Part shown: one piece after another, positions 1 to 40,063 of the stretch
Layout of the letters: every line of letters starts with the position of its first letter
Numbering within the stretch: the stretch's first letter is position 1
Assembly (NCBI GenBank): GCA_015063845.1
Contig: SVTJ01000005.1
Coordinates: 83,454 to 123,516 of the forward strand
Reading direction: 5' to 3'
Origin: Oscillospiraceae bacterium
GTDB lineage: Bacteria > Bacillota > Clostridia > Oscillospirales > CAG-272
DNA: 40,063 nt
Translations under genes and position numbers: made by a program
Notes under the pieces: model-generated
The model's database searches: none
The model's input: the letters and a program-made list of their open reading frames with translations, nothing else
What the model was told of the DNA's origin: nothing

Positions 1-5
1 CAAAG

Positions 6-1508
6 ATGTCACAGAATATTTCTTTGAGAGTAAAACAGCTTATCGACTATGCTCTTGATAAAAGACTTATCGAGGCAGAGGACGTAAACTATTCAATAAA
101 TAGCATTATCGGAATTCTTGGAGTGCAGGAATATGTAGCTCCCGACGCTGCTCCCGCTGCTCCCCTTGAGGAGATACTCGGCGCACTGTGCGACTACGCT
201 TATGAGAACGGTCTTATAGAGAATAATTCGGTCGTTTACCGCGACCTGTTCGATACAAAGCTTATGGGTGCTATCACTCCCCGTCCAAGCCAGGTCATAA
301 AGACCTTTGCCTCTCTCTACTGTATATCTCCTGAAGAGGCGACGGATTACTTTTATGCTCTTTGCCGCGCGAGCGACTACATACGCTCCTACCGCGTTTC
401 AAAGGACCTCAAGTGGAAATACGAGGGCAAATACGGTGAGCTTGATATAACCGTAAATCTTTCAAAGCCAGAAAAGGACCCCAAGGCAATAGCGGCTGCT
501 AAGCTGCTTCCTCAGAGCGGTTACCCTAAGTGCTTGCTTTGTACTACTAACGAGGGCTACCACGGCAATGCCGCTAAGCCCGCGAGAGAGACGCTCCGCC
601 TTATCCCCGTAAAGCTTTCGGGCAAACAGTGGTATTGGCAGTACTCTCCCTACGTTTACTATAACGAGCATTGCATAGTGCTCTCGGCAGAGCACACGCC
701 TATGAGCATACGCAGAGAGACCTTCTCTCGCTTGCTTGATTTCGTTGAGCAGTATCCTCATTATTTTGTCGGCTCTAACGCAGACCTTCCTATCGTTGGC
801 GGATCAATACTTTCGCACGATCATATGCAGGGCGGTCATTACACATTCGCTATGGCGAAGGCTCCCATCACGGAAAAACTCGGCTTTGTGGGATACGACG
901 ATATTGAGGCGGGTATTGTAGAGTGGCCTATGTCGGTCATAAGACTTCGCGGTACTGATAAGCAAAGACTTGTAGAACTCGCGGACAAGATACATCTCGC
1001 TTGGAGAGCGTATACAGACGAGGCGGCATTCGTGTTCGCTAAGACCGACGGAGAGCCTCATAATACCGTAACGCCTATCGCGAGAATGAATGGCGGAATG
1101 TTTGAGCTTGATATCGTTCTCAGAAACAATATCACCACAGAGGAGCATCCGCTCGGAGTTTATCATCCTCACGCGGACGTTCACCACATAAAGAAAGAGA
1201 ATATCGGACTTATCGAGGTCATGGGACTTGCAGTGCTTCCCGCAAGACTTCGCGACGAGATCGCGCTTATGCGCGAGTATATCCTCTCGGGCAAGGACTT
1301 TGCGGAGAACGAGGATATCGTTAAGCACAAGGAGTGGTTTGACGGTATCAAGGATAAGTATACCTTTACAGCAGAGAACACCGAGGCTATTCTCAAAGAG
1401 GAGATAGGCGCTGTGTTTGAGAGAGTTCTCGAGGATGCGGGCGTATATAAGCGCACTCCCGAGGGCAAGGCGGCGTTTCTTAGATTTATCAATAGCGTAA
1501 ACGAATAA
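6..1508 (+). CDS. galT: UDP-glucose--hexose-1-phosphate uridylyltransferase (class II GalT)
   Basis: GalT transfers UMP from UDP-glucose to galactose-1-phosphate in the cytoplasmic Leloir pathway. The 500-residue protein has the length and N-terminal helical region of the Firmicutes class II enzymes rather than the roughly 350 residues of the E. coli type. The segment around residues 271-275 reads HDHMQ followed by GG, the histidine-rich active-site motif in which a His carries the uridylyl group. The start lies 5 bases from the window edge, so its ribosome site cannot be judged. The next gene begins 15 bases after the stop, suggesting one transcript. Other Leloir genes, if linked, would be upstream and out of view. 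Confidence 0.93.
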   Translation: MSQNISLRVKQLIDYALDKRLIEAEDVNYSINSIIGILGVQEYVAPDAAPAAPLEEILGALCDYAYENGLIENNSVVYRDLFDTKLMGAITPRPSQVIKTFASLYCISPEEATDYFYALCRASDYIRSYRVSKDLKWKYEGKYGELDITVNLSKPEKDPKAIAAAKLLPQSGYPKCLLCTTNEGYHGNAAKPARETLRLIPVKLSGKQWYWQYSPYVYYNEHCIVLSAEHTPMSIRRETFSRLLDFVEQYPHYFVGSNADLPIVGGSILSHDHMQGGHYTFAMAKAPITEKLGFVGYDDIEAGIVEWPMSVIRLRGTDKQRLVELADKIHLAWRAYTDEAAFVFAKTDGEPHNTVTPIARMNGGMFELDIVLRNNITTEEHPLGVYHPHADVHHIKKENIGLIEVMGLAVLPARLRDEIALMREYILSGKDFAENEDIVKHKEWFDGIKDKYTFTAENTEAILKEEIGAVFERVLEDAGVYKRTPEGKAAFLRFINSVNE

Positions 1509-1523
1509 AATTTGGAGGGAATT

Positions 1524-2153
1524 ATGGCAAACTGTGTAATTACTATCGCGCGTGGATTTGGAAGCGGAGGAAGAACTATCGGTAAGCTTCTCGCTCAAAA
1601 GCTTGATATCGACTACTATAACGACGACCTTATCAAGCTTGCGTCAGAGGAAAGCGGAATAAATCTTGAGCTTTTCGGTAAGGCTGACGAGAGAGTAAAG
1701 ACCAACCTTTTCAAAAAGTATAAGAGAAGCTACGGCGAGTGGACTATCCCGCCCGATAGCGATATGTTCGTGTCCGACGATAATCTCTTTAACTATCAGG
1801 CAAAGATAATAAGACAGCTCGCGGATAAGGGAAGCTGCGTTATTATAGGCCGTTGCGCTGACTATATTCTCAAGGGCAGAGAGGGAGTTGCGCGTATTCT
1901 CGTCTATGCCGACGAGCAGACTTGTATCTCCCGTGTTACCGAGCTTTACGGTATGAAGAAGAACGAGGCTATAAAGAAGATAGAAACGCTCGATAAGGCA
2001 AGAGCAAACTACTATAAGTACTATACGGGCAAGGATTGGACAGACGTTGATAACTACGATCTCTGTCTTAACACCTCGGGAATATCCTTTGACAAGGCTG
2101 TCGATATCATTGTTGACTATCTTAAGCAGATGGAGCTTGTTGAAAAGGAGTAA
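1524..2153 (+). CDS. Cytidylate kinase-like family protein
   Basis: This 209-residue protein begins with a phosphate-binding loop, ARGFGSGGRTIG near residues 9-20, followed by a segment reading YYNDDLIKLA. That is the pattern of the cytidylate kinase-like family (Cytidylate_kin2). Members are P-loop nucleotide kinases by fold, but the true substrate of most is untested, so I do not call it cmk. The start is the ATG at 1524, seven bases after GAGGG/GGAGG-like bases at 1514-1519. An in-frame TTG at 1512 would sit on top of that ribosome site. It lies between galT and an esterase in one apparent operon, with only 3 bases before the esterase. Its role beside galactose metabolism is unknown. Confidence 0.82.
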   Translation: MANCVITIARGFGSGGRTIGKLLAQKLDIDYYNDDLIKLASEESGINLELFGKADERVKTNLFKKYKRSYGEWTIPPDSDMFVSDDNLFNYQAKIIRQLADKGSCVIIGRCADYILKGREGVARILVYADEQTCISRVTELYGMKKNEAIKKIETLDKARANYYKYYTGKDWTDVDNYDLCLNTSGISFDKAVDIIVDYLKQMELVEKE

Positions 2154-2156
2154 GGT

Positions 2157-3158
2157 ATGAGGATAGATGCTTCACATCCGTCTATACGTCTTACCGGCAG
2201 ATGGGATACTTCGCGCAAGGGTATAGCTGAAACGACCAATACGGGCTCGTATATAGATTTTGCGTTTGAGGGCAGAACGGCTATCGTCCTTTTTGACGCC
2301 AGCGAAAATCATATTCCCCAGCTTCATCTTTGGATAAGCGTTGACGACGGTCCTAAGATCGAGGCACTTATCGACAACTATATGCGTATAGTTGCGCCTG
2401 ACGACGGAAAGCACACCGTAAGGATAATTTATAAGAGTGGTACCGAGCAGGCTTCTCGTTGGTACAGACCGCTTCACGGAAAGGTGACTTTTGTTGGAGT
2501 TGTTGTCGATAAGCCCGTTGATATGCCCGAGGACGACAGACTCTGCATAGAATTTGTCGGAGACTCGATAACCGAGGGCATTCTTGTCAATGCGGACTAT
2601 GTGAATATAGGTCACGTTCAATATGACGTAACTCATCTGAACTGTCCTTATCATGCCGACGTTTGCGAAACGTATGCGTGGCGAACTGCCGAGGCGCTTG
2701 ATCTCCGTCCTTGTATTATGGGCTTTGGCGCTGTCGGTGTTACAAAGGGAGGTCAAGGAAAGGTGCCTGCGGCTACCGAGGCGTACCCTTACAATTTCGA
2801 CGGCTCGCCCGTAACGCGTAAAAAGCCGAATATCGTGGTGCTCAATCACGGAACTAACGACCCACGCGCAAACGTGCCGAATTTCCTTGAAAAATACGAG
2901 CTGATGCTTGATGTGATAAAAGAGCAGAATCCCGAAGCTGTGGTGGTATCTCTCACTCCGTTTGGCGGAAAATTCCATGAGGAGATCGGAAAGCTTGTAG
3001 GGGAATATAACGCAAAGCACAGCTGTAACGTCTATTTTGTGGATACCTTTGGCTGGATATCTCCCGAGCCAGTACATCCGCTTCGTGACGGACACGCTAC
3101 CGTGGCTAAGAATTTTATACCTATACTCGATAAGATAATCAAAGAGAATTTTAACTGA
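2157..3158 (+). CDS. SGNH/GDSL-family hydrolase, CE2-like esterase
   Basis: The protein (333 residues) has two parts. Residues 1 to about 125 form a beta-rich N-terminal region, and an SGNH hydrolase domain follows. The nucleophile block is FVGDSITEG with the predicted catalytic Ser at 137. The block III Asn lies in NHGTNDPR, and the C-terminal PVHPLRDGH segment would supply the catalytic His. An N-terminal jelly-roll plus SGNH domain resembles carbohydrate esterase family 2 deacetylases, so deacylation of a sugar or polysaccharide is a reasonable inference. There is no signal peptide, which suggests a cytoplasmic substrate. An AAGGAG site lies inside the end of the preceding gene. A hairpin terminator follows. 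Confidence 0.82.
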   Translation: MRIDASHPSIRLTGRWDTSRKGIAETTNTGSYIDFAFEGRTAIVLFDASENHIPQLHLWISVDDGPKIEALIDNYMRIVAPDDGKHTVRIIYKSGTEQASRWYRPLHGKVTFVGVVVDKPVDMPEDDRLCIEFVGDSITEGILVNADYVNIGHVQYDVTHLNCPYHADVCETYAWRTAEALDLRPCIMGFGAVGVTKGGQGKVPAATEAYPYNFDGSPVTRKKPNIVVLNHGTNDPRANVPNFLEKYELMLDVIKEQNPEAVVVSLTPFGGKFHEEIGKLVGEYNAKHSCNVYFVDTFGWISPEPVHPLRDGHATVAKNFIPILDKIIKENFN

Positions 3159-3163
3159 AATAT

Positions 3164-3206
3164 AGAGCTGTCGCATTCTTTGTGAGTGCGGCAGTTCTCT
3201 TTTTTT
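3164..3206 (+). terminator. Intrinsic terminator after the galT operon
   Basis: The sequence starting AGAGCTGTCGCA pairs with TGCGGCAGTTCTCT (two bulged bases and G-U pairs allowed), and a run of seven T follows directly. It closes the galT-kinase-esterase unit. Confidence 0.8.
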
Positions 3207-3283
3207 CTGCGTTTTGTATATTATTTCCATTTTTTACCACAATTTTTTGGCGAGCTTGACAATTGGAAATTTTTGTAAATGAC

Positions 3284-3312
3284 TTGCAATATTTACCAAA
3301 ATATGGTAAAAT
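3284..3312 (+). promoter_or_regulatory. Promoter of spo0A
   Basis: TTGCAA at 3284-3289 and TAAAAT at 3307-3312 are separated by 17 bases. An upstream TTGACA at 3256-3261 has no matching -10 at the right distance. It lies about 35 bases before the spo0A start. Confidence 0.6.
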
Positions 3313-3345
3313 ATGGTTGTTGAGAAAATAATACGGAGGATAAAA

Positions 3346-4125
3346 ATGGAAACAACAACAAAAATATTGATTGCTGACGAAAACGCAGCGGCAAGACAGT
3401 TGCTTATGGGAGATTTAAGTCGCGCGGGGTATAGCAATGTCGAGGCGGTCACCAACGGCGAGGACGCGCTGATACGAATAGAGAGAACTCACCCTGACGT
3501 GGTAATAATCGACGTGTGGCTGTCAAAGCTTGACGGAATAGGTGTTTTGAGAAACTGTAAGAACATAAACTTTGGAGCCGACAAAGCACCGTCGTTTATA
3601 GTTGTGTCGATGGTGTCCAATCAAAGCATATTTATCGAAGCTGCAAACGCAGGTGCGGAGCTGTGTCTCTTGAAGCCTTATAATTCGGAGAGCCTTTGCG
3701 AGCACGTGACCTCGATAGTCAAGCGCCGCAAGGAGGGAACTGTCGCCGTTAGCGCAGAGGACGACAAAACACCCGATATCGAAACGCAGGTCACAAAGAT
3801 AATCCACCAGATAGGCGTGCCCGCTCATATAAAGGGCTATCAGTATCTTCGCACCGCAATTCTGCTGACCGTAAAGGATAGTGATATTATAAATAGCGTC
3901 ACCAAGATCCTCTACCCGTCGGTGGCAAAGAAATACCAGACCACCACGAGCCGCGTGGAGCGCGCGATACGCCACGCCATAGAGGTCGCGTGGGATAGGG
4001 GAGACGTGGATACGCTGAACAGTTATTTCGGCTACACGATACAAAACAATCGCGGAAAGCCCACGAATAGCGAGTTTATCGCGATGATAGCAGATAATTT
4101 GAGATTGAAATATAAGCTGTACTGA
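3346..4125 (+). CDS. spo0A: Sporulation master regulator Spo0A
   Basis: Spo0A is the phosphorelay response regulator that commits cells to sporulation. The 260-residue product has a receiver domain with acidic residues D11/E12, a phospho-acceptor D56 and K110. The C-terminal effector domain is strongly conserved: the stretch reading [15 protein letters not shown] and the ending [17 protein letters not shown] are Spo0A signatures. Two receiver positions differ from B. subtilis: the usual Pro at position 60 is Ser, and the switch Thr is replaced by Ser near position 88. The ATG at 3346 is chosen because GGAGG lies at 3335-3339; an in-frame ATG at 3313 abuts the -10 box. No spoIVB is adjacent, although spo0A commonly follows it in Clostridia and Bacilli. 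Confidence 0.95.
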
Positions 4126-4133
4126 AAAGAATA

Positions 4134-4171
4134 AAAGAGGAGAACTTCTAAAAAGAAGTTCTCCTCTTTTT
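4134..4171 (+). terminator. Intrinsic terminator after spo0A
   Basis: A perfect inverted repeat, AAAGAGGAGAACTTCT paired with AGAAGTTCTCCTCTTT around a four-A loop, runs into five T nine bases after the spo0A stop. Confidence 0.92.
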
Positions 4172-4201
4172 GTCGGACACTCAACTGTTGGTTGCGACGT
4201 G

Positions 4202-4230
4202 TTGACTTTTTTTGGTGCAGATGCTATAAT
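4202..4230 (+). promoter_or_regulatory. Promoter of the zinc-ribbon membrane protein gene
   Basis: TTGACT (4202-4207), a 17-base spacer and TATAAT (4225-4230) lie 30 bases before the ATG at 4261. Confidence 0.8.
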
Positions 4231-4260
4231 GAATACGTAAGTATTTGCTTGGAGAGTAGT

Positions 4261-4866
4261 ATGTATAAAAATAAATTCAAAATGCCCGACGATCTTAACA
4301 GGTATTCAAAAAAGTGGGCAGCAAAAAGAGTAATACCTTGCCTTTTGATATTTTTTGCCTTGCTCGCACTGATATATCTTTTTGGCGACGTTATCGTTAC
4401 GACCAAAGCGGTCGGTTTTCGCGTGCTCGTGTATCTTTTGTTGATTTCTGCCCCGTTTATCATATTCGGTGTACCGCATAAGCTGATAGATAAGACCTAT
4501 TTTGCGGACGTTATAAAGGTATGGGTGGAAACTACGTACGTACAGGATAGAAACCGAGTTAAGCAATCTACGGGGTACTACGGCGGAGGCGCGTCGGGAA
4601 GCCAGACCTACAATACGGTCTATATGATAATCAAGCGTGACGACGGCAAGGAAAAGCTTGTTGAAGCATATAAATGCAGGGCTAATAAGCACCAAAATCT
4701 TGACAAATTCAAGGTTGGAGATAAGATATTCCATCTTTACGGAACAAAGCATTTTATCAAGTTGCCGAGCGACGGGGAACAAACAGTACAATGCCCCGTT
4801 TGCAATACTACCAATAATATAGAACACAGAAAATGTCGCGATTGCGGACATACGCTTATTAAATAA
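4261..4866 (+). CDS. Small membrane protein with C-terminal zinc ribbon, unknown function
   Basis: I do not recognise a named family. The 201-residue protein has two predicted membrane helices near residues 24-43 and 52-70. A soluble region of about 100 residues follows, with a Gly/Ser/Tyr-rich stretch near 106-115. It ends in a four-cysteine ribbon: C178 and C181 (CPVC), then C192 and C195 (CRDC). This would place a zinc knuckle at the membrane. The ATG at 4261 follows GGAGAG. An ORF extension upstream from 4192 runs through the promoter and is not used. The gene is a single transcription unit between spo0A and the convergent aro cluster. Confidence 0.7.
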   Translation: MYKNKFKMPDDLNRYSKKWAAKRVIPCLLIFFALLALIYLFGDVIVTTKAVGFRVLVYLLLISAPFIIFGVPHKLIDKTYFADVIKVWVETTYVQDRNRVKQSTGYYGGGASGSQTYNTVYMIIKRDDGKEKLVEAYKCRANKHQNLDKFKVGDKIFHLYGTKHFIKLPSDGEQTVQCPVCNTTNNIEHRKCRDCGHTLIK

Positions 4867-4876
4867 GTAATTTGAT

Positions 4877-4943
4877 TAAAATTCTTTCGGGGATTTTTAA
4901 GGGGGACTTTCTTTTAAGAAAGCCCCCCTTAAACGCATCCTCG
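4877..4943 (-). repeat. Intergenic hairpin repeat, copy 1
   Basis: Read on the minus strand, this begins 7 bases after the aroQ stop. It has a GAGGATGCGTT lead-in, a stem TTTAAGGGGG/CCCCCTTAAA extended by CTTTCTT/AAGAAAG, and a tail with a second CCCC run followed by GAAAGAA. The same layout recurs at 14701-14760 (-) and 36397-36460 (+). It is not followed by a T run, so its stem is at best a weak terminator. It also separates the convergent gene ending at 4866 from aroQ. Confidence 0.7.
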
Positions 4944-4949
4944 CGTCTT

Positions 4950-5369
4950 TTATTCAAACCATTCAAGAGCCTTGCGGTAGCCGTCGAAGCCGAGACCGCA
5001 TATGGTTTTCTTAGCGACCATAGAAACGTAAGAAAACTTTCTGAACTCATCGCGGTTATTGATATCCGATAGGTGCACTTCGACCGTAGGAATACCCACT
5101 GCCTTAAGCGCGTCAAGTATCGCTACGCTTGTGTGCGTGTATGCGGCGGGATTGATAACGATGCCGTCATAGACACCGTATGCCGCCTGTATAACGTCCA
5201 CTATCTCGCCCTCGTGATTGGATTGAAAGAGAGTGACGTCGTGCCCAAGCTCAGAAGCCCATTTGCGTATAGAGGCTTCAAGCGTCTTGAAATCCTGCTT
5301 GCCGTATATATCGGGCTCGCGGATTCCCAGCATATTGAGATTAGGGCCGTTTATAACAAGTATCTTCAT
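4950..5369 (-). CDS. aroQ: 3-dehydroquinate dehydratase, type II
   Basis: This enzyme catalyses trans-dehydration of 3-dehydroquinate to 3-dehydroshikimate, step three of the shikimate pathway. At 139 residues it has the size of the small dodecameric type II enzymes. It carries NGPNLNMLG at the N-terminus, a Tyr near residue 22 in DIYG, QSNHEGEIVD, NPAAYTHTS and EVHLSDINNRDEFR, all conserved active-site blocks. It is the last gene of the aromatic cluster, and its ATG overlaps the aroE/aroK stop as ATGA with a GGAG site within that gene, indicating translational coupling. Repeat copy 1 follows its stop directly. Confidence 0.96.
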   Translation of the reverse strand: MKILVINGPNLNMLGIREPDIYGKQDFKTLEASIRKWASELGHDVTLFQSNHEGEIVDVIQAAYGVYDGIVINPAAYTHTSVAILDALKAVGIPTVEVHLSDINNRDEFRKFSYVSMVAKKTICGLGFDGYRKALEWFE

Positions 5370-6619
5370 ATCTTTTCTCCTTCAAAGAGCTTTTGTATCA
5401 TAAGATCCGCCGTGTTTTCGGGCACTTCCGTGCTCGCGACGACTATATCGGCAAAGCGACGGTATGCGTCTATCCTTGCGGAATAGAGCTGTTCAATAGG
5501 GGTGGACTGAGAGAGCGGACGTCCCTTCTTAGAAAGATTTTCAAGAGCGCGTTCAAGGAAGATTATAGTTCCGTTCTGGTGGAGAGAATGGTAGTTGTAC
5601 TCTCTCGTTACCACTCCGCCACCGCAGGAGATAACAGCACCGCTCAGCTTACCAAGCTTTTCGGCTATCTCGTGTTCCATCTGTCTGAACTTTTCCTCGC
5701 CCTCGCCCTGTATTACCTCTGCGGGGGATATTGCAAACTCCTCGGTAAACACGTCGTCTGCGTCGTAAAAGGGTCTGCCGAGCTGCTTCGCGATAAGCTT
5801 ACCGACGGTGGTCTTGCCGCAACCGGGCATACCTACAAGTATAATATTCTTTGTCTGAGCCTCGATGCTTGTGATTATTTTCTCGCAAGCACCTGCCTCT
5901 GCGGTGTTACCCGTGAAAAACTCAAATGCCTTTGCAGCCTGAGCAACCAGCATCGAAAGTCCGTTTGCGTGGGCTATTCCGCGCGCTTCCGCTTCAAGCA
6001 AAAGCGCGGTCTTTGAGGGGTTATAAATAACGTCGAGCACACCGACACAGTCGGGGAAGAGCGAGAGCTTGACGGGAGACGCTCCGTTATGGGGGTACAT
6101 TCCCACGGGGGTCGCGTTTACGATTATCTCTGCATCCGCGTGAGCCGCGAGAAATTCGGGCGTGTTATTTTCAATAGAGACCACCACAAGCGACTTAACT
6201 CCTTTGTCTCGGAGCACAGCGCAAACGGTAGCCGACGCGCCGCCCGTACCGAAAACGAGCGCCTTTTTGCCGTTTACTTCAATACCCGAAGCATCGAGCA
6301 TATAGCAAAAGCCAAAGTAGTCGGTGTTATATCCGTACTTTTTTCCGTCCTTACCTCTGACCACCGTATTGACAGCACCGATAGACAGTGCCTCGGGGGA
6401 TATAACGTCAAGGAAGGGCATAACGGTCTTTTTGTAGGGAACAGTCACGTTGTAGGCATCAAGCTCGCCGTTTCTTACAAAATCCTCGACCTGCTCGGGT
6501 GTCTTTTCCACGAGGACGTAGGAGTAGTCGGCAAGCTCGCCGTGTATCATAGGAGAGAAGCTGTGACCGAGCTTTTCTCCGAGAAGTCCGCATTTCATAT
6601 CTTTGTAGCCCTGACGCAT
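5366..6619 (-). CDS. aroE-aroK: Bifunctional shikimate dehydrogenase / shikimate kinase (AroE-AroK fusion)
   Basis: One 417-residue polypeptide carries two consecutive pathway enzymes. Residues about 8-250 are shikimate dehydrogenase: GHSFSPMIH at 18-26, the catalytic-type Lys in NVTVPYKK near 63, Asp in YNTDYFG at 100, and a Rossmann loop FGTGGASA near 123. Residues about 257-417 are shikimate kinase: Walker A GMPGCGKTT at 263-271, DADD near 286, CGGGVV near 332, and lid Arg 367 in KKGRPL. All motifs look intact, so both activities are expected. The ATG at 6619 overlaps the pheA stop as TAATG, with GGAGG seven bases upstream. A second in-frame ATG at codon 8 is a less likely start. Confidence 0.93.
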   Translation of the reverse strand: MRQGYKDMKCGLLGEKLGHSFSPMIHGELADYSYVLVEKTPEQVEDFVRNGELDAYNVTVPYKKTVMPFLDVISPEALSIGAVNTVVRGKDGKKYGYNTDYFGFCYMLDASGIEVNGKKALVFGTGGASATVCAVLRDKGVKSLVVVSIENNTPEFLAAHADAEIIVNATPVGMYPHNGASPVKLSLFPDCVGVLDVIYNPSKTALLLEAEARGIAHANGLSMLVAQAAKAFEFFTGNTAEAGACEKIITSIEAQTKNIILVGMPGCGKTTVGKLIAKQLGRPFYDADDVFTEEFAISPAEVIQGEGEEKFRQMEHEIAEKLGKLSGAVISCGGGVVTREYNYHSLHQNGTIIFLERALENLSKKGRPLSQSTPIEQLYSARIDAYRRFADIVVASTEVPENTADLMIQKLFEGEKI

Positions 6620-7764
6620 TATATTACCTCCAGATAAGAGCCGAGGTAGGTAAATTCATCGCACTCACGCTCAAGCTCAGATAGCAGCTGAGCGAAGCTC
6701 TGCGAATAGACGGGCGCTTCAAGATCGAAATAAAACATAAATTCAAAGTCTCTGTCGGGTATCGGGCGCGACTCCAGCTTCAAGAGGTTGATGCCGAGAG
6801 AATTGAAGCGCGATAGTATGCGGTAAAGAGCACCCGGCTTATGGGGAGTGACTACCATAAGAGTGGTGCGGTCAGCCCCCGGGTATACCTCGAGCTTATT
6901 AGTGATGCAAATGAAGCGAGTATGGTTATTTCCGTTGTCCTGAACGGATGACGCAAGCACCTTCAAGCCGTACTGCGTAGCGCACGCACGCGAGGAGAGA
7001 GAAGCGACGTCACATCTGTCGCTCTCGGCAACTGCCTTTGCGGCGATTGCGGTGTTTTCAACTCGTGTGATCTTAGCCTTGGGGAACATTGTAGAGAGAA
7101 ATCCCGCGCACTGGCTTATCGCTTGCTCGTGTGAGAATATCTCTTTGATATCCTCCATTTTCGTGCCTTCCTTGGCAAGCAGATTGTGGTCTATCTTGAT
7201 ACGAACAGTTCTTACTATCTTGAAGTTACGGCTTATCATAAGGTCATAAACCTTTTTGACCGAGCCCGCCGTGCTGTTTTCTATCGGTATAACACCGTAG
7301 CGGCAAAGCCCTGCCTCGATAGCCGAGAATACCTTTTCCCAATCGGAAAAGAACATAATGTTGGGTGCGCGGAAAAGACGCTCTGAGGCTATCTGCGAGT
7401 ATGCGCCCTCAACGCCCTGACAAGCGACAGTCGCTCTTTCGGGGAAGAGCTTGGGCGTGTTTTCAAGAGCATCGGTTATCTCGCTGTAAAGACGCGAGGT
7501 GTCTCCAAGCCTTTTGTGCTGATAAGAGCGTGAAAGGTCGAGAATAGTCGCGTAAAGAGTGCGCGTGTATTCCTCAAATTCCTCGCCCGAAAGCTCGGAT
7601 ACCTTCTGGAGAAGCGCGCGCTCGCGAGAGGCGTCGAGAACATTCATTCCCGTCTGCCTTTTATATTCGGCAACCTTTGAGGAGACGTTCATTCTTTGCA
7701 TAAAAAGCTCTACAAGCTCGCGGTCGATATCGTCTATTTGTTTTCTGAGTTCTGTAAGTTCCAT
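6619..7764 (-). CDS. pheA: Chorismate mutase / prephenate dehydratase (P-protein)
   Basis: This protein converts chorismate to prephenate and then to phenylpyruvate on the way to phenylalanine. It is 381 residues with three parts. An AroQ-type helical chorismate mutase occupies 1 to about 90 (ELRKQIDDIDRELVELFMQR). The prephenate dehydratase domain spans about 110-290, with GVEGAYSQIA, IPIENSTAGSV and the catalytic-type Thr in NNHTRF. A C-terminal ACT domain spans about 300-381, with PGALY and ESRP, the segments that bind Phe in feedback-regulated enzymes. Allosteric Phe inhibition is therefore expected. The gene lies 3 bases after the MFS transporter gene in the aroC-led half of the cluster. 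Confidence 0.95.
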   Translation of the reverse strand: MELTELRKQIDDIDRELVELFMQRMNVSSKVAEYKRQTGMNVLDASRERALLQKVSELSGEEFEEYTRTLYATILDLSRSYQHKRLGDTSRLYSEITDALENTPKLFPERATVACQGVEGAYSQIASERLFRAPNIMFFSDWEKVFSAIEAGLCRYGVIPIENSTAGSVKKVYDLMISRNFKIVRTVRIKIDHNLLAKEGTKMEDIKEIFSHEQAISQCAGFLSTMFPKAKITRVENTAIAAKAVAESDRCDVASLSSRACATQYGLKVLASSVQDNGNNHTRFICITNKLEVYPGADRTTLMVVTPHKPGALYRILSRFNSLGINLLKLESRPIPDRDFEFMFYFDLEAPVYSQSFAQLLSELERECDEFTYLGSYLEVI

Positions 7765-7767
7765 TTT

Positions 7768-8967
7768 TTATGTCCTTTCGAGGGGTGAGTGCCTTTTTTT
7801 ATACCGTGTTATCAATGAGATAAATATTATCATAAGAAGCGGGAATAGTATGGATACCAAAAATCCGACGCTCAGGTTGTTGCCTGCGAGCTCTGCTGCA
7901 AATCCCGCCGCGGTAGGTCCTGCTGTGCAGCCAATATCTCCTGCAAGCGCGAGAAGGGCGAACATCTTGACACCGCCGTGTGGTATCTGCTCGGTCGCCA
8001 TACAAAGCGTTCCCGGCCACATGATACCGACTGAAAATCCGCATATAGCGCACCCGATAAGCGAGAGTATGGGGCTTGGAGAGAGCGCCGCCAAAAGGTA
8101 AGAGCATACGCACAGTATGGAAGAGAACATCATAAACTTGTATAGGTTCATCTTCTCGCTGTACTTTGCGTACAGCACACGCGCAAGCCCCATAAGAAGC
8201 GCGAAAGCGCAAGGCCCGAGTATATCTCCAATGGATTTTGACACGCCGAGCCCTTGCTCAGCAAAGGTCGATGCCCACTGTGACATTGCCTGCTCAGCCG
8301 CTCCCGCCGAGACCATGAGCACGAAGAACGCCACAAAGATAAACGAATGGAAGATCGAGCGCTCCTTGCTTTTCTTCGCAGGCGCGGCTTCCATTTTGTA
8401 TATCGGTACTACGCTGAACAAAATTGCGTTGACGGCGGGAACGATAGCCCACAGACATGCCAGAAGTCTCCAATGCTCTATCCCGACAAAGTGGAAGAAC
8501 AGCGTGGAGAGGGCAACTGTCAGCACAAGACCCCAGCAGTAGCCCGAATGCATAAAGGTGAGAAGCTTATTTTTGTTGTCGATAGGACAAGCCTCGATTA
8601 TTGGGTTGCCCATGACCTCGATAATTCCGCTGCCGAACGCGCCTATCACGGTTGCGATTATAAGGGCGATAAACGGCGGAAGTATGCTTGGCAGCACCGC
8701 GAGGGATATAAGACCGACAGAAGCGCATATCTGACCTATAACAACGGTTATTCTTTTGTTAAAAAGGCGGGGCAGCTTTGAAGCTGTAAAATCCATAAGC
8801 AGCTGAGTGATAAAGCTTATGGCGATAAGTGTGCTTATTTTTGCGAGTGAGATGCCAAGCTCACTCTCAAAGGTCGTAAAAAGCAGGGGTGAAAAATTTA
8901 TCACAAGCGCCTGATTTATAATGCCGATAAAGCAGGCAACGACCGTGTACTTTGCGTTGAGTTTCAT
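7768..8967 (-). CDS. MFS transporter inside the aromatic amino acid operon
   Basis: The 399-residue product is almost entirely hydrophobic, with about 12 predicted membrane helices and a polar loop near residue 195-210 (MEAAPAKKSKERS). This is the 6+6 layout of the major facilitator superfamily, and it broadly resembles the sugar or FucP-like branch. The sequence alone does not give a substrate. It is embedded 2 bases after aroC and 3 bases before pheA, so it is co-expressed with the pathway. Export or import of an aromatic amino acid, shikimate or a related acid is the obvious guess from context, but it is only inference. Confidence 0.88.
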   Translation of the reverse strand: MKLNAKYTVVACFIGIINQALVINFSPLLFTTFESELGISLAKISTLIAISFITQLLMDFTASKLPRLFNKRITVVIGQICASVGLISLAVLPSILPPFIALIIATVIGAFGSGIIEVMGNPIIEACPIDNKNKLLTFMHSGYCWGLVLTVALSTLFFHFVGIEHWRLLACLWAIVPAVNAILFSVVPIYKMEAAPAKKSKERSIFHSFIFVAFFVLMVSAGAAEQAMSQWASTFAEQGLGVSKSIGDILGPCAFALLMGLARVLYAKYSEKMNLYKFMMFSSILCVCSYLLAALSPSPILSLIGCAICGFSVGIMWPGTLCMATEQIPHGGVKMFALLALAGDIGCTAGPTAAGFAAELAGNNLSVGFLVSILFPLLMIIFISLITRYKKRHSPLERT

Positions 8968-8969
8968 TT

Positions 8970-10067
8970 TTAAGAGTTGTTTTCCTTGTCAAGTAATATG
9001 TCGCATATCGCGATAGCCGTCACAGCCTCGAATACCGGAACGGCGCGCACTACCACGCAGGGGTCGTGTCTGCCCTTTATCTGGAGTCTTACGGGTGACA
9101 TAGATACCATATCTACGCTGTCCTGCTCTTTGAAAATCGAGGGGGTAGGCTTCATTGCCGCACGGAATACGATAGGCATACCGTCAGTCATACCGCCGAG
9201 GATACCGCCGCAGTTGTTTGTATTGGTATATATTTTTTTCCCGTCCGTGGCAAAAGCGTCGTTGTTTTGTGAGCCGCGAAGAGAAGCGCACTCAAATCCG
9301 TTTCCAAACTCGATGCCCTTGACTGCGGGTATTCCGAAAACGATAGCGGATATTCTGTTCTCTATTCCGTCAAACATATGCTCGCCAAGACCTGCGGAAA
9401 GTCCGATAGCGGCGACCTCGACTATGCCGCCAACCGAGTCGCAATCCATTCTCGCGTCCTCGATAAGTGCCTTCATAGCCTCGCCCGAACTTGCGTCAAG
9501 CACGGGGAAGTCCGAACGTTCGCGAAGAAGGTCAAACTCTGCTTTTCCTACCCTTGCAAGGTCAAATCCCGTATCTTTTACTCCGCCGATGGAGTATATG
9601 TGAGCCGCAATATCTATGCCTTTCGTTCTCAAATACTGCAAGCATATGCCGCCGACGATACAAAGCGGAGCTGTAAGTCTTCCCGAAAAATGTCCGCCTC
9701 CGCGCAGGTCGACTGCCTCGCCGTATTTCATTCTTGCCGCAAAGTCTGCGTGAGAGGGGCGGGGAACGAAAGAAAGGTTATTGTAATCCGACGAGCGTTG
9801 GTTGGTATTTTTGATTATCGCCTTGAAGGTCTCGCCGTTCAGAGTGCCGTCATCGCCGACACCCGAAACAAACACGGGAATATCGGGCTCACGGCGCTTG
9901 GTTGAAAAAGCGTTTTGACCTGGCGCACGGCGCTTCATAAATGCGGACAGCTCGTCGCCGTCAAAGCGAAAGCCGCAAGGCAGTCCCGTGGCAACAACGC
10001 CGATCTCATCATCGTGCGAGCCGCCGTAGACGGTGATATTTATGTTTTTTCCGTAGCTTGTTGACAT
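8970..10067 (-). CDS. aroC: Chorismate synthase
   Basis: This enzyme removes phosphate from EPSP to give chorismate, using reduced FMN. The 365-residue sequence has the N-terminal SYGKNINITVYGGSH block, the RRAPGQN motif, SRP-type FVPRPSHADF and RGGGHFSGR. The GGILGGMTDGMPI and KGRHDPCVVVRAVPV segments near the C-terminus are also present, all chorismate synthase signatures. Its start has an AGAGG site about 10 bases upstream. It has its own promoter 35-65 bases before the start and leads the second half of the cluster (aroC-MFS-pheA-aroE/K-aroQ). Confidence 0.96.
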   Translation of the reverse strand: MSTSYGKNINITVYGGSHDDEIGVVATGLPCGFRFDGDELSAFMKRRAPGQNAFSTKRREPDIPVFVSGVGDDGTLNGETFKAIIKNTNQRSSDYNNLSFVPRPSHADFAARMKYGEAVDLRGGGHFSGRLTAPLCIVGGICLQYLRTKGIDIAAHIYSIGGVKDTGFDLARVGKAEFDLLRERSDFPVLDASSGEAMKALIEDARMDCDSVGGIVEVAAIGLSAGLGEHMFDGIENRISAIVFGIPAVKGIEFGNGFECASLRGSQNNDAFATDGKKIYTNTNNCGGILGGMTDGMPIVFRAAMKPTPSIFKEQDSVDMVSMSPVRLQIKGRHDPCVVVRAVPVFEAVTAIAICDILLDKENNS

Positions 10068-10103
10068 TTGTGAAGTACCTCTATCTCAAAAAACTTTAAT
10101 ATA

Positions 10104-10132
10104 ATTATACAACAATAGGAAGTTGTTTTCAA
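10104..10132 (-). promoter_or_regulatory. Internal promoter before aroC
   Basis: On the minus strand TTGAAA (10132-10127), 17 bases and TATAAT (10109-10104) lie in the 88-base gap between aroA and aroC. No terminator is visible in the gap. The second half of the cluster can thus be read both from here and by read-through from aroA, and the internal start would bypass the aroF leader control. Confidence 0.75.
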
Positions 10133-10155
10133 GTGCTTGTTCAAAAAACACATTT

Positions 10156-11427
10156 TTAGCTCTCGACATTCAATTGAACACCCAAGTGTTGCCGTACGTC
10201 CGTCCAAAAGTCGGGATAGGACTTGGAAGCGCACTCCGCGCCACGGATGACGATATCCTCCGTTGCGGCGGCGGATGCTACGCACGCGCTCATAGCTATG
10301 CGGTGGTCGTTAAAGCAATCGACCGCTCCGCCCGAGAGCGCTTTCTTTCCTTTTATGATAAGACCGTCATCGGTCTCGGTCACGTCTGCTCCGAGAGCGT
10401 TCAGCATAGCCGATACCGACATAAGTCTGTCGCTTTCCTTTATTCTTAGTCTTGCCGCACCGTATATGGTGGTCGTGCCGTCCGCGACAGATGCCACCGT
10501 TGCCAGCGCAGGCACCATATCGGGTATTTGCGAGGCGTCTATCTCTATACCGCAAAGAGCTTTTCCGCCCTTGACGGTGAGTACACCGTTGCTTTCGGTC
10601 ACATCCGCGCCGAAGCGGCGTAATATATCCACAATAGCTCGGTCGCCTTGGTGAGAGCGTGCGCTAAGACCGACAACACTCACCTCTCCCTTGCCAACGG
10701 CTCCCATACAAAGCGGAAATGCGGCATTCGACCAGTCTCCCTCCACCACAAGCTTAGAAGGGGAACAAAGCTTGGCATTTTCTCTTATGATATAGCCGTA
10801 TTCAGTCTTTTCGGGAGCTGCGCCAAACAGAGAAAGCGCGTCCACCGTCATATCAATATAAGGCGCGGATTGCGTTTCTCCCTCGATAATAAGTCTGCCA
10901 CCCTTTCCTGAGAAGGTGAGCGCAAAAAGCAGACCGCTTATAAACTGCGAGGAAACGTCGCCTCTTATGCGGTATTCCTTGCCCGTAAGAGCGCCCGTGC
11001 ATACAAGGGGATTTGAGCCTTGCGCGGAAAGAGACGCGCCGTGAGCGACAAGCTCCTCATAAAGAGGGGAGAGCGGACGCTCTGGAAGTCTGCCTCGCAT
11101 GTCGAAGCTTGCCTTTATTCCGAGAGCGGGAACTAACGGCAATAGAAAGCGAAGCGTCGAGCCGCTTTCGTTGCAGGGAAGGATAGCACCGTCAACAGGT
11201 GTCTTTATTGGCGTTACGTAAAAGAGCGGCGCTTCATAGAGAATAGACGCGCCAAGCGCGCAAAGGCACGCGGCAGTCGCCTCTATATCCTTGTTGGTCC
11301 TATCGCAGCGCACGACCGTGTCTCTGTCCGCAAACGCGGCGCAGATAAGTATGCGGTGTGCAACGGATTTGGACGATATAGCCTCTATCTTGCCCATAGG
11401 GGTAGAGGGCTTAACGGTGATATTCAT
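10156..11427 (-). CDS. aroA: 3-phosphoshikimate 1-carboxyvinyltransferase (EPSP synthase)
   Basis: EPSP synthase joins phosphoenolpyruvate to shikimate-3-phosphate. The 423-residue product carries SSKSVAHR near the N-terminus, ESGSTLRFLLPL, SSQFISGLLFAL, RIKESDRL and DCFNDHRIAMS, the expected substrate-binding blocks. The ATG at 11427 is chosen: an AAAGGA site lies in the end of aroB, and the protein then starts MNITVKPS as in homologues. A longer reading from 11460 would overlap aroB and add 11 unrelated residues. It lies 5 bases after aroB, and no gene is co-directional directly after it until the separately promoted aroC. Confidence 0.95.
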   Translation of the reverse strand: MNITVKPSTPMGKIEAISSKSVAHRILICAAFADRDTVVRCDRTNKDIEATAACLCALGASILYEAPLFYVTPIKTPVDGAILPCNESGSTLRFLLPLVPALGIKASFDMRGRLPERPLSPLYEELVAHGASLSAQGSNPLVCTGALTGKEYRIRGDVSSQFISGLLFALTFSGKGGRLIIEGETQSAPYIDMTVDALSLFGAAPEKTEYGYIIRENAKLCSPSKLVVEGDWSNAAFPLCMGAVGKGEVSVVGLSARSHQGDRAIVDILRRFGADVTESNGVLTVKGGKALCGIEIDASQIPDMVPALATVASVADGTTTIYGAARLRIKESDRLMSVSAMLNALGADVTETDDGLIIKGKKALSGGAVDCFNDHRIAMSACVASAAATEDIVIRGAECASKSYPDFWTDVRQHLGVQLNVES

Positions 11428-11432
11428 ACGGA

Positions 11433-12485
11433 TCAAAGTCCTTTCGAAATGAAATCGCAAAGCTCGTCAATTGGGAGCTTCAAAAGTCTTGTGTCGCCGA
11501 TGGCGTATGGAACTACCAGTGTTATGTCGTTGCCCTTGCGCTTTTTATCGGCGGTGGCGACGCTTGCAAGCTGATCTGCCGTAAAGTCGCAGGACGTGGG
11601 AAGCTTCTCGCGCTTCAAGGTCTCAGTTATAAGATCAAGCTCACTCTTTTCGCAGAGCCCCATATTGACGGCTGCTCGAGTGGCAATGACAGTGCCTATT
11701 GCGACCGCGCTTCCGTGAGATATCGTAAGACCCGAGCACACCTCTATAGCGTGACCTATGGTGTGTCCGAGATTGAGAAGCTGACGGCAGCCACTCTCAA
11801 ATTCGTCTTCTTCAACTATTCTTGCCTTGTTGCTGACGCACTCCGCGATCACGTTCTCTATCTGAGACTTTACGCCGCAAGCGAGACTTTCAAAGAAGGC
11901 GCGGTCGTTGATTATGCCGTATTTTATTACCTCGGCGCAGCCATCTGCAAATATCTCGGGGCTGAGCGTGTCGAGTGTTGTGTAGTCGCATATAACGAGA
12001 GAGGGCTGGTGGAATGCTCCGAAGAGATTTTTGCCCGCTCTGAGGTCGACAGCCGTCTTTCCACCGACCGATGAGTCAACAGCGGATAGAAGCGTTGTAG
12101 GCATCTGCACGAATTTTATTCCGCGCATATAAGTAGCCGCCGCAAAGCCGCCCATATCTCCGACCACTCCGCCGCCAAGCGCGAGAAGCATATCCGAGCG
12201 CGTCATTCTGTTCTCGGCCATAAACTCAACTATCTCAACGAGAGTGGTCGTGTTTTTAGATGCCTCTCCGTGAGGGAATACGTAGGTTATGGTCTCAAAT
12301 CCGACTGCTTCCATAGAAGCTCTTGCTCTGTCGAGATAGAGTGCGGCAACCGTGTCGTCGGTGACGATACATACCTTGCATTTCTTTTTTATAACGTCAA
12401 GGCAAAGAGAGCCGCATCTATCGAGCAGGTCGTTGCCTATGAGTATATCATACGGTGTTGAAGCGTTTACTTTTACGGTCCTCAT
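11433..12485 (-). CDS. aroB: 3-dehydroquinate synthase
   Basis: This NAD- and metal-dependent enzyme cyclises DAHP to 3-dehydroquinate. The 350-residue sequence shows FPHGEASKN, the NAD-binding GGGVVGDMGGFAAATYMRG, PTTLLSAVDSSVGGKT, and the metal-binding Glu/His segments in CAEVIKYG and LNLGHTIGHAIE. The ATG overlaps the tyrA stop as TAATG, with GGTGGA upstream, so its translation is probably coupled to tyrA. It is the third gene of the aroF-led operon. Confidence 0.96.
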   Translation of the reverse strand: MRTVKVNASTPYDILIGNDLLDRCGSLCLDVIKKKCKVCIVTDDTVAALYLDRARASMEAVGFETITYVFPHGEASKNTTTLVEIVEFMAENRMTRSDMLLALGGGVVGDMGGFAAATYMRGIKFVQMPTTLLSAVDSSVGGKTAVDLRAGKNLFGAFHQPSLVICDYTTLDTLSPEIFADGCAEVIKYGIINDRAFFESLACGVKSQIENVIAECVSNKARIVEEDEFESGCRQLLNLGHTIGHAIEVCSGLTISHGSAVAIGTVIATRAAVNMGLCEKSELDLITETLKREKLPTSCDFTADQLASVATADKKRKGNDITLVVPYAIGDTRLLKLPIDELCDFISKGL

Positions 12486-13318
12486 TATCCGTCCACCTTT
12501 TCCTTAGCAATTCTTCCGTCGCGCAAGAGCGAGCGGAGCGTGTCCGCATCATTTGCGGATATGGCGTTTCTATATTCGCTGAGAGACTTGATTATGTTGT
12601 CTATTTCATAGAGCAGAGGCTCTTTGTTATCAAGGAAAAGCTCTGTCCACATATTTTCATTGAGCCATGCGACACGGGTCATATCCTTGTAGCTTCCCGC
12701 GGAAAAGCCCTTGTGGTTTTGGGCGGTGGGGCTCTTTACGTAAGCGTTTGAAACGATGTGCGCGAGCTGTGACGTAAATGCTATCATCATATCGTGCTCC
12801 TCGGCGGTGGTCACGCTTATCTTGCCAAACATAGCGGGCTCGAGAAGCTTTTTGATACGCGCGAGAAAATAAATATCGTCGTAAACGGCGGGAACGAGCA
12901 CCATGGGAGCGTTCTTGAAAAGCGTTGCCTTTGAGTATTTTATGCCCGAGTATTGAGTGCCCGCCATTGGGTGCGCTCCCACAAAGGTGAAGCAGTAGTC
13001 GGCGGCGAGCTTGAATCCTACCTCGCAGATCTCCTTTTTTATGCCGCAAAGGTCCATAACAACGGTCTTTTTTGGAACAGTGTAGGGAGCTATCTGAATG
13101 AGATACTTAACAGTTGCCTCGGGGTAAAGAGCAATGAGCACAAGGTCGCACTCAGCAATTCTTTCGTTTGTGAGCGTACCGTCAGAGATGCCCGCAAGCT
13201 CTGCGTATCCGAGCGCGGCACTGTCTATATCGTAAGCGAGAACGGTGTGTCCTGCTGCCTTGTATGCTTTAGCCATCGAGCCGCCTATAAGTCCGAGACC
13301 GCAAATTCCAACTACCAT
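12485..13318 (-). CDS. tyrA: Prephenate dehydrogenase
   Basis: TyrA oxidatively decarboxylates prephenate to 4-hydroxyphenylpyruvate, the tyrosine branch. The protein is 277 residues: an N-terminal Rossmann domain with GICGLGLIGGSMAKA, then GAHPMAGT and a helical C-terminal domain with FTSQLAHIVS and FSAGSYKDMTRVA. It lacks the ACT domain found in many Bacillus TyrA proteins, so feedback control by Tyr, if any, would have to act elsewhere. Its AAGGAG site lies in the last codons of aroF, and the start is 2 bases past the aroF stop. Confidence 0.94.
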   Translation of the reverse strand: MVVGICGLGLIGGSMAKAYKAAGHTVLAYDIDSAALGYAELAGISDGTLTNERIAECDLVLIALYPEATVKYLIQIAPYTVPKKTVVMDLCGIKKEICEVGFKLAADYCFTFVGAHPMAGTQYSGIKYSKATLFKNAPMVLVPAVYDDIYFLARIKKLLEPAMFGKISVTTAEEHDMMIAFTSQLAHIVSNAYVKSPTAQNHKGFSAGSYKDMTRVAWLNENMWTELFLDNKEPLLYEIDNIIKSLSEYRNAISANDADTLRSLLRDGRIAKEKVDG

Positions 13319-13320
13319 TT

Positions 13321-14328
13321 TTAAATCTCCTTAACTGCGTCGAGCACGCGCTTGACAGACTTGGTTACGTCAGCGAAAGCTTCGGGCGTGAGCGACTGAG
13401 GTCCGTCGCAAAGAGCGTGAGCGGGGTCGTTGTGTACCTCTATCATAAGACCGTGCGCGCCTGCCGCTGCCGCCGCCATAGCCATAGGCTTTACAAGCTT
13501 GGCAACGCCCGTTGCGTGTGAGGGGTCGATGATAACGGGAAGGTGAGTGAGCTCCTTGAGCATAGGAACGGCGGAGATGTCAAGTGTGTTTCGCGTGTAG
13601 GTCTCGAAGGTGCGTATGCCTCTCTCACAAAGAATGACGTTCTCGTTTCCGCCCGCCATGATGTACTCAGCCGACATGAGCAGCTCTTTGAGTGTGTTTG
13701 CAAGTCCACGCTTGAGAAGAATGGGCTTTTGTGTGCGGCCAAGCTCCTTAAGAAGCTCAAAGTTCTGCATATTTCGCGCACCGACCTGAATAACATCAAC
13801 GTCCTCGAACATAGAGAGGTGATTTGCGTTCATTATCTCTGTGACGATAGGAAGTCCGGTCTCTGCCTTTGCCTTGAGAAGTATCTCTATGCCGTCAGCC
13901 TTAAGACCTTGGAAGTCGTACGGAGAGGTTCTCGGCTTGAACGCACCGCCGCGAAGCATCGTAGCACCCGCCGCCTTTACGGCTTTTGCTATCGCCATGA
14001 CCTGCTCCTCGCTCTCTACTGAGCAAGGACCTGCCATAATTGCGAAGTCAACGCCGCCGACACTTGTGTTTCCAACCTTTATCACGCTGTCGTCGGGGTG
14101 GAACTTTCTGTTCGCGCTCTTGAAGGGCTCGCTTATTCTCTTGACTGTCTCCACCATTTCAAGACCGAGCAAAAGGTCCTCGTCTATCTTAGACGTGTCG
14201 CCTACGAGACCGATTATAGTGTGGTCGTGTCCCTTTGATATATGAACGTCAAGTCCTTGACCCTTGAGCCAGGACGAGAGATTCTCGATTTGCTTGTCGT
14301 TTGTTCCTTGTTTGAGTACCGCTATCAT
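13321..14328 (-). CDS. aroF: 3-deoxy-7-phosphoheptulonate (DAHP) synthase, type I-beta with N-terminal regulatory domain
   Basis: This enzyme condenses phosphoenolpyruvate and erythrose-4-phosphate, the committed step of aromatic synthesis. The 335-residue protein has a ferredoxin-like domain at residues 1 to about 72 and a catalytic barrel with MAGPCSVES, RGGAFKPRTSPYDFQG, KRGLANTLKE and PVIIDPSHATG. In characterised enzymes of this layout, such as that of Thermotoga maritima, the N-terminal domain mediates inhibition by Tyr and Phe; that is known for the family and inferred here. It is the first structural gene after the Tyr/Phe leader peptide and terminator, with AAGGAG seven bases upstream of its ATG. 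Confidence 0.95.
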   Translation of the reverse strand: MIAVLKQGTNDKQIENLSSWLKGQGLDVHISKGHDHTIIGLVGDTSKIDEDLLLGLEMVETVKRISEPFKSANRKFHPDDSVIKVGNTSVGGVDFAIMAGPCSVESEEQVMAIAKAVKAAGATMLRGGAFKPRTSPYDFQGLKADGIEILLKAKAETGLPIVTEIMNANHLSMFEDVDVIQVGARNMQNFELLKELGRTQKPILLKRGLANTLKELLMSAEYIMAGGNENVILCERGIRTFETYTRNTLDISAVPMLKELTHLPVIIDPSHATGVAKLVKPMAMAAAAAGAHGLMIEVHNDPAHALCDGPQSLTPEAFADVTKSVKRVLDAVKEI

Positions 14329-14345
14329 AGTAATTCTCCTTGAAT

Positions 14346-14389
14346 ATATAAAAACAATGAAGCTCGCGGGTGTTTCCCGCGAGCTTCAT
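14346..14389 (-). terminator. Attenuator terminator between leader peptide and aroF
   Basis: On the minus strand ATGAAGCTCGCGGG pairs perfectly with CCCGCGAGCTTCAT (14 bp) around a 5-base loop and runs into TGTTTTTATATA. It stands about 68 bases after the leader-peptide stop and about 20 bases before the aroF start. It therefore interrupts the operon's own transcript rather than ending an upstream gene. Confidence 0.9.
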
Positions 14390-14441
14390 TTATGGTTAAA
14401 TGGTAAAAATATCATAAAACTAAAAATCCGCACCAAAAAGC

Positions 14442-14482
14442 ACCCTTATTTTTTAATTACTTAAAGTAATAAAAATAAGAGT
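14442..14482 (-). promoter_or_regulatory. Leader hairpin overlapping the Tyr/Phe codons
   Basis: The codons for leader residues 11-18 (ACTCTTATTTTT then ATTACTT) pair with the following AAGTAAT and AAAAATAAGGGT, with one short bulge and one G-U pair. The hairpin straddles the leader stop codon. A ribosome stalled at the Tyr/Phe run would cover the 5' arm and free the 3' arm, the behaviour expected of the control hairpin in ribosome-mediated attenuation. The exact antiterminator partner is not obvious by eye. Confidence 0.7.
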
Positions 14483-14513
14483 AAAAATACTTGTTTGCGA
14501 ATACCTTATTCAT
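14457..14513 (-). CDS. Tyr/Phe-rich leader peptide of the aro operon
   Basis: This is an 18-codon ORF, MNKVFANKYFYSYFYYFK, with an AAGGAG site seven bases before its ATG and a TAA stop. Residues 9-17 are Tyr or Phe in 8 of 9 positions (5 Tyr and 4 Phe in the whole peptide), and there is no Trp. It starts about 25 bases into the transcript of a consensus promoter and ends before a hairpin and terminator upstream of aroF. This is the classical layout of an attenuation leader peptide, whose translation reports the supply of charged tRNA-Tyr and tRNA-Phe. The operon downstream makes precursors of exactly these two amino acids. The gene is too short to be found by length-based prediction. Confidence 0.88.
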   Translation of the reverse strand: MNKVFANKYFYSYFYYFK

Positions 14514-14543
14514 GACATTTCTCCTTGTATCAACAATAAAATA

Positions 14544-14572
14544 AGTTTATCACTATAAAAGCCTTTTGTCAA
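14544..14572 (-). promoter_or_regulatory. Main promoter of the aromatic operon
   Basis: On the minus strand TTGACA (14572-14567), a 17-base spacer and TAAACT (14549-14544) precede the leader peptide. Transcription should start near 14537, giving a leader of about 210 bases before aroF. Confidence 0.85.
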
Positions 14573-14656
14573 GAGGTTTTTGAAAAATAATTTAGCGATT
14601 TATCATAATAAAGTAAAAGCGTACGTATTTCCCTCGAGTTTTAGAGATACCAATAT

Positions 14657-14690
14657 AAAAATCTCCCCGCCGATCTTTTCGGCGGGGATC
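14657..14690 (-). terminator. Terminator after the transaldolase gene
   Basis: On the minus strand GATCCCCGCCGA pairs with TCGGCGGGGAG around AAAGA, followed by ATTTTTATA. It ends the transaldolase transcript beyond repeat copy 2 and insulates the aro promoter. Between it and that promoter (14573-14656) I see only AT-rich sequence. Confidence 0.88.
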
Positions 14691-14700
14691 TTATATGTGT

Positions 14701-14760
14701 TAAAGTTCTTTAGGGGAGTTTGAGGGGTGCTATCTTTTCAGAATGCACCCCTCAAAAATT
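14701..14760 (-). repeat. Intergenic hairpin repeat, copy 2
   Basis: Read on the minus strand, TTGAGGGGTGCATTCT pairs imperfectly with the following AGCACCCCTCAA. A tail AACTCCCCTAAAGAACTTTA follows. The stem base and tail match copy 3 (36397-36460) closely: CCCCTCAAACTCCCCT is shared exactly. It lies between the transaldolase stop and that gene's terminator. The GAGGATGCGTT lead-in of the other two copies is not preserved here. Confidence 0.7.
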
Positions 14761-14774
14761 ATTTGATATTCTAA

Positions 14775-15422
14775 TTACTTATTGAACACGCCGTTCCAGT
14801 CAGCCATGAACTTTTCAATTCCTGCGTCTGTGAGGGGGTGCTTAGCCATCTGAACTATTACCTTGTAGGGAATAGTTGCGATGTGTGCGCCTGCGAGAGC
14901 GCTGTCGATTACGTCCTGAGGACCGCGGATGGAAGCGGAGATGATCTCTGTCTCGATCTCATGGATAGCGAACATCTCAGCTATCTGACCGATAAGGGAA
15001 ACGCCGTTGGAAGCGATATCGTCAAGACGGCCTACGAAGGGGCTTACGTATGTAGCGCCTGCGCGAGCAGCGAGAAGAGCCTGTGTGGGGCTGAAGATAA
15101 GGGTCACGTTTGTCTTGATGCCCTTAGCGGAAAGCTGCTTTGTAGCCTTGAGACCCTCAAGTGTCATGGGGATCTTGATAACGATATTCTTGTGGATCTT
15201 AGCAAGCTCAAGAGCTTCCTTTACCATTCCCTCAGCATCGAGAGCAACTACCTCTGCGCTGATAGGACCGTCAACTATGGAGGTGATCTCCTTGATTACC
15301 TCTTCAAAAACTCTGCCTTCCTTAGCGATAAGGGAGGGGTTTGTGGTAACGCCGCAAACAACACCGAGATCGGCAGCAGCCTTGATCTCGTCTACATTAG
15401 CTGTGTCAATAAAAAGCTTCAT
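14775..15422 (-). CDS. Transaldolase, fructose-6-phosphate aldolase (FSA)-like
   Basis: A 215-residue class I aldolase-type barrel of the small transaldolase/FSA subfamily. It shows [26 protein letters not shown], a Schiff-base Lys at about 83 in [19 protein letters not shown] and SPFVGRLDD. Proteins of this size in Firmicutes are usually annotated as transaldolases that move dihydroxyacetone units between sugar phosphates, but a few are fructose-6-phosphate aldolases, and the sequence alone does not decide. A perfect consensus promoter and AAGGAG site suggest high expression. It is transcribed divergently from a sugar kinase and a GmhA-like isomerase, and it could supply erythrose-4-phosphate to the neighbouring aromatic pathway (inference). 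Confidence 0.9.
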
Positions 15423-15462
15423 TGTTAAACACTCCTTAAAAGATATTGTTAAATGTAAGTCA

Positions 15463-15491
15463 ATTATACATCAAAAAGACTGATGTGTCAA
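15463..15491 (-). promoter_or_regulatory. Consensus promoter of the transaldolase gene with embedded inverted repeat
   Basis: On the minus strand TTGACA (15491-15486), 17 bases and TATAAT (15468-15463) match the consensus in all 12 positions. The spacer holds ACATCA-N7-TGATGT (15468-15486), a dyad placed where a repressor would block RNA polymerase. Confidence 0.88.
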
Positions 15492-15523
15492 CAGTTTTGG
15501 GGAAAATAATGCATCTTGTCGTA

Positions 15524-15552
15524 TTGACTTTACCCCTTATTTGTGCTAAAAT
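15524..15552 (+). promoter_or_regulatory. Promoter of the ROK kinase operon
   Basis: TTGACT (15524-15529), a 17-base spacer and TAAAAT (15547-15552) lie 33 bases before the ATG at 15585, diverging from the transaldolase promoter. Confidence 0.78.
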
Positions 15553-15584
15553 AATTCTTGTAAACACTATATTCGGAGGTTTGT

Positions 15585-16520
15585 ATGAAGATAGGCGTTG
15601 ATATAGGCGGAACAAAATGCGCCGTAGTGCTCGGTGATGAGGAGCGCATCGTAAAAAAGATAAGATTTGCCACAACATCATATGAGCAAACTCTTGAAAA
15701 TATTATAAAGGCAATAGAGGAGATAGGAGAGGGCGATGCTATCGGTATCAGCTGCGGCGGACCTCTTGACAGCCAAAAGGGCATAATAATGTCTCCACCA
15801 AATCTTCCGGATTGGGATAACGTACATATAACCGAGCTGCTCTCGGAGCGTTTCGGTATTCCCGCATATCTGTGTAATGATGCTAACGCTTGCGCGCTTG
15901 CAGAGTGGAAGTACGGAGCCGGAAAGGGAACAAGAAATATGGTGTTCCTCACCTTTGGTACGGGACTTGGCGCTGGTCTTATAATAGATGGAAAGCTTTA
16001 CAGCGGAACCAACGGAAACGCGGGCGAGGTCGGTCACGTAAGACTTGAGGGCTACGGCCCTGTGGGATACGGCAAGGCAGGCTCGTTCGAGGGCTTTTGC
16101 AGCGGAAGCGGTATCGCGCAGATAGGAAAGATGCTGGCACTTGAAAAGCTTCAGTCGGGAGTGACGCTGCCGTATTGCAAGAGCGCGTCCGAGCTTGACA
16201 GCATCAACGCAAAGGTGCTCGCAGAGTATGCCGACAAGGGTGACGAGGTGGCTCGCCGCGCGTATGAGATAAGCTCTGAGATGCTCGGTCACGGACTTGC
16301 GATGATAATTGACATTCTCAATCCTGAGGCAATAGTTATAGGAAGCGTGTTCGCGCGCTCCGAGGAGCTGCTGCGTCCGCAGATGGAAAAGGTGCTCGAA
16401 AGGGAAGCGCTTGGCGTGTCGGTAGGTGTGTGCAGGGTAGTGCCCGCCAGCCTTGGCGAGGCTATCGGCGATTTTGCCGCGTTGTCAGTTGCCTTTGAGG
16501 GCGAAAAAAACAATTTATGA
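15585..16520 (+). CDS. ROK-family sugar kinase (glucokinase-like)
   Basis: The 311-residue protein has the ASKHA-fold phosphate loop DIGGTK at residues 6-11, a catalytic-type Asp in CNDANACALAEW, FGTGLGAGLIIDG and the AGEVGH motif of ROK kinases. The cysteine-rich zinc motif common to many glucokinases and NagC-type repressors of this family is absent (that region reads SFEGFCSGSGIAQIG). No N-terminal DNA-binding domain is present, so it is an enzyme, not a repressor. Glucose is the usual substrate, but N-acetylmannosamine, fructose or another hexose is possible. GGAGG lies at 15576-15580. Its stop overlaps the ribosome site of the following isomerase gene. Confidence 0.9.
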   Translation: MKIGVDIGGTKCAVVLGDEERIVKKIRFATTSYEQTLENIIKAIEEIGEGDAIGISCGGPLDSQKGIIMSPPNLPDWDNVHITELLSERFGIPAYLCNDANACALAEWKYGAGKGTRNMVFLTFGTGLGAGLIIDGKLYSGTNGNAGEVGHVRLEGYGPVGYGKAGSFEGFCSGSGIAQIGKMLALEKLQSGVTLPYCKSASELDSINAKVLAEYADKGDEVARRAYEISSEMLGHGLAMIIDILNPEAIVIGSVFARSEELLRPQMEKVLEREALGVSVGVCRVVPASLGEAIGDFAALSVAFEGEKNNL

Positions 16521-16530
16521 GGTGATAGAT

Positions 16531-17163
16531 ATGAACGATATGTTGAAAGAGCTTTTTGAAAGATACCCGTCACTCGCCGCTTGCGAGGCAGATATACTTG
16601 CCGCTGAGGAGCAGATGATGGCTGCGTATAAGTCGGGTGGAAAGATAATGGTGTGCGGAAACGGAGGCTCGTGCGCGGACTCCGAACACATAGTAGGCGA
16701 GCTTATGAAGGGCTTTTTGCTGATGCGCCATATGGATAAGGAGACCGAGCGTAAATTCCGTGACGCGCTTGGAGACGAGGCTGACGAGTTTGTAGAACAG
16801 CTTCAGGGCGGTATTCCCGCTATCTCGCTTCCTTCACAGAGCGCGGTGCTCTCAGCGTTTGTAAACGACGTTGACCCCAAGCTTATGTACGCGCAGCTGG
16901 TCTACGGCTACGCAAGAAAGGGAGACTTGCTTATCGCCATATCCACCTCGGGAAACTCCAAAAATGTAGTTGCAGCCGCTAAGGTCGCAAAGGCGATGGG
17001 TATTGCCACCATGGCTCTCACGGGAGCGAAGGACAGTCAGCTCTCCGCTCTTTGTGACACGACGGTTCGCGTTCCCGAGACCGAGACCTTTAAAGTGCAA
17101 GAGATGCACCTTCCCGTGTACCACTATCTCTGCGCTTCTGTTGAAAAGAGAATATTTGGCTAA
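16531..17163 (+). CDS. SIS-domain phosphosugar isomerase, GmhA-like
   Basis: A 210-residue SIS-fold protein with GNGGSCAD at 43-50, STSGNSKN near 138-145 and a C-terminal QEMHLPVYHYL segment. These match phosphoheptose isomerase (GmhA), which converts sedoheptulose-7-phosphate to a heptose-7-phosphate. It is longer than E. coli GmhA, with a charged insert near 66-92. The ATG at 16531 follows GAGGTGAT; a reading from 16453 would overlap the kinase. Neighbouring transaldolase chemistry makes a sedoheptulose-7-phosphate substrate plausible, but no heptose kinase or transferase gene is in view, so the pathway is unproven. Confidence 0.85.
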   Translation: MNDMLKELFERYPSLAACEADILAAEEQMMAAYKSGGKIMVCGNGGSCADSEHIVGELMKGFLLMRHMDKETERKFRDALGDEADEFVEQLQGGIPAISLPSQSAVLSAFVNDVDPKLMYAQLVYGYARKGDLLIAISTSGNSKNVVAAAKVAKAMGIATMALTGAKDSQLSALCDTTVRVPETETFKVQEMHLPVYHYLCASVEKRIFG

Positions 17164-17181
17164 GAATGATATAAAAAACAC

Positions 17182-17212
17182 ATCGGGGCTGCATCAGCAG
17201 CCCCGATTATTT

Positions 17213-17215
<3 letters not shown>
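17182..17215. terminator. Bidirectional terminator between the SIS gene and ftsH
   Basis: ATCGGGGCTGC pairs with GCAGCCCCGAT around ATCA. The + side runs into TATTTTTATT and the - side into GTGTTTTTTATA, so it can end both convergent transcripts. The + strand T run overlaps the ftsH stop codon. Confidence 0.9.
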
Positions 17216-19420
<2,205 letters not shown>

Positions 19421-19459
19421 TAAAAATTCTCCGTTAGTGAAATGTTATGCGATCAAGCC

Positions 19460-20008
19460 TTACTTGGAATAAACCTCGGGCTTGAGGACTCCCACGTAGG
19501 GAAGGTTGCGGTATTTTTCGTTGTAGTCAAGACCGAATCCGACCACGAACTTGTCGGGTATCTCCATTCCGCACCAATCGGGTGTGAAATCGACAGTTCT
19601 GCGGGAAGGCTTATCAAGCAGAGTGCAGGTCTTAACGCTGTTCGCACCTCTCTCTGCGAGGTATCTTACAAGGTGAGACAGGGTCTTTCCGCTGTCTACT
19701 ATATCCTCTATGATTATAAAGTCGACGTCAGCCATATCATCGCGCTTGATATCAAGATGAATATTGATAACGCCAGAGGAAACTGTTTTTGCGCCGTAGG
19801 ACGAAACCTTCATAAAGTCGATCTCGATAGGCAGTGTTATCTTTTTCATAAGCTCGCAGCTGAACATCAGCGAGCCCTTGAGAATGCAGATAAACACGAG
19901 CTTTTTCTCGGAGTTCTTGTAGAAAGAATTGATTTCGTTTGCTATCCTTGTCGTTATCTCGTCGATCTGCTGTTCGCTGACGAGTATGCTTTCAATATCA
20001 TTTGTCAT
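19460..20008 (-). CDS. hpt: Hypoxanthine phosphoribosyltransferase
   Basis: Purine salvage enzyme that attaches phosphoribose from PRPP to hypoxanthine or guanine. The 182-residue product has LKGSLMF in the N-terminal half, the PRPP-binding loop IIIEDIVDSGKTL and the DFTPDWCGMEIPDKFVVGFGLDYNEKYRNLPYVG C-terminal block read in separate motifs. The ATG at 20008 is preferred because AAAGGAAAGG precedes it. A reading from 20056 would start upstream of the tilS stop. The order tilS-hpt-ftsH is the same as in Bacillus subtilis. Confidence 0.95.
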   Translation of the reverse strand: MTNDIESILVSEQQIDEITTRIANEINSFYKNSEKKLVFICILKGSLMFSCELMKKITLPIEIDFMKVSSYGAKTVSSGVINIHLDIKRDDMADVDFIIIEDIVDSGKTLSHLVRYLAERGANSVKTCTLLDKPSRRTVDFTPDWCGMEIPDKFVVGFGLDYNEKYRNLPYVGVLKPEVYSK

Positions 20009-20042
20009 AAGAATTAGCCTTTCCTTTTTGTTGATAATAAAT

Positions 20043-21431
20043 TCAGTTGAGATCAAATCTCAACACTGTTGTGCCTTCATTGTCTTTGTGCCTTGCGCGG
20101 TCGCTCACGGCGACAAACGGAATAGCGATTATTCCACTGTTGTCGCATATAACGGGCAGACGGTAACGAACGTCAAGCGGTATTTTTTTGTCGCACAAAA
20201 GCTTTTTTACGCTCTTGTTGACACCGTTCAACAATATTTTGTCACCTGCTCTTCGGTTACGCGCGACCACATCACCACATATTTTAGCAGATGCAAAATA
20301 CAATAGTGTTGACTTTTTGTAAATATTTTTCGTGATTTGTGAATTTCCTATGATGATTTCGGCATTTATTTGCGAAATCTCATTTTTACCCTCACAAAGC
20401 TTTACCTCGAAATCCTCGGGGGGCGTTGGAGCGTCGGATCTTTTTATAAAGCAAAGTCTGCCTTGCTCTATCCTTGCGTCTATTCCCGAAGGAAGCTGTA
20501 TCGATGAGTGAGCGGCTCCGCCTCTGCAGAGCTCGCGTATTGCCTCTATATGAGTGTATTCAAGGGTTTTGCCGTCCGACACGCTTTTATATATCGCCAT
20601 TATAGCTCTGTTTGAAACAGCGGCAGGCGAGCCGAGAAGCTTTTCGGTCTCGATAGAGCAGTCGTCGTTAAGCTCCTCTAAAAACCAATCGGTAAGGCTT
20701 GAGATACAAAGCGCGTCATTTTTGAGCGTTACGGCAAGACGGGAAGCGTTTTCTATGGCTCCGTCATTTATCTTGCAAAGCGCGGGGATTATCTCGGCGC
20801 GTATCTTGTTCCTTGTGTAATCGGTATCTGTATTGGTGCTGTCGGTGACGAAATCAAGCGAGTTTTCGCGACAGTAATCGAGTATCTCGCGTTTGCTCAT
20901 TCTAAGTATCGGACGAACGACCGTGCCTGTGGGCATCGACCTTGTCTCGGGTATGCCACACATACCGTCAAGACCGCAGCCGCGCACCATGTTGAATATC
21001 ATTGTCTCAAGGTTGTCGTTTGCGTTGTGGGCGGTGGCGAGCAAGGGAATAGAATGCTCGCGCATGACCTTTTCAAAAAACTCGTATCTTACGTCTCTTG
21101 CGGCGGTCTCAATGCTCTTTCCGCTTTGCTCGGCGTATGCTCTTACGTCGCGTTTACACACGAACAGCTCGACGCCAAGCCTTTTTGCCGTCTCTCTGCA
21201 AAACTGTTCGTCTCTATCCGCTTCCTCACCTCTGAGCATATGGTTGACGTGCGCTGCGTATATCTTCGTGCCGCTCACCTTGGCATACTCACAAAGCATC
21301 ATCAGCAGCGCGGACGAATCCGAGCCGCCTGAAAACGCAGCCAGCACGGGAGTGCTCGCGTCCGTTCCCGAAAGCGTATGAGGAGACGTAAAGCATTTTG
21401 GCAGTGAATACTTAACCGTGTCCGTCATCAT
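20043..21431 (-). CDS. tilS: tRNA(Ile)-lysidine synthase
   Basis: TilS converts the wobble cytidine of the AUA-reading tRNA-Ile to lysidine, an essential step. The 462-residue protein has the PP-loop AFSGGSDSSALL near 32-43, HVNHMLRGEEADRDE, TAHNANDNLETM, NMVRGCGLDGM and, in the C-terminal domain, RRAGDKILLNGVNKSVKKLLCDKKIP, whose sub-motifs are typical. The start overlaps the dnaB stop (ATGATGA); either of two adjacent ATGs could be used. Compared with many Clostridia it has the full-length C-terminal domains. Confidence 0.94.
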   Translation of the reverse strand: MMTDTVKYSLPKCFTSPHTLSGTDASTPVLAAFSGGSDSSALLMMLCEYAKVSGTKIYAAHVNHMLRGEEADRDEQFCRETAKRLGVELFVCKRDVRAYAEQSGKSIETAARDVRYEFFEKVMREHSIPLLATAHNANDNLETMIFNMVRGCGLDGMCGIPETRSMPTGTVVRPILRMSKREILDYCRENSLDFVTDSTNTDTDYTRNKIRAEIIPALCKINDGAIENASRLAVTLKNDALCISSLTDWFLEELNDDCSIETEKLLGSPAAVSNRAIMAIYKSVSDGKTLEYTHIEAIRELCRGGAAHSSIQLPSGIDARIEQGRLCFIKRSDAPTPPEDFEVKLCEGKNEISQINAEIIIGNSQITKNIYKKSTLLYFASAKICGDVVARNRRAGDKILLNGVNKSVKKLLCDKKIPLDVRYRLPVICDNSGIIAIPFVAVSDRARHKDNEGTTVLRFDLN

Positions 21432-22771
21432 TTGCTTTCTTCTATATTCGTAGCTATCGTACGGAACTTGGTGTACTGACCTATCCAGCCCATCTTGACC
21501 GTCTGGATCGCGCCGTGACGGTTTTTAGCTATGATGACTTCGGCGATGCTTCCTTCATCGGTCGCCGTTTCGGGCTTGCTGTAATAGTCGTCCTTATAAA
21601 GGAAGATTACTACGTCTGCGTCCTGCTCGATAGCTCCCGAATCACGAAGGTCGGAAAGCATAGGACGCTTGTCGTTTCTCGACTCAGGTCCACGGGAGAG
21701 CTGAGCGCAGCATATGACGGGTACGTTGAGCTCCTTAGCCATTATCTTGAGGTTTCTGGAGATATCCGCGACCTCGTTAACTCTGTTGTCCGTCTTTTTA
21801 TCGCTCTGCATAAGGCCGAGGTAGTCGACCACGACAAGACCAAGGTCCTTGACACGTCTGAGCTTACCCTTCATTCCCGTGACGGTAACGCCTGTGGAGT
21901 CGTCTATAAGTATATTACATCCCGCAAGCTTTGCGGACGTTTTTGCTATCTCGTCCCATTGCTTGGCGTCTATCTTTCCCGTTCTCAAGCTGTTACTGTC
22001 TATCATCGCCTCGCTGGAGATAACTCTTGTAACCAGCTGCTCGGCGGACATTTCAAGCGAGAATATACATACTGTTTTTTTGCTTTGTACGGCGACGTTT
22101 GTCGCAATGTTGAGCGCAAACGAGGTCTTTCCCATACCGGGACGCGCTCCGACGAGGATAAGGTCGGAGTTGCCCATTCCCGCAAGTACCTGGTCGACAC
22201 CTGAAAATCCTGTCTTTGTGCCTTGCGCGGACTCTCCCTCCTCGCTCATTTTATAGAGGTTCTTGAATACGTCCTGCAAAACGTCAGCGATATGCTTGAA
22301 GTTCTTTGTATCACGTCCCTGAGCCAAGTCGAAAACCAAGCTCTCGGCGTAGTTTACAAGGCTCTCCGCGTCTCCGTCCTCACTGTAAGCCTTGTCGGAG
22401 ATCTCGTCGCATATATCGATGAGGTTACGCAATACGCTCTTGTCCTTGATTATCTTTGCGTAGTCCTTTACGTTCAGAGCGTTGTTGCCCTTGTGCATCA
22501 GCTGTGTGATGTAGTCGGTAGCAGCAGCCTCGGTATATACACCCTTCGTAACGAGCGCGTTGACAAGGGTTATGAAATCAATATCCTTGTTGCTTGCGAA
22601 CAGCTCTTTTATAGCGCCGTATATCTCCTTGTGCTCGGAAATATAGAAATCGTTTGCCGTGACGATCTGCACGACCTCGTCAAGCGCCTCGGGAGCTATT
22701 ATGATAGAACCAAGCAACGACTGCTCCGCTATGAGTGAAAAGGGAAGCTTTTTAAGAAGCTCGTCGTTCAT
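21428..22771 (-). CDS. dnaB: Replicative DNA helicase DnaB
   Basis: The hexameric helicase of the replication fork (DnaC in Bacillus naming). The 447 residues include the helical N-terminal domain beginning PFSLIAEQSLLGSI and the RecA-like domain with Walker A GARPGMGKTS at 208-217. FSLEMSAEQLVTR, VVVDYLGLM and the C-terminal SDLRDSGAIEQDAD and KNRHG segments follow. There is no intein or insertion. It is 43 bases after rplI, with an AAAGGAAA site, and overlaps tilS by 4 bases. Confidence 0.97.
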   Translation of the reverse strand: MNDELLKKLPFSLIAEQSLLGSIIIAPEALDEVVQIVTANDFYISEHKEIYGAIKELFASNKDIDFITLVNALVTKGVYTEAAATDYITQLMHKGNNALNVKDYAKIIKDKSVLRNLIDICDEISDKAYSEDGDAESLVNYAESLVFDLAQGRDTKNFKHIADVLQDVFKNLYKMSEEGESAQGTKTGFSGVDQVLAGMGNSDLILVGARPGMGKTSFALNIATNVAVQSKKTVCIFSLEMSAEQLVTRVISSEAMIDSNSLRTGKIDAKQWDEIAKTSAKLAGCNILIDDSTGVTVTGMKGKLRRVKDLGLVVVDYLGLMQSDKKTDNRVNEVADISRNLKIMAKELNVPVICCAQLSRGPESRNDKRPMLSDLRDSGAIEQDADVVIFLYKDDYYSKPETATDEGSIAEVIIAKNRHGAIQTVKMGWIGQYTKFRTIATNIEESK

Positions 22772-22814
22772 CAGACTTTTTCCTTTCTTTTTTCTTAGAC
22801 TAAAATTATAAGGC

Positions 22815-23264
22815 TCAGCCCTTGGAGGTCACGAGAATATTTATCTTTCCCGATACGTCCGTAAACAGCTTAACGTCTGCCGTGAAGTTTCCGAAGGACT
22901 TGATGTTTTCCTTGAGCGTTATCTTTCTCTTATCTATATCGATACCGTGGTCCTTTTTGAGCGCATCCGCAATATCCTTTGAGGTCACGGAGCCGTAAAG
23001 TCTCTTGTCGGGACCTGCGGCATACTCGAATTTTACGGTTATGGACTTAAGCTTTTCCGCGATCTCCTGCGCCTGCTTTTTCTCAACGTCAAGCTTGTGC
23101 TGCTTTGCGGCTTCTTTATTCTTTACGTCATTGAGAGCGGATGCATCTGCGGGAATAGCCAGCTTCTTGGGGATAAGAAAATTTCTCGCATATCCGTCCG
23201 ACACGTCTACGATCTGGTCCTTTTTTCCCTGACCCTTTACGTCCTGAGTTAAAATTACTTTCAT
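22815..23264 (-). CDS. rplI: 50S ribosomal protein bL9
   Basis: bL9 binds 23S rRNA near the L1 stalk. The 149-residue product has the conserved N-terminal [32 protein letters not shown], the long charged connecting helix and the C-terminal [15 protein letters not shown] domain. An AAAAGGAGAT site precedes the ATG. It sits between gdpP and dnaB, the order found in Bacillus and many Clostridia. Confidence 0.97.
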
Positions 23265-23288
23265 TACTGTATCTCCTTTTGCTTGGGT

Positions 23289-25379
23289 TTATTTGTTTGA
23301 CTGAGAAGCGTTGATATCATCGAAATACGAATTTATAGCGGATATCAGGCGCTGCTTTGCTTCGCCGAGCTCGCTGTCGGCTATTGCCGCGCCCGCAACG
23401 TCGAAGTGACCGCCGCCACCTATCTTCTCAAGTATGAGCTGTACGTTTATAGTTCCGTTTGAACGTCCCGAAATATGGACGGTGCTGCCAATGAGCACAA
23501 GAGCGAACGCCGCGTTGACGTTCTTGACCGAAAGCAGCTTGTCTGCCGCCTTTGCGGCAGAAACTCTGTCGCTCGGAGAGCCTGTGCCCTCACTGACGGT
23601 TATTGCGATCTGGTCCTTGTATATCTCAGCATTGGTGCTGAATATCGCCTCGGAGTGGTAGTCGGCAAAGTCCTGCTCAAAGAATGTGCGAGCATACTCG
23701 GGGCTTGCTCCCGCGCTTCTGAGATAGAGAGCGGTGGCAAACGTACGTGTTCCTACCGTACGTGTGAAGTTCTGGGTGTCTACCATTATTCCCGCCATCA
23801 TAACGTTTGCTTCCTCTTTTCTGAGCGTGCCCACGGGGATACTGAATTCAAGTATCTCGCTGACAAGCTCGCAAGCGGACGAAGCGGAGGGGTCGATGTA
23901 TACCAGCTGAGGCTCTTGCTCGAACTCCTGCTTCTTTATATGGTGGTCGATAAGAGCGGTCTTAAAGGAGTTAGCCGCTATATCGGGGCTCTCGAGTATT
24001 TTGAAGTTGTTTGCGTCAACGATTATAAGGAGAGTACCGAACTCGCTTTCCGCAAGACCCACCGTTTCATCGACAAAGACGTTCTTATAGTCGGCAAGCT
24101 GTGTAAGTCTTTCGGTACAAGCCTTGAAGTTTTCGTTCTCAAGGTCGGTGACTATCTTTACCTTTACGCCGAGGTGCATAGCCAATGTTGCAATACCCAC
24201 GCACGCGCCTATCGAGTCAAAGTCGGGGTTGCTGTGTCCCATAACGAGCACGCTGGAAGCGTTGGATATCATGGAGCAAAGTCTTGTAGCTATTATTCTG
24301 GAGTGACCGCCCGAACGCTTCTGCTGGCTCTTGGTGCGTCCGCCGAAGTAGAACGTACCCGTCTCGTTCTTTACGACCACCTGGTCTCCGCCGCGCTGGA
24401 GCGCCATATCGAGGCAAACGAGAGCCTCGTGCTCGCGCTCTGCAAGCGTTTTACCGACCGTGCTGATACCCATAGAAACGGTTATAGGCATATTTTCGTC
24501 GCCAAAGTGTATCTCACGGATAGCATCGAGTATCTCAAACTTTGTCTTGATGCAGGTGTGGAGCGCCATACGGTTGAAGAAGAGCACGTACTGGTGCTTT
24601 TCATATTCCTTAAGGATACCGCCGAGGTCCTTTGCCCATTCCTTGAGAATGTTATCCACCTGCGTAGCCTCTGCCTGATAGCTGAGCTTTGCGTACTGCG
24701 CTATCTCGTCGAGGTTGTCTATTATGATATAAGCAACCGCGGGGTGCTCCGCGCGATAGGTCAGGCTGAGCTGCTCAAATTCTGTGATGTCGTTGAACAT
24801 AAGCAGATAGAACACCGTGCCCTTTGAGTGCAACGGGTGGCAATCTACGTGAAAGGTCTTGGACGCGATGCGGCAGATAGTCTTTTTGTCCTTAAGAATA
24901 TCTATCTCGTCCGTCTCCTCAGCTTCATCTTCATCCGTGTCAACAGCGGAAGTGCTCTTGAGTATCTCGGAGAAATTCAGCTCGCCGAGAGCTTCAATGT
25001 CAGAGTTGAAAACGGTGTTTTTCGCGCCTGCCAAATGTCTCATAGCCGCGTTTACGGTAACTATCTTTCCTTTCTCCGTGACTACCGCGTACGGTATCTT
25101 AAGAAGATGACGGAAGGTATAGATAACCCCGTTATTCTGCTCCTCGGATGCGTCGGACGCAAGTCGGAACAGACCTATGCGCTTGTGGACCGCGAGGTAT
25201 ATTATCAAGCAGATGAGTATATACGTTATTATGAGCGCAAGACCGCACACGGCGGATGCGATAGACGTATAAGTCGTTATAACAACGTGTATAACAAGGA
25301 AAAGTACGGCGAGAAGCGCATACACCATTGACGGCAGCTCCTCAAGCCTTTTAAACAGATCGAAGCGTTTGTTTGACAT
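23289..25379 (-). CDS. gdpP: Cyclic-di-AMP phosphodiesterase GdpP-like
   Basis: GdpP hydrolyses the second messenger c-di-AMP, linking osmolyte balance and cell-wall stress. The 696 residues read in order: two membrane helices near 17-38 and 41-63, a PAS-like region near 85-200 containing an acidic insert around 148-160, a degenerate GGDEF domain near 205-345, then the DHH domain with GHSNPDFDSIGA near 381 and LIDHH near 476-480. A DHHA1 domain with GGGGHFDVAGA near 653-663 ends the protein. The metal-binding motifs look intact, so phosphodiesterase activity is expected. AAAGGA precedes the ATG. It is flanked by yybS and rplI as in Bacillus (yybT). Confidence 0.94.
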   Translation of the reverse strand: MSNKRFDLFKRLEELPSMVYALLAVLFLVIHVVITTYTSIASAVCGLALIITYILICLIIYLAVHKRIGLFRLASDASEEQNNGVIYTFRHLLKIPYAVVTEKGKIVTVNAAMRHLAGAKNTVFNSDIEALGELNFSEILKSTSAVDTDEDEAEETDEIDILKDKKTICRIASKTFHVDCHPLHSKGTVFYLLMFNDITEFEQLSLTYRAEHPAVAYIIIDNLDEIAQYAKLSYQAEATQVDNILKEWAKDLGGILKEYEKHQYVLFFNRMALHTCIKTKFEILDAIREIHFGDENMPITVSMGISTVGKTLAEREHEALVCLDMALQRGGDQVVVKNETGTFYFGGRTKSQQKRSGGHSRIIATRLCSMISNASSVLVMGHSNPDFDSIGACVGIATLAMHLGVKVKIVTDLENENFKACTERLTQLADYKNVFVDETVGLAESEFGTLLIIVDANNFKILESPDIAANSFKTALIDHHIKKQEFEQEPQLVYIDPSASSACELVSEILEFSIPVGTLRKEEANVMMAGIMVDTQNFTRTVGTRTFATALYLRSAGASPEYARTFFEQDFADYHSEAIFSTNAEIYKDQIAITVSEGTGSPSDRVSAAKAADKLLSVKNVNAAFALVLIGSTVHISGRSNGTINVQLILEKIGGGGHFDVAGAAIADSELGEAKQRLISAINSYFDDINASQSNK

Positions 25380-25412
25380 ATTATTGTCCTTTCTTATCGA
25401 TTTGTGTGATTT

Positions 25413-26576
25413 TTAAACTTTTTTATCGGAACGCAGCTTTGCGATATTCGAAAGTATTATAAGTATCGCACCCGCGATAGAGCATATGATGATAACGGGG
25501 ATCGAAAAGCTGCATATCATAAATATGACGCCGAAATAAAGCAGAGAGCCAAGGCACGACGGCCCTTTGCGGGTAGTCAGCATTCTCAGCGCGCCGAGCG
25601 TGGTCAGTATAAGACCGGGGCAGAGAATGAGCATAACGTTTTCCGCTATCGCTCCGTAGAACGCCATATCTCCCGCCACGAGCAAGAACGCAAGAACGAG
25701 CGAGATAATGAACACTATCGCGGACACAAGGCTCATCTCGAACGAAAGCAGGGGTAAAACCTCTTTTCTATCCTCATCGGAGCTGAAGCACACGCTGAGT
25801 ATCATAGAATGCATTACGTACGCGAATACGTTTCCTATAATGATGATGATCGCAGGCAGAAGATTGAACACGGTCTGCACCGCCATCTCTACGTAACTCT
25901 TAAGATCGATGGGCAGCTCTCCCATAGCGCTTGCCATCTCGTCTATCACGAGGTTCATCATAACTACCGTCTGATGCTTGATCTCGTCAACGAACGTGCG
26001 CAGCGCGGACATCGAGACGCTTCCGTATATCGAAAATACGAATATGCCGAGCAAAACGACGATGCCGAGGCATATTCCCGCCGAAACGTGGCATATCGCG
26101 CTCACGCGCGCGAGTCTCTTCTTGACGGTGTAGAAAAGAAGCAACGAGCAGGGAAGCCATAGGAGCGACAGTATGATGTACGTCAACTGTCCCGTTACCA
26201 AAGTAACTATAATAGGCGCGATAGCGGGTATACCGTATAAAAACGGAGTTCTTTGCTTAAGAAGCAGATAGGCGTATACACAAGCTCCCGCCGCAAAGGA
26301 CGAGAACAGCCCGAGAGGGACTGCCGTAGCTCCCAAAAATATAAGCGCGATCACCGTTATGGCGTATCCGAAAATGCTTTTGAATGAGCCTGCCGCGAAT
26401 GATAGCGCCGCAATACTTAAGGCGCAAGCCGCAAGCGATATCGCGGAAAGCACAAGATCTCCGACATTGACAAACATAACTATCGGTATAAAGCACGCCG
26501 CGAAAACAACGTAGAGAGAAAGCAAAGCTGTCGTTATTAAGTTTTTATCTTTATTCTGCTTTTGATCTCCGTTCAT
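25413..26576 (-). CDS. YybS-like membrane protein (DUF2232)
   Basis: A 387-residue integral membrane protein with around ten hydrophobic segments. It stands immediately before gdpP, the position of yybS in Bacillus, and its composition fits the DUF2232 family. No enzymatic motif is seen and the family's function is not established. The ATG at 26576, with AGAGGA just upstream, is chosen over an in-frame TTG at 26603. It is the first gene of the seven-gene minus-strand run ending in ftsH, with a promoter about 65-90 bases upstream. Confidence 0.75.
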   Translation of the reverse strand: MNGDQKQNKDKNLITTALLSLYVVFAACFIPIVMFVNVGDLVLSAISLAACALSIAALSFAAGSFKSIFGYAITVIALIFLGATAVPLGLFSSFAAGACVYAYLLLKQRTPFLYGIPAIAPIIVTLVTGQLTYIILSLLWLPCSLLLFYTVKKRLARVSAICHVSAGICLGIVVLLGIFVFSIYGSVSMSALRTFVDEIKHQTVVMMNLVIDEMASAMGELPIDLKSYVEMAVQTVFNLLPAIIIIIGNVFAYVMHSMILSVCFSSDEDRKEVLPLLSFEMSLVSAIVFIISLVLAFLLVAGDMAFYGAIAENVMLILCPGLILTTLGALRMLTTRKGPSCLGSLLYFGVIFMICSFSIPVIIICSIAGAILIILSNIAKLRSDKKV

Positions 26577-26639
26577 AGTTCCTCTTATGTGTGTTTTTCT
26601 CAAATAAGGACAGTTGCGGACACAACTACCTATTATACA

Positions 26640-26668
26640 ATTATATCATATAAACTTCATTTTGTAAA
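26640..26668 (-). promoter_or_regulatory. Promoter of the yybS-gdpP-rplI-dnaB run
   Basis: On the minus strand TTTACA (26668-26663), a 17-base spacer and TATAAT (26645-26640). The transcript start is followed by a small AGTTG/CAACT hairpin before the ATG. A second TATAAT lies 5 bases downstream. Confidence 0.7.
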
Positions 26669-26750
26669 CACATTTTATTATTTTAATGTATGTTTTTGAA
26701 CGCAAAATCAAAAAATATTATAAAAAGGGCAAAAAAATGTCAAAAAGGTA

Positions 26751-26779
26751 TTGCAAAAGACGGGGAAGTGTGGTATAAT
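26751..26779 (+). promoter_or_regulatory. Promoter of the rimP-nusA-infB operon
   Basis: TTGCAA (26751-26756), 17 bases and TATAAT (26774-26779), with GTGTGG directly before the -10 box (a TRTG-type extended -10). The flanking CAAAAAGGTA before the -35 box and the spacer are nearly identical to the rpmE promoter at 34699-34727. Confidence 0.85.
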
Positions 26780-26793
26780 AACGAAGTATTCCG

Positions 26794-26819
26794 AGAGTGG
26801 GCTTGCAAAAGTCCACTCT
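26794..26819 (+). promoter_or_regulatory. 5' leader hairpin of rimP
   Basis: AGAGTGGGC pairs with GTCCACTCT (one G-U pair) around an 8-base loop, 32 bases before the rimP ATG. No T run follows, so it is not an intrinsic terminator. Hairpins of this type precede rimP in many Firmicutes; homology to the described rimP leader RNA is inferred from position and shape only. Confidence 0.6.
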
Positions 26820-26850
26820 TAATTGTTAGAAAAGTGTCTTGGAGGTGCGA

Positions 26851-27318
26851 ATGGCTAAGAACACAACTATCGCGGAAAAGGTGAGAGAGCTTGCCGAGCC
26901 GCTTGCCGATGAGATCGGTATATGGGTGTGGGACGTTGAGTTTGTCAAGGAAGGCGCAAGAAGAGTTTTGCGCATAACCGTGGATTCCGAAAACGGTATT
27001 GACATAAACGATTGCGAAAAGCTGCACAGAGCTATCGATCCCGTGCTTGATGAGGCGGATCTCATAGAGGAGCAGTATTATCTCGAGGTCAGCTCCCCCG
27101 GCATCGAAAGAGAGCTTAAGAACGATATCCATATTGAGGCTTGCGAGGGCTGGGACGTTGAGGTCAAGCTTTATGCTCCGATAGACGGCTCTAAGCTTTT
27201 CCGAGGACAGCTTTTGCCGCTTGGAGAAAACGGAGAGGTTCGTATACTCGTAGGCGAGCAAACGGTAAGCTTTGAAAGAAGCGCGGTCGCTAAGATAAAC
27301 ACTTATTTTGAATTTTAA
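26851..27318 (+). CDS. rimP: Ribosome maturation factor RimP
   Basis: RimP assists assembly of the 30S subunit. The 155-residue product has the two-domain layout: WDVEFVKEGARRVLRITVDSE and GIDINDCEKLHRAIDPVLDE in the first, then the near-invariant YYLEVSSPGIERELK block. A small SH3-like C-terminal domain follows. The ATG at 26851 follows GGAGGTG at 26840-26846, which overlaps an alternative TTG at 26839. It opens the conserved rimP-nusA-ylxR-ylxQ-infB operon. Confidence 0.95.
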   Translation: MAKNTTIAEKVRELAEPLADEIGIWVWDVEFVKEGARRVLRITVDSENGIDINDCEKLHRAIDPVLDEADLIEEQYYLEVSSPGIERELKNDIHIEACEGWDVEVKLYAPIDGSKLFRGQLLPLGENGEVRILVGEQTVSFERSAVAKINTYFEF

Positions 27319-27352
27319 TTAAACATAAACATAAAAGGATGGAAGCTTAAAA

Positions 27353-28378
27353 ATGAACAAGGAATTTTTTGCAGCGCTTGACCTTCTTGAAAAGGAGAAG
27401 GGTATCCCCAAGGAGTATATGCTTGAGAAGATAGAGGCAGCTTTGCTTGCCGCTCTCAAAAAAGAATACGGAAGCAGCACTCTTATGAGAGTTGCTATCG
27501 ACCCCGTCAAGGAGGATCTTAAGGTCTATCTTCAGAAGGAGGTCGTTGAGGAAGTAGTAAATCCTCAGTGCCAGATCGCTCTTGAGGACGCAAAGGCGAT
27601 AAGCAGAAGAAATACGCTTGGAAAGATGGTCGAGACCGAGATCAAGACCAAGAATCTTCGCAGACTCAGCGCGGGTGCCGCTAAATCCGTCATTATTCAG
27701 GGTATCAGAGAGGGCGAGAGAAAGGCGATGCAGGACGCTTACGAGAGCAAGCGTGAGGAGATAATCACCGCAACGGTAAGCAAGGTATTCACCGACAACG
27801 GAAACGTTCTTCTCGATACGGGTACGGGATACGCAACGCTTATAAAGAGCGAGCAGATCCCCGGTGAGACCTTTGAGGTCGGAGACAAGATAAAGGTCTT
27901 CGTTATGGAAGTAAACAAGGAAGCGAGAGGTCCTCTTGTAACTCTTTCGAGAGCGCACGCAGGACTTGTCCGCAGAATATTCGAGCTTGAGATCCCCGAG
28001 ATAATCGATGGCGTAGTTCTCGTAAAGGGAGTTGCACGTGAGGCAGGCTCGAGAACAAAGATCTCCGTTATGTCGCGTGACGAGGACGTTGATGCGGTAG
28101 GAGCTTGTATCGGTAACCACGCAATGAGAATTGCGGGCATCGTAGAGGAGCTTCGCGGAGAGAAGATAGATATAGTCAAGTACAGTGAGATCCCCGAGGA
28201 GTACGTAGCGGAGGCGCTTGCACCTGCTGTAGTTCGCTCGGTAGAATTCACCGCTGAGAGATCCTGCAAGGTAATAGTTGACGCGGATCAGCTCTCTCTT
28301 GCTATCGGTAAGGAAGGTCAGAATGCCCGCCTTGCAGCAAGACTTACAGGCTATAAGATAGATATCAAGGCAGAGTAA
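27353..28378 (+). CDS. nusA: Transcription termination/antitermination factor NusA
   Basis: NusA binds RNA polymerase and modulates pausing, termination and rRNA antitermination. The 341 residues contain the N-terminal polymerase-binding domain (NKEFFAALDLLEKEKGIPKEY), an S1 domain near 135-200 and two KH domains from about 205 onward. The KH part includes SRAHAGLVRRIFELEIPEI, REAGSRTKISV and the final AIGKEGQNARLAARLTGYKIDI. It stops directly after KH2, so it lacks the acidic repeats of E. coli NusA, as is usual in Firmicutes. GGATGGAAG precedes the ATG, 34 bases after rimP. Confidence 0.97.
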   Translation: MNKEFFAALDLLEKEKGIPKEYMLEKIEAALLAALKKEYGSSTLMRVAIDPVKEDLKVYLQKEVVEEVVNPQCQIALEDAKAISRRNTLGKMVETEIKTKNLRRLSAGAAKSVIIQGIREGERKAMQDAYESKREEIITATVSKVFTDNGNVLLDTGTGYATLIKSEQIPGETFEVGDKIKVFVMEVNKEARGPLVTLSRAHAGLVRRIFELEIPEIIDGVVLVKGVAREAGSRTKISVMSRDEDVDAVGACIGNHAMRIAGIVEELRGEKIDIVKYSEIPEEYVAEALAPAVVRSVEFTAERSCKVIVDADQLSLAIGKEGQNARLAARLTGYKIDIKAE

Positions 28379-28398
28379 TTCTTTGCGGAGGTAGTAAG

Positions 28399-28674
28399 GT
28401 GGAACAGAAAAAGAGGAAGACACCTGAACGCCAGTGCCTTGGCTGTAATGAGCACAAGCCAAAGATAGAGCTTCTTCGCGTGGTGAGAACACCCGAGGGA
28501 GAAGTGGTGCTTGATTTCACAGGAAAGAAATCGGGAAGAGGCGCATATATCTGTCGAAACGTCAGCTGCCTCAGAAAGGCAAGAAGAACAAAGCGTATAG
28601 ACAAGAGCCTTGACGTTGTTATACCCGAGGCGGTCTACGACAGAATGGAAAGTGAGATCATTGAGAATGAGTGA
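28399..28674 (+). CDS. ylxR: YlxR family RNA-binding protein (DUF448, RnpM-type)
   Basis: The 91-residue basic protein carries RQCLGC near residue 12, RVVRTPEGEVVLDF, GKKSGRGAYIC and a trailing helix, the YlxR signature. In B. subtilis the family member has been reported to bind RNase P RNA and modulate it; the role here is inferred. The start is GTG at 28399, eight bases after GGAGG. It overlaps the following ylxQ by 8 bases. Confidence 0.93.
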   Translation: MEQKKRKTPERQCLGCNEHKPKIELLRVVRTPEGEVVLDFTGKKSGRGAYICRNVSCLRKARRTKRIDKSLDVVIPEAVYDRMESEIIENE

Positions 28675-28984
28675 TGCCGCAAAGCTGTTATCCACAATCG
28701 GATTGTGCGTTAAAGCAGGAAAGGTGACGATGGGTGTGCCTATGACCTGCGAAGCGCTGAGAAAAGAAAAGGGAAACATTCCTGTGCTCGTGCTTGAAGC
28801 GGCGGATACGTCGGATAACACTCACAAAAAGCTTACGGACAAATGCGCGTTTTATAAAACCGAATTGATAAGACTTGAGATCGGTGGAGAGCAACTTGGC
28901 GCGGCGGTCGGAAAAAGCGTATATCTCGGAGCGGTCGGGATCGCCGATAAGGGACTTGGAGCGCTCGTAAAAAAATATATTTGA
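28667..28984 (+). CDS. ylxQ: L7Ae-family RNA-binding protein YlxQ
   Basis: A 105-residue member of the L7Ae/L30e fold (KLLSTIGLCVKAGKVTMG, then VLEAADTSDNTHKKLTDKC and GAVGIADKGLGALVKKY). Relatives bind kink-turn RNA; the physiological target is not known. The ATG at 28667 overlaps the ylxR stop by 8 bases, in the -1 frame relative to ylxR. A longer reading from 28610 would lie mostly inside ylxR and is rejected. It keeps the standard position between ylxR and infB. Confidence 0.9.
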   Translation: MSDAAKLLSTIGLCVKAGKVTMGVPMTCEALRKEKGNIPVLVLEAADTSDNTHKKLTDKCAFYKTELIRLEIGGEQLGAAVGKSVYLGAVGIADKGLGALVKKYI

Positions 28985-29004
28985 CATAATAAACCTAATT
29001 CCAC

Positions 29005-29032
29005 GGAAAGGAGTTCCCGTCGGCACGGGAAC
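29005..29032 (+). promoter_or_regulatory. Shine-Dalgarno site separated from the infB ATG by a hairpin
   Basis: A strong GGAAAGGAG site ends at 29013, 31 bases before the ATG at 29045, far beyond normal spacing. The gap holds a perfect 8-bp hairpin, GTTCCCGT/ACGGGAAC with loop CGGC (29013-29032). Folding it brings the site to an effective distance of about 11-12 bases. A stop codon (TAA 29039-29041) excludes an upstream in-frame start. Only a weak GGTG lies at the usual distance. Confidence 0.7.
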
Positions 29033-29044
29033 ACGGTGTAAAAT

Positions 29045-31891
29045 ATGGCAGCTACAACAACGAATTTGTTGAAGGTAACTCAGCTTTCAAAGGATATGAA
29101 TATGAAGAGCAAGGATGTCATGGAGGTTCTCTCGGGCAAGGGTATAACGCCGAAGTCCCAGACAACTCTGGAGCCTGCTCAGTTCGAGGTGCTTTTTGAT
29201 GCACTTACAAAGGCTAATCAGATAGACAACATAGGAAATTATCTTGACGGAGTAACTTATATTCCGTCCAAGAAAAAGCCGGCTGCCGCAAAGCCTCCCA
29301 AGGAGGAGAGCGCCGCAACCGAGGTAAAGACGGAGGCAAAGCCCGAAGTAAAGGCAGAGCCCAAGACCGAGACAAAGGAGCAGCCGAAGAGCGCGAAGGT
29401 CGCAGAGGGTGCCGATGCTCCCAAGACAGAGGTCAAGAAAGAAGAAGTTAAGGAAACAAATAAGGAAGTGACGTCTGAGAAGAAGGCAGCTCCCGCACCT
29501 CGCGCAGAGCAGCCCAAGGCACAGTCCGCCGCTCCCAAGCAGGAAGTGAAGCAGGATACAAAGCCCGCTCAGCAGAGACCGTCTGCTCCCACAAGAGATG
29601 CAAAGCCTTACGGCGGCGCGCAGACGGGAGCTTCGCAGAGACCCGCATACGGTCAAAGACCCGAGCAGAGAGCATTTGCGCCTCAGGGCGGCATGGGCAA
29701 CCAGACCGATAGAAATAACGGTCGCGCTCAGTTCGGTCAGTTTGGCGGTCAGGGTGGACAGAGGCCCAACAATCAGAGAACTCAAGGTCAGAGAAACGAC
29801 CGTTCACACGGCTCGGGCGGATTTGATAAGGACGAGAGACAGCAGAGAGGTCCCGTTAATTCCTTCAAGCCTCAGCCTATCGTTCGCAGCCAGACGGCTA
29901 AGGGCGACGAGGCACCCAAGCAGAGAGGTGCAACTCGTGTCGTAGATATGAGAGCAGGCTCGGTAGACCTTTCAAAATACGATGAAAGACTCGATAACTT
30001 TGTTCCCGATTCAGTAGCTGACGTAAGAGGCGGCAACCAGAGAGTCAAGAAGCAGGTCCCCGGACGTATGCAGCAGAACTTTGGCGGTAAGGGCAAGGAC
30101 AAGGGTGCAAAGGGCAAGAAGTCCGCGCAGCCCGTTACTAAGGCTCCGACGAGCGTAACGCTTCCCGAGGAGATAATGGTCAGCGATCTCGCATCAAGAC
30201 TTAAGGTAACGTCTGCTGAGGTAGTTAAGAGACTTATGATGCTCGGAATGATGGTGACAGTAAACCAGACAGTGGATTACGACACCGCGGCAATAGTTGC
30301 CGACGAGATGGGTATTGCGGCTACCAAGGAAGTAGTCGTTACCATTGAGGAAAGACTTTTCGACGAGGAAGAGGACAGCGAGGAGAACCTTGTGGGCCGT
30401 GCTCCCGTAGTTTGTGTTATGGGACACGTTGACCACGGTAAGACCTCTATACTTGACGCTATCCGTCATACAAGCGTAACCACGGGTGAGGCAGGCGGTA
30501 TCACGCAGCACATCGGTGCTTACAGAGTAAAGGCAAACGGTCAGGATATAACCTTCCTTGATACTCCCGGACACGAGGCGTTCACGGCAATGAGAGCAAG
30601 AGGTGCTCAGGCAACGGATATCGCGATACTCGTTGTTGCTGCCGATGACGGTATCATGCCCCAGACTATCGAGGCTATAAACCACGCAAAGGCTGCAGGG
30701 ATCGATATAATCGTAGCTATAAACAAGATGGATAAGCCCACGGCTAACCCCGATGCAGTTAAGCAGGAGCTCACAAAGTACGACCTTGTTCCCGAGGAAT
30801 GGGGCGGCGACGTTATCTGCGTTCCCGTATCAGCTCTCACTGGATTCGGTATTTCCGACTTGCTTGAGAACGTGCTTCTCGTAGCTGAGGTCAAGGAGCT
30901 TAAGGCTAATCCCAAGAGACGTGCTAAGGGTATCGTTATCGAGGCTAAGCTCGATAAGGGCAGAGGACCCGTTGCAACAGTGCTCGTTCAGAACGGTACG
31001 CTCCATAGCGGTGATATAGTTATCGCGGGAACGGCTGTCGGACACGTGAGAGCAATGACCGACCATAACGGCAGAACGCTTAAGACGGCAGGTCCTTCCG
31101 TGCCCGTTGAGATCATAGGTCTTGCTGAAGTTCCTTCTTCGGGTGACGAATTCAACGTAGTTGCTGACGAGAGAATGGCAAGAGAGCTTGCCGACCAGAG
31201 ACGTGAGCAGGCAAAGGAAGAGGTGTTCAAGGCAAATGCAAGAGCAAACCTCAACGACCTCTTTGCTCAGATATCCGAGGGCGTAAAGCAGCTTAACATC
31301 ATCGTTAAGGCTGACGTTGGCGGCTCTGCGGAGGCTGTTAAGCAGTCGCTTGAGAAGATATCCAACGACGAAGTCAAGGTCTGCGTTATCCACGCGGCTG
31401 CGGGAGGTATCCGTGAGGGTGACGTAACGCTTGCCGCTGCATCTAACGCTATCGTCGTAGGCTTTAATGTCCGTCCCGATAAGGTCGCGCTTGACAGTGC
31501 TGAAAGACAAAACGTCGAGATACGCACATACCGTGTTATCTACGACTGTATCAACGAGATAACTGACGCTATGAAGGGTATGCTTGCTCCCGAATACAAG
31601 GAAGTTCTCCTTGGCCACGCGGAGGTAAGACAGACTATTCACGTTCCGGGTGTCGGAACTATCGCGGGCTCGTATATTCAGGACGGTAAGGTCACACGTT
31701 CGGCTATGATACGTGTCGTTCGTGACGGTATAGTTATCTTCGAGGATAAGATATCCTCTCTTAAGAGATTTAAGGACGACGCAAAGGAAGTTGCTCAGGG
31801 CTACGAATGCGGTATCGGTCTTGACAGATTTAACGATATCAAGGTCGGAGACGTTCTCGAAGCTTACGTTATGGAAGAGATCGCAAGATAA
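29045..31891 (+). CDS. infB: Translation initiation factor IF-2
   Basis: IF-2 is the GTPase that brings initiator tRNA to the 30S subunit and promotes subunit joining. The 948 residues start with an IF2_N module ([23 protein letters not shown]). A roughly 300-residue linker follows: first Lys/Glu/Ala-rich, then Gln/Gly/Arg/Asn-rich near 190-270. A second IF2_N module lies near 378-430. The G domain has GHVDHGKT at about 460-467, DTPGHEAF and NKMD, and domains II-IV run to the end. Its start is governed by an unusual hairpin-spaced ribosome site. It ends the operon; rbfA and truB, which usually follow, are missing. Confidence 0.97.
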
Positions 31892-31908
31892 TTCAATACG
31901 CAAACAAA

Positions 31909-31948
31909 AAGGGGAAGAGCCAAATGGCTCTTCCCCTTGAATTTTTAT
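31909..31948. terminator. Bidirectional terminator between infB and the DUF4317 gene
   Basis: AAGGGGAAGAGCC pairs perfectly with GGCTCTTCCCCTT around AAAT. The + side continues GAATTTTTATG and the - side TTTTTGTTTG, so it serves both convergent genes. Confidence 0.93.
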
Positions 31949-31950
31949 GT

Positions 31951-33075
31951 TCAGATGTGAATGTTTACTCCGTTTACTTCAACGTCCGCATCGGCGCGGA
32001 TGAGTATGTACTTTACTCCGTCTATGATGCGTGTTTCTATGACACCCGCGTTGCCTGCGCTTATCTTGATCTTTGCTTCAGCAGTTTTTACGCTGATCGT
32101 TTTTGCGTCGGCGATGTTTTTCGGATTGAGACGCGCGTCCTTACCAAAGTTCTCGTCGTATTTTTCATAGAACTTCTCTACCTTTTCCTCGGATACTCCG
32201 CTGTACGTAAGCATCTCACCGATATCCTCTTTTGTGAGTACGGGAGGCTCTTCTATCTTTTCTGCCTTGTGCTCCTCGAGCATGTTGTTTATGTGGGAGT
32301 GGACAGTGCGCACCACCATCATATTGCAGTCCTCTCCCGCGGTCTCCTCGAGTATCTGCGCAAACGTCTCCTTTTGGGTGAGCGCAGGCATAGGAAGCTC
32401 AGAGCTGAAGAGTGCGTCAACGGTCGCTTCATGGCTGTCGTTCAGCTTCTTCGTGTAATAAAGCGCGCCGTAGATATTCGCGTTTCTGTCGTCGAAGGCG
32501 GGGAACATAAATCCAAGTTCGGGCGCACCAAGCACCGTGTCGGCAACGACTGTGCGGAAGCACTTGCCGGGCAGATAGTAGCTCAACGCCGCTTTTCCTT
32601 CTTTTGCGGGGCAGACACTGCAAAGGAAGTAGTTGAACACCTTTGACGACTCCAATTCGTCCTCTCCGTCGGCGGTCTTTGTGAATACGTCGTACGCGTC
32701 GTAGGCGAGAAGAATAAGATACCCTTCGTTGCTCTCGTAGGTGCTTATTATCTTTTCGTAAAGCTTGTGTACGAGCTCCTCGTCTTTAAGTTGGGTGCTT
32801 CGCAGCTCACAGAGAAGCTTGTGCTCCTCGCTCTCCATCACCTGCTGAGTAGAAAACTCAATGTCAAGCAGCTGTCTTCCGGGAGTGCCCGAAAGCGTCT
32901 TTTTGAGTATCTTGAGCATTGCGTCGGCATCGTCCTCGGGCATCATGCCGAGGCTTTGGTCAAATTCCGAGATTATTTCCTTCGCCTCATTTACAAAACA
33001 GCCGCGAATGTGGCTGATATTACATTTATTTGTTCTGAATCTGCGGCGTATCTCCGCAATTTCCTTTTCTGTCAT
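31951..33075 (-). CDS. DUF4317 family protein
   Basis: The 374-residue soluble protein begins MTEKEIAEIRRRFRTNKCNI and continues with HIRGCFVNEAKEIISEF, the pattern I associate with the clostridial DUF4317 family. It contains RSTQLKDEELVHKLYEKI and LLAYDAYDVF in the middle and a beta-rich C-terminal part ending VEVNGVNIHI. There is no signal peptide, membrane helix or recognised catalytic motif; the function is unknown. The ATG follows GGAG, and it has its own promoter and a terminator shared with infB, so it is monocistronic. Confidence 0.78.
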   Translation of the reverse strand: MTEKEIAEIRRRFRTNKCNISHIRGCFVNEAKEIISEFDQSLGMMPEDDADAMLKILKKTLSGTPGRQLLDIEFSTQQVMESEEHKLLCELRSTQLKDEELVHKLYEKIISTYESNEGYLILLAYDAYDVFTKTADGEDELESSKVFNYFLCSVCPAKEGKAALSYYLPGKCFRTVVADTVLGAPELGFMFPAFDDRNANIYGALYYTKKLNDSHEATVDALFSSELPMPALTQKETFAQILEETAGEDCNMMVVRTVHSHINNMLEEHKAEKIEEPPVLTKEDIGEMLTYSGVSEEKVEKFYEKYDENFGKDARLNPKNIADAKTISVKTAEAKIKISAGNAGVIETRIIDGVKYILIRADADVEVNGVNIHI

Positions 33076-33108
33076 TTTTATGTCTCCTTGTTATTTTTCA
33101 GCCTGAAT

Positions 33109-33138
33109 ATTATACCACATTTTCGTACCGATGTGCAA
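33109..33138 (-). promoter_or_regulatory. Promoter of the DUF4317 gene
   Basis: On the minus strand TTGCAC (33138-33133), an 18-base spacer ending TGTGG and TATAAT (33114-33109). The sequence before the -35 box, CAAAAAAGGTGTTGCA, closely matches the rimP and rpmE promoters. Confidence 0.78.
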
Positions 33139-33203
33139 CACCTTTTTTGGAATATTTTTTGGAATTTGACAAACAATAAATAAAAAACGTTGCGGAGGTT
33201 TTT

Positions 33204-33677
33204 ATGAGCGAATGCGAAAATGCGAAAAAGAGACGGGTGAGCGTCAGAAACTGTACGGAGGAATTGCTGAGCTCTCTTGAATGTGAGCTTGAAAAGCAAA
33301 CGGAAAAGACTATTGTTGCGGTAAAAAAGGTAAAGGGTGAGGAGCTGAGCGCGTATCTTACCAAAATGATAGACGGCTACGCAAAGCTGTCTTGCGAGGT
33401 CGAGGAGCAGCACGGTGCAAAGGAAAAGTGCGGAATAAAGGAAATGATATCGAGGATAAGTTCAAAGATAGACGTTGAGGTAGGTACTATGATAGACGAC
33501 AGTGACGAGCGTGTGGCTCAAATGCTTATAGAGGATATCACCGTATCGGTCACGGACATAATAAGGCTGGTGAGGGAGCTTGAAAATTCCAACTGCTCCG
33601 AAAAAGCGCTCTCTCTTGCACGAGAGACGGTAAGCTTCCAGGAGAGAAGCGCGGAGCACTTGAAGGATTATTTATAA
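33204..33677 (+). CDS. Hypothetical helical protein
   Basis: I do not recognise a family. The 157-residue protein is charged, rich in Glu and Lys, contains four cysteines and is predicted to be almost wholly alpha-helical, with probable coiled-coil stretches near residues 15-70 and 105-150. No signal peptide or membrane segment is seen. The ATG has GGAGG seven bases upstream. A TTGACA lies near 33167 but I see no good -10 partner. A strong terminator follows, and it is divergent from the DUF4317 gene. Confidence 0.65.
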   Translation: MSECENAKKRRVSVRNCTEELLSSLECELEKQTEKTIVAVKKVKGEELSAYLTKMIDGYAKLSCEVEEQHGAKEKCGIKEMISRISSKIDVEVGTMIDDSDERVAQMLIEDITVSVTDIIRLVRELENSNCSEKALSLARETVSFQERSAEHLKDYL

Positions 33678-33692
33678 GGTGCGTTTTTTTAC

Positions 33693-33726
33693 AAGACCGT
33701 GGATATATCGCTCCACGGTCTTTTTA
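33693..33726 (+). terminator. Intrinsic terminator
   Basis: AAGACCGTGGA pairs with TCCACGGTCTT around an 8-base loop and runs into TTTTT. Confidence 0.9.
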
Positions 33727-33758
33727 CAATTCCGACGTGTTGATTTTTGGATAATCTA

Positions 33759-33787
33759 TTGACAAAAAAGAGCATATATGATAGAAT
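33759..33787 (+). promoter_or_regulatory. Promoter of the AraC-type regulator gene
   Basis: TTGACA (33759-33764), a 17-base spacer and TAGAAT (33782-33787). The 5' leader of about 70 bases is AT-rich with no clear structure. Confidence 0.7.
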
Positions 33788-33863
33788 ATCCTTGTGATTA
33801 TCAAGATTTCACCGAAAATGTGTGTGTTGATATTTTATATTAAACGTATAGGAGCAAGATGTG

Positions 33864-34649
33864 ATGAAAAAGGTCGATATATCAAATTTGATTGTAACGA
33901 AAATTCACGATGTGTACAGCTATACTCTTAAGGAGGATACAGAGGGAAGCGCAACCTCGCGCAGCTCGATGCTTATACTTAAGCTTAAGGGAGCTTCGGA
34001 ATATACGGTGGGTAGCAAGACCTATACTGCCGATGAGAATACTATCGTCTATATTCCCGCAGGTGTGGAATACTCTCTTTACGTAGACAAGGCAGGAGAG
34101 TGTATAGTAGCCGAGTTTGATGCCGTGGGTGACACCGAGGGAGAGGTGTGCGAATTTATAACGGGCGGTGAGAGCGAGATAATAGCAAGTGCTAAGAGCG
34201 TTCTCCACTATTGGAAGCTCAAAGGTCCTGCGTATCACTCAAAGTGTCTGTCGGAGCTTTATTCGCTCATAACTCAGATATCGACGGTGCATTCCTATAC
34301 TTATTCGCTTGCGGGAAAATATCCGCTCATACACAAGTCGGTTAAATATATTGAAAGAAACTATCGCAGAGAGGACCTTTATACTCCCGCGCTTGCCGAG
34401 ATGTCGGGCATAGGAGAGACATACTATCGCAGCATATTCATATCGGTCTTCCAGGTTCCTCCCGCGAGATACATACAAAACTACCGCGTCGAGAAAGCAA
34501 AGCAGCTGCTTGTCAATTCGAGCGGAAGCATAGAGGAGATAGCAACAGCTGTCGGATTTGCAAATTCTTCTTATTTTTGCAAGGTGTTTAAGTCAACGAC
34601 AGGGCTGACACCTACGGAATTCGCCGCAAAAAGCCGTACGGTAGGATAA
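33864..34649 (+). CDS. AraC-family transcriptional regulator
   Basis: A 261-residue regulator. Residues 1 to about 100 form a cupin-like sensor domain (LKLKGASEYTVGSKTYTADENTIVYIPAGVEYSLYV). Residues about 158-261 are the double helix-turn-helix domain, with LAEMSGIGETYYRSIFISVF, PPARYIQNYRVEKAKQLL and IATAVGFANSSYFCKVFKSTTGLTP read in separate motifs. This layout suggests a sugar or other small-molecule ligand. The ATG at 33864 has GGAG at 33851-33854; an adjacent GTG at 33861 is possible. No sugar-use operon is adjacent, so the target is unknown. Confidence 0.9.
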   Translation: MKKVDISNLIVTKIHDVYSYTLKEDTEGSATSRSSMLILKLKGASEYTVGSKTYTADENTIVYIPAGVEYSLYVDKAGECIVAEFDAVGDTEGEVCEFITGGESEIIASAKSVLHYWKLKGPAYHSKCLSELYSLITQISTVHSYTYSLAGKYPLIHKSVKYIERNYRREDLYTPALAEMSGIGETYYRSIFISVFQVPPARYIQNYRVEKAKQLLVNSSGSIEEIATAVGFANSSYFCKVFKSTTGLTPTEFAAKSRTVG

Positions 34650-34698
34650 GATTTTTTGGAAATGAGAAAAATAAAATAAAAAAATTTCAAAAAAGGTA

Positions 34699-34727
34699 TT
34701 GCAAAACGGAGAATAGTGTGTTATAAT
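34699..34727 (+). promoter_or_regulatory. Promoter of rpmE
   Basis: TTGCAA (34699-34704), a 17-base spacer ending GTGTGT and TATAAT (34722-34727). It shares CAAAAA(A)GGTATTGCAAAA and AGTGTG-TATAATA with the rimP promoter. Confidence 0.85.
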
Positions 34728-34743
34728 AGCCTATGTTTGTGAA

Positions 34744-34763
34744 CCGATGTCAAAGAACATCGG
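34744..34763 (+). promoter_or_regulatory. 5' leader hairpin of rpmE
   Basis: CCGATGT pairs with ACATCGG around CAAAGA, 26 bases before the rpmE ATG. Ribosomal protein bL31 genes in Firmicutes often carry a leader RNA bound by the protein for autoregulation; this hairpin is a candidate on position and shape. Confidence 0.55.
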
Positions 34764-34789
34764 AATAAAAGAAACGAGGTATTAGTAAA

Positions 34790-34999
34790 ATGAAATCCGG
34801 AATTCATCCTAATTATGAAGAGTGCGTAATTCGTTGCGCTTGCGGCGAAACAGTAACCACCAAGTCCACAAATGGCGGCGAGATGAGAGTTGAAATTTGC
34901 TCCAAGTGCCACCCCTTCTTCACCGGCAAGCAGAAGTTTGTTGATGCAGGCGGACGTGTTGACAAGTTCAAGAAGAGACTTCAGAGCGTCAACAAGTAA
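34790..34999 (+). CDS. rpmE: 50S ribosomal protein bL31, zinc-binding type
   Basis: The 69-residue protein starts [19 protein letters not shown] and contains CxC at residues 16 and 18 and [13 protein letters not shown] (C37, C40). This is the four-cysteine, zinc-binding form (C+) of bL31, which bridges the 50S and 30S subunits. A GAGG site lies about 11 bases before the ATG. It has its own promoter, leader hairpin and terminator. The zinc-free paralogue used under zinc limitation is not in this window. Confidence 0.97.
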
Positions 35000-35018
35000 T
35001 TTGGATATTGATGACTTA

Positions 35019-35070
35019 CAAAAAGAGGACGGATCACGCGAGAGTGTGCGATTCCGTCCTCATTTTGTTT
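35019..35070 (+). terminator. Terminator between rpmE and hflX
   Basis: ACAAAA-GAGGACGGA pairs with TCCGTCCTC-TTTTGT, with an imperfect inner stem, and the T-rich TTTTGTTTTTATT follows. No separate hflX promoter is seen after it, so partial read-through probably feeds hflX. Confidence 0.82.
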
Positions 35071-35089
35071 TTATTTGGAGATTTAGTTT

Positions 35090-36394
35090 ATGGAAGATAA
35101 GAGACTTGCCGATAAGCAGGACAGAGCGGTGCTTGTCGGAATAGTAACACAGAGAGAAACTCAGGAGCAGGTCGACGCGAGCCTTGATGAGCTTGAGAGA
35201 TTGCTCGATACGGCAGGCGGCGTGAGCGTCGCGCGCTTGACGCAGAACAAGGAAGCGCCCGATGTGAGAACTGTGGTCGGCAGCGGAAAGGCGGCGGAGC
35301 TTGCCTATCTTTGCGCGTGTAACGACGTAACGCTTGTGGTGTTCGACTGCGAGCTTTCCCCCTCGCAGATAAGAAATCTTGAGGATATTCTGGGAGACGA
35401 GGTGCGTGTCATAGACCGTTCTATGCTCATACTTGATATTTTTGCGCTCCACGCCGTAACGGGGGAGGGAAAGCTTCAGGTGGAGCTTGCTCAGCTCAAA
35501 TATACCGCGCCTCGACTTATGGGACGAGGCACGGAGCTCTCCCGTCTTGGAGGCGGAATAGGTACGAGAGGACCGGGTGAGAGCAAGCTTGAAACGGATA
35601 GACGTCACCTTGCGCGCAGAGTGCACGCGCTCCAGACGCAGATAGCCGAAATGGAGAAAAACCGAAAGACCATGAGAGCGGCGAGAGAGAAGAACGGTAT
35701 TCCCGAGATAGCCATAGTCGGATATACAAACGCGGGAAAATCCACGCTGCTCAACAGACTTACCGATGCTGGAATACTTGCAGAGGATAAGCTGTTTGCC
35801 ACGCTTGATCCCACAACGAGAAAGTTTACGCTCCCTTGCGGAGAGCAGATACTCTTGACTGATACGGTAGGCTTTATCAATAAGCTTCCCCACCACCTTG
35901 TCAGTGCGTTCCGCTCAACGCTTGAGGCTGCGTGCTACGCAGATATATTAATGATAATAACCGACGTATCGGACGAAAAGTTCCGTGAACAGCTTGAAGT
36001 CACAGAGCAACTCCTTTGCGAGCTCGGAGCGTCCGATAAACCGACGCTTTACGTGTTCAATAAGTGCGACAGAGGGATAGCCGAGATCGGACGTATCGGC
36101 AACTCCGCGCCCGAAAACACGGCATATATCTCCGCCCTTACGGGGCAGGGAGTGCAGGAGCTTGTCGCAAAGCTTGAGACGATAGCTCTCGAGGGCAAGA
36201 GAAGAGTGACCTATCTTATTCCGAACAAAGACGCGGGAGCTTTGAATACGCTTTATAAAACGGCAACCGTGGAGAGCGTCGATTACGGCGCAGAGGGAAT
36301 GACCGTAGTCGCCCTTGCCGATGCCCGCGCACGGGGGCTTATGAAAAAATACGCAATAGACGATACTCCCGATACAAAAGAGGATTGGGAATAG
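35090..36394 (+). CDS. hflX: GTPase HflX
   Basis: HflX is a ribosome-binding GTPase implicated in rescue or splitting of stalled 70S ribosomes. The 434-residue product has the N-terminal HflX domain, with VVGSGKAAELAYLC and VIDRSMLILDIFALHA, followed by the GRGTELSRLGGGIGTRGPGE loop and a coiled-coil linker. The G domain has GYTNAGKST at 211-219, DTVGFI and NKCD. GGAG lies about 10 bases before the ATG. It is downstream of the rpmE terminator and followed by repeat copy 3. Confidence 0.95.
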   Translation: MEDKRLADKQDRAVLVGIVTQRETQEQVDASLDELERLLDTAGGVSVARLTQNKEAPDVRTVVGSGKAAELAYLCACNDVTLVVFDCELSPSQIRNLEDILGDEVRVIDRSMLILDIFALHAVTGEGKLQVELAQLKYTAPRLMGRGTELSRLGGGIGTRGPGESKLETDRRHLARRVHALQTQIAEMEKNRKTMRAAREKNGIPEIAIVGYTNAGKSTLLNRLTDAGILAEDKLFATLDPTTRKFTLPCGEQILLTDTVGFINKLPHHLVSAFRSTLEAACYADILMIITDVSDEKFREQLEVTEQLLCELGASDKPTLYVFNKCDRGIAEIGRIGNSAPENTAYISALTGQGVQELVAKLETIALEGKRRVTYLIPNKDAGALNTLYKTATVESVDYGAEGMTVVALADARARGLMKKYAIDDTPDTKEDWE

Positions 36395-36396
36395 AA

Positions 36397-36460
36397 CGAG
36401 AGGATGCGTTGAGGGGAGCTTCTTGAAAGAAGTTCCCCTCAAACTCCCCTCAAGAACCTT
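36397..36460 (+). repeat. Intergenic hairpin repeat, copy 3
   Basis: It starts within a few bases of the hflX stop. It has the lead-in GAGGATGCGTT shared with copy 1, the stem TTGAGGGGAGCTTCTT/AAGAAGTTCCCCTCAA, and the tail ACTCCCCTCAAGAACCTT shared with copy 2. The G-run can pair with either of two C-runs. It lies between hflX and a separate conventional terminator at 36471. Confidence 0.75.
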
Positions 36461-36470
36461 GTAAGCAATT

Positions 36471-36512
36471 ACCGTATTGGAAATGATCTGAGTTTCCAGT
36501 GCGGTTTCTTTT
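36471..36512 (+). terminator. Terminator after hflX
   Basis: ACCGTATTGGAAA pairs with TTTCCAGTGCGGT (two G-U pairs) and is followed by TTCTTTT. Confidence 0.8.
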
Positions 36513-36518
36513 AAGGTA

Positions 36519-36547
36519 TTGACAAAAAGGGCTACGTATATTATAAT
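36519..36547 (+). promoter_or_regulatory. Promoter of the YigZ-family gene
   Basis: TTGACA (36519-36524), a 17-base spacer and TATAAT (36542-36547), preceded by AAGGTA as in the rimP promoter. Confidence 0.85.
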
Positions 36548-36579
36548 CTATGTATAAAAATGACAAAAAGGAGAATTGT

Positions 36580-37212
36580 ATGTCACAACTCCCCGAAAGA
36601 TTTACGACGCTTGGCGGTGCGTCAAAGATCGAATTTGAGGAAAAGCGCTCTATCTTTATCGGTCAGGCTCGCAGAGTTGACAGCGAAGAAGATGCGCTTG
36701 ATTTTATTAAAAGCGTGAAAAAAGAATATAATGACGCAACGCATAACGTCTTCGCGTATTCGATAAACGGCGGAATACTCGCAAGATATTCCGACGACGG
36801 TGAGCCGCAGGGGACGTCGGGTATGCCGACGCTCGATGCGATACGAAAGAGCGGAGTTGACAACGCGTGCGTTGTGATAACGAGATATTTCGGCGGAACG
36901 CTTCTCGGCGCGGGCGGACTTGTGCGGGCTTATTCGCACACTGCTTCCTTGGCACTTGAGGCGGCGGGAATAGTCACGTATGAACCCTATTCGGAATATA
37001 AGCTCGTTTGCGGATATTCCGAGTATCAAAAGTACAGCAATTATTTTTCGGGTATCGGCGCGCTTATAGACGATACGGCGTTTGAAGCAGAGGTGACCGT
37101 CCTTTTTTCGGTGAAACGGAGAGAGGGAGAGCAGGTCGTAGCGAAAATACGAGAGATGAGCTATGGCAAGGATGTGCCCGAGCTCGTTGGTGAACGCTAT
37201 GATTACAGGTAA
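36580..37212 (+). CDS. YigZ/IMPACT family protein
   Basis: A 210-residue member of the YigZ (UPF0029, IMPACT N-terminal) family, with SIFIGQARRV, THNVFAYSI, YSDDGEPQGTSGMPTLDAI, VVITRYFGGTLLGAGGLVRAYSHTA and a C-terminal ferredoxin-like domain. Family members are broadly conserved; a role in translation or nucleic acid binding has been proposed but is unsettled. The ATG at 36580 follows AAGGAG. An in-frame ATG at 36550 is only 3 bases past the -10 box and cannot be the start. Its 3' end overlaps the lipoprotein gene by 14 bases. Confidence 0.9.
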   Translation: MSQLPERFTTLGGASKIEFEEKRSIFIGQARRVDSEEDALDFIKSVKKEYNDATHNVFAYSINGGILARYSDDGEPQGTSGMPTLDAIRKSGVDNACVVITRYFGGTLLGAGGLVRAYSHTASLALEAAGIVTYEPYSEYKLVCGYSEYQKYSNYFSGIGALIDDTAFEAEVTVLFSVKRREGEQVVAKIREMSYGKDVPELVGERYDYR

Positions 37213-38746
37213 GGCAAAAGCGTTAGCGTTTGTTCTTTCACTGCTGCTTTGTATATTTGCTTTTACGGGATGCGTTGAGGATACGGGTAGCGCTGAGACG
37301 CTGGATCTGCTCGAGGCGATGAAAGGTCAGGAGGAGACACAAACGAATGACGCGCCCGAGCGCTATCTTGTTGTCGTGCCAAGCGGATGCACGGGTGAGC
37401 TTTCGCTTCTCGCAAGAGACCTTGCAAATGCAATAGAGCAAAAGACGGGTGTTGACTGTGACTATCACTATGACAGTGTTTTGTTTGATACCGATAATAA
37501 GCGTGTGGATATACTGCTCGGCAACACTAACAGACGAATAAGCTTTGAAACTCTTAACAAATTAAAAAACGACGATTACGTATGCAAAACAGTTGAAGGC
37601 TCGATAGTACTCGGAGGAGTGTCTGACACGGCGACCGTGGTTGCGGTGAAAAGGTTTATGGAAGAGGTGCTTCCAAACGCTACCTCGCAAATGCTGGTGT
37701 CAGACGGCGTCGGCTTTGAATACCGCGGAGAGTATCGGATAAAGGACGTTTTGCTTTGCGGATATGATGCGAGAGACTACGTTATGGTGTTTTCGGACGC
37801 GGAAGCACAGAATATGTGCTCATCTCTCAGAGATCTTATCGCCAAGCAGAGCGGACTTTGCCTTGAGATGAAGATCGGAAGCGCGTCTGTTAACGGTCAA
37901 AAAGAAATATTCGTTGATATTGACAGCGCGGCAATGTCGGCAAGTGTCAAGCGCGTCGGCGAAGACGTATATCTTATCGGAAAGGATATCTATACACTAT
38001 CCGTTGCTATCAGCTCGTTTTATAATATGCTGCTCGAAAGCGAAAAGGACGGAACGTTGACACTTGACATTGCGGGTCAACTTGTTTTTTCATGTACGGA
38101 TGATGCGATTGACGTTGCATCGATAGTGTGCGATATTCCGTTCATGGAAAGCAGCTTGACGAACATTTCTTCGCTTGCGAGTGCGATAAGCAACAGCGGA
38201 AACGACGTTGTTGTGTTTTCCAAATTCGACGAAAACGTGTGGAAAGCTGTGAAGGAAGTAATGAGCAGTAAATACGGCGTGTTCGAGCTTGCTTTTTCCG
38301 ATGGCACGCTGTTGCCCGTATTGTATCTCAAATCAAGCGTGAGCGTGAAAAACGGTGAGACGGTGCTCATAGACGGCAAAGAAACGCTCAAGCTGACGCT
38401 CGAGCATACGTTGAGCGGAGAGCTTTATACAATATACGGCTTTTCGTCAGATGCAGTCAGCTTTCAAAGCATAAATCAAACGCTTAAGGGTGACGGAGGA
38501 CTTGCTATGGCAACTGTTATTATACCCGAAAGCAGGGATAATGCAATAGCTCCCGACAAAAGCGTTTCGACTGTGTATAACGGAGTGTCGTCCTATCTTG
38601 ACGTTGATTACCGACATCTTTGGCTGACGGTATATCCTCGGCTTGCATATTCAAATGTCCAAGCTTCGAGGCTCAACGATTCGGATTATATAAGCTTTAC
38701 GGTAGGAAATAGATATTGCGCTGCATACAGACAGCTGGCGTCATAA
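37199..38746 (+). CDS. Putative lipoprotein with repeated carbohydrate-enzyme-like accessory domains
   Basis: The 515-residue product has a lipoprotein signal: a basic N-terminus, a hydrophobic core and FAFTGC with the lipidation Cys at 25. A Thr/Glu-rich spacer follows. The region around residues 55-170 (VVPSGCTGELSLLARDLANAI, then DILLGNTNR, IVLGGVSDTATVVAVKRFMEEVLP) resembles the alpha/beta domain that precedes catalytic barrels in some glycoside hydrolases (GH20/GH67-like). A second, weaker version seems to span about 185-300. No catalytic barrel follows, so I do not assign an activity. The ATG at 37199 lies inside the YigZ gene with a weak TTGGTGA site, suggesting coupled translation. 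Confidence 0.72.
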   Translation: MITGKAKALAFVLSLLLCIFAFTGCVEDTGSAETLDLLEAMKGQEETQTNDAPERYLVVVPSGCTGELSLLARDLANAIEQKTGVDCDYHYDSVLFDTDNKRVDILLGNTNRRISFETLNKLKNDDYVCKTVEGSIVLGGVSDTATVVAVKRFMEEVLPNATSQMLVSDGVGFEYRGEYRIKDVLLCGYDARDYVMVFSDAEAQNMCSSLRDLIAKQSGLCLEMKIGSASVNGQKEIFVDIDSAAMSASVKRVGEDVYLIGKDIYTLSVAISSFYNMLLESEKDGTLTLDIAGQLVFSCTDDAIDVASIVCDIPFMESSLTNISSLASAISNSGNDVVVFSKFDENVWKAVKEVMSSKYGVFELAFSDGTLLPVLYLKSSVSVKNGETVLIDGKETLKLTLEHTLSGELYTIYGFSSDAVSFQSINQTLKGDGGLAMATVIIPESRDNAIAPDKSVSTVYNGVSSYLDVDYRHLWLTVYPRLAYSNVQASRLNDSDYISFTVGNRYCAAYRQLAS

Positions 38747-39103
38747 TATGGCGTGCAATGAAAAGCTCTCGTATTGAGCTATATCGTCAAGCACGTCACA
38801 AAGAATGGCACAGCTCTGCTCAATGGCAAACCGATTGTCAAATTCGTGCGCGCTTCGGAGCTTCAACAGCTCCTCGCTGACGATATCAGTTTGCTTGAAA
38901 TTGGCGGAAATGCCAATTATATGCTTGTGCTTTTCCCAATATTCCATAAGCTCGGACACGTCTGTGTCCGAGCTTCCTTTTTCTGCCGCTTTGAAAGTGA
39001 GCTGCTTCATACGGTCAGTTACTCTCTTGACGTATATCATGTTCACTGCAACGAGCGAGACGATCAACAATATTAATATGATAGATACAATAAAAGCTCT
39101 CAC
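38741..39103 (-). CDS. DUF4363 family membrane-anchored protein
   Basis: A 120-residue protein with one N-terminal membrane helix (residues about 4-24) and a helical soluble domain. DUF4363 proteins typically accompany DUF421 proteins, as here. The start is GTG at 39103, with GGAGGAG eight bases upstream. It overlaps the stop of the DUF421 gene (GTGA), so the pair is translationally coupled. Its stop codon directly abuts that of the convergent lipoprotein gene, giving a 6-base overlap. Its function is unknown. Confidence 0.78.
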   Translation of the reverse strand: MRAFIVSIILILLIVSLVAVNMIYVKRVTDRMKQLTFKAAEKGSSDTDVSELMEYWEKHKHIIGISANFKQTDIVSEELLKLRSAHEFDNRFAIEQSCAILCDVLDDIAQYESFSLHAIL

Positions 39104-39771
39104 AATAGCTCCTCCTTTTTGACAGTTCTTTCCTCTCCCGAGTCGCTTATCATCATCAAATATATATCTTTTACCGACGCTCCGCCGAGCTTGTGCTCAA
39201 GCTGGGCTCGTGTGAGTCCTACCTCGCAAAGACCGTGCTCATTCACTGTGCCGTTGTCGATGACGATGTGAAATACACCGTTTTCCTTGACCTTTATTTG
39301 CATCTGCTCGCAAGTGGGGACGTTTTTCTTGGCTTTTGGAATGATTGTCATTTTTCCATTCTTTTCGAGAATAGCGTATAAAACGTCATTTATGTCCGTA
39401 TATCCGTTTTGCCGCAGTTCACTTATGAGCTCGTCGTTGGATATTCTTGAATCGAGCATCGAACGCTTGCACATAACTCCGTTTTTTATAAGCGTGGACG
39501 GGCGAGCGGTGAATAATCCTTTTATTTTTGGAAAAAGAACGGTGAGTGCCGCCGAGCAGATCTCAAACGACATCAATATAATAATAGGAATTATCGCGTG
39601 AGATATGGGTATGTTGCTGTCGGTTATGGGAAGAGAAGCGATCTCTGAAATAAGAAGTGTCGCGACAAGGTCGGTCACCTCAAGCTCTCCTATCTGACGC
39701 TTTCCCATAAGACGTACCGCTATTATCATAACGAGGTAAACTATTACGGTCCTTACGAGTATTGTTACCAT
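39100..39771 (-). CDS. DUF421 (YetF/YrbG-type) membrane protein
   Basis: The 223-residue protein has three membrane helices in the first ~80 residues, with LMGKRQIGELEVTDLVATLLISEIA, the DUF421 hallmark. A cytoplasmic alpha/beta domain follows, with PSTLIKNG, SRISNDELISELRQNG and DVLYAILEKNGKMTIIP. The family is common in spore-formers and its function is unclear. GGAG lies eight bases before the ATG. The upstream region has TTGATT preceded by AAAAAAGGTA at the right place for a promoter, but the -10 (AATAAA) is poor. Confidence 0.88.
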   Translation of the reverse strand: MVTILVRTVIVYLVMIIAVRLMGKRQIGELEVTDLVATLLISEIASLPITDSNIPISHAIIPIIILMSFEICSAALTVLFPKIKGLFTARPSTLIKNGVMCKRSMLDSRISNDELISELRQNGYTDINDVLYAILEKNGKMTIIPKAKKNVPTCEQMQIKVKENGVFHIVIDNGTVNEHGLCEVGLTRAQLEHKLGGASVKDIYLMMISDSGEERTVKKEELL

Positions 39772-39857
39772 TTGATATCTCCATTGCGATTTTTTCCTTT
39801 ATTATTTGTGTATTTCTCCAAATCAATACCTTTTTTGAATTTTTTTCAAAAAGCCTA

Positions 39858-39886
39858 TTGACATTTATAGAAAAAAGTAATATAAT
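39858..39886 (+). promoter_or_regulatory. Upstream tandem promoter (P1) of a probable rRNA operon
   Basis: TTGACA (39858-39863), 17 bases and TATAAT (39881-39886), with an A/T-rich UP-like tract (TTTTTTCAAAAA) before it. The start region AGGCAAGCTGTCCGC recurs at P2. The stretch from 39772 to 39857 holds no gene. Confidence 0.85.
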
Positions 39887-39968
39887 AGGCAAGCTGTCCG
39901 CGAGACGACAATATCAAAGCTTCCCCAAAAAAGTCGAAAATTTTTTCAAAAAACTTTAGAAAAGTTCT

Positions 39969-39997
39969 TGACAAAGGGAAAGTAGTGTGGTATAATA
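39969..39997 (+). promoter_or_regulatory. Downstream tandem promoter (P2) of a probable rRNA operon
   Basis: TTGACA (39969-39974), a 17-base spacer ending TGTGG and TATAAT (39992-39997), again preceded by TTTTTTCAAAAA and followed by AGTCAAGCTGTCCGC. Full consensus in both boxes plus a TRTG extension mark a very strong promoter. Confidence 0.9.
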
Positions 39998-40063
39998 GTC
40001 AAGCTGTCCGCCCAAAGGGTGGTAAAAAAGGGCAGCGAAACGGTCATTGAAAATTGAACAACA
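39998..40063 (+). other. 5' leader of a probable rRNA operon, cut by the window end
   Basis: The leader ends TCATTGAAAATTGAACAACA. A TTGAAAA-TGAACA motif is typical just upstream of 16S rRNA in Clostridia and Bacilli. No part of the 16S gene itself is in the window, so this rests on the motif and the tandem promoters. Confidence 0.75.

Follow-up and report, generated by a model that had tools for sequence, protein, structure and literature searches.

How is aroF, the gene at which aromatic amino acid synthesis starts, controlled in a Clostridia-type genome: by a T-box, the better-known device of Bacillota, or by the translation of a short peptide? The question is raised by the 40,063-nucleotide stretch of Oscillospiraceae DNA analysed here (the window), in which a gene cluster led by aroF is preceded by a short ORF dense in Tyr and Phe codons. 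A sequence-only reading had proposed that this ORF encodes the leader peptide of a ribosome-mediated attenuator. Based on the comparisons described below, we consider it highly likely that aroF is indeed preceded by a transcription attenuator of the ribosome-mediated type, whose leader peptide is rich in Tyr and Phe.

The elements of the leader lie on the minus strand of the window, and the promoter, the AAGGAG and the 18-codon ORF with eight Tyr or Phe in nine codons that had been reported before aroF were all found again. The candidate sigma-70-type promoter (TTGACA-17-TAAACT, with a TG before the second hexamer; 14544–14572) has 10 of 12 matches; since a scan of both strands of 1 kb returned four promoter-like sites against a shuffle mean of 2.0, this match counts for little by itself. 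A Shine-Dalgarno (SD) sequence, AAGGAG (14521–14526), precedes the leader peptide ORF MNKVFANKYFYSYFYYFK (18 codons, 14457–14513), which, as had been claimed, contains no Trp. Its sensor codons (14463–14489) belong to region 1, and the conserved prefix in front of them (the VFANK codons, 14490–14505) forms the base of a 1:2 hairpin, in which TTCGCA of the prefix pairs with TGCGGA of region 2. Region 2 (14413–14446, core GGGTGCTTTTTGGTGCGG) has two alternative partners: region 1, with which it forms a protector, and the terminator, with which it forms an antiterminator. For the latter its partner is region 3 (14367–14387), comprising the 5′ arm of the terminator, the loop and the start of the 3′ arm, and the duplex has an energy of −20.3 kcal/mol (z −3.1). 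The intrinsic terminator hairpin (3:4, 14356–14390) has a stem of 15 pairs, 9 of which are G-C, followed by GTTTTTAT; both the stem and the T run after it had been described before, with the stem counted as 14 pairs rather than 15. The ribosome site and start codon of aroF (14328) are downstream of this terminator, 128 nt separating the leader stop codon from the gene. As a whole, the leader RNA has a folding energy of −68.4 kcal/mol; its shuffles average −34.0 (z −8.9), and none of the 200 is as good. Because the fsa-type gene upstream ends with a terminator-like hairpin of its own (14664–14688, minus strand), we take the leader to be the start of a new unit. Two consecutive inverted repeats follow that gene (14753–14722 and 14688–14664, minus strand), of which the second is likely to be a two-way terminator.

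We then determined how far Tyr/Phe-rich ORFs are a regular feature of aroF upstream regions. AroF was found in 65 of the 98 related genomes searched, and a further 80 loci, the best of 580 or more, were drawn from named records; 150 loci in all were oriented and read; one (L044) was set aside for having too little upstream DNA, leaving 149. These loci are related and their counts are not independent events; some represent the same genome in two collections, and the sets of 142 regions and 107 leaders used below drop exact copies only. The best stretch of ten codons held at least six Tyr/Phe in 113 of the 149 loci, five in 10 and at most four in 26. At the threshold of six in ten, 107 of the 142 non-redundant regions scored, as compared with 73 of 2840 dinucleotide shuffles, and at seven in ten, 87 regions scored, as compared with 19 of 2840. 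When other residue pairs were compared at seven in ten, the next best after Tyr-Phe (87 regions) was FL, with 19. On the antisense strand of the 142 regions only two reached six in ten and none seven, while DNA further upstream yielded 1 of 138 and the gene start 0 of 142. The density of Tyr/Phe codons upstream of aroF is therefore far above chance. In the window's genus, 29 of 30 genomes (the window's own included) had an aroF match and all 29 had the Tyr/Phe ORF (L001–L028, together with L113, whose gene is cut by a contig end). Across the related-genome set, at least one leader was present in 51 of 64 genomes and 14 of 19 families (one genome with a split match, G091, being left out), and the leader-bearing named strains include Sporobacter termitidis (L051), Aminicella lysinilytica (L074), Angelakisella massiliensis (L094) and Yanshouia hominis (L106). 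Tyr/Phe-rich leader ORFs were also seen before aroF in metagenome-assembled genomes labelled Treponema, Treponemataceae, Lentisphaerae and Oligosphaeraceae (L070, L073, L101 and L110), reflecting either gene transfer or binning error. No Pfam or NCBIfam family was found for four leader peptides of 22–35 residues. As a genome-wide detector in the 30 genus genomes, a loose Tyr/Phe codon pattern proved unsuitable, since it also matches poly-T runs and many other places; it had three matches in the window's genome, the aroF leader among them.

Several features indicate that the leader ORF is likely to be translated. An SD core precedes the start codon in 107 of the 113 leaders, whereas for the remaining ATGs of these regions the figure is 39 of 391; the start codons are ATG in 108 cases, GTG in four and TTG in one. 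Among 150 of the 378 genus pairs, which are not independent, 38 of 50 indels inside the ORF were multiples of three, as against 115 of 436 after it. Within the run, variation among the 28 genus loci tends to preserve the aromatic residues: of 57 variant codons, 35 remain Tyr or Phe (4 synonymous changes and 31 Tyr/Phe swaps, with 22 other changes), a count that leaves out one Leu/Ser column and in which 15 of the 22 other changes fall in the last two columns.

The terminator regularly accompanies the ORF. A hairpin followed by a T run was matched in all 113 leader loci, whereas shuffles gave a hairpin of any kind in 139 of 565 cases; with a cut-off of −14 kcal/mol the figures were 108 of 113 and 10 of 565. 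In one of the 113 loci the detected hairpin begins before the last Tyr/Phe codon. Among the 26 loci that lack the Tyr/Phe codons the match was present in 12, three of which are T-box loci. Relatives that keep the terminator while losing the codons or the ribosome site had been named as the pattern that would tell against the sequence-only reading; with the hairpin-T match in all 113 loci that have the codons and a ribosome site in 107 of them, the comparison did not refute it.

The long hairpin with the sensor codons as its 5′ arm was also recovered, in that region 2 pairs back on the codons: this protector (1:2) had a z of −6.0 in the window, and 78% of 107 loci reached p ≤ 0.05. For the antiterminator (2:3), with 72% of the terminator allowed as partner, a stretch chosen after seeing that the loop and the start of the 3′ arm take part in the duplexes, p was 0.01 in the window (for −20.3 kcal/mol, z −3.1) and at most 0.05 in 76 of 107 loci; with 62% as partner, it was 0.08 in the window and at most 0.05 in 40% of the 107. 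The leader can thus be folded into mutually exclusive structures, for which a search had been suggested: the segment of region 2 used by both the protector and the antiterminator measures 6 nt or more in 105 of the 107 loci. RNAalifold, applied to 27 leaders of the window's genus and one from another genus of the family, returned 12 pairs, six of which change on both sides, two in the 1:2 core (out of eight consensus 1:2 pairs in the 28 aligned sequences) and four in the terminator. Because terminators were visibly misaligned in the leader alignment, 2:3 was assessed by swapping partners between loci. Own partners paired at a mean of −18.5 kcal/mol and swapped ones at −13.2, with the own partner in the best 5% for 37 of 107 loci; its advantage over swapped partners is thus confined to roughly one locus in three, and relatives share partners. 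Between clades both partner sequences vary while complementarity is kept, as in L058 (GCGATTTATGCTGC with GCAGATAGATCGC) and L048 (GGTATTTGCTGC with GCAGTGAATACC). The ORF, its codon bias, the terminator, both alternative pairings and their conservation are in this way direct results of the computation.

To see how a translating ribosome could set the choice between these structures, transcripts of eight chosen loci were folded as they grew, with mixed results. In the window, 2:3 had no pairs without a ribosome and 17 with a ribosome stalled at any codon of the run, and in all eight loci a ribosome on a run codon permits 2:3. The ribosome-free transcript forms 2:3 transiently in L048 (20 pairs), L058 (19), L083 (13) and L115 (22). 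A ribosome at the stop codon lowers 2:3 in L003, L038, L048, L058, L083 and L115, and leaves it unblocked in the window (17 pairs) and L010 (22 pairs), so that in these last two ribosome release must be quick. Of the 107 loci, 60 have a stop codon that coincides with or follows the point where the antiterminator arm begins, and in 45 others the stop precedes that point by no more than 15 nt; the window's ORF is shorter than those of L003, L004 and L007 (18 as against 22 codons), which places its stop at the edge. Since the completed terminator wins at equilibrium in 8 of 8 loci, the decision to antiterminate must be kinetic.

An ORF rich in codons for the end products, a terminator between ORF and gene, and a protector and antiterminator that share one segment are thus all in place, and the proposal of a Tyr/Phe leader peptide acting through ribosome-mediated attenuation is supported by the codon bias, the terminator, the SD and the shared region 2. 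We infer from these features that, with ample charged tRNA-Tyr and tRNA-Phe, the ribosome would translate the whole run and reach the stop codon, region 2 would be covered or re-paired with the codons, and transcription would end at the terminator before aroF. Were either charged tRNA scarce, the ribosome would stall inside the Tyr/Phe run, leaving region 2 free to pair with the upper part of the terminator, and transcription would continue past this antiterminator into aroF-tyrA-aroB-aroA. That the ribosome stalls, that the leader responds to Tyr and Phe and that expression changes are predictions from its sequence.

Could the same elements be explained in other ways? The nascent peptide might itself stall the ribosome on binding free Tyr or Phe, rather than the ribosome stalling for want of charged tRNA, in the manner of TnaC, an arrest peptide. 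Such a sensor would account for the F-A/T-A-x-Y prefix that recurs before the run in many leaders of different families; however, since the codons of this prefix also form the base of the 1:2 hairpin, their conservation requires no role for the peptide, while outside its Tyr/Phe content the peptide varies widely and Tyr and Phe often swap. Moreover, with this geometry, stalling in an excess of Tyr or Phe would be expected to raise expression, and we regard an arrest peptide as very unlikely. A simpler explanation, that the hairpin is a constitutive partial terminator which merely lowers aroF, with the ORF as decoration or as an aid to translation by reinitiation, draws on the 12 of 26 loci that have the hairpin-T match without the ORF. 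It leaves unexplained the codon bias, the conserved frame, the SD and the ability of region 2 to pair with the codons as well as with the terminator, and in the window the leader stop is far from aroF for reinitiation; it seems to us just as improbable as the arrest peptide.

That the window's leader is instead a tRNA-binding T-box or another known riboswitch might be thought plausible, as T-boxes precede aroF in eight other loci and have nine matches in the window's genome. Yet RF00230 was not matched, no Rfam family reached its gathering score in the window, and a permissive Rfam search of 14300–14760 gave nine weak matches (best E 0.018), all under gathering scores and none of them a T-box, which makes this explanation exceedingly improbable. 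Ribosome-mediated attenuation thus remains our preferred reading of the leader.

How far downstream would an attenuator of this kind act? The first gene under its predicted control is, by NCBIfam, aroF (DAHP synthase, 13321–14328), followed by tyrA (prephenate dehydrogenase, 12485–13318), aroB (11433–12485) and aroA (10156–11460, its listed start overlapping the end of aroB), all on the minus strand. The further genes of the cluster were assigned as aroC, an MFS protein, pheA (chorismate mutase and prephenate dehydratase), an aroE-aroK fusion and aroQ; the matches for tyrA, the MFS protein and the fusion lie below the curated cut-offs of the models concerned. Since aroF, tyrA, aroB and aroA abut or overlap, they form one unit by sequence, in agreement with the earlier proposal for these four genes. 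The same proposal had extended control by read-through from aroC to aroQ, and this part is doubtful. No terminator was found in a scan of the aroA-aroC gap, so that read-through past aroA is possible; however, a candidate second promoter (TTGAAA-17-TATAAT, 10104–10132, minus strand) with an 11 of 12 match sits in this gap before aroC, so that a reach to aroC-aroQ is not established. This site is the best of seven matches in a 9.6-kb scan in which shuffles give 8.3 of any quality, and it suggests that the aroC-aroQ half may have a promoter of its own.

To determine the extent to which the leader occurs beyond these relatives, we turned to a phylum-wide sample, in which 253 of 299 genomes had an AroF match. 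Among 69 farther loci, which are the best-ranked part of a longer list and not a random draw, 21 passed a Tyr/Phe/Trp filter with an SD, all with a hairpin-T match; we count 18 of these, because in L213, L217 and L253 the match lies inside the ORF. Of 68 loci examined beyond these, five passed the filter and came from genomes already sampled, and none of the 63 new ones passed with an SD, although L276 and L289 reached six without one. Eight additional loci comprised one Tyr/Phe leader with an SD (L259), two with an ORF lacking an SD (L265 and L266) and five with no leader with an SD (L260–L264). Because 21 of the 69 best-ranked farther loci and none of the 63 further ones pass, the leader is a trait of the window's aroF lineage: typical of it, common near it, rare beyond and not Bacillota-wide.

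The composition of the sensor appears to vary with distance and with the neighbouring gene. In the first set, 5 of 104 distinct peptides contain Trp, as do 16 of the 21 farther leaders, in two of them outside the aromatic stretch and under a filter that counted Trp too. ORFs combining Tyr, Phe and Trp were seen before farther aroF genes in L204, L205, L208, L210, L211, L214, L216–L219, L221, L230, L241 and L253, and about half of the farther Tyr/Phe/Trp leader ORFs share a recurring F-S-x-G-Y stretch. The gene 3′ of aroF in the 113 leader loci is tyrA in 98, aroB in six, pheA in one and none or another in eight. Before aroF-tyrA (106 loci) the Tyr share of Tyr plus Phe has a mean of 0.50 and a minimum of 0.25. 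Before aroF-pheA it is 0 in L128, 0.14 in L196, 0 in L198, 0 in L209 and 0.38 in L331, so that four of these five leaders are dominated by Phe, the exception, L331, having Tyr, Phe and Trp. The five differ from 103 distinct other leaders (minimum 0.18) with a one-sided Mann-Whitney p of 0.0003, or 0.001 without L209, whose leader lacks an SD, and the first three differ from the aroF-tyrA loci with a two-sided p of 0.003; the leaders compared are related, and the idea that composition follows the next gene is post hoc, since it was formed after seeing L196 and L198. Sixteen other aroF-pheA loci (L080 and 15 more) had no leader passing the filter. In L198, two short Phe-rich ORFs stand in tandem before aroF-pheA, at −354 and −183, and are possibly tandem leaders. 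Although few loci are involved, these data fit sensors that are matched to the products of the operon.

These patterns lead us to a wider proposal, one we consider possible but short of probable: that Clostridia-type bacteria have a widespread and re-tunable family of aroF attenuators, in which the logic of the fold is kept and the sensor codons are rewritten to suit the products of each operon. Such a family would use Tyr and Phe as equal inputs before aroF-tyrA, Phe almost alone in four of the five leader-bearing aroF-pheA loci, and Tyr, Phe and Trp farther away, and would give way to T-boxes elsewhere. With Tyr and Phe codons as equal inputs, one RNA would report a shortage of either amino acid. 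The aroF leaders would then offer a natural series in which the re-tuning of a regulatory RNA, or its replacement by a different one, can be studied.

T-box matches themselves occur in the same genome. T-boxes sense uncharged tRNA through a choice between terminator and antiterminator; they bind the tRNA directly, without a peptide, whereas the window's leader would use a peptide. Of the nine T-box matches in the window's genome, four exceed the family cut-off. The genes identified next to the nine are valS, trpB, ilvB, ilvA, pheS, ileS, cysS and thrS, with no family found at the threshold used for the neighbour of the ninth; the amino acid specificities of these T-boxes are taken from the adjoining genes. 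The T-box at trpB is above the cut-off (99.1 bits) and that at pheS just under it (91.8 against 93). At L158, a locus of the window's genome, another ORF stands between the T-box match and cysS. Given the pheS match and the aroF leader, tRNA-Phe is probably read in two ways in one cell: at pheS by a T-box, and at aroF through the stalling of a ribosome. If so, a peptide leader and a T-box both work in one cell at different genes. In other lineages a T-box stands directly before aroF, namely in L137, L140 and L144 (40 loci searched, a few with leaders) and in L229, L233, L234, L249 and L250 (40 loci searched), and none of these eight passed the leader filter.

The organization inferred here has known parallels. 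The enteric pheA and trp leaders encode a peptide rich in the end product and have alternative 1:2, 2:3 and 3:4 hairpins and a terminator before the first gene. The window's leader shares this layout of peptide, alternative hairpins and terminator; it differs in having Tyr and Phe mixed and exchanging with one another, in preceding a DAHP synthase gene, and in belonging to a Clostridia-type genome with T-boxes.

Among Bacillota, T-box leaders have been described on aromatic amino acid genes (PMC2494555) and, in C. difficile, at the tyrosine and phenylalanine tRNA ligases. Leader-peptide attenuation is represented by His leader attenuators in Eubacteriales, Erysipelotrichales and the B. cereus group (PMC9413887), by the hisS family (PMC2965389), by hisZ, C. 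difficile included, and by a leucine-rich attenuator in Staphylococcus aureus. Like the attenuator proposed for the window, the His leaders use a leader peptide at Bacillota genes that in other cases carry T-boxes, but they serve histidine genes rather than aroF (PMC9413887, PMC2965389). The closest described system among the open-access matches listed is uORFC-13-1, which has 24 representatives before aroF in Acholeplasma and environmental sequences and has been proposed to be a Phe-dependent uORF attenuator, with control suggested to operate through the speed of Phe incorporation (PMC8632094). Like the window's leader, it lies before aroF and has a possible promoter, an RBS, a start codon, a short ORF and an intrinsic terminator (PMC8632094). 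Comparing the two by description only, uORFC-13-1 has a U run and at least one Phe, whereas the window's leader has a mixed Tyr/Phe run, and an antiterminator, predicted in the window, is not among the uORFC-13-1 features compared here (PMC8632094). Among the open-access full-text matches listed, none described a Tyr/Phe leader at a clostridial aroF; nevertheless, the remark of the sequence-only reading that it knew of no described leader of this form for aroF in Clostridia is too strong, given uORFC-13-1 before the Acholeplasma aroF and the other Bacillota leader peptides. If our reading is correct, many gut Clostridia control aroF by translating a Tyr/Phe peptide rather than by a T-box. Leader-peptide attenuation as such is already known; what is unusual here is its breadth and the mixed Tyr/Phe sensor at aroF.
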